NCBI RefSeq assembly: GCF_022867795.2
Contig: NZ_CP107006.1
Coordinates: forward strand, 1,426,001 to 1,490,000
Direction: 5' to 3'
Origin: Chitinophaga horti
GTDB taxonomy: Bacteria > Bacteroidota > Bacteroidia > Chitinophagales > Chitinophagaceae
DNA length: 64,000 nucleotides
Shown here: positions 1-64,000 of the stretch, in pieces
Layout: every line of letters begins with the position of its first letter
Numbering within the stretch: position 1 is the stretch's first letter
The notes under the pieces: generated by a model
The model's database searches: none
Told to the model about the DNA's origin: nothing
The model's input: the letters and a program-made list of their open reading frames with translations, nothing else
Position numbers and translations under genes: made by a program

Positions 1-107
1 GTCACCACATACTGTGCGTATTTCACGCCAATGATCACCCCCGGGCCATATTGCGTATGTTGTACACGGGAGCCCACGCCAAGTACCAGTTCTTCCATTT
101 CCTGCAT
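1..107 (-). CDS. N-terminus of a hypothetical protein (truncated by window edge)
   Basis: The minus strand opens with ATG at 107 (a second in-frame ATG lies at 98) and stays open to the window edge, about 35 residues. The readable part contains LVLGVGSRVQHTQYGPGVII, a small beta-rich motif of the kind seen in KOW/Tudor-like N-terminal segments (GxRVxHxxxGxGVV). The rest lies outside the window, so the family cannot be named. It is divergent from the TonB receptor gene at 350. Confidence 0.5.
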   Translation of the reverse strand, partial: MQEMEELVLGVGSRVQHTQYGPGVIIGVKYAQYVV

Positions 108-167
108 AGGATTTGATTTTTGAATGGCTAATATAATGAATATGTAACCAACTGCTGCAATTCTCTT

Positions 168-191
168 CAGCCCCCGTTGTGTCACTCACTT
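168..191 (+). repeat. Dispersed 24-bp repeat, copy A
   Basis: This 24-bp segment (core CCGTTGTGTCACTCACTT) recurs at 13852-13875, at 37128-37151 in reverse orientation, and at 39276-39299 with one further change. All four copies are intergenic. Copy A lies between divergent genes and ends abruptly after the core, without the longer tail seen in copies B and D. Confidence 0.8.
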
Positions 192-349
192 GTACTTTCT
201 TCGCCGCTATTGATCTTTTTTTAAGCGTTACCTACTCAAATAGTGAGGTTAATTCCCAATTTGACAATATAATTTCCCGATTCGAGCAAGATTAGGTGGG
301 CGGATTCAGGAAATTTGCGGCTTATTTATCACTGTAAGCCAGCCGACCG

Positions 350-3040
350 ATGAGATTAATACTAGTGTTGATGTTTTTTGTTGTTAGTATTCCTGCCTAT
401 GCACAACAACAGCTGACTATTAAAGTAATAGACAAAGACAAGAACAGGCCATTACCTTACGCCACCGTGGGACTTCCCGCCCTGGGCAAGTCGGGTTTTA
501 CCGACGAGCAGGGCATGATCCGTTTCGAGGTGCCTGCCGGACAGCGCATAGCGGTAAAAGCTACCTACGTTGGCCGCCGCGAAGCATCTGATACTATTCC
601 CGCCGGTGCCGCCTCCTTTACCGTTTTCCTCGAATCTTACTCCCTTAAACTGCGCGACGTAGAAGTGAACGGTGTACGCATGCGTGCCCAATCCAACTCG
701 TCGTTCGTCATCGACCGCGAGGCGATTGAGGCCATCCAGGCGTACAGCCTGGCGGATGTGATGCAGTTGTTGCCGGGCAAGGAGATACTGAATCCGAATC
801 TGCAATCCATTAACCAGCTGACGCTGCGTTCCGCTACCGGCGATCCTTCGGCCGACCGTAACAACTCGTTCGGTACGCAATTGATGATCGATGGGATGGC
901 GATATCGAACAATGCGAATATGCAGACCAGCGATATGCGTTCCGGCTTTATGCAATCCTTTATCAACGGCAATTCCTCTTTCGGCTATGGCGACGTAGCA
1001 GGCAGCGGCCTCGACCTGCGCCAGATCCCCGCCTCCAATATCGAGAAGATAGAGGTGATTTACGGGGTGGCGCCTGCCAGGTATGGTGATATGACCGATG
1101 GTGCCGTAATCATCGAGCGCAAAGCCGGCGTGTCTGACTATCGCGCCTCCGTACGCCTGCAGAATGGTATTACGAATGTGTCCATTAATAAAGGCGGCAA
1201 ACTGAAAGGCCGCAATGGCGTAATCACCGGTAGCATCGACTACGTGAACAGCATTGCCGACAAACGTGATAACCTGAAAACTTACAACCGTGTAGGTGGT
1301 GGTTTGATGTGGACCCGCGCATTTGGCGCGAAGGAACGGTTTACCAATACCATGTCGTTCGACGTATCCACCCGTCTTGATAATGCTAAACAAAATCCGG
1401 ATCTGGATAATCGTAATATCTCGAAGTTCGTCGATTATAGTTTCCGCTATGGTACCCGCGGCAGCTATCGCGCCAAAAAGAAGTGGCTGGATAACGTTTC
1501 CTATAACCTGGGCGTTTCATACGGCGTACAGAATAGCCGGGATGAAACGTTTTACAATCCAGGTGTGTTCGGCGCCAGCGACGCCATGGAAACCGGTATT
1601 CACGAAGGTGAGTACGTTCCACCCTTCTACGTAGCCGTGCGCGAGATCGATGGTAAACCATTTACCGCATCCGGCCGCCTCGAAATGAATACCGCGAAGT
1701 TATTTACAGGCAACGTACAACACCAGCTTTCCGCCGGTATCACCGTCAGTTATGACGACAATTTCGGTAAAGGCCGCCTGTTCAACCCGCTGCGTCCGCG
1801 TAACCGGGAGCAAAGCGGTACCGGCCTGGCAGAACGTCCTTACTACTTTAGCCGCGACATCCACCTGGCGCAATACGGCCTGTACCTGCAGGACGATATG
1901 ACCACTACCGTGGCCGGCATGAGATTGAACAACAACTGGGGTGTTCGTCTCGACAGGCAGGGAAATAATTTTAGCGTGATGCCCCGCCTGAACAGCTCAC
2001 TGGAAATCACGAAAGACATTAGCGTGAATGCTGCTTTTGGTATGAACAGCAAGGCGCCTGGCCTGGCTCATATGTATCCTGGCCCGCTTTATTATGACAT
2101 ACCGCTGTTAAGCTATTACACGAACAATCCGGCCGAGAACCTCTACCTGGTGCATACGCAGGTGTACGATATTACCAATACGGACCTGAAGAACTCTATC
2201 AGTATGACATATGAAGCGGGTATTAACGTTCGCCGTCCATTCTTCAGCTTCTCACTAACCGGTTATCACAAGATCAATCGTAACGGCTTCCTGTCAAATA
2301 CAGATTACAACACGGTCGTATTACCGACTTATGCTATCACGAGCAGCGTGCCCGGCCAGAAGCCAACGTACGAAACGAACGGCAACTTCAGGTTCCTCAC
2401 GAGTTACCGTACAATGGCAAACGGCACGTACAGTCGTAACCGCGGGTTGGAGTTGATCGCGTCGACAAAAAAGATCGAGGTGATTCAAACGGCACTGAAC
2501 TTCTCCACCGTATACAATCAAACCTATACTTACAACCCGGGTGATCAGTTCGTGGTGCCTGCCCAAATTGACTATACCAGGGAGATGCTGCTCGGCGTGT
2601 TAAAGAACAGGACCAACCGTTACCAGGAGTTGACCTCTACACTCAGCACCACGCACCACATCCGCGCGATTGGTTTGCTGATCAACTGGCGCATGCAGGC
2701 CAGCTGGTTACGGGAAAGCTACAGCTCCGACGATGATGGCCGCCCTTACGCTTATATCAGCAACAATTTCGAAAAAGTGCTGATTCCCGAAAAAGACCGT
2801 GCCAACCCAGCCTATAACGGTATTAGCAAACAGCCGACTGAAAGTACGGATACGAAGCAGCCGATCATTGTTACGAACTACCACCTGCGTATCAGTAAAG
2901 AAATACTGAAAAAGTATCGTTTCTCCTTTTACTCGAACAACTTCTTTAACTATCGTCCTTTTGTGATCAACGCCTCCAATTCAAGAGTTTATTACAACCA
3001 GGACCCGGCTTTTGGTGCGGAGATCAGTTTACAATTCTAG
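350..3040 (+). CDS. TonB-dependent outer-membrane receptor
   Basis: The 896-residue product begins with a Sec signal peptide ending AYAQQ. An Ig-like CarboxypepD_reg domain follows (about residues 20-110), then a plug domain (about 110-235, containing QLMIDGMAIS and the segment IEKIEVIYGVAPARYGDMTD typical of plug ends) and a long beta-barrel ending in aromatic-rich strands and a terminal phenylalanine (ISLQF). It would import an unidentified ligand across the outer membrane with TonB energy. A DUF4876 lipoprotein and a DUF6850 barrel follow after 17 and 4 bp, so the three form an operon. No SusD partner is present, which argues against a standard polysaccharide-utilisation pair. Substrate unknown. 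Confidence 0.93.
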   Translation: MRLILVLMFFVVSIPAYAQQQLTIKVIDKDKNRPLPYATVGLPALGKSGFTDEQGMIRFEVPAGQRIAVKATYVGRREASDTIPAGAASFTVFLESYSLKLRDVEVNGVRMRAQSNSSFVIDREAIEAIQAYSLADVMQLLPGKEILNPNLQSINQLTLRSATGDPSADRNNSFGTQLMIDGMAISNNANMQTSDMRSGFMQSFINGNSSFGYGDVAGSGLDLRQIPASNIEKIEVIYGVAPARYGDMTDGAVIIERKAGVSDYRASVRLQNGITNVSINKGGKLKGRNGVITGSIDYVNSIADKRDNLKTYNRVGGGLMWTRAFGAKERFTNTMSFDVSTRLDNAKQNPDLDNRNISKFVDYSFRYGTRGSYRAKKKWLDNVSYNLGVSYGVQNSRDETFYNPGVFGASDAMETGIHEGEYVPPFYVAVREIDGKPFTASGRLEMNTAKLFTGNVQHQLSAGITVSYDDNFGKGRLFNPLRPRNREQSGTGLAERPYYFSRDIHLAQYGLYLQDDMTTTVAGMRLNNNWGVRLDRQGNNFSVMPRLNSSLEITKDISVNAAFGMNSKAPGLAHMYPGPLYYDIPLLSYYTNNPAENLYLVHTQVYDITNTDLKNSISMTYEAGINVRRPFFSFSLTGYHKINRNGFLSNTDYNTVVLPTYAITSSVPGQKPTYETNGNFRFLTSYRTMANGTYSRNRGLELIASTKKIEVIQTALNFSTVYNQTYTYNPGDQFVVPAQIDYTREMLLGVLKNRTNRYQELTSTLSTTHHIRAIGLLINWRMQASWLRESYSSDDDGRPYAYISNNFEKVLIPEKDRANPAYNGISKQPTESTDTKQPIIVTNYHLRISKEILKKYRFSFYSNNFFNYRPFVINASNSRVYYNQDPAFGAEISLQF

Positions 3041-3057
3041 AACATTAAAGACATTAT

Positions 3058-4362
3058 ATGAAACGTTTAATATGGATATTGATGCTGCTGCCGACCGTGC
3101 TGGGCGCCTGCTACAAGCGGGAGCTGCCAGACGTGAAGCCGGCCGATGTGAAGCTGAACATACAGTATGAAGATGAATACAGCTTTTTGAGTACGGCCGG
3201 CGCTAAAGTGACGGTATATAATACCGTGACAGGACGCAGCTACACACAAATAGCCGATTCAACGGGTAAACTCAGCTTTTCTGAGATACCTTCCGGTTAC
3301 TATGACTTCAGCGCAACGATCGCCTACGCGCCAGCGGTGTTTACTGCCCTTACAGGAATAGCAGCTGAGGATACAGTGAACTTCAGTTTCTCTGCTACCC
3401 GCCAAACCGTCAACGCAGGTTCTGTAAACGACCTGAACATGCCATTGGCAACCGGCAGGGTAGGCGACCTGGTATTGAAACAAATTTTTTACGCCGGTTC
3501 CAATACTTCTACCGCCAGCGGCTTTAGAGATCAGTTTGTCGAAATCTATAACAACTCCGGTGACACGATCAATGTGAAGGGCCTTTGTTTTGCGCAACTG
3601 GAAGGCAATCGTTCCGCGGGGATGAGCAGTACTAACGTATTCCAGGCAGACGGTCAGTATGATTGGCAGCGTAGCTACGGCATGCCCGATAATATTGATG
3701 CCAATCGCAACTATGTATACTGCAAAACCGTATACCAGGTGCCGCCGGAAGCGGACAAATTTCTTCCACCGGGCCAAAGTATCGTGATTGCGCAGAATGC
3801 GCAGAATCATAAAGCACCTTACGTAGCCAACGATGGTAAAACCATATCACCCGCTCGTCCTGATCTGACCGTAGACCTGAGCGGGGCAGACTACGAAACA
3901 TTCCTGGGTCTTGGGCTCGCATCTGACCTGGACAATCCCGCAGTACCCAATATGAAAGTGATCAGTTATTTCGGTACAGACATGATCCTGGATAATCCGG
4001 GGCGCGACGGCTTCGCAATATTCTTCCACGATGATGTCGCCAGCCTGCCAGCTTACGCGGTACCACGTGCGGACGGGCAAGCCCCATCGGCCAGTGTAAG
4101 GCTGAACATCCAGGTGCCGGTCGCTGCAATTGTAGACGCTGTAGAAGTTCAGCATGCTACCGTTTCGAGCCGGTTTCCGAAAAAACTGCGTGCCGCGCAG
4201 GATGCAGGTTATGGCTTCGTGCCGGGCGGTCAGTATTCGTCGCAAGCCCTCATCCGCAAAACACTACGTACCGTAAACGGTCGTATTGTCGTGCAGGACA
4301 GTAACAATTCCACCAACGATTTCGACATTATTTCACCGGCAACACCGAGAGCATTTAAGTAA
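3058..4362 (+). CDS. DUF4876-type lipoprotein
   Basis: 434 residues. The N-terminus is a lipoprotein signal (hydrophobic stretch then LGAC lipobox, Cys17), so the protein is probably anchored in the outer membrane. After the lipobox comes a beta-sandwich segment resembling a carboxypeptidase regulatory repeat (AGAKVTVYNTVTGRSYTQIA), then a larger region with features of the DUF4876 family (for example FVEIYNNSGDTINVKGLCFA, a lamin-tail-like motif). The function of DUF4876 is not established. Its position between a TonB receptor and a DUF6850 barrel is an arrangement I recall from other Bacteroidota; a surface-exposed ligand-capture partner of the receptor is a reasonable inference. Confidence 0.8.
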   Translation: MKRLIWILMLLPTVLGACYKRELPDVKPADVKLNIQYEDEYSFLSTAGAKVTVYNTVTGRSYTQIADSTGKLSFSEIPSGYYDFSATIAYAPAVFTALTGIAAEDTVNFSFSATRQTVNAGSVNDLNMPLATGRVGDLVLKQIFYAGSNTSTASGFRDQFVEIYNNSGDTINVKGLCFAQLEGNRSAGMSSTNVFQADGQYDWQRSYGMPDNIDANRNYVYCKTVYQVPPEADKFLPPGQSIVIAQNAQNHKAPYVANDGKTISPARPDLTVDLSGADYETFLGLGLASDLDNPAVPNMKVISYFGTDMILDNPGRDGFAIFFHDDVASLPAYAVPRADGQAPSASVRLNIQVPVAAIVDAVEVQHATVSSRFPKKLRAAQDAGYGFVPGGQYSSQALIRKTLRTVNGRIVVQDSNNSTNDFDIISPATPRAFK

Positions 4363-4366
4363 TACC

Positions 4367-5929
4367 ATGATTGAGCAATTAAAGAAGATAGCAGGATGCG
4401 CGCCCATGTTGTTACTGACGCAGTTAACAGCTGTTGCGCAGAATAAACCGGACAGCAGCCGTGTACTGCTCAATAATACCATCGAGCGCGAGAAATGGAG
4501 CGCTTACACTTTCACGCCCTCCGGCATCCGGCAGGCAGGATATGCCTTCACACAAGTAGGTTTATCCTACGGTTTCGAAGCCGGTGATCTCCGGTTTCCC
4601 CAACAGGCACAGTCGCAGCAAAACATCAAACTAAACACCCGTGGCCTTGCATCTATCAAACGCTGGACTTTATACGGCGAGTTTAACTATTCGCGCAATT
4701 TGTACGATAGCCTCGGTTTTGCTCACCGTACCGACTATATGGAACCTAATCCCTATTACCTGGCCAGCGTTAAAGCCGGTCACTGGGATGAAGAAATTTA
4801 CCACCTGAAAGGCCTCGCCACCTACGACCTCGGTAAACGCTGGTCTGTTGGTGCCGGCGTTGTGTATGACGTAGCCAACGGCGCCCGTAATATCGATCCC
4901 CGCCCGGCTTATGACAAATACCGCCTGAACATGCTGGCGGATGTTGCCTTCACACCTGCGACGAACGTTAAAATAAGCCTCGGTGCACAATATGGCTATG
5001 GCACGGATAAAACGAGCGTAAACTATTCCAATGATGCGGAACATAATATTCCGTCTGCCACGAACTACCTGGTATACGATTTTATGGGCTATGGATACTA
5101 CCTGCCCCGCATTCAGAATACAGTGCAAAGCAGATCTATGCTGCGTGCCCTGAATGCAACCGTATCGGCACCGGTTGCAGGCGGCCAGATCTTCACTTCT
5201 CTTCGTTACCAGTATCGTAAGGACACGTTGTTCCGCGATTTTACCGGCTCAAGCGGCGTGGAGAACCGTAAGCTCGGCGTCTTCCGTCTCAAAACCTACG
5301 GCGGCACCATCGCCTGGACCCGCAAAGCGGCCACGCAGTGGGACTTCTTCCTAGATGCTGCCATGCAGGAAGGAAAGGATATGAACTACGTAGTATTGAA
5401 TGGTTTTAACTACCGCTACATCCACGATTACACCCGCGCCATGGTATCCAACAGTCGCTATCCGGCTTTCAATGCGGGCCGTACATACACGGTGGCCGCC
5501 GAGGTGCATAATATCCAAAAACTGGACGGTAACACAGAACACAAGCTATACGCCGTATATGGCAATGTTTCCGCCACCGCCCGCTGGCACCTGCCAGCAG
5601 CCAATAACAACGGATGGCTGCTCGAAGTACAACCCGGCGCGTACCTCGATATGGGTACGAGCCTGCGTTTGCCGGCTAACCAGGAGTCGCTCTTTACCAA
5701 GGGGGTGGCCTATCCCGAATGGCAGTACTACAAAACGAACAAGCTGAATGTGGCCGCCAAAGCCGGTTACATAAAGCAACTGCGCAATCACCAGTACGCA
5801 TTGTTCTACCTGGCCATGAAAGGTGAAACCGCATTAAACGCTTACGATGCGCCTGTTACTGCTGATGGAACGTTTTATCCGCACGGAAGCCGGTATGGGC
5901 TCAGCGCCAACCTTACTTTCAACTTTTAG
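4367..5929 (+). CDS. DUF6850-type outer-membrane beta-barrel protein
   Basis: Start taken at ATG 4367, four bases after the upstream stop; an in-frame ATG at 4286 would overlap the preceding gene and hide the signal peptide. The 520-residue product has a signal peptide (ending LTAVAQ) and a repetitive pattern of amphipathic strands rich in Tyr, Ala and Gly, ending GLSANLTFNF with a terminal Phe as in BAM-inserted barrels. It resembles the DUF6850 family that accompanies DUF4876 proteins. Probably the third member of a receptor/lipoprotein/barrel transport or surface module; ligand unknown. Confidence 0.78.
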   Translation: MIEQLKKIAGCAPMLLLTQLTAVAQNKPDSSRVLLNNTIEREKWSAYTFTPSGIRQAGYAFTQVGLSYGFEAGDLRFPQQAQSQQNIKLNTRGLASIKRWTLYGEFNYSRNLYDSLGFAHRTDYMEPNPYYLASVKAGHWDEEIYHLKGLATYDLGKRWSVGAGVVYDVANGARNIDPRPAYDKYRLNMLADVAFTPATNVKISLGAQYGYGTDKTSVNYSNDAEHNIPSATNYLVYDFMGYGYYLPRIQNTVQSRSMLRALNATVSAPVAGGQIFTSLRYQYRKDTLFRDFTGSSGVENRKLGVFRLKTYGGTIAWTRKAATQWDFFLDAAMQEGKDMNYVVLNGFNYRYIHDYTRAMVSNSRYPAFNAGRTYTVAAEVHNIQKLDGNTEHKLYAVYGNVSATARWHLPAANNNGWLLEVQPGAYLDMGTSLRLPANQESLFTKGVAYPEWQYYKTNKLNVAAKAGYIKQLRNHQYALFYLAMKGETALNAYDAPVTADGTFYPHGSRYGLSANLTFNF

Positions 5930-5973
5930 ACTCCAGGCAGCGTAGCTGTCTTTACTACCAGGCGTAAGATTAT

Positions 5974-6083
5974 GGGGCTGACCAAAATTATTGGTCAGCC
6001 CTGATTTATTCGGATAACTGAGGAATACATGCCATCCTTTAAGCGATTATCAACGCCTTCATTTTGCTTTTTTGGTCAGCCCC
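5974..6083. repeat. 110-bp intergenic element with inverted terminal repeats, copy 1
   Basis: The element begins GGGGCTGACCAAAA (5974-5987) and ends with the inverse, TTTTTTGGTCAGCCCC (6068-6083). A second hairpin with 9-bp arms lies at its left end (GGGCTGACC 5975-5983 and GGTCAGCCC 5993-6001). A related element occurs at 58694-58785. No coding potential. It sits between the convergent genes ending at 5929 and 6093 and may act as a transcription terminator for both; it resembles MITE/REP-type palindromic repeats. Confidence 0.75.
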
Positions 6084-6092
6084 TTATTTGCA

Positions 6093-6713
6093 TTAAAAGG
6101 CCCGCAACCACCCGGTACGTTCCTGGTTCGCAGCCCTGCACAGGCCGTCCTGCCCGGTGGCACTAAGGTTCAACGCACATTCCAGCTCTTCGCCCGCCAG
6201 GTAGCTGTGGCGGCCTTCGCTGCGGATGATCAGCTGACCGTCGGCTTCGCCAAGGGCGTGTGCAAGATAGGTGGTGCCTATTGCGCCGTAGTAGTCGGTT
6301 TCATGGCATTCCATAATGAGGCCCGGTGTTTCAACCCGGGGTGAAATGCTGTTACCCGCGCAGTCGAAGGAGCGCATCAGGTAGCTGTAAGCGCCATCTG
6401 TAGCGGGCCGCTCGTCCCGGCAACGAATATAGATCGTATGGTTGTCGTCGTTCAGGTACACTATGAACTTCCGCAGGAAGTCGGCCGCCACCGCCTGTTT
6501 GCGGCGCTCCGGAACGATCTTCACGGAACGGCTGTTCAGCAATTCGTCCACACTGAGCTCACGGTATCCTAATTCCAAAGGATTCGCCATCGCCAGTGTA
6601 GAGAGGGACGGACGGGTACTGATCTGTTGTTTTTTGGTGTTCGCCCGTTCGCAGCTGCCGCATAAGAATGCCAGCACTGCCAGTGCCAGGCAGGCAATAA
6701 AATTCGTTTTCAT
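6093..6713 (-). CDS. Hypothetical lipoprotein
   Basis: 206 residues. It starts with a lipoprotein signal (hydrophobic run then LCGSC, Cys21), so it should be lipid-anchored in the envelope. The body contains several Cys (C98, C115, C135, C178, C194 approximately) and motifs such as YSYLMRSFDCAGN and AHALGEADGQL that I cannot assign to a family. The end is Arg/Trp-rich. It stands alone, convergent with the DUF6850 gene and separated from the suf operon by 365 bp. Confidence 0.75.
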   Translation of the reverse strand: MKTNFIACLALAVLAFLCGSCERANTKKQQISTRPSLSTLAMANPLELGYRELSVDELLNSRSVKIVPERRKQAVAADFLRKFIVYLNDDNHTIYIRCRDERPATDGAYSYLMRSFDCAGNSISPRVETPGLIMECHETDYYGAIGTTYLAHALGEADGQLIIRSEGRHSYLAGEELECALNLSATGQDGLCRAANQERTGWLRAF

Positions 6714-7029
6714 TTTCTTGTAAGAAGATGGTTTAATTGATGATAGAAATGATTCGATTAATGGGTTAACTGTGTGGAGAAGTACACAATGGTTTTACAT
6801 AAAATCAAGGATTAACGTACTACATGTCTGCATTCATTTTGCTAATAATTTTAGTAATGCAAATATAGCTATTCTTCTATTGCTGCCAAATATTTTTTAC
6901 CTGCCCGGAAGGCTTGCTGCTGTTGAAGTGTGCGACGCAACGGCGCTCTGGTAGCGTGTTTCAGCTGACTGAAAAATATTTCCACTGCTGTTGGAACGCG
7001 CGAAAGACTGACACTTTTTCACAACAAAA
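6714..7029. other. Intergenic region without a supported gene
   Basis: AT-rich stretch between the lipoprotein start (6713) and the suf terminator. Short open frames on both strands look like noise: no signal peptide, family motif or good codon use. It presumably holds the promoter for the lipoprotein gene on the minus strand, but I see no clear TAnnTTTG element. Confidence 0.5.
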
Positions 7030-7056
7030 AAGGCTGAAAGGAATCCCCTCAGCCTT
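7030..7056 (-). terminator. Rho-independent terminator of the suf operon
   Basis: Read on the minus strand the sequence is AAGGCTGA, an 11-nt loop, then TCAGCCTT followed by a T-rich run. The 8-bp stem and T-tail lie 22 bp past the stop codon of the last suf gene. Confidence 0.85.
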
Positions 7057-7078
7057 CTATAATTCGTTGTTGTAAACA

Positions 7079-7390
7079 CTACATAAAACCCAGTTCCAAC
7101 CGCGCTTCCTCGCTCATCATTTCTTTGTTCCAAGGTGGGTCAAAGGTGAGGCGAACATCGGCATTGGTAACGCCTTCGATCGCCTGGATCTTCTGGGTTA
7201 CTTCCTCGATAATACTGCCTGCTACGGGGCAACCGGGCGCGGTGAGGGTCATTATCACCAGCACGCCGCCGTTTTCCAGGATGTCTGTCTTATATACCAG
7301 GCCAAGTTCCACGATGTTCACCGGGATCTCCGGGTCAAACACGGTCCTCAGCGCTTCGTCCACTTTATCTCTGATCTGTGCTGCGTCCAT
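7079..7390 (-). CDS. sufT: SufT-like MIP18 family Fe-S assembly factor
   Basis: 103 residues matching the MIP18/DUF59 fold across nearly its whole length: DPEIPVNIVELGLVY near the N-terminus and the conserved Cys in TAPGCP (Cys54). Members of this family help mature iron-sulphur proteins, probably by carrying or placing clusters on apo-targets. It is the last gene of the suf operon, 3 bp after sufE, which supports that role. The tail contains FDPPWNKEMMSEEAR, the usual family end. The symbol sufT follows use for suf-linked DUF59 proteins. Confidence 0.9.
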   Translation of the reverse strand: MDAAQIRDKVDEALRTVFDPEIPVNIVELGLVYKTDILENGGVLVIMTLTAPGCPVAGSIIEEVTQKIQAIEGVTNADVRLTFDPPWNKEMMSEEARLELGFM

Positions 7391-7393
7391 ATC

Positions 7394-7825
7394 CTAGTTT
7401 TTTTGTGCCTGTTGAACTTTATAACCCAACGCATACATCTTGATTTGCTTCACCATCGACGCCAGTCCGCCCGCGCGTGTCTGGCTCAAATGGCCTGTAA
7501 GACCAATCGCGTTGATGAAGTAAAAATCCGTATCTGCAATGTCGGCGGGTGTATGGCCCGATACCGCACTTACGACCAGCGCTACCAGCCCTTTCGTAAT
7601 CTGTGCATCACTGTCGGCGGTAAAGTGCAACAGCCCGTCCTTAAATTCCGCATGTAACCAAACTTTTGACTGGCAACCGCGGATCAGGTTCTCGTCTACC
7701 TTGTATTTCGGGTCCATGGCGGGCAAATCTTCGCCCATCTGGATGATGTGCTCATACTTATCCGACCACTCCTCAAAAAGGGCAAAATCGTCGATTATCT
7801 TATCCTGGCTTTCTTTGATCGTCAT
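7394..7825 (-). CDS. sufE: SufE sulphur-acceptor protein
   Basis: 143 residues, the normal SufE size. The motif LIRGCQSKVW places the sulphur-accepting cysteine at Cys51, the same number as in Escherichia coli SufE. SufE takes persulphide sulphur from the SufS active-site cysteine and passes it to the SufBCD scaffold in the cytoplasm. The gene lies 2 bp downstream of sufS, a spacing that suggests translational coupling, in keeping with the tight SufS-SufE complex. Confidence 0.95.
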   Translation of the reverse strand: MTIKESQDKIIDDFALFEEWSDKYEHIIQMGEDLPAMDPKYKVDENLIRGCQSKVWLHAEFKDGLLHFTADSDAQITKGLVALVVSAVSGHTPADIADTDFYFINAIGLTGHLSQTRAGGLASMVKQIKMYALGYKVQQAQKN

Positions 7826-7827
7826 TT

Positions 7828-9075
7828 CTACCTTTTAAGCAATTTCATGGCTTTGTTGATACCGTCCACAAGGCGCTCGATCTCTTCAGGAGTGTTGTAG
7901 AAGGAGAGCGAGGCCCTGGCAGTGCCGGGAATGCAGTACCGGTCCATCAACGGCTGGGTACAGTGGTGTCCTGTACGTACTGCAATGCCTTGCTGGTCCA
8001 GTAGTTCGCCCACATCCGTAGGGTGACTGTTACCGATCACGAACGAGAAGGTCGGGCCGCGGTGTTCCGCCATACCGATCAGTCGTAGTCCGTCGATGGA
8101 AGACAGTCGCTCCAGTGCGTATTCCGTGAGGATACGTTCTGTGGTAGCAATCTTGTCTAAGCCAATGCCAATGATATATTTCACCCCTGCGGCCATACCG
8201 ATGGCGCCTGCGATATTAGGCGTACCGGCTTCGAAACGCAGTGGTGGATCTGCATATACTGTTTTGTCGAAAGAAACGGTTTTGATCATGTCGCCGCCGC
8301 CCTGGTAGGGGGGCAGTTGCTCCAGCCAGCTCAGTTTACCGTACAGGGCACCGATGCCTGTAGGACCATACAGCTTGTGGCCGGAGAAAGCCATGAAATC
8401 AACGTCCAGTTCCTTTACATCTACTGCAATGTGTTGCACGGCCTGCGCAGCATCCAGCATTACCGGAACTTTGCGGGCATGTGCCAGGCGGATGATATCA
8501 CGCACCGGGTTGATCGTGCCCATCGTGTTTGACACGTAGGTGATCGCTACCAGTTTCGTTTTATCGGAAAGCATACGTTCGAACTCGTCCATCAGCAGTT
8601 CCCCATTTTCGTTAATGGGCACTACTTTCAGTACGGCTTTACGTTCTTCGCAGCATAACTGCCAGGGCACGATGTTAGAGTGGTGCTCCATGGCCGAAAT
8701 GATGATCTCGTCGCCTTCTTTAATGAATTTTTTACCGAAGGTATAAGCCAGCAGGTTGATCGCATCCGTTGTGCCTTTCGTGAAGATCAGCTCTTCTGGT
8801 TGTGCGTTGATGAACCCTGCTACGGTGGTACGGGCTTCTTCATACGCCATCGTCGCCTTTTGGCTCAGCGTATGAACACCGCGGTGTACATTACTGTTAT
8901 ACGTGTTGTAGTAAGTTTCGATCGCACGGGTAACGGCCAGCGGCTTTTGCGTGGTAGCCCCGTTATCAAAGTATACCAGCGGTTTGCCGTTCACAGTCGT
9001 ATGAAGAATGGGAAAATCCAGTCTTATCTTTTCAATATCCAGCGGTATCTGTACCATCGTTTCTGCTACCTTCAT
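7828..9075 (-). CDS. sufS: Cysteine desulfurase SufS
   Basis: 415 residues, class V aminotransferase fold. FDNGATTQKP near the N-terminus, the PLP Schiff-base lysine in SGHKLYGPTG (Lys234) and the catalytic persulphide cysteine in RTGHHCTQPLM (Cys372) mark it as a group II desulfurase (SufS/CsdA type), converting cysteine to alanine and enzyme-bound sulphane sulphur. The start could be Met1 or Met7; the family usually has only a short tail before the first helix. It is in the suf operon between sufD and sufE. Confidence 0.96.
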   Translation of the reverse strand: MKVAETMVQIPLDIEKIRLDFPILHTTVNGKPLVYFDNGATTQKPLAVTRAIETYYNTYNSNVHRGVHTLSQKATMAYEEARTTVAGFINAQPEELIFTKGTTDAINLLAYTFGKKFIKEGDEIIISAMEHHSNIVPWQLCCEERKAVLKVVPINENGELLMDEFERMLSDKTKLVAITYVSNTMGTINPVRDIIRLAHARKVPVMLDAAQAVQHIAVDVKELDVDFMAFSGHKLYGPTGIGALYGKLSWLEQLPPYQGGGDMIKTVSFDKTVYADPPLRFEAGTPNIAGAIGMAAGVKYIIGIGLDKIATTERILTEYALERLSSIDGLRLIGMAEHRGPTFSFVIGNSHPTDVGELLDQQGIAVRTGHHCTQPLMDRYCIPGTARASLSFYNTPEEIERLVDGINKAMKLLKR

Positions 9076-9096
9076 GACTCATTCATTTTAACCGTA

Positions 9097-10425
9097 TTAC
9101 TCAGGCAGGTGACTGGCGATCAGTTCATCTACGTGGGCACGGAGTGCGGGGATCTTGATTTTTTCGGTAATGTCGAAAGCAAAGGCGTGTACCAGCATGG
9201 TACGTGCAGCTGCTTCGCCAATACCGCGGGAGCGCAGGTAGAACATCGATTCCTCGTCGAACTGACCTACGGTCATACCGTGGCTGCATTTCACATCATC
9301 TGCGAAAATTTCCAGCTGCGGTTTGCTGTAAACAGTAGCGGTATCGCTTAACAGCAGGTTGTTGTTCTGCTGGAAGGCGTTCGTTTTCTGCGCGTCTACA
9401 TGCACATAAACTTTACCGTTGAACACACCTGTTCCCTTGCCTGACAATACGCCTTTATAGTGCTCATTGCTGTTGCAATTAGGAATACGGTGGTCCATTA
9501 AAGTATGGTTATCTACCAGCTGAGAACCATTCACCAGGTACAAGCCAAACAGGTTTGTTTCCAGGTGTTCGCCTTCGTGGCGTACCTGCAGGTTATTACG
9601 CACCAGGTCTGCATCAGAAATAGTGAGCGTGTAATTGCTGTACACACTATCGCGCTCCTGGCGGATCACCACGTTGTTGATCAGCCTTGCGTTCTTACCG
9701 CCGCTTTGCACGTGGTAATGCGTAAGGTTAGCAGTCGCTTCGGTCACCACTTCTGTTACGCTGTTCAGCAACAGGGTAGCTTTCGTATCGAGGCAAACGG
9801 CCGATTCGATCAGCGTGGCCATGCTGCCTTTACGGCCTACCCAAAGGTGGCGCGGTTGCAGGAAGGCGTTATGCGAGGTATGGTAAAGGTGAATGATGTG
9901 CAGTGGTTTTTCCACTACCGCTTTCGCCTTTACTTCGAAGAACAGTCCATCGGAGAACATCGCGGTGTTCAGGTTGCCGAAGTGTTGTTTTTCGAGTATT
10001 TCGTTGGTAGAAAAATATTGGGTGTAAGCCGCTTCGTTGCGCGCTTCGCTCAGGCGGCTGATCAGCATTTCCGTTGCGGGTGGCAGGGAGGAAAGGCTGG
10101 GAATCAGCTGACCATTCAGCAGTACCAGGCGGTATGCATCCAGGCCCTGAATGATCGCTTCTTCCGGCAGGGACAGGCCGTCAGCAGATTCGTACAGTTT
10201 CGTACAATCCGTTTCGAACTGGTCTTTCAGGAAGGGGAGGAGATTGGTGTATTTCCACTCTTCCAGCTGCGTCGTGGGAAAGCCCATCGACTGGAAGCGA
10301 CCAAAGGCGCTTTTACGGCGCTCGATCAGGTCGGCCGTTTCCTGCTGGCCACGCTGGCTGATGAAGCCATCGAAGCTTTTGGAAAGGCTTTCGTATAATG
10401 GTATGTTCTGTACTTGTGTCGTCAT
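9097..10425 (-). CDS. sufD: Fe-S scaffold subunit SufD
   Basis: 442 residues with the right-handed beta-helix core of the SufB/SufD family. The C-terminal block contains VKCSHGMTVG (with the conserved His of SufD), FYLRSRGIGEAAARTMLV and the closing helices. SufD pairs with SufB in the SufBC2D complex that assembles iron-sulphur clusters in the cytoplasm. It follows sufC with a 6-bp gap. Confidence 0.95.
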   Translation of the reverse strand: MTTQVQNIPLYESLSKSFDGFISQRGQQETADLIERRKSAFGRFQSMGFPTTQLEEWKYTNLLPFLKDQFETDCTKLYESADGLSLPEEAIIQGLDAYRLVLLNGQLIPSLSSLPPATEMLISRLSEARNEAAYTQYFSTNEILEKQHFGNLNTAMFSDGLFFEVKAKAVVEKPLHIIHLYHTSHNAFLQPRHLWVGRKGSMATLIESAVCLDTKATLLLNSVTEVVTEATANLTHYHVQSGGKNARLINNVVIRQERDSVYSNYTLTISDADLVRNNLQVRHEGEHLETNLFGLYLVNGSQLVDNHTLMDHRIPNCNSNEHYKGVLSGKGTGVFNGKVYVHVDAQKTNAFQQNNNLLLSDTATVYSKPQLEIFADDVKCSHGMTVGQFDEESMFYLRSRGIGEAAARTMLVHAFAFDITEKIKIPALRAHVDELIASHLPE

Positions 10426-10431
10426 GTTTGC

Positions 10432-11196
10432 TTATTGTACTTCCTGAATAGCTGCTTCTTCTTTCAGCCAGTCGTATCCTTTTTCTTCCAGTTCCAGTGC
10501 CAGTTCTTTGGTGCCGGATTTGATAATACGGCCATTCCACAGTACGTGTACGAAATCGGGAACGATATAATCGAGCAAACGTTGATAGTGTGTGATGATC
10601 ACAAATGCATTGTCTTTGCTGCGCAGTTTATTTACGCCGTTAGCAACGATACGCAGTGCGTCAATATCCAGACCAGAGTCGGTTTCGTCGAGGATGCTGA
10701 GTTTAGGGTTCAGCATAGCCAGTTGGAATATCTCGTTACGTTTCTTTTCGCCGCCAGAGAAACCTTCGTTCAGCGAGCGGTTCATCAGTTTAGCGTCAAA
10801 CTCCACCAATGCCTGCTTTTCGCGGGTAAGGGCCAAAAACTCTTTTGCAGTAAGTGCTGGCTGATTGTGGTAAGTGCGCACTTCATTCACTGCAGTTTTC
10901 AGGAAGTTGATATTGGAAACACCAGGTATTTCTACCGGGTACTGGAAAGCGAGGAACAGACCTTCGCGGGCTCTGTCTTCAGGCGACATTTCCAGCAGAT
11001 CTTTACCGTCGAAAATCACCTCTCCACCGTTCACTTCATATTGCGGACGGCCGCTGAGTACAGAAGCCAGGGAGCTTTTGCCCGAGCCGTTAGGGCCCAT
11101 GATGGCATGTATTTCGCCTGCGTTGACCTTCAGATCAATACCTTTCAGAATTTCTTTGCCTTCTACCCCTGCTTGCAGGTTTTTAATGTTAAGCAT
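10432..11196 (-). CDS. sufC: ABC ATPase SufC
   Basis: 254 residues, full length for SufC. Walker A is GPNGSGKSS (about residues 34-42), the signature is GFSGGEKKRNEI and Walker B is LSILDETDSGLD, with the SufC-typical Glu-Thr-Asp order. It drives conformational change of the SufBCD scaffold by ATP hydrolysis. Unlike transport ABC proteins it has no membrane partner; the neighbours are sufB (22 bp upstream) and sufD. Confidence 0.97.
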   Translation of the reverse strand: MLNIKNLQAGVEGKEILKGIDLKVNAGEIHAIMGPNGSGKSSLASVLSGRPQYEVNGGEVIFDGKDLLEMSPEDRAREGLFLAFQYPVEIPGVSNINFLKTAVNEVRTYHNQPALTAKEFLALTREKQALVEFDAKLMNRSLNEGFSGGEKKRNEIFQLAMLNPKLSILDETDSGLDIDALRIVANGVNKLRSKDNAFVIITHYQRLLDYIVPDFVHVLWNGRIIKSGTKELALELEEKGYDWLKEEAAIQEVQ

Positions 11197-11218
11197 GTCT
11201 TACTTTAATTTTTATAAA

Positions 11219-12664
11219 TCAGCCCACACTGCCTTCGAGCGTAATGGACAATAATTTCTGTGCTTCTACCGCAAATTCCATCGGCAGCTGGTTCAATACT
11301 TCTTTCGCATACCCGTTAATGATCATCGCTACTGCTTTTTCAGAGTCGATGCCGCGGGCATTCAGGTAAAACACCTGGTCTTCACCGATCTTGGAGGTAG
11401 TGGCTTCGTGCTCTACCATCGCAGATGCGTTTTTAGACTCGATGTAAGGGAAGGTGTGCGCACCGCAACGGTCGCCGATCAGCAGAGAATCACACTGGGT
11501 GAAGTTCCTTGCATTCTCCGCGCGTGGACCGATTTTCACCAGTCCGCGATAGGTGTTATGACCGTTGATAGCGGAAATACCTTTCGAAATGATACGGCTA
11601 CGGGTGTTTTTACCGAGATGGATCATTTTTGTTCCGGTATCGGCAATCTGCTTTTTGGAAGTTACCGCTACGGAATAAAATTCACCGATGGAGTTATCGC
11701 CCGCCAGTATTACGCCCGGGTATTTCCAGGTGATGGCCGAACCCGTTTCTACCTGTGTCCAGGAAATCTTTGAATTTTTGCCTTTACAGATACCGCGTTT
11801 GGTCACAAAATTATAGATGCCGCCTTTACCGTCTTTATCACCAGGATACCAGTTTTGAACGGTAGAGTACTTGATCTCGGCGTCGTCCAGCGCAATCAGT
11901 TCCACCACCGCTGCGTGCAGCTGGTTTTCATCGCGCATGGGAGCTGTACAGCCTTCAAGGTAGCTTACGTAGCTGCCTTCGTCGGCAATAATGAGCGTAC
12001 GTTCGAACTGGCCGGTGTTCTTCGCGTTAATACGGAAGTACGTGCTCAGTTCCATCGGGCAACGAACGCCTTTTGGAATATATACAAAGGAACCGTCGGA
12101 AAAAACGGCGGTATTAAGTGCAGAGAAGATATTGTCGGAGTGCGGAACAACAGAACCAACATATTTGCGCACCAGGTCAGGATGTTCCTGAACGGCTTCG
12201 CTGAAAGAGCAGAAGATGATGCCCATTTCAGAAAGTTGTTTCTTAAAGGTGGTGGCTACAGATACGGAGTCGAACACCGCATCCACCGCTACGCCGGTAA
12301 GGGCCATCTGCTCTTTAAGCGGAATGCCCAGTTTCTCGAAAGTGGCCAGCAGCTCAGGATCTACCTCGTCCAGGCTGTTGTACTTCTTCATGTTTTTAGG
12401 GGCGGCGTAGTAAGATAATTGCTGAAAATCTATTTCAGGAAGATCAAAGTTCTGCCACTCCGGCATGCGCAGCTTCTGGAAGGTATGATAGCCTTTCAGC
12501 CTCCACTCCAGCATCCACTCCGGTTCATTTTTCTTTTGTGAGATGAAGCGGATGATATCTTCATTGAGGCCCGGAGGGGCAATTTCCATGTTGATATCCG
12601 TCTCAAAGCCGAACTCGTAATCCCGTTCCGCTATCTCTTGTAATATTTCGTTGTCCGTACTCAT
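11219..12664 (-). CDS. sufB: Fe-S scaffold subunit SufB
   Basis: 481 residues, usual SufB length. Recognisable blocks are the N-terminal [12 protein letters not shown], the central [14 protein letters not shown] and [14 protein letters not shown], and the C-terminal [13 protein letters not shown]. SufB is the main site of cluster assembly in the SufBC2D complex. A 62-bp gap separates it from the upstream A-type carrier gene, the largest gap inside the operon. The gap holds TAAAATTTTGAC on the coding strand, which might be a secondary promoter but is not a clean match. Confidence 0.97.
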
Positions 12665-12726
12665 ACCTTGGTTGTGTATATATGCTATTCTTCGTCAAAA
12701 TTTTAACCCCGGGCTGCAAAAATAAG

Positions 12727-13053
12727 CTAAACCGCGAAGCTTTCCCCGCATGAGCAGGTGCGCGACGCGTTCGGGTTGTTAAAAACCAGGCCTTTGCCGT
12801 TGAGGCCGCCTGTGTAGTCCAGTTCTGTGCCGTAAAGGTACAGCAGGCTTTTGGTGTCTACTACTATTTTTACACCTTTATCTTCAAATACCTGGTCGTG
12901 CGGCTTTTCCTCGGTATCAAACTTCATCTGGTACTCAAGCCCCGAACAGCCGCCGCCCTTTACACCAACGCGTACGAAAGTACCGGGCACGTGGTTCTCA
13001 TTCACCATCAGCTGATCTATATAAGTCTTCGCCTGTTCTGAAACGGTTATCAT
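12727..13053 (-). CDS. sufA: A-type Fe-S carrier (SufA/IscA/ErpA family)
   Basis: 108 residues. The three cysteines that define A-type carriers are present: one in KGGGCSGLEY and two in TCSCGESF near the C-terminus. The protein carries nascent clusters from the SufBCD scaffold to targets. First gene of the minus-strand suf operon (sufA-B-C-D-S-E-T). Its 91-bp leader runs back to the divergent sufR-like regulator. SufA, IscA and ErpA cannot be told apart by sequence alone; the name rests on context. Confidence 0.93.
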   Translation of the reverse strand: MITVSEQAKTYIDQLMVNENHVPGTFVRVGVKGGGCSGLEYQMKFDTEEKPHDQVFEDKGVKIVVDTKSLLYLYGTELDYTGGLNGKGLVFNNPNASRTCSCGESFAV

Positions 13054-13144
13054 AAACGATTGTATTTAAATGAGTTATTGAATCAGTTCGGGAAGTTTTT
13101 CCGGATGATCTGATCGGGAATTTATTTCCAGTGCTGATTGAAAT

Positions 13145-13831
13145 ATGAAGCAAAGTTACGACATTTGTATTAAAACAAGTAGGAACTTGGAAAATTATAA
13201 GGCTCAAATATCCACCGCGGCAGACCGTTTTTTAACGCTGCTGAAAACCGGCGGCCCGCAGACGGCATCCGGTATGGCGAAGGAGTTGGGCATTACCGGC
13301 GAAGGCGCCCGGCTGCATCTTTTGAAGCTGCAGGAGGAGGGCCTGGTCGAAGCCGTAACCGAGCCTAAAGGAGTAGGGCGTCCGCAGCAAATATGGTCGC
13401 TCACCGAACGCGGCAACCGGCGTTTCCCCGATTCGCATTCTGATCTTACCGTTCAACTTATTAACACCATCGAAGAAGTATTGGGCCCCGACGCGCTCAA
13501 TAATGTGATCGTGGCCCGCGAGCAGGCCATCAGCGACCGCTATTACGAAGCATTGTCGCTCATCGATAACCTGCCCGATAAACTCGCCCGCCTCGCGGAA
13601 ATGCGTCACCGTGAAGGCTACCTGGCCGAATGGCGGAAAGACGGCGAAGCTTTTTTATTTATCGAACACCATTGCCCCATCTGTTCGGCTGCCAAAGTCT
13701 GCGGAAACATCTGCCAGGCCGAACTCAAAACCTTCCGCCGCATTTTCGGCGAACATGCCTCCGTCGATCGTATCGATCACCTCTTGTCCGGCGCTAAACG
13801 CTGTGTTTACAAGATCGTTCCTCTTTCTTAG
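13145..13831 (+). CDS. sufR: SufR-like Fe-S-sensing transcriptional repressor
   Basis: 228 residues from ATG 13145. An N-terminal winged helix-turn-helix (about residues 30-95, TASGMAKELGITGEGARLHL) is followed by a dimerisation region and a cysteine cluster near the C-terminus: HCPIC (Cys177, Cys180), Cys186, Cys190 and Cys220 in AKRCVYKI. This matches SufR, which binds an Fe-S cluster and represses suf genes when clusters are plentiful. It is divergent from the suf operon. The ATG lies downstream of the suf -7 element in the opposite direction, so promoter and coding sequence overlap. An in-frame TTG at 13187, preceded by AGGAAC, is an alternative start that would leave the operator noncoding (214 residues) and keep the whole HTH. 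Confidence 0.87.
   Translation: MKQSYDICIKTSRNLENYKAQISTAADRFLTLLKTGGPQTASGMAKELGITGEGARLHLLKLQEEGLVEAVTEPKGVGRPQQIWSLTERGNRRFPDSHSDLTVQLINTIEEVLGPDALNNVIVAREQAISDRYYEALSLIDNLPDKLARLAEMRHREGYLAEWRKDGEAFLFIEHHCPICSAAKVCGNICQAELKTFRRIFGEHASVDRIDHLLSGAKRCVYKIVPLS
13151..13180 (-). promoter_or_regulatory. suf operon promoter with overlapping palindromic operator candidate
   Basis: On the minus strand TAACTTTG (13158-13151) matches the Bacteroidota -7 consensus TAnnTTTG, and CTTG (13179-13176) can serve as the -33 element, although the 17-nt gap is slightly short. Between them lies an imperfect palindrome, ATTTGT-N6-ACAAGT (13163-13180, one mismatch in the arms). It overlaps the -33 element, as expected for a repressor site. 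Binding by the adjacent SufR-like protein is an inference. Confidence 0.6.
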
Positions 13832-13851
13832 CCATCTTTTTTCTCTCTTAT

Positions 13852-13942
13852 CAGCCCCCGTTGTGTCACTCACTTCAGCGGCAACGCGTGCTTCCACTTT
13901 TCAATTTTCCCTTTCCGTCATTGCGAATGAAATGAAGCAATC
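13852..13942 (+). repeat. Dispersed repeat, copy B with extended tail
   Basis: The 24-bp core (13852-13875) is identical to copy A. It continues with CAGCGGCAAC and, after a short variable stretch, CCGTCATTGCGAATGAAATG and AAGCAATC (to 13942). Copy D at 39276 carries a similar tail. The tail resembles the GTCATTGCGA...AAGCAATC repeats that I recall being scattered through many bacterial genomes. It starts 21 bp after the sufR stop. Confidence 0.72.
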
Positions 13943-14033
13943 TTCGTCGATAGTCTTTGCTCAGGAATAGCTGTCGGTGCCGGGCGTCAGATATCCAGGG
14001 TGTAAACCCTGTTCCGAAGTATTATCCACTTAA

Positions 14034-14204
14034 CATCCTTGCACCATCCTTGCAACTGCCTAGGTTCATCCTAGGTTCAACCTACGTTCAACCTACGTTC
14101 AACCTACGTTCAGATACGAAACATTAACGAAGGATGAACGAAACATTAACGAAGGATGAACGAAGGGTCCGTAAAGGATCACTAAAGGATCATCGAACGA
14201 TCAC
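14034..14204. repeat. Head-to-head array of degenerate 11-bp repeats
   Basis: Left half: CATCCTTGCAC/CATCCTTGCAA (14034-14055), a 3-bp phase break, then five 11-mers of the form CCTASGTTCAA (14059-14113). Right half: a 22-bp unit repeated exactly twice (14117-14138 and 14139-14160, each made of CGAAACATTAA plus CGAAGGATGAA), followed by four diverged 11-mers to 14204. The left unit, read as TTCAACCTACG, is close to the reverse complement of the right unit (TTCATCCTTCG), so the array is inverted about a centre near 14115. Noncoding; it lies in the 719-bp gap before the giant adhesin gene. Confidence 0.8.
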
Positions 14205-14447
14205 CGAAGCAAGCAGCTGCAATACTCACAGCATGCAGCAACTCTCCCAAACCATACACGAGATAGTCGCAAATAAATCAGCGGGAAGCCGCCACAGCCG
14301 TAGTCTGGTTAACAGTCGGTTAACATTTTATTTCGGGAGGAAGCAGCGAAAAAATCCGAATTTAACTCCCGGAAACGAGCAGAAATATTTCACAATAACA
14401 GATACACGAAATACTAAATCCAGATACTAAAATCTTTCTATCGTCTT
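14205..14447. other. Remainder of the long leader before the adhesin gene
   Basis: Part of the 719-bp region 13832-14550. A 98-codon open frame (14134-14430) runs through part of the 11-bp array and shows no recognisable domain or signal peptide; I do not accept it as a gene. GGTTAACA occurs twice close together (around 14308-14326). No clear TAnnTTTG promoter was found. Confidence 0.45.
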
Positions 14448-14499
14448 GCCTTAACCGGTAAGGCGTTAGCCCCAGCTATGGTTTCAAAATCGCCATAGC
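14448..14499 (+). promoter_or_regulatory. Two adjacent hairpins in the leader of the giant adhesin gene
   Basis: GCCTTA-ACCGG-TAAGGC (14448-14464) and GCTATGG-N11-CCATAGC (14475-14499) are perfect inverted repeats 52-103 bp upstream of the ATG at 14551. Neither is followed by a T-run, so they are not simple terminators. If transcribed they would form two consecutive stems in the 5' leader; otherwise they may be protein-binding sites. I do not recognise a riboswitch class. Confidence 0.5.
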
Positions 14500-14550
14500 G
14501 CTCATTAACCTGTAAAGAACACATAGTATATCACCATATTCCTGTAAACG

Positions 14551-17500
14551 ATGACTCAATTTTACAAGCAATGTAAATTGAATGGATTTTTATTGCCCGG
14601 ATTTTTGTTACTGTTGTTTGTTTTTAACCCTTTTAAACAAACGCTCGCAGAGGGTAGTAAGGAAATGAACGCCAATGGCGGCAGCCGGGCATTTATGTAT
14701 AGCACCACGGTGCCCAACGCTACCAATATCTATCCTACACTTGGTACGGTAAAGGTATTTGTACGCCCCGGCGAAACGATTCACGTGGGTTCCAGTGCGC
14801 AGGGGATAGGCGGAGGATACATCGTACTTCGTGCACCTAACGGCACAACATATTCAACGCAAAACTATGGCGCTACGGGAAGAATAACGAACCGCTCACA
14901 GGAAGTGGCAGGGCCTTTTATTCTCTTGCTCAACCTCGGTGGTTACGCGTCGGCAACTTTCCCGGTAAGTAATACCCAGGGCGGTATCTGGGAAATCGAC
15001 TTCCTGCCGCCTAACGCCAACAGTACTACGCAGCCGGCCGCTATCAGTGCATCCGGCAACTGGACGCAGCCTAACACCGCGTACATTGCGGCTTTCGACG
15101 TATCGGTAAGAAATACGGCTAACACAGGATGGGTTACCGGCCGTACTTACACTAATATTTTCACAGGTAGCCTTGGTAACTTTAACCAGCCTTTTAATGC
15201 GCTGTTCTATGCACTTACCCGCGACGGTTATCGTTACACGATCAATAACAACGGGCAAACCGGTTATGGCTTCTCCTTCTTCGTAAATAACAAGGGTGTA
15301 CAAACCGCGGCAGGAGAGCCTTCGTACAAAAGCTTCAACGACCTTTCCGGCTTCAATATGCAGGATCCCCGCGAAGAGGATACGGAAACAGACTATACCG
15401 CTAAACTTTTCTTTAATGCGCCGGATGAAACAATGCCCACATCGGCCACCACGCGAACCGGCACCACCTGGCTGATTACGCAGCCGACCAGTCCCGTGGC
15501 GACCAACTATTCGTTCAGGGGGCGGAAGGTACGCAGAACGTGGCCGGTACAAACCCGACGGGCGGTTATATCGGGTTCTCGTCCAACGTTACCACCAACT
15601 ATGCAGTAGATATCGATGTAAATAACAACGGGGTGTATTCCGACGCGGTAGACCGGCGACTTACCGGTACGGCGGTCGTCGGGGCCAATTCGGTGTTCTG
15701 GGATGGTTTGAATGGACAAGGTGTGAAAGTGACGACATCGGGAAGTACGACGGTCAACATGCGGGTGATATTATTCACGGGGGAGTTACACTTCCCCTTT
15801 ATTGATGTGGAGAACAATGTAAACGGCATTGTTATCACCCGAACGAATGGCGGTAACCAGGGAAATATTGTGTATTGGGACGATACTAACATTACGTTTA
15901 CAGGCACACCATCCAACCCGATTAAAACCACGATCGATGGTATCAGTAGCGCCACGAACGGCCATAGGTGGGGCTCCACGGCATACAGTTCATCCGACTT
16001 CGGTAATGAAGTTATTCTCGATACCTGGACGTACACCACCAGTGCACCGCTTACTTCTTCGGTAGCGATACAACTGCGCGAATCCGATCTTGAAACGGTG
16101 AGTGTAACGCCCAATGTGGCCGCATTGTGCGTGGGACAAACGGTTACTTACACTGTTACCATGCGCAACAACGGTCCCAGCGCGGTGACCGGTGCTACGG
16201 CACGAATGGTGTTTCCTGCTAACCTGACGGGATTAAGTTTTGGTACACCGGTTACGTCCGGTGCAACGGTCACGGCGTCCTCTACTACTGCCACGCAACT
16301 GAATGCGACCTTAAATATGAACAATGGTGGTACGGTAACGTTTACCATCACTGGTACCATATCCTCTTTACCTGCTGGCGGCAACCTCGCTGTAACGGCC
16401 AGTATTATGCGTCCTGCCGATTACACCGACCCGGATGCGACCAACCCTGACGCCGCTGCACCGACTGATCCGCAGTCGGAGTGTGACAGTGCGCCTTCGG
16501 GTGTAGGGTGTAACAATATCAAAATATCTACACTGGTCGTAAGCCCGGTGCCTACTACTTCGAACGCAGGAGCCGACCAGGCCTTATGTGCTGTTACGAC
16601 CGCTACACTTGCGGGTAACACGCCTGCTGCCGGTACCGGCACCTGGACGCAGGTAAGCGGTCCGAATACGGCCACGATCACCACGCCTGGCGCCAGTAAC
16701 ACCACCGTTACCGGACTGGTAGCAGGTACCTATAATTTCCGCTGGACTATTGCCAGCGGTGTATGTACCGTGAGTGCCGACGATGTGGCGATTACCGTAC
16801 TGCCGGCGCTGGCGAACAATACCGTTACAGCACCGGCGACCACCACCTTCTGTGCGTCGGGCGATCCGGCTGTGATTACAGGGTCTACGCCTACAGGTGG
16901 CACGGGTGTTTATGGTTACCAGTGGCAGAGCTCCACCGACAATGTAACGTTTACAAATATCAGCGGTGCTACAGGCACTTCCTATGACCCACCGGCGATT
17001 TCGGCCACCACTTATTTCCGCCGGCAGGTAACTTCCGGAGGCTGTAGTACGCCGTCCAGCAGCAACGTAATTATGATTACGGTGCAGGCGGCAATCTCCA
17101 ATAACACCATCACCGCACCTGCAACCGCCGTATTCTGCGGCTCTGGTAATGCGGACGTTATCGCAGGAACTACCCCGTCAGGCGGCAATAATACATTTGC
17201 CTATCAGTGGCAGAGTAGTCTCGATAACAGCACCTGGAGTAATATCAGCGGTGCGATCGCGCAAACATATGATCCGCCGCCTGCTGCCGCAACGGTGTAT
17301 TACAGGCGGCTGGTCACTTCCGGAGCCTGTACCACGGCCGGCATCAGTAACGTGGTCACCATTTCGGTGAATGCCGCGCTCACAGCCGGCACGGTGGCCG
17401 GGAATCAAACCTTCTGTGTGAGCGGTGATCCGGCTGCCTTTACACAATCGGCTGCTCCCAACGGTGGGAATAGTGTGTACACTTATCAATGGCAGATATC

Positions 17501-20500
17501 TACAACCAGCGCTACAAGCGGTTTCTCAAATATAACCGGGGCAACGGGCGCTACTTATGATGCGCCGTCTGTTTCAGCCACCACCTACTATCGCAGGGTG
17601 GTAAGTTCTGAAGGTTGTACGGATGCTGTTAGTAATACGATTACGGTAACGGTTACGCCGGCGCTGACGGCCGGTACGGTTGCAGCTTCGCAGGCATTTT
17701 GTGCCAGTGGTGATCCGGCCGTATTCACGCAAACGGCGGCACCTACGGGGGGCAACGGCGTTTATTCGTACCAGTGGCAAAGCTCAACAACGAGTGCTAC
17801 TACTGGTTTTGCAGATATTACCGGTGCTACCTCCGCTACTTATGATGCGCCATCTATCTCTACGACCACTTACTATCGCCGCATCGTTCGTTCCGACGCC
17901 TGTGCGGATGCCATCAGTAACGTGCTGACGGTGACCATCAATCCGGCCATTGGAAATAATACCATATCGGCCAACCAGACGATTTGCGCAGGTAGTACTC
18001 CGGCAGCCCTCACCGGGTCTGTGCCGGCCGGCGGTAGTGGCAGCTTTACTTATCGCTGGGAGAGCAGCACAACAGGTAGCGCAAACTTTACGACGGCAGC
18101 TGGTACTGCCACCGCGCAGAACTACGCGCCAGGCGCGATTTCGCAGAATACGATCTTCAGAAGGATCGTAAGTTCCGGCGCCTGCGGCGAAGTAGCCAGC
18201 AATATCGTACAGATCAACGTTACGGCCGCACCAACAACGGCCAATGCCGGCGCGGACCAGGGACCTCTCAACGCTACGGCCGTTACACTGGCAGGCAATG
18301 CGCCTACAGTCGGTAACGGCACCTGGACGCAGGTATCAGGCCCCAATACCGCCAATATTCAAAATCCGACACAACCAGGTACCAGCGTAAGCGGACTGGT
18401 GGCGGGTAACTATGTATTCCGCTGGACGATCAGCAATGCACCTTGTACCGCCTCTTCCGATGATGTAACCATCACGGTGAACGCGGCGCCAGTAGCACAA
18501 AATGACGCCTCAACCACGAATGAAGATACACAGGTAACGATTAACGTAGCAGCGAACGACAGCGATGCAGACGGTACTTTGCAGGCTGGCAGCGTAGTCA
18601 TCGTTACCCAACCTGCAAACGGTACCTTAACCGTGAATGCCAACAACACTGTGATCTATATTCCGGCTGCCAACTACAATGGCACTGATAACTTCAGCTA
18701 CACCATTAAAGATAATCTTGGTACGGTATCGAATGTGGCTACCGTAACGCTTACGATCATACCTGTGAACGACGTACCTGTTGCAGGCGACGATAAGATC
18801 AACGCGCTGCAGGACCAGGTGTTGAACCTTCCGCCACCCGGACTGCTGGCCAACGACTTCGATGCGGATGGCGAGCAGTTGTCGGCCAGCGTGGTATCGT
18901 TCCCCGCCAATGGCACGCTGGTGATCAATTCCGATGGGTCACTTACCTACACACCAAGAGCGGGATATGTCGGGCAGGATGTGTTTTCCTATAAAGTATG
19001 CGACGCATCCAACACCTGCGATACCGGAACCGTTACCATCGATGTAGGTAATGTGAACGATGTGCCGGTAGCGAACGCCGACACATACACCGTGGCGGAA
19101 GATAATGTACTTACCGTGGCCGCAGCCGGGGTGCTCACCAACGATACCGATGCAGATGGCGATCAGCTGGCAGCGGCGCTGGTAACTGGTCCCACGAAAG
19201 GTACTTTAACACTAAACACGAATGGTTCCTTTGTATATACACCGAACGCCAATGCGAACGGTCCGGATAACTTTACCTACAACGCCTGCGATGCGAGCGG
19301 CGCCTGTTCCACCGCGACTGTCACCATCAATGTGACCGCCGTGAACGACAAGCCGCTGGCGATCGACGATGCCTACAATACCAATGAGGACGTGGCGCTC
19401 ACGGTTCCAGCACCTGGTCTGCTCACCAATGATACCGATCCCGATAACGACCCGCTGACAGCCAACGTGATTGTGCAGCCGCTAAATGGCAGCGTAACGC
19501 TGAACGCGGCAGGCAATTTCGTCTACACGCCGAACGCCAACTACAATGGTATCGACAACTTTACTTATCGCATCTGCGACAATGGCACGCCACAATTATG
19601 CGACACAGGTGTGGTAACGATCACCGTATCTCCGGTGAATGATACTGTAATTGTAGCAGCCGATAATTACACCACTGCGGAGGATGTTCCGTTGAGCGTA
19701 GGCGCGCCCGGCGTGCTGTCAAACGACACCGATCCGGATGGAGATCCGCTTACGGCCACTGTGGTTACGCAGCCTGCCCGTGGCACACTGGCGTTCAATG
19801 CCAACGGTTCATTTATATATACACCGAATGCTAATTTCAACGGCAATGATAGCTATACCTATCGTGCCTGCGACGCTTCCGGCGCCTGCCGCGTGGCTAC
19901 GGTCAATCTTATGGTGACTGCCGTAAACGACAAACCGCTGGCCGTGGACGATAGTTATACACTCAATGAGGATGTACCCCTGACGATCGGGATCCCGGGC
20001 ATACTGGGTAATGATACTGATGCCGACGGCGACGCACTGAGCGCGGCAGTAGTGGCCGGTCCGGTAAACGGAACGCTGACACTGAATGCCAATGGCAGCT
20101 TCACCTACACGCCAAACGCTAACTTCAATGGCACCGACCAGTTCACTTACAGGTTATGCGATAACGGTACGCCGCAGCTATGCGATACCGGGCTTGTAAC
20201 GTTTACCATTAACCCGGTGAACGACGTGCCGGTGGCAACGGACGACACCTATACTATTGCGGAAGATGGTGTGTTGACGGTAACTGCCCCGGGTGTGTTG
20301 GGTAATGACAGCGACGTGGATGGAAACACCTTAACGGCTGCCGTTTTAGTTGGGCCGCTGCATGGCACACTAACAATGAACAGTAATGGCGGCTTTGTAT
20401 ATACACCTGCCGCCAACTATAATGGTCCCGATTCGTACACCTATCGCGTTTGCGATAACAGCGGCGCCTGTGATACCGGCGCTGTCAGCATCACCGTGAC

Positions 20501-23500
20501 CGCTGTGAATGACCGTCCAACAGCAGCAGCGGATGCTTACACCATTGCAGAAGACAATACGCTCAACGTAGCAACTCCGGGTGTGTTGTTCAACGACCGT
20601 GATGCAGATGGAGATGCGTTAACCGTAACCCTTGTATCTACCACACCGAATGGCACGCTCACGCTGAACGCAAACGGCAGCTTCAACTTTGTGCCGGCTG
20701 CAAATTTCAACGGCGTAACCAGCTTCCGTTACAGCGTATGTGACGGTGGCAACCTTTGCGATACGACAACCGCGACCATTACCGTTACTGCCGTCAACGA
20801 CGCGCCGGTGGCGGGCAATGATACCTATACATTAACCGAAGATGTGCCTTTGTCCATAGCTGCGCCCGGCTTGTTAGCGAACGATACCGATGCGGATGGA
20901 GATGCGCTTACAGCTACCATTGCTACCAATCCGGTACATGGTACCGTAACTGTTAATAGTAACGGCAGCTTTGTTTATACACCGGCCGCCAACTACAATG
21001 GGGCCGACACCTTTACCTACCGCGTTTGTGATCCATCCGGCGCCTGTGTAACCGGCAGGGTAGCACTCACGGTGGCTGCGGCCAACGATGCGCCCGAAGC
21101 AGGCAATGATGCATACACCGTGCAGGAAGACGCGACCCTCACCATCAGCGGTACAGGTGTACTCTTTAACGATGTAGACCTGGATAATGACCCGCTCACC
21201 GCTGTGGTGGTACGTCAGCCAGCGCATGGTACACTTACCCTGAATGCCGCAGGTAATTTCACTTACACACCTGCGCCTAACTACAATGGCACCGATACCT
21301 TCACTTACCGGGCCTGTGATAACGGCACCCCGTCGCTGTGCGATACGGGCGTGGTGGTGATCACAGTCACACCCGTATCTGATCCGCCGGTAGCGGGCGA
21401 TGACAATTATACTGTGGCCGAAGATCTGCCATTGACCATCGCCGCTCCCGGGCTGCTGGCCAACGATGTTGATCCTGACCAGGGGCAAACATTGAGCGCC
21501 AGCGTGTTTACGCCTCCGGTTAACGGCACCATCACTATTGATGCCAACGGCAGCTTTGTATACACGCCAAGAGCGAATTTCAACGGTATTGACCGGTTCG
21601 TGTACCGTGTATGCGATAACGGTGCGCCTTCACTTTGTGATACCGCTACCGTGACCATTACCGTTACGGCCGTAAACGATGCGCCGGTAACCGCCAGCGA
21701 TAACTATTCGGTAGACGAAGATGCGGTGCTGACCGTTCCGGGACCAGGTGTGTTACTGAACGATGTGGAAGTGGATGGAGAGGCGATGACGGCGGCATTG
21801 CAGGTACAGGCGGCGCATGGTGTGGTGACCGTATCAGCCAATGGTGGGTTTATTTACACCCCTAACGCCGACTTTAATGGTATCGATAGCTTTACCTATC
21901 GTGCATGTGATCCTTCCAATAATTGTTCGCCCGGCGTGGTGCGCATCGTCGTAAACAATACAAATGATGCACCGGTAGCTGTGAACGATACGCTCAACGC
22001 AGTAGAAGACGTTCCGCTGACGATCGCCGCACCAGGTTTGTTAGGCAACGATACCGACCGGGATGGAGATGTGCTGATAGCCAGCATTAATACCCAGCCG
22101 GTAAAAGGCGCCGTGGTGCTGAACAACAATGGTAGCTTCACCTATACGCCCGATGCAGACGCCAATGGCGTGGATACGTTCCGGTACAATGTATGTGATC
22201 CCGGCGGAGCCTGCGCCATCGGGCTGGTCGTGATTAATATCACACCGGTGAACGATACGGTTCAGGCCAGGGACGATGAATACAATACCCCGGAAGATGT
22301 GCCGCTGAATGTGGCAGCACCGGGCGTACTGAGCAACGATGTAGACCGGGAAAATGATCCGCTGACGGTTTCCCTCATCGGTAGCATTCCTGCTACGAAG
22401 GGTACGCTGGTGCTTAATCCTGATGGGTCGTTCCAGTTTACACCGACGACGGATACTACCGGTACAATTACCATTCGTTATAGCGTTTGCGAGGCCAACG
22501 GGGCCTGCGATACGGCGACCATCATCATCAATGTAGGGGAAACCAATGATCCGCCGGTAGCAGTAGATGATAACAGGCCAGAGTACGCAATAGGAGAGGA
22601 TAGCACTTTAACGATCCCTGCCGCTATTGGCGTACTGGCCAATGATACCGATCCGGATAATACCACGCTTTCTGCAACTATAGCAACGCCGCCGGCGAAT
22701 GGTACGCTTACGCTGAACGCAGACGGATCATTCGTATACATTCCAAATCTCAACTTCAACGGCACTGACCAGTTTACGTATAATGTATGTGATGCCAACA
22801 ACGCCTGCGATGCGGGTACGGTTACCATTACTGTAAGGCCGGTGAATGATGCGCCGGTAGCTGCTTCTGATAGTGTTACCACTGCAGAGGATACGCCTGT
22901 AAGCGGACAGATTACCGCTGCATTGGACGTCGATAACGATGCGGTTACTTACACGACCCTGGTATCGCCGGCCTTTGGTGCGTTTACCATCAATGCCACA
23001 GGTGGTTACACGTATACACCTAACGCCGACTTCAGCGGATCCGACCAGTTGGTATACATCGTGTGCGATAATGGAAACCCGTCGCTTTGCGACACCGGCA
23101 GGCTGAATATTACCGTCACGCCGGTGAACGACATTCCTGTTGCAAACAACGACTTATACACGGTTAACGAAGACAATACGCTTACCGTAGCCTCTACGGG
23201 CGGCGTGCTGAATAATGATTTCGACCGGGATGCAGAGCCCATGGTGGCATCGCTCGACGTGCCACCTGCGCGTGGACAGGTAACGCTGGACAGAAACGGT
23301 GGTTTTGTATACACCCCGCAATTGAATTTTAATGGTCTGGATAGCTTCACCTACCGCGCCTGCGACGTAAGTAACGCCTGCGGTGTAGCGAAAGCGTACA
23401 TCAACGTATTGCCGGTTAACGATGCGCCGGTAGCTGTTGCAGATACGTTCTATCGTGCAGAAGATACGACGATCACCTTCCCGCCAAGCGTGGTGTTGAT

Positions 23501-26500
23501 CAACGATATTGATGTAGATGGGGATGTGCTTTCAGGCTACCCGATCGGTTCCCTGAGCAACGGCACCTTCGTATCAAACCCTGATGGTACGTACACATAT
23601 ACGCCGGCGCCGAATTTCAACGGCATCGATTACATTGACTATGTGGTATGCGATAACGGTAACCCATCGCTCTGCGACACCGGCAATATCGTACTCATCA
23701 TCGTGCCGAGGAACGACCCACCCGTTGCATTGGGCGACACTTACACGCTGGCAGAAGATGGCTTCCTGGAAGTGGATGCGGCTAACGGCGTACTTGCCAA
23801 CGATACCGATCCGGACGGAGAGGCGCTGGCGTCTGTGCTGGTAACTACTGCCAACGGTACAGTATTACTGAATACCAACGGCTCATTCTCTTACAGGCCT
23901 AATCCTAACTTTAATGGTGTAGATACGTTTGTATACCGTGCCTGTGATATATCTGACGCCTGCGACACGGCTGTAGTGAGGATCACGGTAACGCCCGTGA
24001 ACGACCGGCCGGTTGCTGTAGATGACGTATTCACCCGTTCAGAAGATACGGTGATCACTTTCGGTCCGGGCGTGGTGCTGGCTAATGATTTTGATCCGGA
24101 TGGAGATGTATTGACGGGCACGCCGCTGGGTCAGCTTACAAAAGGCACCTTCACCACCAATCCTGACGGCACATACACGTACACACCGGCGCGGAACTTT
24201 AACGGCACCGATAGTATTTACTACGTCGTGTGCGATCCTGCAGGACTGTGCGATACTGGCCTGATCAGGTTAATTATCACCCCGGTGAACGACGCGCCTG
24301 TCGCCAGCCCGATCTATTATTCAGTAACAGAAGATCAGCCGCTGACCGAACCTGCGCCGGGTATTATCGGAGACGACAAAGATCCCGATGGCGAAGACAT
24401 TGTGGCCGGACTGGTAGCCGGTCCGATCCATGGCACGCTCACCCTCAATGCGGATGGAAGCTTTAGCTATGTGCCTGACCGGGACTTTAATGGCAGGGAT
24501 AGCGTGATTTTCTCGCTTTGTGACATACAGGCTGCGTGCGATACCGCCATCGCTTACTTTGATGTGCTGCCGGTGAATGATCCGCCGGTGGTTGCTGGTA
24601 TTACCTTCAACGCAACGGAAGATACACCGCTCACAGTGGCAGCTCCTGGTGTACTTGGTAATAGTTCAGACCCTGATGGTGATCCGCTGACGGCCACCCT
24701 CATAGACGGTCCGCAATCGGGCACACTGGTATTGAATCCAGACGGAAGCTTCACTTATACTCCGAATGCGAATTATAATGGACAGGATGCGTTTACGGTT
24801 AACATTTGCGACAATGGCACGCCACAATCCTGCGGACAAATCACTGTTGTACTCAATATTGCCGCCGTGGACGATGTGCCTGTTGCGGTGAGCGATTCAC
24901 TCACTATCGCTGAGGACAACGTACTGAACGTACCTGCTCCGGGCATTCTGGCAAACGATATTAACCGCGACGATGATCCGGTTACGGCAAGCATTGTAAC
25001 CACCACTACCCGCGGGCAGTTGTCGCTGGACGGAGGTGGCAACCTGCAGTACACACCTGCCCTGAACTTCAATGGTCTCGACAGCGCCGTGTACCAGCTG
25101 TGTAAAGCCAACGGCCTTTGCGATACCGCGAAGATATACATCACCGTAACAGCCGTAAACGATGCGCCAATCGCCGTAAATGACCTCTTTGTGCGGGCTG
25201 AGGATACCGTGATCACCTTCCCGCCGAGCGTGGCGCTGATCAACGATATCGATCCCGACGGCGATGTACTTAACGGCAGACCGATTGGCAGTCTCACCAA
25301 AGGTAGCTTTACCGCTAATCCTGACGGCACCTACACCTACCGTCCGCTGCCGAACTTCAATGGAGTAGACAGCATCCAGTACGAAGTATGCGATCCGGGT
25401 GGCCTTTGCGATACCGGCCTTATCCGCCTGATCATCGAACCGAGGAACGACGCGCCGGTAGCGGGAGATGATAATTACAGTACGAATGAAGACATAGCCC
25501 TTAGTGTGCCTGCTCCGGGTGTACTGGCCAATGACGTGGATGTGGATGAAAATGACGCACTGAACGTCACCATTCTCCGTAACCCATCGCACGGCACCCT
25601 GCGTGTAAATAGCGATAACTCCTTCCTGTATACCCCTGCGCCCAATTACTTTGGCGTGGATACCTTCTGGTACGTGGTATACGACGCTGCTGGTTTGCGC
25701 GATACCGGTACCGTGCTCATTACCGTTAATACCGTAAACGACGCGCCAGTCGCAGTAGATAACGTATACACCCTCGACGAGCGCAGTTCCGTGTCCGACA
25801 ACATTCTCGCCAACGATAGCGATCCCGATAATGATCCGTTGACTGCGAGTGTGGTGACTGGTCCGGCCAATGGTGTGTTCACCCTTAACCCGAACGGCAC
25901 CTTTACTTATACGCCGAACGTACCATTCATTGGTATCGACCAGGTCGTATACGCCGTTTGTGATACCGGCAATCTCTGCGATACCGCTATCGTCACCTTC
26001 AACGTTCAAAACGTTAATGACAAGCCCCTGGCTGTAGACGATAATGTGACGGCCCGCGAAGACAGCCTGGTGACCGGCAACGTCCTCACCAACGACTCCG
26101 ATCCTGATGGCGACGCACTAACCGCCACCCTGGTAACAGCGCCCGTAAATGGAGCCGTAGTGTTGAATGCCGATGGCAGCTTCACCTACACCCCGAACGC
26201 GAACTACAACGGTCCGGATAGCCTCGTGTACCGCATTTGCGACAATGGAGGCCCCGTATTGTGCGACACCGCGGTAGTGCGCTTTACTGTAGTTAATGTA
26301 AACGATAAACCAGTAGCCATAGATGATACGCTGACCGTTACAGAAGATACCCCTGCAACCGGCAACGTACTGACGAATGATACTGATCTGGATGGTGATG
26401 CATTGACTGCATCTTTAGTGACCGCGCCGGTAAATGGGTCGGTCGTGCTTAATGCTGACGGCAGCTTTACTTATACGCCGAATGCTAATTACAATGGTTT

Positions 26501-29500
26501 GGATAGCTTGGTATATGCGGTTTGTGATAACGGCACGCCGGTAATCTGCGATACGGCGGTGGTGCGGTTTACGGTGACTGCTGTGAATGACAAACCATCG
26601 GCTGTGGACGATGCGGTTACTGTTGTTGAGGATACTCCTGCGACGGGTAATGTGTTGACGAATGATGCTGATCTTGATGGGGATGGGTTGAGTGCATCTT
26701 TGGTGACTGCGCCGGTGAATGGATCGGTTGTGCTGAATGCTAACGGTAGCTTCACGTATACACCGAATGCGAATTATAATGGATTGGATAGCCTGGTGTA
26801 TGCGGTCTGTGATAACGGAACGCCGGTGATCTGCGATACGGCTATTGTGCGGTTTACGGTGACTGCTGTGAACGACAAGCCGCTGGCCGTAGACGATGCG
26901 GTTACTGTTGTTGAGGATACTCCTGCAACGGGTAATGTGTTGACGAATGATGCTGATCCTGATGGGGATGCGTTGACGGCTTCTTTGGTGACTGCACCGG
27001 CTAATGGATCGGTTGTGCTGAATGCTGACGGTAGCTTCACGTATACACCGAATGCGAATTATAATGGATTGGATAGCCTGGTGTATGCGGTCTGTGATAA
27101 CGGAACGCCGGTGATCTGCGATACGGCGATTGTGCGGTTTACGATGACTGCTGTGAACGACAAGCCGCTGGCCGTAGACGATGCGGTTACTGTCGTTGAG
27201 GATACTCCTGCAACGGGTAATGTGTTGACGAATGATGCTGATCCTGATGGGGATGCGTTGACGGCTTCTTTGGTGACTGCACCGGTGAATGGTAGCGTGG
27301 TACTGAATGCTGACGGCAGCTTTACGTATATACCGAATGCGAATTATAACGGAGCTGACAGTCTTGTATATGCCGTTTGCGATAATGGTACGCCTGTGAT
27401 CTGTGATACGGCGGTGGTGCGGTTTACAGTAACCGCTGTAAACGACAAGCCGTTGGCTGTGGACGATGCGGTGACTGTGGTAGAGGATACCCCAGCCACT
27501 GGCAATGTGCTGACGAACGACTCTGATCTGGATGGTGATGCATTGACTGCGTCTTTAGTGACCGCGCCGGTTAACGGGTCGGTGGTGCTTAATGCTGACG
27601 GCAGCTTTACTTATACGCCGAACGCGAATTATAACGGAGCTGACAGTCTTGTATACGCCGTTTGCGACAATGGTACGCCAGTGATCTGTGATACGGCGGT
27701 GGTGCGGTTCACGGTAACGGCTGTAAACGACAAGCCATCGGCTGTGGACGATGCGGTTACTGTTGTTGAGGATACTCCTGCGACGGGTAATGTGTTGACG
27801 AATGATGCTGATCTTGATGGGGATGCATTGACGGCTTCTTTGGTGACTGCACCGGCTAATGGATCGGTTGTGCTGAATGCCGACGGCAGCTTCACGTACA
27901 CACCGAACGCTAACTACAATGGAGCCGACAGCCTGGTATACGCGGTTTGCGACAACGGAACACCGGTAATCTGCGACACTGCGATAGTGCGCTTCACCGT
28001 AACAGCCGTAAACGACAAGCCGCTGGCCGTAGACGATGCTGTAACGGTAGTAGAGGATACTCCAACCACAGGCAATGTGTTAACGAATGACTCCGACATA
28101 GACGGAAACACCCTCACCGCAACACTGGTGACACCACCGGTAAACGGCACTGTCGTTCTGAACGCTGACGGCAGCTTCACGTACACACCGAACGCTAACT
28201 ACAATGGAGCCGACAGCCTGGTATACGCGGTTTGCGACAACGGAACACCGGTAATCTGCGACACTGCGATAGTGCGCTTCACCGTAACAGCCGTAAACGA
28301 CAAGCCGCTGGCCGTAGACGATGCTGTAACGGTAGTAGAGGATACTCCAACCACAGGCAATGTGTTAACGAATGACTCCGACATAGACGGAAACACCCTC
28401 ACCGCAACACTGGTGACACCACCAGTGAACGGCACTGTCGTTCTGAACGCTGACGGCAGCTTCACGTACACACCAAACGCAAACTACAACGGAGCCGACA
28501 GCCTGGTATACGCCGTTTGCGACAACGGTACGCCGGTGATCTGCGACACTGCGATAGTGCGCTTCACCGTAACAGCTGTAAACGACAAGCCGCTGGCCGT
28601 AGACGATGCCGTAACGGTAGTAGAGGATACTCCAACGACAGGCAACGTGTTAACGAACGACTCCGACATAGACGGAAACACCCTCACCGCAACACTGGTG
28701 ACACCACCAGTGAACGGCAGTGTAGTTCTGAATGCCGACGGCAGCTTCACGTACACACCAAACGCGAACTACAATGGAGCCGACAGCCTGGTGTACGCCG
28801 TTTGCGACAATGGAACGCCGGTAATCTGCGACACTGCGATAGTGCGCTTCACCGTAACAGCCGTAAACGACAAACCGCTGGCCGTAGACGATGCTGTAAC
28901 GGTAGTAGAGGATACTCCAACCACAGGCAACGTTTTAACGAACGACTCCGACATTGACGGAAACACCCTCACCGCAACACTGGTAACACCACCGGTGAAT
29001 GGCACTGTCGTACTGAACGCTGACGGTAGCTTCACGTACACACCGAACGCTAACTACAACGGAGCCGACAGCCTGGTATACGCGGTTTGCGACAACGGAA
29101 CACCGGTAATCTGCGACACTGCGATAGTGCGCTTCACCGTAACAGCCGTAAACGACAAACCGCTGGCCGTAGACGATGCTGTAACGGTAGTAGAGGATAC
29201 TCCAACCACAGGCAACGTTTTAACGAACGACTCCGACATTGACGGAAACACCCTCACCGCAACACTGGTAACACCACCGGTGAATGGCACTGTCGTACTG
29301 AACGCTGACGGTAGCTTCACGTACACACCGAACGCTAACTACAACGGAGCCGACAGCCTGGTATACGCGGTTTGCGACAACGGAACACCGGTAATCTGCG
29401 ACACTGCGATAGTGCGCTTCACCGTAACAGCCGTAAACGACAAGCCGCTGGCCTTAGACGATGCTGTAACGGTAGTAGAGGATACTCCAACCACAGGCAA

Positions 29501-32500
29501 TGTGTTAACGAATGACTCCGACATAGACGGAAACAACCTCACCGCAACACTGGTGACACCACCGGTGAACGGCACTGTCGTACTGAATGCTGACGGCAGC
29601 TTCACGTACACACCAAACGCGAACTACAACGGAGCCGACAGCCTGGTATACGCAGTTTGCGACAACGGAACGCCGGTGATCTGCGACACTGCGATTGTAC
29701 GCTTCACTGTAACGGCTGTGAACGACAAGCCACTGGCCGTAGATGATACGGTGTTGGTGACGGAAGATGTGCTGGCATCTGGAAATGTGCTGACTAACGA
29801 TACGGACGTAGAAGGCGGTACGCTGACGGCCACGTTGATCAATGGTGGCGCAAACGGAACGATTGGATTTAACCCGGATGGCAGCTTTACTTATTTGCCG
29901 AACGCAAACTATAACGGCCCGGATAGCCTGGTATACCTGGTATGCGACAACGGTACGCCATCGCAGTGTGACACAGGCATTGTACGCTTTATCGTAAGTG
30001 CAGTGAATGACGCACCGGTTGCAGTGGCGGATACGATTACAGTAACAGAGGATATGCCGGCTACAGGCAATGTGCTGGCCAATGATATCGATGTGGAAGG
30101 AGGCACGCTTACGGCTACTTTGGTGACAGCGCCCGTTAATGGTACGGTGGTGTTGAACGGCGATGGTAGCTTCACTTATACGCCAAATGCAAACTATAAT
30201 GGTGCAGATAGCCTGGTGTACAGTGTTTGTGACAATGGTACGCCGGTGCAGTGTGCTACAGGTGTAGTGCGCTTCTTCGTAGCGGCTGTAAACGATAAAC
30301 CAGTCGCAGTGAATGATACGGTGCTGGTGACAGAAGATGTACTGGCATCCGGTAATGTGCTGACTAATGATACGGACGTAGAGGGCGGTACGCTCACGGC
30401 TACGCTGATCAATGGCGGGGCGCACGGTACGATAGGATTTAATCCTGACGGCAGCTTTACTTATCTGCCAAATGCAAATTATAACGGCCCGGATAGCCTG
30501 GTGTACCTGGTTTGTGACAATGGTACGCCATCTCAGTGTGATACAGGCATCGTGCGGTTTATCGTAGGTGCGGTAGATGATGCGCCAATCGCGGTGGCTG
30601 ATACGATCAATGTAACGGAAGATCAGCCGGCGACTGGTAATGTGCTGGCGAACGACATCGATCCGGACGGCGGACCGCTGAACGCAACGGTGGTGACCAA
30701 TCCTGCGCATGGTACGCTGGTGCTTAACCCGAATGGAACGTTTACTTATACGCCTGCGTTGAATTACAATGGGGTAGATAGTTTCAGATATCTTGTTTGC
30801 GACAACTCAACGCCTGCATTGTGCGATACGGGTGTGGTCCGCTTCTCCTTTACTGCCGTGCCGGATGCGCCGGTGGCAGTGAGGGATACCGTGGCTGTAA
30901 CAGAAGATCAGCCGGCGAATGCGAATGTGTTGACGAACGATTACGATCCTGATGGGGATGTGATCTCATCTACTATTATTACCGGTCCGAAACATGGTAC
31001 GGCGACGCTGAGCCTTACAGGCAACCTGGTATATACGCCTGCGGCGGACTTCAACGGTATAGACAGTATTACTTATGAGATTTGTGATCCTACCAGCCGT
31101 TGTAGCCGTGCAGTAGTAATATTCGATGTGGAGGCAGATAATGATGCACCGGTAGCACAGGATGATACGGTGACGACAACGGAAGATGTGCCGGTGACAG
31201 GCAATGTACTTACGAATGATACGGATCCTGAAGGAAATACGTTAACGGCTTCGCTGGTACTTGCACCGGAGAGCGGTACGGTGGTATTGAATGCCGATGG
31301 CAGCTTTACTTATACGTCTGCTGCAGACTTCTTCGGTACAGATAGCCTTGTATACCAGGTTTGTGATAATGGTACGCCATCGCTTTGCGATACGGCTGTG
31401 CTTAAGTTTACGGTAACTTCTGTAAATGATGCTCCTGTCGCATTGCCAGATACGTTATACTCGAACGGCGGTGCGATTGCTGGCAGTGTAGTCGATAATG
31501 ATGTGGATCCTGAAGGAGATGATATGTCGACTTCAATGGTAACAGCACCGGTAAATGGTACGGTGGTACTGAATGCGGACGGTAGTATTGTTTACACGCC
31601 GAATCCTGGCTTCCAGGGCCGCGACAGCCTGCTGTATGCGGTGTGTGATAATGGTTCGCCAAGTGCCTGCGATACGGCGAAGGTGATGGTATTTGTGGCG
31701 AACCAGGCACCGGTTGCGGTGAATGATACGGTGCAGGTATTGGTGCCAGCTGCCGCGACGTTCAATGTGCTTACGAACGACAGCGATCCAAATGGTGACG
31801 CATTGACGGTAACGCTACTGAATGCGCCATCCAGCGGTACGCTGCAGTCTAACGGTAACGGCAGCTACACGTACACCGCAGATAATAGCTTTGTAGGAAC
31901 GGTAACTATCACCTACCAGGTGTGCGACAATGCCACGCCTGCAGCCTGTGATACGGCGACGATCTTCCTGGTAGTGGTAAACCAGCGGCCGGTGGCGAAT
32001 GACGATACGTTACGTACGGTCGGCTCACAGATGGTAACGGGTAACTTGCTCACGAACGATACGGACGCAAATGGTAATTCGATCCTGAACGCCACGGTAG
32101 TGAAACAACCAACCAATGGTCAGATCGTGATCAACGGTCTGGGTAGCGCCACCTATATGCCGAACGCCGGTTTTGCAGGAATTGATACGGCGATCTACGC
32201 AGTGTGCGACAATGGAACGCCGGCGCTTTGTGATACTGCATACGTATTCATCATCGTAGGACAAGGTAACAGATCGCCCATCGCGATGGATGATGCAGTC
32301 AATGTAAATAACCTGCAACCGGCCAATGCGAATGTGCTGGCGAATGACAACGATCCGGATGGCAACAACCTCACGGCTTCACTGGTAACGGCACCTGTGA
32401 ATGGTACGGTGGTATTGAATGCAGATGGCAGTCTTACTTATACCGCCAACGCTGGCTTCACCGGAACGGATGTACTCGTGTACCAGGTATGCGACAATGG

Positions 32501-34730
32501 CACACCTTCATTCTGCGATACGGCCAGCGTGACCTTCACGGTGGTAAGCGGTAACCGTGCACCGGTTGCGATGAGGGATACCATCGGCGTAAACAACCTA
32601 CAGCCTGCTACTGGTAACGTACTGAACAACGATACGGATCCGGATGGTAATAACCTCACCGCGTCGCTGGTAACGGCTCCGTTAAATGGTACGGTAGTAC
32701 TGAACGCAAACGGCAGCCTTACTTACACTGCGAACGCAAACTTCACAGGTACAGACACACTTGTGTACCAGGTATGTGACAATGGTACGCCATCGCTCTG
32801 CGATACCGCTAGTGTGACCTTCACAGTAGTTCAGGGTAACCGGGCACCGATCGCAAACAACGATACGATGAATGTAAACAACCTCGTTCCGGCTACGGGC
32901 AACGTGTTAACGAACGACAGCGATCCGGATGGAGGTACATTAACGCCGTCTGTCGTAACCGCACCTGCAAACGGTACACTGGTATTAAATAACGACGGCA
33001 CGTTCACCTACACTGCGAATGCAGGTTACACCGGCAACGATTTCGCAGACTACAGGGTTTGCGACAACGGTACGCCGCAACGCTGCGATACAGCCAGGAT
33101 GGTGTTCAGGGTGATACAGGGTAACCTGCCGCCTGAAGCCAATAATGATACGGTACGGACGAACAACCTGACGCCGGCTACGGGCAATGTTTTAACGAAC
33201 GACAGGGACCCTGAGAATAGTACGATGACTGTCACCATATTGACCGCACCAGCTAATGGCAGCGTGACGCTCAATAGCGATGGTAGCTTCACTTACATAC
33301 CAGCCACGGGCTTCACCGGTACCGAGTTTATGGACTACCGCGTGTGTGATGCCGGCGTTCCGCAACGTTGCGATACGGCCAGGGTAGTGTTTGTGGTTGG
33401 CCAGGGTAACCGGGCTCCGTTAGCGGTGGATGATACGGCCCGCACAGTTAGTCCACAGCCGGTGACAGGCAACGCGCTTGCCAACGACAGCGATGCGGAT
33501 GGTAATACGCTGACGGGCAGTCTCATTACACAACCTGCCAATGGTACGATCAACTTCAGTGCGAATGGAACGTTTACGTATACACCGAATACTGGTTTCG
33601 TAGGAACTGATGCGGTGGATTACAGGGTGTGTGACAACGGTACACCGCAACGTTGTGATACGGGCCGTATTACGTTCATCGTAGCGCCTAACCTGCCGCC
33701 AGTTGCTATAGACGATACGCTGCGGGTAACAGGGCCAACACCAGTGAATGGTAATGTACTCACCAACGACTCCGATCCGAACGGAAGGCCTGGGCTCACC
33801 AGCAGCCTGGTAACAGGACCGCGCAATGGTACGCTGGTAATCAATGCGAACGGTAGTGTGACTTACACTGCGGATGCCGGCTACTATGGCCTCGACAGCG
33901 CTACGTACAGGATCTGCGACAATGGCTCGCCGGCGCTTTGCGATGAAGGTAAGATCGTCTTTGTGATCTCCGACATCACCCGTGCGATGATAGGCGCTTC
34001 CAAAGCGGTATCTGAACCGATACTGCTGCCGGATGGTTCTTACCAGTTCACCTTCACGTTCGTCGTGCGAAACATGGGTAATACGGCATTAGGCAATATT
34101 TCACTGAATGATGACCTCACCAATGTGTTCCCGGCACCAATGGACGCGAGAGTCGTGGCAGTAACGGCGACAGGCAACCTGGTGGCAAACGCGCAGTACA
34201 ACGGTCGCGGTAATATCAACCTACTGGCTGCTTCCAGCGCACTGGCACCTGGTGTGACGGATAGCGTGAAGCTGGATATGAAGGTGTTCCCGAATGGCCG
34301 CTTCGGTACGTTCAACAACCGTGCTACGGCCGGTGGTACCGCTTCAGGCGGGGCAACGGTAACGGACCTGACTACGGTAGGACTTAACCCGGATACCAAC
34401 AACGACGGCATGCCGGATGAAAATGAGGTAACGCCGGTTGGTTTGCCAGAGATCAAGATCCGCATACCGGAAGGCTTCTCGCCGAACGGTGACGGTAAGA
34501 ACGACTTCTTTGTACTGCAGGGTGTAGGCACCGACCGCATCGCGCTGGAAGTATATAACCGTTGGGGTAACGTAGTATACCGCAGCGATAGTTACCAGAA
34601 CAACTGGAATGGTAAGTGTAACACGGGCATCCGCTATGGCGAAGATGTGCCGGACGGTACTTACTACTACATCGTCAGGAACCTGACTACGGGAGAAAAA
34701 TTTGTTAGTTACATCACAATAATGCGTTAA
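14551..34730 (+). CDS. Giant SprB-like T9SS surface adhesin with ~54 cadherin-like repeats (one frameshift)
   Basis: After correcting one missing base the product is ~6,726 residues, about the size of Flavobacterium SprB. Order: signal peptide (~1-33); an unassigned N-terminal region; DUF11-like domain (~514-655); PKD-like domain; five Ig-like repeats of the FCASGDPA...YQWQSS type; a second PKD-like domain (~1228-1310); ~54 cadherin-like/tandem-95 repeats (~1310-6470) with [12 protein letters not shown] and [14 protein letters not shown] motifs; a DUF11-like domain; and a type B gliding/T9SS C-terminal domain (~6633-6726, [32 protein letters not shown]). The Asp-rich loops suggest calcium binding. 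The frame breaks in the G5 run at 15518-15522: the first frame carries the signal peptide, the second the remaining ~6,400 codons. G6 would restore [20 protein letters not shown]. It should be exported through T9SS and attached at the cell surface. Only 4 bp separate it from the PorP/SprF gene. Confidence 0.9.
26298..29717 (+). repeat. Twelve 285-bp tandem repeats inside the adhesin gene
   Basis: Twelve units of exactly 285 bp (95 residues; adhesin residues ~3917-5056) start at 26298, 26583, 26868, 27153, 27438, 27723, 28008, 28293, 28578, 28863, 29148 and 29433. Every unit begins VNDKP and carries VVEDTP or a close variant. Units 7-12 are almost identical in DNA. Units 1-2 resemble units 5-6 more than their immediate neighbours, pointing to a 4-unit (1,140 bp) duplication. 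Copy number is likely to be unstable and hard to assemble from short reads. Confidence 0.95.
29718..30857 (+). repeat. Two-unit (570-bp) duplication of cadherin-like repeats
   Basis: Units starting 29718 and 30288 share the otherwise unusual motif [20 protein letters not shown] and [11 protein letters not shown]. Those starting 30003 and 30573 share [12 protein letters not shown]. The A-B-A-B order with a 570-bp period suggests an older duplication of a two-domain block just after the recent array. Confidence 0.8.
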
Positions 34731-34734
34731 TCCG

Positions 34735-35664
34735 ATGAAAAAGCTGTTATTGTTAAAAGGGATGTTGCTGCTGGCTTTGGCCGGACAGGCGCAGCAGGAT
34801 GCAATGTATACACAATATATGTTCAACACCATGGCGATCAACCCCGGTTATGCGGGCAGCCGTGGTAACCTGAGCGCTACAGCGATGTATCGCCGGCAAT
34901 GGATAGGTGTGGAGGGGGCGCCCGAAACACAAACAGTGTCGCTCGACATGGCCACGCGCGACCGGAAAATAGGGTTGGGGCTGCAAGCCTTTAACGACAA
35001 AATAGGCATCACGAAGTCCACGGGATTTTATATGACGTACGCCTATCGCATCAACTTTAAAGATGATGTAAGTTCATTAGGGATCGGCTTGCAGGGCGGG
35101 TTTACGAACTTTCGCGCGAACCTCGCCAAGGTAGATCTGATCGATCAGAACGGCGATCCGGCGTTCATGCAAAACGTGAATGCCATGATGCCCAGTTTCG
35201 GGGCGGGATTGTACTACAATAACGATCGCTTTTACGCCGGCTTTTCGATTCCCAACATCGTGCGCACGTATCTGCGTAAGGAGCAGTACTTGTACCAGAC
35301 AGATGTGGTGGCGCATCGTTTCATGCACTTGTTTTTCATGACGGGTTATGTGTTTGACCTGGGAGAGGATTATAAGCTGAAGCCGTCATTACTGGTGAAA
35401 GCGGTGAGTGGCGCGCCGATAGAGGCTGACATCAATGCGAATCTCTGGATAAAAGATATCGTATCTGTAGGCGCCTCGTACCGCACCGGCGACGCGATAG
35501 CCGGGTTGCTGGAATTGCAGCTGGGCAGCCAGTTCAGGCTGGGTTATGCATATGATCACAGCATCTCAAAACTGGTAAAGTATAACCAGGGCACACATGA
35601 AATTATGTTACGTTTTGAATTCGGATGGGAGCGGGGCGAGATCCTTTCACCTAGGTATTTTTAA
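34735..35664 (+). CDS. PorP/SprF family type IX secretion membrane protein
   Basis: 309 residues with signal peptide (ending LAGQAQQD) and the family opening QDAMYTQYMFNTMAINPGYA, followed by the barrel strands of PorP/SprF (TAMYRRQWIGVEGAPETQTV; GLQAFNDKIG). SprF of Flavobacterium johnsoniae is needed for secretion or surface attachment of SprB, which is encoded next to it. Here the gene begins 4 bp after the giant adhesin stop, so this copy is very likely the dedicated partner of that adhesin in the outer membrane. Translational coupling is probable. Confidence 0.95.
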   Translation: MKKLLLLKGMLLLALAGQAQQDAMYTQYMFNTMAINPGYAGSRGNLSATAMYRRQWIGVEGAPETQTVSLDMATRDRKIGLGLQAFNDKIGITKSTGFYMTYAYRINFKDDVSSLGIGLQGGFTNFRANLAKVDLIDQNGDPAFMQNVNAMMPSFGAGLYYNNDRFYAGFSIPNIVRTYLRKEQYLYQTDVVAHRFMHLFFMTGYVFDLGEDYKLKPSLLVKAVSGAPIEADINANLWIKDIVSVGASYRTGDAIAGLLELQLGSQFRLGYAYDHSISKLVKYNQGTHEIMLRFEFGWERGEILSPRYF

Positions 35665-35667
35665 AGT

Positions 35668-37110
35668 ATGAAGAGCTGTACACAACTGTTTTTGTTGATC
35701 CTGCTGTTGGTGGCCCATGCCGCCACGGCCCAGAAAGAGGTGGAGAAAGCAGACCGCGAATACGTGGCCCTGCGTTATCGTAATGCCATTCCCATTTACC
35801 TGCGTGCGCTGGAAAAAGACTCATCCGATGCGGAGGTGGTAACGAAGCTGGCAGACTGCCTGTACAAAATCAGGGACTATCCCAATGCGCTATACTGGTA
35901 CGCTAAAGCGGTAAAGATGGATCCCTCGAATACGCGACTCGCGTTGCCGTACGCGCAATTACTGGCCGCTAACTCCGAATACGGAAAGGCGGCAATCTGG
36001 TACGAAAAACACCTCGACGAAGCCGGCAGCGACGAAACTGCCAGGAACTTCCTGGATACGTACATGCACCTTGACCGCTTCATGGACTCGAGCCGCTGGG
36101 ACATTCGTTTCCTAAACATCAATACGGGGTACGATGAGTTTAGCCCGTCCTGGTTCGATGGCGGACTAATATTCGTGAGCAACCGCCCGCGTACGGTGGT
36201 GAGCAAAAATACCTTTGAATGGGATCGCACACCGTTCCTCAGTTTGTACCAGGTAGCTGATACGAGCATCGTGAAAACGGTAGACCCGCCCGCCGCACCG
36301 CATATCGATATGGATAAATACCAGGGAGTGTACCGGCCCACGCCTAACGATAGCCGCCGCGTATCGGCCCCGGCAGCGGAACTACGACTTCCCATGGAGT
36401 TGCCGCCCGTGCCGAAGGAAAGTGTTGTGTTGTTCAACAAACAGCTGGAATCCCGCTTCCATGAGGGGCCGGTAAGCTTTAACAGTCGCGGTGATACGAT
36501 CTTTATGAGCCGCAACAACGTTTTCAAAGGCAAGTCTGGCAAAGATAAAAAGGGTGTGAACCGCCTGAAGATCTACTCCGCCATATTCCGTTACGGGGAC
36601 TGGAAAGACTTTACGGAGTTTCCATACAATAGCGATGAATACTCCGTCGGCCACCCGGCCTTAACCGCGGATGGCGACTTTTTGTACTTCGTATCCGATA
36701 TGCCCGGGGGCCGCGGTGGCAGCGACATCTGGTATTGCCGTAAAATGAGTAATGGCTGGTCGGCCCCGGTGAACGCGGGCCCGGCGATCAATACCAAAGG
36801 CAATGAAATGTTTCCTTACATCAGCAAGGATGGCACCCTTTATTTTTCTTCCGACGGAAAGGGTGGCCTGGGCGGACTGGACATCTTCCTCATTCGCCTG
36901 CAGGACGATTTGCCCGCCGGTAAGGCGGCTAACCTCGGTTATCCCGTTAATTCCTCGCGGGACGATTTCGGTGTGCTGCTGAACAAAGATGGTTACACTG
37001 GTTACTTTAGTTCTAACCGATGTGGTAGCGACGATCTTTATTACTTCCGGTTCGTTGGTCCCGGTTATCCTTCGGGGATCGTTACGCCTGTAACACAAGT
37101 TGCAAGGTGA
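35668..37110 (+). CDS. TPR and PD40 beta-propeller protein (PorE/OmpA-like, lacking OmpA domain)
   Basis: 480 residues. Signal peptide (ending AATAQ), TPR-like helices (about 25-150, YRNAIPIYLRALEKDSSDAE and YPNALYWYAKAVKMDPSN), then PD40/WD40-like propeller blades (SNRP, ADGDFLYFVSDMPGGRGGSD, DGTLYFSSDGKGGLGG, GYFSSNRCGSDDLYYF). Proteins of this type next to PorP/SprF genes usually continue with a CarboxypepD_reg domain and a peptidoglycan-binding OmpA domain, about 640 residues in all. This one stops after the propeller, and only 73 bp follow before the next gene, so the domain is absent rather than frameshifted away. Third gene of the adhesin operon (3-bp gap); probably a periplasmic or outer-membrane accessory. 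Confidence 0.88.
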   Translation: MKSCTQLFLLILLLVAHAATAQKEVEKADREYVALRYRNAIPIYLRALEKDSSDAEVVTKLADCLYKIRDYPNALYWYAKAVKMDPSNTRLALPYAQLLAANSEYGKAAIWYEKHLDEAGSDETARNFLDTYMHLDRFMDSSRWDIRFLNINTGYDEFSPSWFDGGLIFVSNRPRTVVSKNTFEWDRTPFLSLYQVADTSIVKTVDPPAAPHIDMDKYQGVYRPTPNDSRRVSAPAAELRLPMELPPVPKESVVLFNKQLESRFHEGPVSFNSRGDTIFMSRNNVFKGKSGKDKKGVNRLKIYSAIFRYGDWKDFTEFPYNSDEYSVGHPALTADGDFLYFVSDMPGGRGGSDIWYCRKMSNGWSAPVNAGPAINTKGNEMFPYISKDGTLYFSSDGKGGLGGLDIFLIRLQDDLPAGKAANLGYPVNSSRDDFGVLLNKDGYTGYFSSNRCGSDDLYYFRFVGPGYPSGIVTPVTQVAR

Positions 37111-37127
37111 TAGTAAAGTAAAAGCTG

Positions 37128-37151
37128 AAGTGAGTGACACAACGGCGGCTG
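37128..37151 (-). repeat. Dispersed 24-bp repeat, copy C (inverted)
   Basis: Minus-strand copy of the 24-bp family at 168, 13852 and 39276 (CAGCCGCCGTTGTGTCACTC on the minus strand). It lies between the convergent genes ending at 37110 and 37184. Confidence 0.78.
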
Positions 37152-37183
37152 AGAGGAGTGGTTGAAGCTCGTCCCGAAAAAAA

Positions 37184-37486
37184 TTAACCCAACGCTGGTC
37201 CGTCTGGCTGGATGTTAGACTGGTGGCCGGATTGAAGTGTTTTTAAAGCGATGTAAATGTCCTGCGCGATCGCGCGGCCTTCCGGTGAAGAAATGGCCGG
37301 CTCAAATTGAATACCTGTGTCTTTTTCTACGAGTGTAAGGTCGTTTGGGATGAAGTCCTGGAACAGTTTGGACGTATCATTATGTAGGATGTGATACGCC
37401 TTCCAGCCATCTAACGTTTTCTCCTCCACAGTAAGCTGGTATAACTTGCCATTGATCCGCGCAGGGAACTGGTGAATTACTGACAT
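37184..37486 (-). CDS. Hypothetical protein, 100 residues
   Basis: Start taken at ATG 37486 (MSVIHQFPARINGKLYQL); the frame extends upstream to 37531 only by way of a TTG codon. The short, soluble product has no signal peptide, contains LTVEEKTLDGWKAYHILH and ends in a Pro/Gly-rich tail. I do not recognise the family; it looks like small conserved proteins of Chitinophagaceae. It converges with the PD40 gene and is divergent from the helicase gene. Confidence 0.6.
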   Translation of the reverse strand: MSVIHQFPARINGKLYQLTVEEKTLDGWKAYHILHNDTSKLFQDFIPNDLTLVEKDTGIQFEPAISSPEGRAIAQDIYIALKTLQSGHQSNIQPDGPALG

Positions 37487-37726
37487 ACCCTTCCGTGTTT
37501 TAGTGAATTTATCGTGCAACTTTGGGGCCAAACGCGGCAGTAACCAGCCTCAGATATTACACTGGGAAAGTTTGCAGTGCTGAAAATGAGCGCATTGTGG
37601 ATCGTAAACTGCCGTCAACAGCGGGTTTAGGCGTTATGGCCGGCCGGGCTCAAGGTTATTTGCGCGTCCGTCGCTATTTCGTTATCTTTACCGTATTGAG
37701 CGAATATATTAACAAATACGACTATT

Positions 37727-39186
37727 TTGAATTTTACAGAATTTGGTTTTGATGACAGGTTGCTGGATGGCATTGATGCTATGCGCTACGAAAAGGCAAC
37801 CCCTATACAGGAAGAAGTAATACCCCCCATTATTGAAGGCCGGGACATTATGGCCTGCGCACAGACCGGCACCGGTAAAACTGCTGCTTTCCTGCTTCCC
37901 GTTATGCATAAGCTGCTGACGGAACCGCATCACGCACAAAAGATCAACTCCATGGTAATTGTACCTACGCGCGAGTTGGCGGTGCAAATATCACAAACAC
38001 TAGAGGGTATCTCATACTTTACTAATATCAGTTCTATCGCCGTTTATGGTGGTGGCAGCGGTGCTAACTTTGCTATCGAAAAGAAGGCACTGTCTTCGGG
38101 CGTTGATATGGTGATTTGTACGCCTGGCCGTATGATCGCCCACCTCAACATGGGGTATGTGAAGATGGATGAACTGCGTTACCTCGTGTTAGACGAGGCC
38201 GACCGCATGCTGGACATGGGCTTTCACGACGATATCGTAAAGATCATTTCCTACCTGCCGAAGGAGCGCCAGAATCTGCTGTTTTCCGCTACCATGCCGG
38301 ATAAAATGCGTAAGCTCGCCATGTCGATCCTGCGCAACCCGGTAGAAGTCAATATCGCAATCAGCAAGCCACCGGAGAAGATCCGCCAGGAAGCTTTCGT
38401 GGTGTTCGAAGAGCAGAAAGCCCCGTTGATCAAAGACATTTTGCGTCAGCGCGACTTTAACAGTGTGGTGGTGTTTTGCTCCCGCAAACAAAACGTAAAA
38501 CAACTGTGCGCGGAGTTAAAACGCGCGAAACTTTCCGTAGAACAGATCCATTCCGACCTGGAGCAGGAAACCCGCGAGCAGGTGCTGATGGACTTCCGCA
38601 GTCATCGTTTGAAAATACTGGTGGCTACAGACATCCTGAGCCGCGGTATCGATATTGAAGATATTGACCTGGTGATCAATTACGACGTACCGAACGACGG
38701 TGAGGATTACGTACACCGTATCGGTCGTACGGCCCGCGCGGCCGCTGAGGGTACGGCTTACACGTTCATCAGTCCGAAAGAGCAGAACAAGTTTCGCCGG
38801 ATCGAGCAGCTGATAGGCCGTGAGGTAACCAAGGCGCAAGTGGAAGAAAAGTTTGGCCCTACGCCTGCTTACCAGCCTGGTGGCGGCGGTGGTGGTAAAC
38901 GCAGGCCCGGCGGCGGTGGCCAGAAGGGGGTGGGCATCGCTCAGGTGGTCCGCGTCCTCCACGTCCGCAAGGCGAAGGTCAGCGTGGCCCTCGTCCGCAA
39001 GGACAGCCGCATAATAATGGTCCACGTCCTCAACGTCCGCCACGTCCGCAGGGTGAAGGCCAAAACGGCGAATCACGTCCGCAGGGGGAAGGTGGTAAAC
39101 GTAAGTTCCATCCAAAACGCCGCGGTGGCGACGGAGAGCGCACGGCTGGCCAGGAAGGCAACCAGGAGCAGAAGCAGGCCCAATAG
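37727..39186 (+). CDS. DEAD-box RNA helicase with Arg/Gly/Pro-rich tail (one frameshift)
   Basis: Corrected length 486 residues. The only start in frame is TTG at 37727 (stop at 37697 upstream), giving MNFTEFGFDD, the usual beginning in this phylum. Motifs: Q motif ATPIQEE, Walker A AQTGTGKT (45-52), DEAD (156-159), SAT (187-189), HRIGRTAR near the end of the second RecA domain. It is RhlE-like and should remodel RNA, for example in ribosome assembly or cold growth. The frame breaks at the G5 run 38926-38930. With G6 the tail continues GGGHRSGGPRPPRPQGEGQ and ends at TAG 39184-39186, 22 bp before a strong terminator. Uncorrected, the frame runs through that terminator to 39325. A TATCTTTA element at 37683-37690 is a good -7 promoter match. 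Confidence 0.9.
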
Positions 39187-39207
39187 CCTTTATCATATTG
39201 TAATCGG

Positions 39208-39241
39208 AATGCCGGTACCACTCAGTGGTGCCGGCATTTTT
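39208..39241 (+). terminator. Rho-independent terminator after the helicase gene
   Basis: A 14-bp stem (AATGCCGGTACCAC / GTGGTGCCGGCATT, one T-G pair) with a 3-nt loop is followed by TTTTTGTTTT. Its position just past 39186 supports that stop codon as the true gene end. Confidence 0.92.
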
Positions 39242-39275
39242 GTTTTGATTTGTACGCCGGCTTTTACCTATCCTT

Positions 39276-39385
39276 CAGCCGCCGTTGTGTCACTCCCTTC
39301 AGCGGCAGCATCCCTTTCGTCATGACGAATAAAGCAACGGCATCCTTATACGAAGGCGGCTCGCTTCAGTCCATCCGCAATGACC
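39276..39385 (+). repeat. Dispersed repeat, copy D with extended tail
   Basis: The core 39276-39299 matches the 24-bp family (one difference, CACTCCCTT). It is followed by CAGCGGCAGCATCCCTTTCG, TCATGACGAATAAAGCAA and, further on, CGCAATGACC (to 39385), which can pair with the TCATGACG side. Noncoding, between the helicase terminator and the sigma-factor promoter. Confidence 0.72.
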
Positions 39386-39446
39386 ATCCATCGGTACTGT
39401 AAGTTTTTCCATCAGGGCGCAACTAATACAGTAACTTTTAGCCGAT

Positions 39447-39914
39447 ATGGAATTTGAACAACTGCTTGGGGCTCACCAGGGCATCATTCACAAGGTTTGC
39501 CGCCTTTACCGCGATAGCCGGGAAGATCGGGAGGACCTGTACCAGGAGATCGCGTACCAGCTTTGGAAGTCATACCCCGCTTACCGGGGCGAGGCCGGGC
39601 ATAGTACCTGGGTGTATCGCATTGCCCTTAATACTGCCATAGCCGCCTTCCGCCGCAGGCGGCCGGATGTCCGGTACCCCGGCGAGATGCCGGAAAAGCA
39701 GGCAGAGGGCGCCGATGAGGAACAGGAGTACCGCCTCCAGTTGTTCTGGCAGGCCCTGCGCCAGCTGCCTGATGGGGAAAAGGCATTGATGGTGCTTTAC
39801 CTGGAGGACCTGAATTACCGCGAAATTGCGGAGGTGACCGGCATCTCTGAAAACCATGTGGGCGTAAAGCTCAATCGCATCCGCACAAAATTGAAACAAC
39901 TTCTAAAACAATAA
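39447..39914 (+). CDS. ECF-type RNA polymerase sigma factor
   Basis: 155 residues. Region 2 is recognisable in DLYQEIAYQLWKSYPAYRG and STWVYRIALNTAI, region 4 in LEDLNYREIAEVTGISENHV followed by a basic helix. TAACTTTT at 39432-39439 is a near-perfect -7 element only 7 bp from the ATG, so the transcript may be leaderless. The next gene, 3 bp downstream, encodes a small membrane protein in the place where an anti-sigma factor would be expected. Target genes are unknown. Confidence 0.92.
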   Translation: MEFEQLLGAHQGIIHKVCRLYRDSREDREDLYQEIAYQLWKSYPAYRGEAGHSTWVYRIALNTAIAAFRRRRPDVRYPGEMPEKQAEGADEEQEYRLQLFWQALRQLPDGEKALMVLYLEDLNYREIAEVTGISENHVGVKLNRIRTKLKQLLKQ

Positions 39915-39917
39915 AAA

Positions 39918-40445
39918 ATGGACGAACTGAAATCCGCCTGGAATGAGGCAAACAAAAATATGTCGCCAGCTACTGCCACCTGGGAACCACGTGAACAAAA
40001 AGTAACGCGACAGATCAAACGCCAGCTGATAATTGAAAGCATCGCCTGGACTGCACTGCTATTGGTATTCCGTGATATCTTCGATGGTGATGAGAAGCCG
40101 CTTTACCTGAACGTAATATTAGCGTCGGCAGTGCTGTTCATGCTGGCGCACAATGTATCTGGGTTGCTGGCGGCGCGCAACCTTATTAATGGTACCGACT
40201 TAAAGGCTTCGTTGCACCGTTATGTACGGCGGTTACAGGTGTTTGGCGCCGTGGCCGTACTGGGTAGGGCGTTAGGTGTGGCAGCGTTGTTGTGGTTCTT
40301 TTGTGCCGGCATGACTTTTAACGCTACGAAGTATTGGCTGCTGGCAGGCGCACTGGTGGTAATCGGTGTGCAACTCTTTCTGCTGGGGCGCTTGTGGGCT
40401 GCGCGGGTCACCAGGATCCGGGCGGCGTTATCAGACCTTCAGTAG
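39918..40445 (+). CDS. Small membrane protein, sigma-factor partner
   Basis: 175 residues. A soluble N-terminal segment (about 1-40, MDELKSAWNEANKNM and a basic stretch) precedes about four hydrophobic segments (roughly 43-58, 66-85, 110-130, 136-155) and a basic C-terminus. The LKSAWNE opening is common in small proteins encoded beside Bacteroidota ECF sigma factors. An anti-sigma role is inferred from the 3-bp spacing and topology only; there is no FecR or zinc anti-sigma motif. Confidence 0.75.
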   Translation: MDELKSAWNEANKNMSPATATWEPREQKVTRQIKRQLIIESIAWTALLLVFRDIFDGDEKPLYLNVILASAVLFMLAHNVSGLLAARNLINGTDLKASLHRYVRRLQVFGAVAVLGRALGVAALLWFFCAGMTFNATKYWLLAGALVVIGVQLFLLGRLWAARVTRIRAALSDLQ

Positions 40446-40548
40446 TAAGCATGGTGAGCCCAAGAGGCGAGCTGGGCAAAAACTTAACATTGGGATGCGC
40501 GGGAGGAGTGTTATTTTTATATTATCAAATTGTAAACAATAGCGAGAT

Positions 40549-40881
40549 ATGCCAGATAAGAAAGAAACCCGCAAAAAAATAACCTCTTTGCTCGAGAATG
40601 CATTAGCAAGCTTTAAGGAAGAACTGGGAGAAAAGAAATTCGCCAAACGTATCGAGAAGGCCGCCAAGCTGATTAGCGAAGGGCTGGAAGATGACAAATC
40701 GCCTAAAACAGAAAAGGCACCCAAAGCAGAAAAATTAAAAAAAGAAAAGCCCGCCAAAGCTGAAAAGCCAGCGATAGCGAAAGTGGCCGCTAAAAAAGCT
40801 GCTGCGCCTAAGGCTAAAGCCAAAGCAAAAGTGGCGAAGAAGGCGGCTGCGAAGAAAAGTGCGAAAGCCGCCACTAAATAA
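40549..40881 (+). CDS. Histone H1-like Lys/Ala-rich protein
   Basis: 110 residues. The N-terminal half (1-50) is an ordinary charged helical segment (KITSLLENALASFKEELGEK). The second half is built of Lys, Ala and Pro with repeated AKKAA, KAKAK and EKP units, as in histone H1 C-terminal tails and bacterial HctB/KAP-like proteins. It probably binds DNA or RNA without sequence specificity. Low complexity makes homology by composition alone uncertain. Convergent with the gene ending at 40888, leaving 6 bp. Confidence 0.75.
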   Translation: MPDKKETRKKITSLLENALASFKEELGEKKFAKRIEKAAKLISEGLEDDKSPKTEKAPKAEKLKKEKPAKAEKPAIAKVAAKKAAAPKAKAKAKVAKKAAAKKSAKAATK

Positions 40882-40887
40882 AGCGGC

Positions 40888-41310
40888 TTAAGACAGCCGC
40901 CCAACTACATCGAGCAACTCCTCAGAAAGGGCTTTATTGACCTTTGTGAGGTGTTCGCGGCTGCAGTCGATGTATCCCATCTCAAAAAACTGCTCCCAGG
41001 TAAGGTCAGCATCTTCGCCGCCCAGCGTACCGCCATCTTCGAATGTGACGGTCACATGGTCGCCGGTAGCTTCCAGTTCGAATTTGCCCCTGTTGTTGTA
41101 AAGGTAACGTACCAGCTCACTGTCGATCAGAAAGCTGATCGCCTGGCGTGGGCCGAGCGGATATAACCGATCAAACAACATGTAGCAGATAAATGCTTCC
41201 GGTAACTGCAATTGAGCCGCCACGCTGCGGCATACCGCATTAAAATCAACCCCGCCTTTCTGGTTACTGTCAAAGATAAGTGTGTCTGTGCCTGATGAAA
41301 TGCTGGTCAT
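40888..41310 (-). CDS. Hypothetical protein, 140 residues
   Basis: Start taken at ATG 41310 (MTSISSGTDTLIFDSNQKGG); an upstream extension to 41364 would need TTG. The soluble, acidic product contains LYPLGPRQAISFLIDSELVR, a glycine-rich acidic loop (FEDGGTLGGEDADL) and TWEQFFEMGY. No signal peptide, no membrane segment, and no family that I recognise. Confidence 0.65.
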   Translation of the reverse strand: MTSISSGTDTLIFDSNQKGGVDFNAVCRSVAAQLQLPEAFICYMLFDRLYPLGPRQAISFLIDSELVRYLYNNRGKFELEATGDHVTVTFEDGGTLGGEDADLTWEQFFEMGYIDCSREHLTKVNKALSEELLDVVGRLS

Positions 41311-41419
41311 AATTCGTCGATTGATGGCTCTCGGATGCTTGGAAAAGATAGAATACCTTAACAAATTAGAATAAATCTGTCAGCATTTAGTTAACGGGAT
41401 GTTATTATAACATAATCGT

Positions 41420-42067
41420 TTACGAGTGCTGATTGGCTGATATACTGCATTTATCCAGAAATAACCGTACCAGGCTGATCGATGTTTGCTGCAGGGCCGA
41501 CCGTCCGCGGGTAATTGGCTCGGTGCTGATATGCTTCAGTAGCTTCTTTTCGGCTTCGTCGATGAGGCACGGACCCACATTCAGAAAGGTGCCCATGGTT
41601 TGTCCGGCAACTTCCACTTCCTTCCTGATACCAGGGTAGTTTTCAAACAGCTTTTGCCATACAATCCACGATGGGTCTACCTGTACGAACTGGTAGCGGC
41701 CAGGCTCCAATGTAATTTCATAGTTGATATTGCGCAGGTATAACAGGGAGGCTTCGCCTTCTCTGAAATGGTTCGTTTGGCCGTCCAGCACCAGTTGCAT
41801 ATTGTTTTCGAGCATATAGTGGAAAGAGGTGGAGGGAACATCGGGGTAAAACTCGAATTGTGTAATCTGCTCTACAGTAAGGTTAAAATGCCAGTACACA
41901 AGATTCACCAGGCTTACCCGCTGGATCAGCAGTTTACCGAAAGGAACAGGGGGGAGGTAGGCCTGTGCGTTGGGTATCAGGTCCGCGTGATACAGTTCCC
42001 GTTGTTGCGGGTCTCTTAGCTGGTATAGGTGCTGAAGCTTATTACATTGTCGTATCCTGAAATTCAT
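41420..42067 (-). CDS. AraC-type ligand-binding domain protein without HTH
   Basis: 215 residues. The sequence resembles the sensory N-terminal half of Bacteroidota AraC regulators: a beta-rich core (LVYWHFNLTVEQITQFEFYP, LVLDGQTNHFREGEASLLYL) followed by helices ending LVRLFLDKC. The two helix-turn-helix motifs that should follow are missing; only 109 bp separate the stop from the next gene, so they are not hidden in another frame. It is divergent from the phytase-locus TonB receptor. It may be an orphan sensor or a decayed regulator. Confidence 0.6.
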   Translation of the reverse strand: MNFRIRQCNKLQHLYQLRDPQQRELYHADLIPNAQAYLPPVPFGKLLIQRVSLVNLVYWHFNLTVEQITQFEFYPDVPSTSFHYMLENNMQLVLDGQTNHFREGEASLLYLRNINYEITLEPGRYQFVQVDPSWIVWQKLFENYPGIRKEVEVAGQTMGTFLNVGPCLIDEAEKKLLKHISTEPITRGRSALQQTSISLVRLFLDKCSISANQHS

Positions 42068-42141
42068 GAAACGGAGGAAGCTTGATGTGATGTTAGTGAT
42101 GTCTTAAGCAATGCGGGGGTTAAAACAGTAATGAATGCACT

Positions 42142-42204
42142 CTGCAATATTAGGCTACAGGGCTGCATTATTGCAGCATTTTAACCGCAGTGTTAATATT
42201 GCAG
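42142..42204. promoter_or_regulatory. Nested palindromes between the AraC-like gene and the phytase-locus receptor
   Basis: CTGCAATATTA (42142-42152) and TAATATTGCAG (42194-42204) form a perfect 11-bp inverted pair. Nested between them is GCTGCA-TTAT-TGCAGC (42162-42177). The structure is upstream of the predicted promoter at 42239-42270, so it is more likely an operator or DNA structure than an RNA leader element. Confidence 0.55.
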
Positions 42205-42238
42205 CAACAATTCCTTAACCTTTCGATAACGTTATTCA

Positions 42239-42270
42239 TTGGGGGCTTCGGCGCACATCGACTAATCTTG
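42239..42270 (+). promoter_or_regulatory. Promoter candidate for the TonB receptor/phytase operon
   Basis: ATTG (about 42238-42241) and TAATCTTG (42263-42270) fit the Bacteroidota -33/-7 pattern, with one mismatch in TAnnTTTG and about 21 bp between them. The ATG is 24 bp downstream of the -7 element. Confidence 0.5.
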
Positions 42271-42293
42271 CACTCAAATTTTAACAGCTAGAT

Positions 42294-45107
42294 ATGCGCA
42301 AGATTTTTACGCTCGTACTGATGGTATTCTCCTGCATCGGTGCCTATGCACAAAGTGGCCTGTTAACCGGTTCGGTTATCGACAAGGGTCAAAACCTGTC
42401 CCTCCCTGGTGCTACTTTAAAACTTACACCTGGTAACCAATACACGATCTCTAACCAGTTTGGCAAGTTCGAGTTTTTAAAGGTGCCTGTAGGCAGTTAC
42501 ACACTGACGGTGACTTACATGGGTTACCAGACTGCTACGCAATCGGTAACAGTTGAAGAGAACAAAGCTACCACCGTTAAAATGCAGCTCGAAAGCGGCG
42601 GCGTTTCCGGTAAAGAAGTGGTGGTAATGGGCGACCGTCTGCGTGGCCAGGCCAAAGCATTGAACCAGCAAAAGAACAAGCCGAATATCAGCAACATCGT
42701 ATCTGCCGACCAGATCGGCCGCTTCCCGGATGCGAACATTGGCGATGCGATCAAACGTATTCCCGGTGTAACCATGCAGAACGACCAGGGCGAAGCGCGT
42801 AACATCATCATCCGCGGCCTGGCCCCGGAACTGAATTCCGTTACGCTTAACGGCGACCGCATCCCTTCTGCCGAAGGTGATAACCGTCGTGTGCAGATGG
42901 ACCTGATCCCTTCCGACATGGTGCAGACCATCGAGGTGAATAAGACTTTAACACCTGATATGGATGCCGACGCGATCGGTGGTTCCGTAAACCTGGTAAC
43001 CCGTGCTGCGCCTACCGGTCCTCGTGTTTCAGCTACACTTTCCGGAGGTTACAATCCTATCCGCGAAAAGGCGCTTTACACCGGTTCCCTGGTACTGGGC
43101 AACCGTTTCATGAAAAATAAACTGGGTGCTGTATTAAGCGCATCTTACAATAACAATGATTACGGTTCTGACGATATGGAAGCTACCTGGGCGAAGGATG
43201 ATGCAGGTAATGTTTATGTAGAAGAATCAGAGATCCGTACGTACAATGTTCAGCGTATACGTCGCAGTGCATCAGTAGCATTGGACTACCAGTTCAACGC
43301 CCGTAACGTAATTTTTGCCAATGCTATGTATAACTGGCGCGACGACCGTGAAAACCGTTTCCGCGTTAGCTATAAAGATATCGAGCCTGCTTATGATGGC
43401 AACGATAACATTACCGGCTACACTGGTTCCGTTGTTCGTGAATCTAAAGGTGGTATCGAAAACAACCGTAACAAAGGCCGCAGGCTGGAAGATCAGCGCG
43501 TGCAGAACTACTCCCTGCGCGGTGAACACCTGCTGGGTAGCAAAGTAAACCTGGATTGGGGTGCATCCTTCTCCACCGCGAGTGAGGATCGTCCGAACGA
43601 GCGTTACATTGAATATGAACTGGAAGATCAGGCGATCAACCTGGATCTTGCTAATCCGAAGTTTCCGATGGCGAGCGCTCCAGGAGCCACTAATCCCGAT
43701 TTTTCCCTGGCCGCTATTTCCGAAAACCACGACCACACCCGTGAGAATGAGTTGGGCCTGCGGTTGAACTTCCGCGTACCTTTAAGCATCGTGCCTGGTC
43801 AGAAAGGTCGCCTGCGTTTCGGTACCCGCGTTCGTCTGAAAGACAAGAAACGTGATAACAACTTCTTTGAATATGAGCCACTGAGCGAACTGGATGCTTT
43901 CGGCAGCCCATCTACCTCTTTCACTATTGATGGTAATTACGAGCCGGGATCCAAATATGCTAACCGTGGTGCTTTCATTAAGAAGGAATACCTGGGTGGC
44001 CTGCAGTTGAAGAACACCAGCCTGTTTGAGCAAAAAGACAAGGCTGACGAGTATCTCGCTATCAACTTTAAAGCAAAAGAAACCATCACAGCCGGTTACC
44101 TGCGTTTCGACCAGGACCTGACCAGCCAGCTGTCTATGATCGCCGGTGTGCGTTTCGAGAATACCAGCATCGATTATACTGGTAACGTGGTGGAAAATGA
44201 AGAAGACCTGGCCGGAGAGCGCAGTATCTCTAACAGCTACCTGAACATCCTGCCGAACCTGAGCTTTAAATACAATGTAAGCAACGATTTCATCCTCCGC
44301 GCTGCCGTTACTACTTCTATTGCCCGCCCGAATTACTACGACCTCGCACCGTACGTGAGCACTGTGGCTGACGATGAGGAGTTGTCTGCCGGTAACCCGA
44401 ACCTGAAAGCCGCTTACGCCTGGAACTTCGATGTGATGGGTGAATACTACTTTAAATCAGTAGGTATCCTTTCTGGTGGTGTGTTTTACAAAAACATCAA
44501 AGACTTCATTTACGTATACCGCGATCAGCAGTATAACACTGCAAAATACGCGGCTGATTATCCAGATCTGACCAACCCGATCCCTGCTGGAGACAACTGG
44601 GTGTACAAACAATCCCGCAACGGCGATAACGTGAAAGTTTACGGTTTCGAAGTAGCGCTGCAACGCCAGCTCGACTTCCTGCCAGGTGCGTTGAAAGGTT
44701 TGGGAATGTATGCGAACTATACTTACACTAAATCTAAAGCAGACGGTATTTACAATGCTGATGGCGACAAACGTACCGATGTAATGCTGCCTGGTACTGC
44801 ACCGCACATGTTTAACGTATCTCTGTCTTTCGAGAACAAACGTTTCACGGCGCGTGTTTCCGGCAACTACACAGCAGCTTACCTGGATGAACTGGGAGGT
44901 GATGACTTCAGCGACCGTTTCTACGACAAACAATTTTTCCTCGATGCCAACGCATCTTACAAAATTGCGAACCACTGGCGTATTTTCGCTGAAGCGAACA
45001 ACCTGACTAACCAGTCGTTACGTTATTACCAGGGTATTTCTTCCCGCACTATGCAGGACGAATACTACCGTCCCCGTTACAATTTCGGGGTGAAGTTTGA
45101 CTTATAA
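42294..45107 (+). CDS. TonB-dependent receptor of the phytase locus
   Basis: 937 residues. Signal peptide (ending GAYAQ), CarboxypepD_reg domain (about 25-100, SLPGATLKLTPGN and FGKFEFLKVPVGSYTLTV), plug (about 115-235, VTMQNDQGEARNIIIRGLAP and MDADAIGGSVNL), then a large barrel. The plug is of the type found in TIGR01782-like receptors. The gene is followed after 11 bp by a phytase lipoprotein, so the pair may handle phytate or released inositol phosphates; other phosphate-containing ligands are possible. The C-terminus RPRYNFGVKFDL is a normal barrel end. Confidence 0.93.
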   Translation: MRKIFTLVLMVFSCIGAYAQSGLLTGSVIDKGQNLSLPGATLKLTPGNQYTISNQFGKFEFLKVPVGSYTLTVTYMGYQTATQSVTVEENKATTVKMQLESGGVSGKEVVVMGDRLRGQAKALNQQKNKPNISNIVSADQIGRFPDANIGDAIKRIPGVTMQNDQGEARNIIIRGLAPELNSVTLNGDRIPSAEGDNRRVQMDLIPSDMVQTIEVNKTLTPDMDADAIGGSVNLVTRAAPTGPRVSATLSGGYNPIREKALYTGSLVLGNRFMKNKLGAVLSASYNNNDYGSDDMEATWAKDDAGNVYVEESEIRTYNVQRIRRSASVALDYQFNARNVIFANAMYNWRDDRENRFRVSYKDIEPAYDGNDNITGYTGSVVRESKGGIENNRNKGRRLEDQRVQNYSLRGEHLLGSKVNLDWGASFSTASEDRPNERYIEYELEDQAINLDLANPKFPMASAPGATNPDFSLAAISENHDHTRENELGLRLNFRVPLSIVPGQKGRLRFGTRVRLKDKKRDNNFFEYEPLSELDAFGSPSTSFTIDGNYEPGSKYANRGAFIKKEYLGGLQLKNTSLFEQKDKADEYLAINFKAKETITAGYLRFDQDLTSQLSMIAGVRFENTSIDYTGNVVENEEDLAGERSISNSYLNILPNLSFKYNVSNDFILRAAVTTSIARPNYYDLAPYVSTVADDEELSAGNPNLKAAYAWNFDVMGEYYFKSVGILSGGVFYKNIKDFIYVYRDQQYNTAKYAADYPDLTNPIPAGDNWVYKQSRNGDNVKVYGFEVALQRQLDFLPGALKGLGMYANYTYTKSKADGIYNADGDKRTDVMLPGTAPHMFNVSLSFENKRFTARVSGNYTAAYLDELGGDDFSDRFYDKQFFLDANASYKIANHWRIFAEANNLTNQSLRYYQGISSRTMQDEYYRPRYNFGVKFDL

Positions 45108-45118
45108 TCTGTGAATGA

Positions 45119-46152
45119 ATGTTTAGAAAGAAATTAACGCACGCAGCCTGCCTCGCCGTTCTGGCGCTGGCGGCCTGCGGCGAAAAAAAGCTACCGGTAC
45201 ATGCAGACGCTATCAAGCCGATAGCAGTAACGGAAGAAACAAAGTTTGATACTGATGATCCTGCGATCTGGATCAATAAAGCTGATACAGCGCATAGCCT
45301 GATCGTAGGGACCGATAAAGATACCAACGGCGGTTTATACACCTTTGACCTGGACGGTAAAATCCAGAAGAGCGTGCCGTTGAAACGTCCGAACAACGTA
45401 GACCTCACTTATGGTTTTATGTTGAATGGCGTGCCCGTAGACATCGCGGTCGTAACGGAAAGAGAAGCGAATAAGATCCGCATCTTCAGCCTGCCCGACC
45501 TGCGTCCGCTCGACAATGGTGGTATCCCCGTTTTTGAGGGCGAAACAGAACGCGATCCGATGGGTATTGCCTTGTATAACCGTCCGGCCGATTCGGCGAT
45601 ATTTGCCATCGTCGGCCGCAAATCCGGTCCTGCGCAGGGTTACCTGTGGCAATATCGTTTGGAAGATGCGGGCAATGGTACCATCAAAGCGACCGTGGTA
45701 CGCAAGTTTGGGCATACAGTGGTAAAAAAGAGATTGAAGCGATTGCGGTGGATAACCAGATGGGGTACGTGTACTATTCTGATGAAACAGTGGGCGTGCG
45801 TAAATATTCCGCTAATCCGGGTAACGAGCAGGAGCTGGGCATGTTCGCTAAAACAGGCTTTGCGTCTGACCATGAGGGCATTTCTATTTACCCGACTGGC
45901 GATAGCACCGGGTACGTACTGGTGTCAAATCAACAGAACAATACATTTGAAGTGTTTAGCCGAGAGGGTAGCAACACCTTCCTGGCCACCGTACCCGTAT
46001 CCACCGACGAAAGCGACGGATCGGATGTAACGGCCGTGCCGCTGGGTGCGAAGTACCCGAAAGGACTGTTCGTGGCGATGAGTAACGGCAAAGTTTTTCA
46101 CTACTACGATTGGCGCGATATTCAGCAAAAGATAGACGCAGCTAAGAAATAA
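45119..46152 (+). CDS. Beta-propeller phytase lipoprotein (one frameshift)
   Basis: Corrected length 344 residues. The lipoprotein signal ends LALAAC (Cys20). The first frame carries TKFDTDDPAIWIN, GTDKDTNGGLYTFDLDGK and RPNNVDLTYGF, motifs of beta-propeller (BPP) 3-phytases, which hydrolyse phytate with calcium. The frame breaks at 45710-45712 (GGG). With GGGG it continues KFGAYSGKKEIEAIAVDNQ and then VGVRKYSANPGNEQELGMFA, SDHEGISIYP and VSNQQNNTFEVF, all phytase-typical, to the stop at 46152. Lipid-anchored, probably at the cell surface with the upstream TonB receptor. Confidence 0.9.
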
Positions 46153-46160
46153 CAGCAAGG

Positions 46161-46189
46161 GGCAGGGGCGAAAGCTTCTGCCTTTTTTT
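46161..46189 (+). terminator. Terminator after the phytase gene
   Basis: GGCAGGGGC-GAAA-GCTTCTGCC is a 9-bp stem (two G-T pairs) with a GNRA-type tetraloop, followed by TTTTTTTA. Its T-run overlaps the stop region of the convergent DinB gene. Confidence 0.9.
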
Positions 46190-46724
46190 ATTGATGTTTC
46201 CCCAGAAGCAGGTAAAACATATAATCCGTCATCGGCGCATCGTGAAGGCCCGCCTGGTGGCCCATAGATGTTAGCTGCCCCCGATGATACATGCTGTGCA
46301 TGAGCGTGTGCATTAATAATTCCGCCCGTGGCCTGGCTGGTGTCATGCCATAAGATTCTGTAAAGTTACAGGGTTCGTAAAGGGTTTCTTCGTCCAGCGA
46401 CTGCACATATTCATTTAACACCTCCGCTTGTTCCAATACACCGTCGTACAATTCTTCCAGCGAGCCGTTGAACGTTTGTTGAATATTGACACATTCCCTG
46501 CCGGCGGCCATCCAGGAGAACCAGTGCGCTTCTGTGGCCCAGATGTGTAACAGCGTGCTGCGGAGACTATAAAAACTCGAGGCCAGTTCCGCCTCAATAA
46601 TGCTGGCGGGCTTGCGCTTCAGCCAATTGATCAGTCGATGCGTAGCCCATTGATTGAAGGCCGCATAATCCCTTATTAAGCTGCCAGCGCTTATGGAAGG
46701 GCCGGCTTGTACAAGTTGTAACAT
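46188..46724 (-). CDS. DinB family protein
   Basis: 178 residues, four-helix-bundle DinB type. His residues placed as in metal-binding DinB proteins occur in HIWATEAHW (about residues 57-64) and in the pair around HTLMHSMYHRGQL (about 138-150). Members are thiol-S-transferase-like or stress proteins, often damage-inducible in Bacillus; the substrate here is unknown. It is convergent with the phytase gene and divergent from the putative DNA-repair radical SAM gene. Confidence 0.85.
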   Translation of the reverse strand: MLQLVQAGPSISAGSLIRDYAAFNQWATHRLINWLKRKPASIIEAELASSFYSLRSTLLHIWATEAHWFSWMAAGRECVNIQQTFNGSLEELYDGVLEQAEVLNEYVQSLDEETLYEPCNFTESYGMTPARPRAELLMHTLMHSMYHRGQLTSMGHQAGLHDAPMTDYMFYLLLGKHQ

Positions 46725-46838
46725 GATCTACCAATTTATGATACAAAGAAAAAACCGGTTAGTGACAGCAGTATGTCAGGAGTCTAAAATAAATTAGTTT
46801 GATGTATTTGCTAAAAAAATTAGTAATTTAGTAATCGT

Positions 46839-48089
46839 ATGTCAGACAGAATTAGTGAGAAACTGCAAATATTGGCGGATGCTGCGAAATACGATGTATC
46901 GTGCTCATCCAGCGGAAGTAAGCGTAAGAACGATAATAAGGGCCTGGGGGATGCGTATGGCAGTGGGATTTGCCACACCTATACCGAAGACGGCCGTTGT
47001 GTATCGCTGCTGAAAATCTTGTTGACCAACTTCTGCATTTATGATTGCGCCTACTGTGTAACGCGGAAAAGTAATGATATCAAACGCGTCGCTTTTACGG
47101 TCCAGGAAGTCGTAGATCTTACCATTAATTTTTACCGGCGAAATTATATAGAGGGATTGTTCCTGAGTTCCGGCATTTTCAAAAATGCTGATTATACGAT
47201 GGAGCGGCTTGTACTGGTGGCAAAGAAGCTGCGCACCGAGCATAAGTTTAATGGGTATATTCACCTGAAGTCGATACCCGGTGCCAGCGATGAGCTGATG
47301 CACGAGGCCGGGTTATATGCTGACAGGCTGAGTGTAAATATAGAGATACCGACGGAGCAGGGTTTAAAACTCCTGGCGCCTGATAAAGACCGGAAGGATA
47401 TGATAAAACCGATGCATTACCTCAAAGGCGCGATAGAGCAGTCGGAGTCGGAGCGGCAGACCTTAAGGCACGCGCCATTATTTGCACCTGCCGGACAGAG
47501 TACCCAGATGATCATTGGGGCCACAGGCGAGTCGGACAAAGATATTATGTACACCGCTCACCAGTTCTATAAAGGCTTTAGCTTGAAACGTGTGTATTAC
47601 TCCGGCTACGTGCCTGTGAGTTCCGACAGCAGGCTGCCAGGCATGCAAAGCAGGGTGCCGCTGGTGAGGGAAAACAGGTTGTACCAGACCGACTGGCTGA
47701 TGCGTTTTTACGGCTTTCATATCAGGGAGATTTTGAATGACGAGCATCCGCAGCTGGAAACGGACATTGATCCTAAATTGAGTTGGGCCTTACGGAACAT
47801 GCAAACCTTTCCCGTGGATATTAATAAAGATGACCTGCAATTGATACTGCGTGTACCCGGTATTGGTGTGCAGTCGGCTCGAAAGATCGTAGCTGCCCGT
47901 AAGTTCGGGAAGCTGGATTGGGAGCAGTTGAAGAAAATAGGCGTGGCGATTAACAGGGCGCGGTATTTCATTACCTGTGCGGGCGGGCAGTTTCATCGGG
48001 ACAGGCCGCACGAGCAGATCAGGCAGTTTATTTTGAATGAGTCGAAGAGTAAATTTCACCGGGGCGTACAACAAGGGAGTTTGTTTTAA
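46839..48089 (+). CDS. Putative DNA modification/repair radical SAM protein (TIGR03916 type)
   Basis: 416 residues. The radical SAM cluster motif is C-IYD-C-AY-C (Cys66, Cys70, Cys73) within NFCIYDCAYCVTRKSNDIKR. A helix-hairpin-helix DNA-binding motif lies near the C-terminus (VPGIGVQSARKIVAARKFG, about 345-363). This combination defines the TIGR03916 family, thought to act on DNA, for example in base repair. The stop overlaps the first base of the next start (48089), where the known partner TIGR03915 protein is encoded. Confidence 0.93.
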   Translation: MSDRISEKLQILADAAKYDVSCSSSGSKRKNDNKGLGDAYGSGICHTYTEDGRCVSLLKILLTNFCIYDCAYCVTRKSNDIKRVAFTVQEVVDLTINFYRRNYIEGLFLSSGIFKNADYTMERLVLVAKKLRTEHKFNGYIHLKSIPGASDELMHEAGLYADRLSVNIEIPTEQGLKLLAPDKDRKDMIKPMHYLKGAIEQSESERQTLRHAPLFAPAGQSTQMIIGATGESDKDIMYTAHQFYKGFSLKRVYYSGYVPVSSDSRLPGMQSRVPLVRENRLYQTDWLMRFYGFHIREILNDEHPQLETDIDPKLSWALRNMQTFPVDINKDDLQLILRVPGIGVQSARKIVAARKFGKLDWEQLKKIGVAINRARYFITCAGGQFHRDRPHEQIRQFILNESKSKFHRGVQQGSLF

Positions 48090-48838
48090 TGGAAACGATA
48101 TTAGTGTATGATGGCAGCTGGCCGGGTTTACTTACGGCCGTGTTCGAGGCGTATGCAAATACTTGGGTGGCGGGCATCCGTGCGCTGGACAGGCTCTCGC
48201 AGCAGGACGTGTTTGCCAGCCAGATGGAAGTGCCCACCGACCTGGAAAAGGCCGCACGCGTTTGGAAAGGCCTGCATGGCAAAGTGCCTGCTGATGCCTG
48301 CAGACAGTTGTATTGCGCTTATCTCTCCGAATTGCCGGGTATAGAAATGGTCATTCTGTCCTGTGCGCGTTTCTACTTCTCCGGTGCAAAGGATCCTCAT
48401 TTAGCTTATGGCAAGAGTGACGTGCTGCGCATCACCCAGGTAGCCAAATCGGTTGACCGGGAGCGGCATAGGATGAAAGCCTTTGTGCGATTTCAGCGCA
48501 CCGGTGATGATCTGTATTATGCCGCCGTAGAACCAGATTTTAACGTATTGCCCTTGATTGCCGACCACTTTCAGCATCGGTACGCCGATCAGCGTTGGCT
48601 GATCTATGATTTTAAGCGAGGGTATGGCATTTACTATAACCTGCAAACCGTGGAAGAAGTGATGTTTGATGGCGGAGGGCCGGATGCTTCGGATGCCTTG
48701 CACGAGGGTGAACAGTTGTACCAGGATTTGTGGAAGGAGTATTTTCAGCGTGTCAATATTAGCGAGCGTAAGAATACGAAGCTGCATTTGAGACATGTGC
48801 CAAAGCGGTATTGGCGGTTGCTGACGGAGAAGTGGTAA
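48089..48838 (+). CDS. TIGR03915 family putative DNA-repair protein
   Basis: 249 residues, beginning METILVYDGSWPGLLTAVFE, the family opening. The C-terminal half contains VLPLIADHFQHRYADQRWLI and DFKRGYGIYYNLQ, a region typical of the family and related in part to uracil-DNA glycosylase-like proteins. Genes of this kind are nearly always next to the radical SAM partner, here overlapping by one base, so the two probably act as one repair or modification unit. Exact reaction not known. Confidence 0.92.
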   Translation: METILVYDGSWPGLLTAVFEAYANTWVAGIRALDRLSQQDVFASQMEVPTDLEKAARVWKGLHGKVPADACRQLYCAYLSELPGIEMVILSCARFYFSGAKDPHLAYGKSDVLRITQVAKSVDRERHRMKAFVRFQRTGDDLYYAAVEPDFNVLPLIADHFQHRYADQRWLIYDFKRGYGIYYNLQTVEEVMFDGGGPDASDALHEGEQLYQDLWKEYFQRVNISERKNTKLHLRHVPKRYWRLLTEKW

Positions 48839-49050
48839 TAGTATATTTTGGACGTGTTGCCATGCGACGCAGGCGTCGGTTGTTGCCGCGTGATGTCGGT
48901 GTTGGTTAACAACGGAGTGGTAATAGCGGCTTATTGTGGCATGTGCTAACAGGCTCTAAGGGCGGCAGTGATTGGGAGCGCTCCTGAGTTAATTGAAGTG
49001 TATACCACCAGGTGAGTTGACAAAATAACGTTCATATCAAAAACTATATC

Positions 49051-49058
49051 TAATTTTC
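49051..49058 (+). promoter_or_regulatory. Promoter -7 candidate for the HipA-like kinase operon
   Basis: TAATTTTC differs from TAnnTTTG only at the last base. It lies 42 bp before the chosen ATG at 49101. The preceding gap from 48839 holds no gene that I can support. Confidence 0.4.
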
Positions 49059-49100
49059 GCCTGATTTTAGTTATTGATGACGTTTATAACAGGAGAGGAG

Positions 49101-49898
49101 ATGACCATTCAAACGCCCGTACTCAGAAGCGTTAACGTAGTGCGCTACGTGACGCCGCTACGCGAAGGCGGCTCGCTTCCCGCCATTGTGGAAGCAGACG
49201 ACGGCTTTTTATATGTTTTGAAATTCAGGGGTGCCGGCCAGGGTCTAAAGGCGCTGGTAGCCGACCTGATAGGAGGCGAACTTGCCCGCGCCCTGGGTTT
49301 TAAAGTGCCCGAAATCGTATTTGCTAATCTTGACAGTTCATTTGGCCGTACCGAGCCAGACGAAGAGATACAGGACCTGCTGCGTGCGAGCGAAGGAACG
49401 AATCTGGCGTTGCATTACCTCTCAGGTGCTATTACTTATGAACCTGCGGTGATGCGGGTAGACGATCGCCTGTCCTCACAGATCGTATGGCTGGATTGCC
49501 TCATCACCAACGTAGACCGCACCCCTCGTAATACCAATATGCTCAGCTGGAATCGTGAGTTATGGCTCATCGATCATGGCGCTTCCTTATACTTCCATCA
49601 CTCCTGGGATAACTGGGAGGAACAGGCACGCCGTCCGTTCGTGCAGGTGAAAGACCATGTGCTGCTGCCATGGGCCAGTCAGTTGCCGGAGGTGGATGCT
49701 GAATTTAAAGCGAAGCTCACGCCTGAACTTGTAAACAACATTGTGGCGATGGTGCCTGACGAATGGCTTACCGGTTATGGCATAGATGCTTCGCCCGCCG
49801 AGCGGCGTGAGGTGTATGCGAACTTCCTGCTGACACGTATCAATTCTTCCGAAATCTTTGTAAACGAAGCCCAAAATGCAAGAAAAGCACTTATTTGA
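49101..49898 (+). CDS. HipA-like kinase
   Basis: 265 residues from ATG 49101; an in-frame ATG at 49077 would add 8 residues. The shorter start matches the family opening (VRYVTPLREGGSLPAIVEAD). A nucleotide-binding segment YVLKFRGAGQG is followed by the kinase loop ITNVDRTPRNTN (Asp139, Asn144) and the metal-binding LIDHGASL (Asp158), as in HipA-fold Ser/Thr kinases of the PF20613 type. It lacks the N-terminal part of classical HipA and has no HipB partner. Instead it overlaps by 23 bp a DUF3037 gene, a pairing found repeatedly in other bacteria. Substrate unknown. Confidence 0.87.
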   Translation: MTIQTPVLRSVNVVRYVTPLREGGSLPAIVEADDGFLYVLKFRGAGQGLKALVADLIGGELARALGFKVPEIVFANLDSSFGRTEPDEEIQDLLRASEGTNLALHYLSGAITYEPAVMRVDDRLSSQIVWLDCLITNVDRTPRNTNMLSWNRELWLIDHGASLYFHHSWDNWEEQARRPFVQVKDHVLLPWASQLPEVDAEFKAKLTPELVNNIVAMVPDEWLTGYGIDASPAERREVYANFLLTRINSSEIFVNEAQNARKALI

Positions 49899-50262
49899 GT
49901 ACGCCGTGATTCGCGTTGTACCAAGGGTGGAACGTGAAGAATTTATTAATGCCGGCATCATCGTTTTCTGTAAAAAACAAAAGTACCTGAAAGCCAGGTT
50001 AACACTCAACGACAGTCGCCTGAAGGCCCTGTGCGCCGACACTGACTGCGCTGAAATAAAAGAATACCTTTCTGTGATCGAGAACGTATGCCTTGGCAAT
50101 CCGGCTACGGGCGGCCCCATCGCCCGGCTCGACATGCCCACCCGTTTCCGCTGGCTGACCGCGACGCGCAGTACGGTGGTGCAGTCGTCGAAAGTGCATC
50201 CCGGGTTGACGGATGATCTGGATGCGACGCTGGAGAAGTTGCATGGGGAGTTGGTGGTGTAA
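49876..50262 (+). CDS. DUF3037 protein, partner of the HipA-like kinase
   Basis: 128 residues; its ATG lies inside the end of the kinase gene. The DUF3037 hallmark is the opening EYAVIRVVPRVEREEFINAG followed by GIIVFCKKQKYL, with the conserved PTRFRWLTATRSTVVQ further on. DUF3037 has no proven function; the constant linkage to HipA-like kinases suggests substrate, regulator or antitoxin. Downstream lies an imperfect tandem repeat, then tRNA-Lys. Confidence 0.88.
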   Translation: MQEKHLFEYAVIRVVPRVEREEFINAGIIVFCKKQKYLKARLTLNDSRLKALCADTDCAEIKEYLSVIENVCLGNPATGGPIARLDMPTRFRWLTATRSTVVQSSKVHPGLTDDLDATLEKLHGELVV

Positions 50263-50279
50263 GGGGAACGGATAAGAGG

Positions 50280-50493
50280 CTGTTGCGTCGGCTGCATGCT
50301 GATGGTTGCGCAAAGGCGGGCGGTGATAGCATGCAGATGGATTGTAAGGCGCAGATGCGAATCTGTTGCGCGGCTGCATGTTGGCGGTTGGACAAAGGCG
50401 GGTAGCGGTGGTATGCAGATAGATTGTAAGGCCTACAGATTAAGCGTCTGTTGATCGCGCGTGAAACGAAGGCAGGTAATGTGCCCTCGCAGC
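50280..50493 (+). repeat. Imperfect ~84-bp noncoding tandem repeat
   Basis: Two diverged units (50280-50362, 83 bp; 50363-50447, 85 bp) share CTGTTGCG, GGCTGCATG, CAAAGGCGGG, TATGCAGATRGATTGTAAGG. A partial third unit starts at 50448 (CTGTTGATCGCGC). No open frame of interest. It lies between the DUF3037 stop and the tRNA promoter. Confidence 0.7.
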
Positions 50494-50504
50494 AATATCG
50501 CTAA

Positions 50505-50536
50505 TTTGGCAGTTTATCGGATTTTAGTTACTTTAA
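50505..50536 (+). promoter_or_regulatory. Promoter of the tRNA-Lys gene
   Basis: TTTG at 50505-50508 and TACTTTAA at 50529-50536, 20 bp apart, fit the -33/-7 pattern and place the transcript start at about the mature tRNA 5' end. Confidence 0.5.
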
Positions 50537-50542
50537 TTACAT

Positions 50543-50615
50543 GACTCCGTAGCTCAGTTGGTAGAGCAACAGACTCTTAATCTGTGGGCCCAGGGTTCGA
50601 CCCCCTGCGGGGTCA
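50543..50615 (+). tRNA. tRNA-Lys (anticodon CTT)
   Basis: The 73-nt sequence folds as a cloverleaf: acceptor GACTCCG/CGGGGTC (one T-G pair), D-arm with AGCTCAGTTGGTAGAGC, anticodon stem CAGA/TCTG around the loop CTCTTAA (anticodon CTT), and the T-arm around GGTTCGACC. The discriminator is A. The CCA end is not encoded. A terminator follows 7 bp later. Confidence 0.97.
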
Positions 50616-50621
50616 CGAAGG

Positions 50622-50647
50622 AAGCACACCGCGGTGTGCTTTTTTTG
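50622..50647 (+). terminator. Terminator after tRNA-Lys
   Basis: AAGCACACCGCGGTGTGCTT is a perfect palindrome, continuing into a run of T. Confidence 0.93.
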
Positions 50648-50764
50648 TTTTATGATGGTCACACAAGTAAATCGAAACGCCCGCTGTGTTAAATTATAGC
50701 AACACCCTCCACCTTTTCTCTCAATAATTGTATTTTCGGTAAACTATCAGTTAAAATACAGGGC

Positions 50765-51103
50765 ATGAGAAAAGAGAAAAATTTTAAACTGAAAGCAGCG
50801 GATATTATCGATCTGATCCCTCCCATGGGCGGCTGTGTGGCTACTGACCGAATTACTGTAGACGGTTTGCGCATTACACGCATGTACCGCGAAGCGCCTA
50901 CCGATGAAAGCGATAGCGGCTGGCAGTTTTACTCCGGTACCGAAACGCAGGAGTACGTCGATGATGCCAACAACTGGTCGATTTACAGCGTTAATACTAT
51001 CGCCAATTATGATAAGGCCATCATTCCTTACCTCCACTTCCCGGTAGGCACCGACCTCGAACGGGTACCCGGCTCCGATAAGTTCGACATCTTCTGCGGA
51101 TAG
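50765..51103 (+). CDS. DUF2185/Imm33-like protein
   Basis: 112 residues. The sequence MGGCVATDRITVDGLRIT, MYREAPTDESDSGWQFYSG and VNTIANYDKAIIPYLHFPVG match the DUF2185 family, also described as immunity protein Imm33. Such proteins neutralise toxins in polymorphic toxin systems, but many occur alone with unknown function. There is no toxin gene nearby. An AraC regulator follows after 3 bp, suggesting co-transcription. Confidence 0.85.
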   Translation: MRKEKNFKLKAADIIDLIPPMGGCVATDRITVDGLRITRMYREAPTDESDSGWQFYSGTETQEYVDDANNWSIYSVNTIANYDKAIIPYLHFPVGTDLERVPGSDKFDIFCG

Positions 51104-51106
51104 CTC

Positions 51107-51970
51107 ATGGCCAAACAGGAGCATATACCGGTTCATTCCATTACTCAGACTTCCGAGTACGGACTGGAGATCACCCGAAGCGACAGCCAGGGCTTTCTCG
51201 AGGCACGTGATCCGTTCGTTGCTCACCGTGACGAGCATTATATTTTCGCTTTGCAGGAAACGGGTAGTACGCAGTTTATCATCGACTTCGAAGAGGTGGC
51301 GGTGGAGGGATCCTGTATTTTTTGTGTACTGCCAGGCCAGGTGCATAAGCTGCTGCATTCGCACGATGCGATAGGTTGGTTCATAGCAGCCGACCTTTCC
51401 TGGGTGAATGCTGCCAATCGTGCGGTGTTAGAATCGCAGGTAACAAAGCTGGCGCCATTGCCGGTGCAGGGTGAAGACGCTCGTATTCTCAGCGATGCCC
51501 TGCGCCTGTTCTCCAACGTTTACCAACATCAAGGTCGCACGCCGCACGCCATGCAGGTGTTACACAGTCTTGCCGACGCCTGGATGGGTATGTTTGCATC
51601 GGTCTATCTCACTCATGAAAACAGCACAGCCAGCGGCGAATCGCGCATGCGCAGTATCACCCGGTCGTTCAGGCAACTGCTGTCCCGCGATTATAAAATG
51701 GTGAAAAGTCCGGCAGCCTATGCATCATCGCTGAATCTGTCGCCGGCGTACCTGAACGAAGCGGTGAAAGCCGTAACAGGCTTCCCCGTCAGTTATTGGA
51801 TTCATCGGGAGATTATGCTCGAAGCACGCCGCATGTTATATTACACCGACAGTCACATCAAAGAAATCGCCTACGCCCTGGGTTATGAAGACCAGGCCTA
51901 CTTCACCCGCCTTTTTACAAGGGTAACCGGCATGCCTCCGCAACAGTTCCGGAAATTATACCGCGAATAG
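51107..51970 (+). CDS. AraC family transcriptional regulator
   Basis: 287 residues. An N-terminal cupin-like ligand-binding half (about 20-130) and a C-terminal AraC DNA-binding domain with both helix-turn-helix motifs: AAYASSLNLSPAYLNEAVKA and HIKEIAYALGYEDQAYFTRL, then the signature end GMPPQQFRKLY. The ligand is unknown. The next genes on the same strand encode a ferric-siderophore-reductase-like protein and a cation efflux transporter and could be targets. Confidence 0.92.
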   Translation: MAKQEHIPVHSITQTSEYGLEITRSDSQGFLEARDPFVAHRDEHYIFALQETGSTQFIIDFEEVAVEGSCIFCVLPGQVHKLLHSHDAIGWFIAADLSWVNAANRAVLESQVTKLAPLPVQGEDARILSDALRLFSNVYQHQGRTPHAMQVLHSLADAWMGMFASVYLTHENSTASGESRMRSITRSFRQLLSRDYKMVKSPAAYASSLNLSPAYLNEAVKAVTGFPVSYWIHREIMLEARRMLYYTDSHIKEIAYALGYEDQAYFTRLFTRVTGMPPQQFRKLYRE

Positions 51971-52030
51971 TCCAAAGATTACATCCTTTTATGCATTCTC
52001 CCGCCGGGCGGGTTGTTGTTGTTTTGCAGT

Positions 52031-52684
52031 ATGAATCTTGTTAAAAAAGCAGCGACAACGCTCATTGAGAGCGCCTGGGGAAAAACAGGAAGGGTATTGT
52101 CAGTCAAAAGCTGGGAACCGGCTACGTTTTTCGAGTTGGAGGTGCATTTCCCTGAAATGTCCATGGAGCGATGGGCCGTGGTACAGCATCTGAAAGTAAA
52201 GGTTGCCAGCGGAATATATCGTGATTATACCCCTGCCCGCTGGGATGCCGATCGTAAAATTTGTACTTTGTATGTAGATGCGGTGCATGATGGCCCCGGT
52301 AGCCGGTGGGTGCAGGGCCTGCGGGCGGGCGATGAAATCACTTATGTAGGCCCGGGCTCGGCGCAGCATCGTCCGGAGAAGGTAACTCAGTACGCACTGG
52401 GCGATCTTAGTAGCCTGGGACACTTCCTGGCCTTGCGGCAGTTGTCGCACAATAACGCTGTCCATATTGCGATTGAGGCTAAGGAGCCCGGGCATCATGA
52501 TTACCTGCGCGCCCTGGACGTTACCCCCGTGTTAAAAGGGCTGACCAGCTGGTGGCGCGGTCAACGGCAGGAAACGGGCATCGTATATGTAGTAGGCAAC
52601 ATGCGCGACTGCATCAGCATAAGAAAGGAAATTAAAGCAACCGGTTTTAACGGGCGCATTAAAGCGCTGGGCTTTTGGAAATAA
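52031..52684 (+). CDS. Siderophore-interacting protein (FAD-dependent ferric reductase type)
   Basis: 217 residues from ATG 52031; a TTG-type extension to 52013 is possible but not needed. The FAD-binding motif R-D-Y-T-P-A-R (in IYRDYTPARWD) is characteristic of siderophore-interacting proteins of the ViuB/YqjH type, which release iron from ferric siderophores using NAD(P)H in the cytoplasm. GPGSAQHRPEK and AIEAKEPGHHDYL agree with this family. TTGTTTTG lies 5-12 bp upstream of the ATG and could be a -7 element with a nearly leaderless transcript. No siderophore receptor is next to it. Confidence 0.86.
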   Translation: MNLVKKAATTLIESAWGKTGRVLSVKSWEPATFFELEVHFPEMSMERWAVVQHLKVKVASGIYRDYTPARWDADRKICTLYVDAVHDGPGSRWVQGLRAGDEITYVGPGSAQHRPEKVTQYALGDLSSLGHFLALRQLSHNNAVHIAIEAKEPGHHDYLRALDVTPVLKGLTSWWRGQRQETGIVYVVGNMRDCISIRKEIKATGFNGRIKALGFWK

Positions 52685-52696
52685 AATGAATTGAAC

Positions 52697-53635
52697 ATGG
52701 CACACGAACATTGTAACCATCAACACGACGAAACGCATCAACATGACCACCACGGTATGCTGCATGCACATCCGGTGGTAAAGAACCTGCGTTTCGCACT
52801 CGTGCTTAACCTGGGTTTTGCTGTGGTGGAGTTTATCGGTGGCTTTCTTACTAATTCGGTAGCCATTTTATCAGACGCGGTGCACGACCTGGGCGACGCT
52901 GCGGCTATTGCGGCATCGCTGGTACTGGAGCGACAGGCAGGCAAAGGCCGCACGCCGCTGTTCAGCTACGGCAAACGCCGCCTGTCCATACTCGCCGCCT
53001 TTATCACTTCACTTATACTTGTCATAGGGGCCGTCGTTATCATCTTCGAAGCGGTGCCCAGGTTATTTGCCCCGGAACCGGTAAAGGTGATGGGCGTTCT
53101 TTGGCTGGCGGTGGCCGGACTGGTTTTTAACGGGCTCGCAGTACTGCGGCTCCGCTCCGGTGGCAGTAAATCGCTGAACCAGCGCGCAGTTATGTTGCAC
53201 CTGGTGGAAGATGTGCTGGGCTGGATCGCTGTGCTGGCAGGCGGTGTAATAATGTACTTCACACAATGGTATTGGATAGATCCGCTGCTGTCGTTAGGTA
53301 TCGCAGCCTTCATTCTTTACAATGCTATCCGTAACATCATGGCGGTACTAAAGATCTTCCTGCAGGCCGTGCCTGAAAATTTCGATGAGGCGGCGCTGGT
53401 CAACTCACTGCGCGCATTACCAGGTGTTATCGGTGTACACGATCTGCATGTGTGGACGATGGATGGCGAACGAAATGTGCTTACCGTACACCTCGTAGTG
53501 GATGCAAACCTTGGCGATACGCAGGTGTTTAACATCAAACAGCAGGCCCGCCAGGTGATGGACGGCGCCAACATCCAGCACCCGACTTTAGAGATCGAAA
53601 GGGCAGGGGAACCGTGTAAGCTGGCAAAGTGCTGA
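52697..53635 (+). CDS. Cation diffusion facilitator (Zn/Co/Cd efflux)
   Basis: 312 residues. The His-rich cytoplasmic N-terminus (HEHCNHQHDETHQHDHHGM) precedes six membrane helices. Metal-site motifs are SDAVHDLGD in helix II and HLVEDVLG in helix V (H-x3-D in each), followed by a C-terminal cytoplasmic domain (VPENFDEAALVNSLRALPGV). It exports divalent metals, probably zinc, by proton exchange. The C-terminal end has a Cys pair (PCKLAKC). It starts 12 bp after the siderophore-interacting gene. Confidence 0.94.
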   Translation: MAHEHCNHQHDETHQHDHHGMLHAHPVVKNLRFALVLNLGFAVVEFIGGFLTNSVAILSDAVHDLGDAAAIAASLVLERQAGKGRTPLFSYGKRRLSILAAFITSLILVIGAVVIIFEAVPRLFAPEPVKVMGVLWLAVAGLVFNGLAVLRLRSGGSKSLNQRAVMLHLVEDVLGWIAVLAGGVIMYFTQWYWIDPLLSLGIAAFILYNAIRNIMAVLKIFLQAVPENFDEAALVNSLRALPGVIGVHDLHVWTMDGERNVLTVHLVVDANLGDTQVFNIKQQARQVMDGANIQHPTLEIERAGEPCKLAKC

Positions 53636-53649
53636 TAGGACTCCCCCTG

Positions 53650-53680
53650 TTGCGCCGCTCGCCGCATCTTCCTATCTTTG
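53650..53680 (+). promoter_or_regulatory. Consensus Bacteroidota promoter
   Basis: TTG (53650-53652) and TATCTTTG (53673-53680, exact TAnnTTTG) are 20 bp apart. The next ATG is at 53690, so the transcript is nearly leaderless. Confidence 0.75.
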
Positions 53681-53689
53681 CACGGCAAA

Positions 53690-54100
53690 ATGATAGATCT
53701 CGCAGACATCCGCATTGGCAACCTGGTTTGGTATTACGACCGGAACATGGAGGAAACGGCCTTCCAGGTGGAAGGTATTTTTGAAGGATATATCTACAAT
53801 TCAGGCCTGCCGCTTAGCAAACTTCCCGCGGATAAAGCACATCCGCTTATTCTTGACCTGTACCTGCTCCGGCGTTTTGGTTTTATCCAGGGAGATCCGG
53901 CCTATGGGGAAAGCGATGCTGTGTATTCGCTGAAGTACAGCCGTTTGAACAGTATCCATATTTTGTGCGCCAACGATGCCTTTCAGCCGGTGTTGAACGC
54001 AGACGGCACTTTGCCTTACGGGCGCCCCATCGTACACGTTCATCAACTCCAGAACATGTACCAGGCCCTTACCCGCGACGAGCTGGAGATATTTGAATAA
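53690..54100 (+). CDS. Hypothetical protein of the DIRIGNLV family
   Basis: 136 residues from ATG 53690. The opening LADIRIGNLVWYYD and the close HVHQLQNMYQALTRDELEI are shared by a widespread group of small Bacteroidota proteins, often prophage- or accessory-associated, whose function is unknown. The middle contains LPLSKLPADKAHPLILDLYL, RRFGF and KYSRLNSIHIL. Preceded by the best promoter in the window, and followed after 9 bp by an AraC gene. Confidence 0.75.
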   Translation: MIDLADIRIGNLVWYYDRNMEETAFQVEGIFEGYIYNSGLPLSKLPADKAHPLILDLYLLRRFGFIQGDPAYGESDAVYSLKYSRLNSIHILCANDAFQPVLNADGTLPYGRPIVHVHQLQNMYQALTRDELEIFE

Positions 54101-54109
54101 CTTTATTAC

Positions 54110-55012
54110 ATGGAAACAAAGCTGCATCGTACGCATGAAGACGGGGAAACCAATGGTGTATCCTGGACCGTCGACGGCATTGAAATGGGGCACTCCCGTT
54201 CGGTGTTCCGCAAGGCGACCAGCTTTACCGGTAAGAGCGACAAAGATGTAGTACGTCTACACTTCGGTCTCAAGGGCGATTATTGCTTTGACTACAGGCA
54301 GCTGAACAACTCCTACGACCTGGTAGGTAGTCATCATAACCTGATGTACAGCCAGGATTTTGAAATCACTGTACATAATAAAACCCTGGAAGTAGAAACG
54401 TTTGGGGTGCAGTTTCCCCGGGAACAGTTTCTGCGTTACACCGAAAAGGCCAGTGATACGCTTAAACGCTTCGCCGAACAGGTGGCGGAAGGGCGCAATG
54501 TAATGCTGTCGCCGCATTGGGGAAGTATTAGCCCTGCCATTCAACAGGTAATAGATGAAGTGATCTATTGTAAGTACGGGGGGGACCTGAAACAGATGTT
54601 CCTGCTGTCAAAAAGCATAGAGTTGCTGGCGCTTTGCGGCGATGCTTACGACGCGGCTATGCAGCGGGGAGAGCTGTTCATCAAAAGTAAATCAGATAAA
54701 GAGAAAATTATAGCGGTACGCGATTTGATCAACGACCACGTTACCTGCCCACCGAACTTGTCGCAAATAGCACGGGCGGTGGGACTGAACGAATACAAAT
54801 TGAAGCGCGGTTTCCGGGAGATTTTCAGTACCACGGTATTCGGTTATCTGGCCGAACAACGCCTGCACCTGGCGCGGCGTTATTTGCAGGACACGCATAA
54901 GACCGCGGCGGAGATTGCCTATGAATTAGGTTACGCTACGCCGCAGCATTTTAGCAACATGTTCCGCAAACGTTTTGGCCTTACGCCGAACGCCGTCAGA
55001 AATAATCCGTAA
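54110..55012 (+). CDS. AraC family transcriptional regulator
   Basis: 300 residues. The C-terminal third has the two AraC helix-turn-helix motifs: NLSQIARAVGLNEYKLKRGF and TAAEIAYELGYATPQHFSNM, then FRKRFGLTPNAVR. The N-terminal sensory part contains LHFGLKGDYCFDYRQLNNSY, similar to regulators of siderophore or stress genes in this phylum (YbtA/PchR-like). The ligand is unknown. An SRPBCC protein gene follows after 54 bp. Confidence 0.92.
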   Translation: METKLHRTHEDGETNGVSWTVDGIEMGHSRSVFRKATSFTGKSDKDVVRLHFGLKGDYCFDYRQLNNSYDLVGSHHNLMYSQDFEITVHNKTLEVETFGVQFPREQFLRYTEKASDTLKRFAEQVAEGRNVMLSPHWGSISPAIQQVIDEVIYCKYGGDLKQMFLLSKSIELLALCGDAYDAAMQRGELFIKSKSDKEKIIAVRDLINDHVTCPPNLSQIARAVGLNEYKLKRGFREIFSTTVFGYLAEQRLHLARRYLQDTHKTAAEIAYELGYATPQHFSNMFRKRFGLTPNAVRNNP

Positions 55013-55066
55013 AACGCAATCGGTTTGTAACGAAGCAGGTTAATATTGACATCAAAACAGGAAATT

Positions 55067-55522
55067 ATGGAAACGCCCAAAGTTATCACCAACACGATTC
55101 AAATCAGTGCACACGCGGAAAGAGTATGGGAAGTACTCACTAAACCTGAATACACTAAACAATATATGTTCGGTTGCGTACCGGAAACAGACTGGCAACC
55201 TAACAGCCCTATTTTATGGAAGGGCGTATTCGATGGCGTAGAAATGACGGCGGTGAAGGGCCATATTGTACAGGTAAGGCCTGGTCATCATTTGTCTTAC
55301 ACGGTGATCGATCCCAACAACCAGGAGATTCCTGATGTACCGGAAAACTATCTTACCGTTACTTACGATTTGCAGGAGCTGAACGGGGAAACACGCTTCA
55401 CTGTTACCCAGGGCGATTATAGCAAAGTGGCCAACGGGGAAGCCCGGTTTAAAGATTCAGAAGCAGAAGGGGGCTGGCAGGCAATTCTGGAGCAGATTAA
55501 GTCGGTCGCAGAGCAGGTGTAA
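55067..55522 (+). CDS. SRPBCC/AHSA1-like protein
   Basis: 151 residues from ATG 55067; an in-frame TTG lies at 55046. The helix-grip fold is indicated by ISAHAERVWEVLTKPEYTKQ at the start and the C-terminal helix GGWQAILEQIKSVAEQ. Such proteins bind hydrophobic ligands or assist Hsp90-type chaperones; no specific role can be given. Followed by a terminator shared with the convergent TetR gene. Confidence 0.85.
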   Translation: METPKVITNTIQISAHAERVWEVLTKPEYTKQYMFGCVPETDWQPNSPILWKGVFDGVEMTAVKGHIVQVRPGHHLSYTVIDPNNQEIPDVPENYLTVTYDLQELNGETRFTVTQGDYSKVANGEARFKDSEAEGGWQAILEQIKSVAEQV

Positions 55523-55530
55523 AAGTATTC

Positions 55531-55559
55531 AAAAGGGAGCCGGTCTGGCTCCCTTTTTT
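55531..55559. terminator. Bidirectional terminator between SRPBCC and TetR genes
   Basis: AAAAGGGAGCC, a 5-nt loop and GGCTCCCTTTTTT: an 11-bp stem with T-runs on both strands between convergent genes. Confidence 0.92.
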
Positions 55560-56142
55560 ATGGTTCTATGGGTGATAGTGTATTCCTTATGATCTCGCTG
55601 CAAAGCTTACGGTCGGCCCCGGCTTTAACGGAGATGCTAATGCCGTACAAGGCATTTACGAGATACCTGGCAGCGGCTTTTGGATGAGCAATGCGTTTGA
55701 TCTGCCGGTCGGCAATGCCCTGCCGTATCAGTTGGTATAAAACGTCTTCATGATCTTTCATACAGTCAGACACGAGGTTGATCAATTCTGTTTCGCGTGG
55801 AGCCAGTTCGATGATGGCATTGACGAGGAAGCAGCCTTTCGGATCGGCATCAACAAAACATTCATCCACCGTCATTTGAAAGATGGTCCGGATCGACTGA
55901 AGCGCGTTGACGGAACGTTGCTGTACCGACTTTAACTGGTTGGCGCGGTTGCGTTTGTAGCGCTTCATTACTTTAATGAACAGCGAACGTTTGTCGCCAT
56001 AGGTATCGTAGAGGCTGGAGCGACTGATGCCCAGTTGCTCGGTCAGCTCACGGGGCGTGGTGCCCTGGTAACCCTGGCGGCGAAAGAGGTCCACGGCCTT
56101 GTCCAGCACAGCGTCCTCATCAAACTTTTTGGTCCTTACCAT
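55558..56142 (-). CDS. TetR family repressor
   Basis: 194 residues. The N-terminal HTH is clear (DLFRRQGYQGTTPRELTEQ, GISRSSLYDTYGDKRSLF). The C-terminal part (FVDADPKGCFLVNAIIELAP) matches the TetR_C_6-like group related to AcrR/YxaF regulators. The ligand is unknown. An 18-bp palindrome 27 bp before its start is a likely autoregulatory operator; it also lies upstream of the divergent GH78 gene, which could be co-regulated. Confidence 0.92.
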   Translation of the reverse strand: MVRTKKFDEDAVLDKAVDLFRRQGYQGTTPRELTEQLGISRSSLYDTYGDKRSLFIKVMKRYKRNRANQLKSVQQRSVNALQSIRTIFQMTVDECFVDADPKGCFLVNAIIELAPRETELINLVSDCMKDHEDVLYQLIRQGIADRQIKRIAHPKAAARYLVNALYGISISVKAGADRKLCSEIIRNTLSPIEP

Positions 56143-56168
56143 CCGGTTCTTTTCCTAAAATTAAGATT

Positions 56169-56186
56169 TTGGAACTGCAATTCCAA
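56169..56186. promoter_or_regulatory. Palindromic operator candidate for the TetR regulator
   Basis: TTGGAA-CTGCAA-TTCCAA: perfect 6-bp arms around a TGCA centre with a single mismatched pair. It is in the intergenic region between the TetR start (56142) and the GH78 gene (56309). Confidence 0.65.
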
Positions 56187-56308
56187 TTAGCGCATCGGGC
56201 AGTCTATTGCCCAGGCTACAATGTATACGATTTTTTATGCGGACGTTTTGTATCTTACTCCTAGCCGCATAGATGTCAGCGGTGCTAACCAAGACTATAA
56301 TTCCCGTC

Positions 56309-58669
56309 ATGAAAACGCTTTTCACGTTCACTATTATGTTGTTATGGGCGATGGTCGCCCCCGCGCAGCAGGTAAACCCCGCTTTGCTCTCCGGTCAATG
56401 GCCTGCCAGCTGGATCTATTGCGCCTCCGCCCCGGTAAAGGATTATGGCGTGTTTCATTTCCGAAAGACTTTCGAGGTGGCGGCAAAGCCGGCTTCGTTT
56501 ATCATTCATGTATCTGCCGACAACCGTTATCGCCTGTTTATCAATGGTAAACCCATTTGCAGTGGCCCGGCGCGTGGCGATTTATATAACTGGTATTTTG
56601 AAACGGTGGATATTGCCCCTTACCTGCAACCCGGTAAAAACGTGCTGGCCGCCCTGGTATGGAATATGGGTATCGATGCGCCGGTGGCACAGGTCACTAA
56701 CCAGACGGGCCTCGTGGTGCAAGGTAACGGAGAGGCGGAGAAGATCGTGAACACCAACACCTCATGGAAAGTGTTACACAACAAAGCGTACGCACCCTGC
56801 TCGCAGGACAATGGTGCGCGGCTACGCACCTATATGGTAATTGGTCCGGGTGATAAGGTAACCGGTGCTGATTTCCCCTGGGGATGGGAGCAGCCTGGAT
56901 ACAACGATGCCTCATGGTCATCCGCCGCCGGCCTCGGTAATGCTCCGGTTGCAGGCTACGGCACCGATAACCGCTGGACGCTTACGCCACGCACGATCCC
57001 GCTGATGGAAGAAACATTGCAACGTATTCCGAAGGTAGCCAGGGCGAACGGTATCAAGGCAAATGACGGCTTCCTGTCCGGTAAGTCGCCGCTTACCATA
57101 CCAGCTAATCAGACCGTCAGCATACTGCTCGATCAATCGTTCAATACGGTGGCTTACCCCGAACTGCTCGTCAGCAAAGGCGCTGGCAGCAGCATCAAAG
57201 TAACTTATGCAGAAGCACTTTTTGCAAACCGTCAGAAGGTGCACCGCGATAAGATCGAGGGCATGGAGATAATGGGTAACTATGATATTTTCCTGCCGGA
57301 TGGTGGTGCACAACGATTGTTTCGCCCGCTGTGGCTGCGCACGTTCCGGTATCTTCAACTGGATATTACGACTGGTAACGAGCCGCTGGTGATCAACGAC
57401 CTCCGTGGTGTTTATACCGGTTACCCTTTCGAAGTAAAAGCCGCCTTTTCTTCCAGCGATCCATCGTTACAGGATATCTGGAATGTTGGTTGGCGCACCG
57501 CCCGTCTCTGCGCAGGCGAAACGTACTATGACTGCCCGTACTACGAGCAGCTGCAATACGAAGGCGACACCCGCATCCAGGCACTGATCAGCCTTTACGT
57601 TACCGGCGACGATCGCCTAATGCGTAAGGCTATTCATGACTTCTATTGTTCCAGGGTGCCCGAAGGCCTCACCCAGGGCCGCTACCCGAGCAACCGGCTG
57701 CAGGTGATACCCCCGTTTTCGTTGTACTGGGTGTCGATGGTGTACGATTACTGGATGCATAGAAAGGACGATGCCTTTGTTCAACAATACCTGACGGCCG
57801 TTACGGGTGTGCTGGACTGGTATGAGCGGCACATCGATGCAAAAACACAAATGCTCGGCCCCATGAAGTGGTGGAACTTTACCGACTGGAACGCCGCGTT
57901 TCCTAATGGTACTCCCGATGGTGCTACAGACGGGAACAGCTCCATATTAAGCCTGCATTACGCCTATACGTTGCAACAGGCAGCGGAGTTGTACGACGCA
58001 TACGGTCAGCCCGCAGCCGCGAAGCGTGCACGCGAACGGGCGGCAGCATTGAATAAAAGTAGCTACGCGGCATGTTTTAACACCGCCCGCAATGCGATGG
58101 CTAACACGCCAGCTCAGCAAACTTACAGTCAGCACGCAGGCATCATCGCCGTACTGGCCGGGGCTATTCCTGCTGATAAAGAAAAGATGGTGTTACGTAC
58201 GCTTATGACGGATAATACCCTGAGCCAGGCCACCGCTTATTACCGCTTTTACCTGATGCGTGCCTTGAAAAAGGCGGGCATGGCAGATATGTATTATGGT
58301 CAGTTGAAACCCTGGCGGGATATGCTGGCCCTGGGGCTTACTACGTTTGCCGAAAAAGAAGAACCTACCCGTTCCGACTGTCACGCGTGGAGCGCCAGTC
58401 CCAATTATGATTTCCTGGCCACAATCTGCGGCATCATGCCTGCCAGTCCTGGTTTTGGCACCGTGCGTATTGCGCCGGCCCTGGGTGAACTGAAAACGGC
58501 ATCTGGCAAAATGCCGCATCCCGCAGGGGAAATTATCGTAGCTTTTAAAAGAAAAGGGGAGAAGGGCCTTACCGCGGATATCACGCTACCAGCTGGCCTC
58601 AGTGGCGAGTTTGTATGGAATGGCAAAACCGTGAAACTGAAAGAAGGAAAGCAACAACTGAGCGAATAG
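56309..58669 (+). CDS. GH78 alpha-L-rhamnosidase, secreted
   Basis: 786 residues from ATG 56309, which gives a signal peptide (MKTLFTFTIMLLWAMVAPAQ); an ATG at 56273 would bury it. An N-terminal beta-sandwich (WPASWIYCAS, FHFRKTFEVAAKPASFI) is followed by the (alpha/alpha)6 catalytic domain. The motif YYDCPYYEQLQYEGDTRIQA carries the acidic residues expected for family 78 (Glu413, Glu418, Asp420). SDCHAWSASPNYDFL is the conserved late motif, and a C-terminal beta domain ends the protein. It would release terminal alpha-L-rhamnose from plant or bacterial glycans in the periplasm or outside. GH16 and oxidoreductase genes nearby suggest a glycan locus without SusC/D. Confidence 0.93.
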   Translation: MKTLFTFTIMLLWAMVAPAQQVNPALLSGQWPASWIYCASAPVKDYGVFHFRKTFEVAAKPASFIIHVSADNRYRLFINGKPICSGPARGDLYNWYFETVDIAPYLQPGKNVLAALVWNMGIDAPVAQVTNQTGLVVQGNGEAEKIVNTNTSWKVLHNKAYAPCSQDNGARLRTYMVIGPGDKVTGADFPWGWEQPGYNDASWSSAAGLGNAPVAGYGTDNRWTLTPRTIPLMEETLQRIPKVARANGIKANDGFLSGKSPLTIPANQTVSILLDQSFNTVAYPELLVSKGAGSSIKVTYAEALFANRQKVHRDKIEGMEIMGNYDIFLPDGGAQRLFRPLWLRTFRYLQLDITTGNEPLVINDLRGVYTGYPFEVKAAFSSSDPSLQDIWNVGWRTARLCAGETYYDCPYYEQLQYEGDTRIQALISLYVTGDDRLMRKAIHDFYCSRVPEGLTQGRYPSNRLQVIPPFSLYWVSMVYDYWMHRKDDAFVQQYLTAVTGVLDWYERHIDAKTQMLGPMKWWNFTDWNAAFPNGTPDGATDGNSSILSLHYAYTLQQAAELYDAYGQPAAAKRARERAAALNKSSYAACFNTARNAMANTPAQQTYSQHAGIIAVLAGAIPADKEKMVLRTLMTDNTLSQATAYYRFYLMRALKKAGMADMYYGQLKPWRDMLALGLTTFAEKEEPTRSDCHAWSASPNYDFLATICGIMPASPGFGTVRIAPALGELKTASGKMPHPAGEIIVAFKRKGEKGLTADITLPAGLSGEFVWNGKTVKLKEGKQQLSE

Positions 58670-58693
58670 CCCGGACAGCAAATTGCCTCTCAT

Positions 58694-58785
58694 GGGGCTG
58701 ACCCAAAAGTCAAATGAAGGCTTGCAGGATGGTGCATCCGGTATCCAGATAAAAAGGGGCTGGCCATTACTTTTTGGTCAGCCCC
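58694..58785. repeat. 92-bp intergenic element with inverted terminal repeats, copy 2
   Basis: Starts GGGGCTGACCCAAAA (58694-58708) and ends TTTTTGGTCAGCCCC (58771-58785), the same termini as the element at 5974-6083. The interiors differ. It includes an internal GGGGCTGGCC arm that lets the right end act as a terminator. It lies between the GH78 stop and the GH16 gene. Confidence 0.78.
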
Positions 58786-58789
58786 TTTT
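58752..58789 (+). terminator. Terminator formed by the right end of the repeat element
   Basis: AAAAGGGGCTGGCC (58752-58765) pairs with GGTCAGCCCCTTTT (58776-58789), a 14-bp stem with one G-T pair and terminal T-run, 83 bp after the GH78 stop. Confidence 0.82.
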
Positions 58790-58963
58790 GTGCCCATGCG
58801 GTGTACCTGCAGTGCAATAATAAATGTCAAAATAACATTCATTTTACCTATCTTACTACTACCATTAGCGAAGACTTATAGCAAATCTGATCAATTCCAC
58901 GGCCACAGGCATATCATTCGAAGCCCTCTTTGTTTATCTATTCTCAATTCCAAAACCCACTTT

Positions 58964-59797
58964 ATGAAACTGATTCCTCGAATCTTACCCGCTTTATTAG
59001 CCCTGTTTATGCTTTCCTGCAAGAAGGAAGTGCGCACGGAAAAAGTAAGCATTGATGACCAGCAGGCAGCCATTGCCGCCGCTACCTGGGAAACAGTGCT
59101 GGATAATACTTCATTTGCGAATTACACTGCCTTTGAATCGAAATGGAACTACCTGTACCCATGGGGTTCCGACCATAACGGCAGCGCAAGGATGTACGCC
59201 AGCGCTACCGATCACAATCACGTTTATCTCACCAATGACGAGTTGCACATCCTCGCCACAAAGATCAGCTGGAACGAAGGTAACAGCACGTCTACGCCTT
59301 ATTACGCGATCAAGTACCATTCAGGTGCCGTAAATGTGAAACAACATGTATTGATCAATGACCAGTTCCCGAACTGGGAAGTGAAATGTGACTTCCAGGC
59401 GCCGTCTGTATTAGGCTCCTGGCCTGCGTTTTGGCTGACCGGTGTAAACAGCTGGCCGCCGGAAAGTGACATCATGGAGTTTAAAGGAAATAACAATAAC
59501 TGGCAGAACACCTTTCGTACATCCTCTGACGTGAGCAGTACCATCACGGCGGTATCTAACCCCGGTGCCTGGCATACTTACCGGGTGTGGATTACGAAAA
59601 CGAGCGCCACGGACGTAGCGATTCACTATTACATCGATGGGGTGTGGAAGGCGCAACATAACGCGAACTTCGTGGGCAAACCTTTGTATGTGATTATTAA
59701 CATGCAGATGGAAGGTTCCAGCGGAACGCCCGGCCCAAGCGCCAATACATACCTGAAGGCACGTAACATTTACATCGGCCGCACAAGGGCTTACTAA
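58964..59797 (+). CDS. GH16-type glycoside hydrolase, lipoprotein
   Basis: 277 residues from ATG 58964, giving a lipoprotein signal ending FMLSC (Cys18); the longer frame from 58790 begins inside the repeat element. The catalytic signature ExDxxE is in PPESDIMEF (Glu167, Asp169, Glu172). WPAFWLTG and GVWKAQHNAN are further GH16 features of the jelly-roll fold. Probable endo-beta-glucanase, agarase or related activity; the subfamily cannot be set from the sequence alone. Likely exposed on the outer membrane. Confidence 0.88.
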   Translation: MKLIPRILPALLALFMLSCKKEVRTEKVSIDDQQAAIAAATWETVLDNTSFANYTAFESKWNYLYPWGSDHNGSARMYASATDHNHVYLTNDELHILATKISWNEGNSTSTPYYAIKYHSGAVNVKQHVLINDQFPNWEVKCDFQAPSVLGSWPAFWLTGVNSWPPESDIMEFKGNNNNWQNTFRTSSDVSSTITAVSNPGAWHTYRVWITKTSATDVAIHYYIDGVWKAQHNANFVGKPLYVIINMQMEGSSGTPGPSANTYLKARNIYIGRTRAY

Positions 59798-59816
59798 TGG
59801 TATTGCCTGTGGTCTT

Positions 59817-61480
59817 TTATATGATCTGTGAGAGTTCGAGTCGTTGCCCGTCTTCGAATAACCGTACCCGCAAACGGATGTAGTCAATATCCTGTACTGA
59901 TGATTTGCAGTCAATCGCCTGCGCCGCAGCCGTGGCCGCGCTTTGCCCCAGGATCATAAATACAGGCTCCATACGGATGGAGCCATAGGCGATATGGGAG
60001 CTGGACACACATACGGGCACCAGTAAATTCTGGCACTCAGTTCTTTTAGGAATGATGGCACCATAGGAAATGCGGTAGGGCTTTGGTGCATCAATGCCGA
60101 TGTCGCCCTCATTCTGCACATACCCATCGCGGGTTACGTATCGTTGCGCATTATGAGCATCCAGGGTATACGAGCCCATACCGATCGACTGCCTGATGCC
60201 TCGCTTGCTAAGTACTTCATGTTCGGTCATCACTTCCTTACCGATCATACGCCGCGCTTCGCGGATGTACAACTGGTGCGGCCAGTTGCCATTGTCGCGA
60301 AACTCATCTCTCGCTAAGCCCCATTGCGACATCTGGTAACGAACGTCTCTCGGTATACGCGGATCGTTTGCCACGAAGTATAACCATCCTTTCTGATACA
60401 ATTCATGTTCTTTGATAATGGCTTTACGGCGTTCGTAATCGGCTTCAGGATAATCGTAGTTCATGCCGATATTATCGAAGCCGAAAGGACCGTGGTTGTT
60501 GGCGTCGGTCTTAAAATTGGGGATCGGATCAAACTTGTTAAATGTTTCGCGCCAGCCGGATTCGAATACACGTAACAAAAGTTCGTATTGCTGCGGATCG
60601 TAGCCTGCCGGTTTGCTGAAAGGGAGGCGGTTGGCCTTTTCGCGCGTGAGGCATAGTCGAAAGCAGTAGGCTTGTATCCGTTTGTCTCCATCGCCCCGGC
60701 GGCCCGGCAATTCCGGTGATATGCGGGAAGTAGTCCGCTGGCAGGGTCGCCGGGAATTTTGTAAGCATGAATGCTTTTTTTGAAGTAGTGACCATGGTGT
60801 AGCACGCCTACCTGTATGCCATTCCATTGCTCATTGTATACACGGTTCGCCTCGCGGCCTACATGGTAACTTACGCCGGCAGCGGCCATCAGGTCACCTT
60901 CGTAAGTAGCGTCGATAAAGATTTTGCCGGCGTACACTTTGCCACTGAGCGTTCGGATAGATTGTATATTGGGCCCGTTTTTAACAACGCCGCTTTTGCG
61001 GTCGAGCCACTCGTCGCGGTAAACAGTGATTTTATGTTCACGGATAAAGTCTTCAAAAATCTTTTCTGCTACATGTGGTTCAAAAATCCACATCGTACGT
61101 TCGTCACCGTCCATGGCTGGTGTGCCTTGTCCCTTGTTACCATAATCCACCTGTGCCTGCCAGCGCCATGCACCCGGCGTTTGATAGTGAAGGTAAACGC
61201 GGTGGTAAAACTCGCGGGCCAGTCCACCGATCGTTGATTTATTACCGGTATCGGTAAAGCCTAATCCACCGGAAGTTAATCCACCTAAATGTTTGTCAGG
61301 AGAAACGATGATCACGGTTTTACGCAGCTTGCGGGCCTGAACGGCAGCAGTAACGGCAGCAGAAGTACCTCCATAAATAATAATGTCGGCTTCGTACCTG
61401 GGGGCGGAACGGCCGTAGCCTGGCGCCGGGCTAAGAAGTTGGTACATAGCCAGACCTGCCAGTAGCAGCATTTTTCTCAT
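59817..61480 (-). CDS. FAD-dependent oxidoreductase, secreted (one frameshift)
   Basis: Corrected length about 554 residues. Signal peptide (ending APGYGRSA), then the FAD-binding Rossmann motif (ADIIIYGGTSAAVTAAVQA) and GGLTSGGLGFTDTGN, typical of the FAD_oxidored (PF12831) family found in Bacteroidota sugar loci. The frame breaks near 60723-60728. On the coding strand, CTTCCCGGCATATC instead of CTTCCCGCATATC gives GLLPGISPELPGRRGDGDKR and continues to IQAYCFRLCLT, MSQWGLARDEF and GQSAATAAAQAI at the C-terminal FAD site. The stop is at 59817. Substrate unknown; the context suggests oxidation of a sugar or glycan fragment. The neighbouring GH16 gene is convergent. Confidence 0.87.
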
Positions 61481-61713
61481 GACTTGTTGGTCTTTTAGAC
61501 GGTCCTATTTGCTTAACGGCAATGTTTAAAATTGATTTTGAGGCTATCGTTATTGTTTACCATTCTGTTCGCTAAATATAGGCATTGCAGCCGGTTTATA
61601 AAAATATTAACAACGGAAGTTGCATCAACATCGACAATGGATTACTACTTTTAGTAAGCCCGTTTTGCAGGCGCTCTATATCAACAATACCTGTGCCGCT
61701 AATACTGTAACCC

Positions 61714-62232
61714 ATGAAAATTTTTCGCTGGACGATCTGCAGCCTCGCTATTCTCTATGCCTTAACCGCTACGTTTGCCATCACCAAAGGCCAGCAGCTT
61801 CCATATGAATTTAAAGATGCACATCTACGGCAGGAATATTATACTAACATGATCTGGCTGTTGCCGGTCGCTATATTGGCGACGTTGGTGGTCACGGTTC
61901 GCGAAAGTTTCTCGTCGGGGAAAAATACCCTCATACTGGTGGGCACTTTGCTCATAGCCGCTTTGAGTGTGCGCATGCTGTTAACCCAACGTTCGCCCCT
62001 GTACGCCAATTGGGTGGATGTGACTGTCACCTACGAAAAGCGCGACAACCGGGAGATACGGATGGCCGAACAACTGCTGGACGTAGGTGCGTTGGGCTTC
62101 AAAGGTAGCCGTGAGGTAAAACTTAGCCCGTTTTTGGGTATTTTTAATAAGGTAGAGCCGGTGGACATCGAGCAGGCAGATAAAAGTGGATGGGTAAAGG
62201 TGGATCGCGCCGGCGCTGTTAAACACCCCTGA
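61714..62232 (+). CDS. Hypothetical membrane protein
   Basis: 172 residues. Three hydrophobic segments (about 5-22, 46-62, 73-90) are followed by a soluble C-terminal half containing VDVTVTYEKRDNREIRMAEQ and a Lys/Asp-rich end. No family recognised. TACTTTTA about 70 bp upstream is a weak promoter match. The following SRPBCC gene begins 2 bp after its stop. Confidence 0.65.
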   Translation: MKIFRWTICSLAILYALTATFAITKGQQLPYEFKDAHLRQEYYTNMIWLLPVAILATLVVTVRESFSSGKNTLILVGTLLIAALSVRMLLTQRSPLYANWVDVTVTYEKRDNREIRMAEQLLDVGALGFKGSREVKLSPFLGIFNKVEPVDIEQADKSGWVKVDRAGAVKHP

Positions 62233-62234
62233 GC

Positions 62235-62684
62235 ATGGAAAAACTTTTTGTAGATCAATCCATAGACATAAACGCCCCAGCCAGTATTGTATGGGAAGTA
62301 CTCACGCATCCCGACTTCAATATTCAATGGATACACGAATGGTGGCCTGAAATAAAAGAAGTAAAAACCGAATGGAAAACAGCTGGCCCGGTGCAATGGA
62401 TGACCGGCGAAGAGGAGATAGGTGCTGAAGGCCGCGTGTTTATTGCTAACCCGCCACTGTTGTTAAGTTACAGCTTTAGCGTGATCGGGAAGGAACCTGC
62501 CATGCAGGAAGACATCATTTATAAACTGGAGGAAATCGAATGCGGCACACGTTTGTCCGTTTCGGTGGGAGACTTCAGTGATTCGGAAGAACATATCGCC
62601 TGTTTTCCGGGGGCGGTGGTCGCATGGAGTAAGTCGCTGCCCAAAATCAAACAGCTTTCAGAACAGCAGATCGTTCATTTATAA
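62235..62684 (+). CDS. SRPBCC domain protein
   Basis: 149 residues. The opening VDQSIDINAPASIVWEVLTH and the helical end AVVAWSKSLPKIKQLSEQQ fit the START/Bet v1-like SRPBCC fold (AHSA1-type). It is similar in outline to the protein at 55067 but not a close copy. The last 6 bp overlap the convergent NTF2-like gene. Confidence 0.85.
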   Translation: MEKLFVDQSIDINAPASIVWEVLTHPDFNIQWIHEWWPEIKEVKTEWKTAGPVQWMTGEEEIGAEGRVFIANPPLLLSYSFSVIGKEPAMQEDIIYKLEEIECGTRLSVSVGDFSDSEEHIACFPGAVVAWSKSLPKIKQLSEQQIVHL

Positions 62685-63089
62685 TACCCCTTTCTCTTTC
62701 ATGACTGTTTCCTGGTCTTCATGCGAAATGTACATCACGATCTGTGGGTCGGTAGCGCGGTGGTACAACAGGTAATGCATGTCGAACACGATATTTTGCG
62801 CCCCTTCTTTCCGGTAACTGGCCGACCAGGTGACCTTTACCATCGTATAGGATTTGCTGATCGAATCGCCCGTAGTGTTCAATACCTGCATATCTACCAG
62901 GCCTGTTTTACGATTGAACTGATGGACTTGTGCCAGCCACTCGACAAAGCGTTCGTCGTTTTTGTAAACTTCGTTTCCATTGGGGCCTGCAGCGATAAAG
63001 CTGGGGGCGTAAAAGCTGGTTAAATCCTCATATGCCTCACTTGTAGAAGTTCGGGCATACCGGGCGAAAAAGTCCTGCAGCGCCGTCAT
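62679..63089 (-). CDS. NTF2/SnoaL-like protein
   Basis: 136 residues. Cone-shaped alpha+beta fold indicated by the helical start LQDFFARYARTSTSEAYEDL, LTSFYAPSFIAAGPNG and the closing beta strands (SYTMVKVTWSASYRKEG, VFDMHYLLYHR). Members range from enzymes to small ligand binders. No catalytic residues can be assigned. Confidence 0.78.
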   Translation of the reverse strand: MTALQDFFARYARTSTSEAYEDLTSFYAPSFIAAGPNGNEVYKNDERFVEWLAQVHQFNRKTGLVDMQVLNTTGDSISKSYTMVKVTWSASYRKEGAQNIVFDMHYLLYHRATDPQIVMYISHEDQETVMKEKGVL

Positions 63090-63152
63090 AGTGTTACATT
63101 TAGATGGGAAGTGCCTCTAAAACGGTGCCACGTCTTCCTGCGCCGGGCGCGG

Positions 63153-63497
63153 CTATTGACGGATTTTGAGCATTCGCTGCATCAGCTCGTTTAAGGTGTC
63201 GACGGGTAAATCGGCTTCCGGGTCGATGAGCAGTATCTTCATCCTTGCCCGTGTTTCCGGTAACAGGTCGGGGTGGTCGATGAGGTTACCGTCAACAATG
63301 CCAAGGTAAGGCTGCCCGTACTTTTTGTGCGTCCAAAGGTAACAATACATCTTTCCTTTATAGCAATAGAAAGGCATACGGTACTTCCAGGTTTCCGTAA
63401 GCGTGGGACTATATTGTAACAGGTAGCTGCGAAGCGCCAGCAGACAGCTTTTCACCGGTTCATCCTTCGATTGAAAATATTGATCGATGTCGCGCAT
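63153..63497 (-). CDS. DUF1801 protein
   Basis: 114 residues. LTETWKYRMPFYCYKGKMYC and KKYGQPYLGIVDGNLIDHPD match the DUF1801 family (YdhG/YjbR-like small proteins), which has no settled function; some members bind iron. It is divergent from the DUF1080 lipoprotein at the window edge. Confidence 0.82.
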   Translation of the reverse strand: MRDIDQYFQSKDEPVKSCLLALRSYLLQYSPTLTETWKYRMPFYCYKGKMYCYLWTHKKYGQPYLGIVDGNLIDHPDLLPETRARMKILLIDPEADLPVDTLNELMQRMLKIRQ

Positions 63498-63553
63498 GAA
63501 ATTGGGGTAAGATTGTTATATCTTGTACGATCACCAACGTACGCTTTGAAGTT

Positions 63554-64000
63554 ATGAAATATGCCATATACGCCCTCTGTTTCCTGGGACTTTTTTCCGC
63601 CTGCAGAACTGCCCGTCCGGCCAAAACCACGCAAGCCGAATGGAAATCGCTCTTCAACGGAAAGGATATCGAAGACTGGTTTGTGAAGATCCATCACCAT
63701 GAAGTGGGTGTTAATTTCGGGCAAACCTTTCGGGTGGAGGATAGCGTGATACAGGTACGGTATGACCAATATGGGGATTTTAACGACCAGTTCGGGCATC
63801 TTTACTATAAAATACCCTACTCGTACTACCATCTTTCGATGGAATACCGCTTCGTAGGCGAGCTGCATCGTGGCGCCCCGGGTTACACCCTGCGCAACAG
63901 CGGTGTCATGTACCACTCCCAGGACCCGCGCACCATGCCTAAAGAGCAGGACTGGCCTATTTCTATCGAGATGCAGTTCCTCGGCGGCCTTGGCGACGGC
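63554..64000 (+). CDS. DUF1080 (3-keto-disaccharide hydrolase type) lipoprotein, truncated by window edge
   Basis: The open frame from ATG 63554 runs off the window after 149 residues. The lipoprotein signal ends GLFSAC (Cys17). WKSLFNGKDIEDWFVKIHHH is the standard start of DUF1080 domains, and NSGVMYHSQDP and PISIEMQFLGGLGDG are conserved further motifs (concanavalin-like fold). Members are found with FAD oxidoreductases of sugar-oxidising loci and hydrolyse 3-keto sugars. An oxidoreductase gene lies about 2 kb upstream. Confidence 0.88.
   Translation, partial: MKYAIYALCFLGLFSACRTARPAKTTQAEWKSLFNGKDIEDWFVKIHHHEVGVNFGQTFRVEDSVIQVRYDQYGDFNDQFGHLYYKIPYSYYHLSMEYRFVGELHRGAPGYTLRNSGVMYHSQDPRTMPKEQDWPISIEMQFLGGLGDG

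Follow-up and report, generated by a model that had tools for sequence, protein, structure and literature searches.

The tandem 11-bp repeats in front of a giant adhesin gene of Chitinophaga horti are one copy of an intergenic element that occurs 26 times in the genome. From the comparison of sequences, such arrays are probably dispersed, helically phased multi-sites of fixed architecture for an oligomerising DNA-binding protein, a reading to which we give a probability of about 0.55. The window analysed here is a 64,000-bp stretch of DNA, positions 1,426,001–1,490,000 of the 6.31-Mb single-contig C. horti genome. In searches of the literature, no account of arrays of this kind in Chitinophaga was found.

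Design and distribution of the element

The array in the window (14024–14201) consists of eight 11-bp units, a 2-bp dyad, and eight further 11-bp units arranged head to head with the first, giving 178 bp in total (Table 1). An earlier note on this DNA had placed it at 14034–14204 and counted about fifteen degenerate 11-mers. The array and its head-to-head units are indeed present, but the units number 16, and the left and right edges had been set about one unit and 3 bp off, respectively. The exactly doubled 22-bp unit that had been reported, ACGAAACATTAACGAAGGATGA, is found in exact copies at 14116–14137 and 14138–14159. This alternation in the right arm is unusual among class A copies; the window copy has a class A left arm and an atypical right arm. 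Close upstream of the array lies a REP-like palindrome, CATTGCGAATGAAATGAAGCAATC (13919–13942), and similar motifs occur near arrays elsewhere in the genome.

Table 1. Features of the adhesin locus, in window coordinates
Feature	Position	Strand	Remarks
HTH regulator ORF	13145..13831	+	weak HTH_20/PadR match; upstream of array
Left arm	14024..14111	+	eight 11-bp units, class A; outer three of ATCCTTGCNNC type, inner five of CCTAGGTTC/CCTACGTTC type
Dyad centre	14112..14113	.	AG, 2 bp; 2-bp spacing constant across 26 copies
Right arm	14114..14201	-	eight 11-bp units, opposite orientation; inner units alternate ACGAAACAT / ACGAAGGAT
352-aa ORF	14551..15609	+	first gene downstream of array; related ORF in C. 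sedimenti L126
Giant Ig/cadherin-like repeat adhesin ORF	15540..34730	+	neighbour of the element, not a part of it

DNA searches with the design of the window array returned 25 further copies, and all 26 are intergenic, as expected of the dispersed genomic repeat that the earlier note had named as its own alternative. Centred on the dyad, they align over 134 columns with zero gaps and with the same unit number and phase; a chance origin of the array was rejected on these grounds. Written in left-arm sense, with the right arm reverse-complemented, the unit consensus is approximately A-T-(CC)-T-(TC or AG)-G-T-(T/A)-(C/T). In the C. horti genome and in C. sedimenti, A1, T5, and G8 are kept in 89–100% of inner units, and positions 3–4, 6–7, and 11 are variable. 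The unit profile of an uncultured Chitinophaga genome (G015) agrees, except that T5 stands at 79%. The period of 11 in most arrays and the near-invariance of A1, T5, and G8 support the earlier suggestion that a period of one helical turn could place a protein on the same face at each unit. The outer three units on each side form a separate type (ATCCTTGCTGC / GCAGCAAGGAT).

The arrays are unevenly distributed among gene gaps. They are enriched between convergent genes (8/26 arrays vs 7/67 background gaps of at least 250 bp, P=0.03) and depleted between divergent ones (2/26 vs 26/67, P=0.003), where gene calls and background gaps were obtained from fetched genome stretches with a simple home-made gene caller. 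No common function was noticed among the adjoining genes that were read. Paired motifs of poor conservation, GGTAATATCCTACC / GTTAAAATACTATCAC, flank about half of the copies (e.g., L016, L019, L023) and are possibly the ends of a larger element. Rfam covariance models gave no match to window 13000–15000 up to E=1.

Several other repeats accompany the arrays or resemble them. Array flanks (e.g., L010, L015, L021, L023) contain a further dispersed repeat, which has the segments gggtgtaaacctattttaggacgtgaca and cggattatctcac, and a third one with gggagtgacacaacgggggc. Shorter, near-perfect palindromes of the same 11-mers occur in G013, G026, and G035 (L031, L032, L033, L037, L038), some of them inside a larger repeated element common to two species. 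Moreover, two contigs of G015 terminate at an array (L219, G015:C93; L225, G015:C39), which suggests that these elements break short-read assemblies. Within Bacteroidota, the BrickBuilt MITE of Porphyromonas gingivalis, as far as described in the parts of the source consulted, is likewise a dispersed intergenic element with tandem repeats inside. It has 19 intergenic copies with 23-bp head-to-tail repeats and leader and tail ends, and differs in that neither a dyad nor a cognate gene family is reported for it in those parts (PMC4596501).

Conserved positions and the linked small proteins

Two genomes of the genus were used for comparison, namely C. sedimenti KCTC 52590 (G083) and the uncultured Chitinophaga MAG G015. 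From C. sedimenti 38 arrays were fetched: 20 of family 1, which has the same design as the C. horti element with its own polarity, whereas the other 18 represent shorter 11-bp families, chiefly family 2, which has a loop. Half of the C. horti copies (13/26), the window locus included, have an array in the orthologous C. sedimenti gene gap. By our own estimate from background gap density, with ~700 comparable gaps per genome, one or two such coincidences would be expected by chance. The partners at the shared gaps are eight family 1 and five family 2 arrays, and from this mix it follows that arrays at a given position have changed class. The flanking genes are mostly 65–99% identical, and the intergenic DNA outside the arrays barely aligns; to judge from these alignments, array position outlives array sequence between species. 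One locus bears arrays in all three species (L026, L116, L216), and the L025 locus likewise in three species, the more distant G078 among them. A strong array is absent from the L023 locus in 28 less related species, which counts against the reading as binding arrays.

The candidate for the binding protein is a family of small proteins. One class A array (L012) and one class B array (L026) are each followed directly by a gene encoding a ~102-aa protein (genome positions 2015403 and 5121525), with the start codon facing the array. Close homologs number two each in C. horti, C. sedimenti, and G015, and all six lie beside an array with the start codon facing it; in C. sedimenti, genes of the family stand beside arrays of family 1 (L121, L124) and family 2 (L140). 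On the other hand, 24 of the 26 class A/B copies in C. horti have no family gene alongside, which also weighs against a binding role. An alignment search with the short protein found only C. sedimenti and one MAG. Longer homologs (~180–220 aa) are found in other Chitinophaga species and in other genera of Chitinophagaceae; of 299 genomes sampled from the order, 10 have them, all from one family, and one genome (G014) has 17 matches.

The regions upstream of these homologs also contain 11-bp units in tandem that are specific to each lineage, for instance GCATTCCTATA in G072, NAGTGGTTCAN eight times together with TATAGGGTTTT in G198, GACGAAGGATG in G273, AGCGAAGGATG in G325, and a paired GAGCGAAGGAT in a further genus. 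Self-similarity was highest at lag 11 in 24 of 30 regions upstream of homologs against 39 of 746 control regions (Fisher P 3e-20, with a conservative 22/30 used), and lag 11 also led in 17 of 28 regions of a second set with other genera included; many of the homologs are paralogs of one genome and not independent, so that these counts are inflated. Other clear periods are 10 bp (L256) and 21 bp (L157, L164), both likewise equal to whole helical turns of B-DNA. Additionally, a family gene lies downstream of a class C array (L283, 3.115 Mb), and nine class D arrays lie upstream of MIQ-type genes of the family.

In C. horti the two short paralogs are 52% identical, each behind a different array class; with one array class they are 82% identical in C. 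sedimenti and closer still in G015. Paralog divergence thus tracks array classes, as protein–DNA coevolution predicts, as a correlation over few cases. Searches with the small protein in Pfam, NCBIfam, PHROGs, and PDB sequences gave no match. An AlphaFold2 model from four sequences shows a helix, a beta hairpin, and three helices at mediocre confidence (pLDDT 71, pTM 0.46); Foldseek with this model found no structural relative in the PDB, and the lack of a recognised DNA-binding fold in so mediocre a model counts against binding. As the protein has no recognised fold or family, we infer DNA binding from the genomic arrangement. The genes surrounding L026, L116, and L216 are orthologous with or without the small gene, so no partner gene travels along with it.

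A known system of comparable layout is ParR/parC of plasmids R1 and pB171, in which tandem 10–11-bp repeats upstream of an operon form the centromere and a small protein binds them with strict cognate specificity between families (PMC9426499). The likeness lies in repeats standing before the gene, as with the six close homologs directly downstream of arrays, binding being putative here. However, the Chitinophaga arrays lie on the chromosome in dozens of copies and, except for the direct repeats of class D, are symmetric about a dyad. Furthermore, to judge from the orthologous surroundings of L026, L116, and L216, no ParM-like partner appears to accompany the small gene, and its product, by a weak model and with no match in PDB folds or sequences, is not recognised as ribbon-helix-helix.

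On the preferred reading, the 102-aa proteins would occupy neighbouring units on one face of the DNA, symmetrically about the dyad and presumably in a cooperative manner. Through the array next to their own gene, they would tune their own promoter. As a weaker inference, the remaining copies may not switch the adjoining gene but serve as landmarks on the chromosome, with class B marking the origin zone and class A the rest.

Array classes and chromosome position

The classes differ at positions 9–10 of the inner units: class B has TA there (ATCCTTCGTAT), class A either TT or CT (ATCCTAGGTTC). Classes were called by the count of TA units among the ten inner units, without use of genome position. 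Of the 26 copies, the 11 closest to the GC-skew switch (~5.575 Mb) have 4–9 TA units of ten and are class B, whereas the 15 farther away have none or one and are class A. The border lies ~1.0 Mb from the origin on both sides, and class B occurs only inside that zone. The chance that the 11 class B copies are exactly the 11 nearest the origin is 1.3e-7, and a scan of all possible centres gave the best class–position correlations at 5.5–5.68 Mb. Local copying or gene conversion was considered as the source of the zones and rejected, as isolation by distance is absent in class A (Mantel r=+0.14) and in C. sedimenti family 1 (r=0.03), with class B alone being less clear (r=-0.25, P=0.07); its absence in class A means that the zones are not simply explained by local copying. 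The collinear C. sedimenti genome does not have the origin-zone split, which makes the division by origin distance a one-genome result. Inspection of C. sedimenti also revealed no association of element orientation with replichore.

Two further classes were found in the C. horti genome. Class C, with CATCCTTGCTA units, occupies about 10 loci. Class D consists of direct repeats of CCCAACCATCA at 25 loci, against 0 matches for a reversed control pattern, and is found at 0.2–3.5 Mb (L264–L280) and at 6.2 Mb (L281, L282). It clusters around the terminus, most loci being within ~1.2 Mb of it, and its direction is that of replication in 22–23 of the 25 loci when the terminus is placed between 2.2 and 2.4 Mb.

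These distributions could mean that paralogous small proteins mark chromosome zones, each reading its own class of phased 11-bp arrays, with class B for the origin, class A for the region beyond 1 Mb, and polar class D for the terminus; we regard this extension as rather unlikely, and a chromosome-zone role of the arrays as possible but unproven. In Escherichia coli, MatP recognises the 13-bp matS at 23 sites in the terminus domain, and maoS, the site of MaoP, is single (PMC3330122, PMC5023128). In the C. horti genome the arrays may resemble these systems in that the chromosomal distribution of sites follows terminus or origin zones. They differ in being 16-unit arrays with unrelated proteins, and their zoning is present in one species and absent in C. 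sedimenti. Literature searches found no organising sites forming such a position code described for the phylum of Chitinophaga.

Alternative explanations and implications

The copies might instead be a selfish, REPIN-like repeat, that is, non-autonomous copies spread by a mobilising activity, with the array plus gene as source copy; this is possible, but we hold it to be the less probable account. Known REPINs are dispersed intergenic inverted repeats with the cognate RAYT gene beside few copies (PMC3116915), and the Chitinophaga arrays are likewise dispersed, inverted, and intergenic, and some copies, with array and gene together, look like sources. Insertion hot spots and replication-coupled insertion, perhaps favouring sites near the source gene, would then have produced the shared positions, the zones, and the polarity. 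This account is favoured by the 17 family matches in G014, by the co-directionality of class D with replication and its clustering near the terminus, and by the paired flank motifs on about half of the copies. However, 16 phased 11-bp units over 178 bp stand here against short REP doublets, array positions are conserved between species, and the family protein matches no transposase. The sole match to a Y1 (REP-type, PF01797) transposase (genome 2170689–2170913) is not beside a class A/B array, and neither target duplications nor empty sites were seen. The copies are also old, as indicated by their likeness of ~79% within a class and by the 13 orthologous gaps whose intergenic DNA is barely alignable.

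A more local role, as an operator or enhancer for the adjoining gene and here for the adhesin operon, is improbable. The array centre lies ~440 bp upstream of the 352-aa ORF and, at the related adhesin operon of C. sedimenti (L126), ~508–510 bp upstream of the related ORF, and other arrays are immediately upstream of small-protein genes; against this stand the positional bias towards convergent and away from divergent genes and the lack of a common function among neighbours. The earlier annotation of this locus (HTH ORF, 352-aa ORF, giant repeat protein, and a PorP/SprF gene following the adhesin ORF) is broadly correct, and the HTH ORF has an orthologue of 88% identity near the C. sedimenti array. 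The adhesin-specific regulatory role that had been proposed is not supported, given 26 copies genome-wide, 8 of them between convergent genes, and 12 other conserved loci with unrelated genes. It is best to regard the copy at the adhesin as one ordinary array of the dispersed set, and a local effect on the operon is possible given the C. sedimenti array. Phase variation, also proposed, fares no better: the 26 copies of this one genome show zero indels, and a unit number and phase that never vary are evidence against slippage. Inside the adhesin gene, 285-bp tandem repeats (26121–29752; 12.7 copies, 88% matches) are a likelier site of real length variation than the array.

Still less probable is a hairpin of RNA or single-stranded DNA, acting as 3'-end stabiliser, terminator, or cruciform. 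The array folds more stably than its shuffles (z ~ -4.9 as RNA, -4.6 as DNA), and array positions are biased to gene 3' ends. Nevertheless, standard pairing fails in ~25% of mirror pairs, the periods of 10, 11, and 21 fit turns of B-DNA, and mirror units within an array are no more alike than mirror positions across arrays (identity within vs other arrays: class A 0.716 vs 0.762, class B 0.727 vs 0.757, C. sedimenti 0.690 vs 0.740). Since the arms do not covary within arrays, a cruciform, which the earlier note had considered, or an RNA hairpin is not what is conserved; the symmetry belongs to the site, as with a symmetrically binding protein, and not to pairing. Raw covariation of mirror columns was set aside, as its counts, although they look significant, can arise from the existence of two classes.

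Whichever reading holds, the array in front of the adhesin is not to be read as an adhesin phase switch. Should the element prove selfish, it would be a population of REPIN-like repeats for which no transposase is recognised. A functional zone pattern would provide a candidate for site-specific chromosome organisation in Bacteroidota. In either case, an undescribed multi-copy protein family of Chitinophagaceae is tied to a dispersed DNA element, and because the design, positions, and classes of that element are readable straight from sequence, simple binding tests would be decisive.
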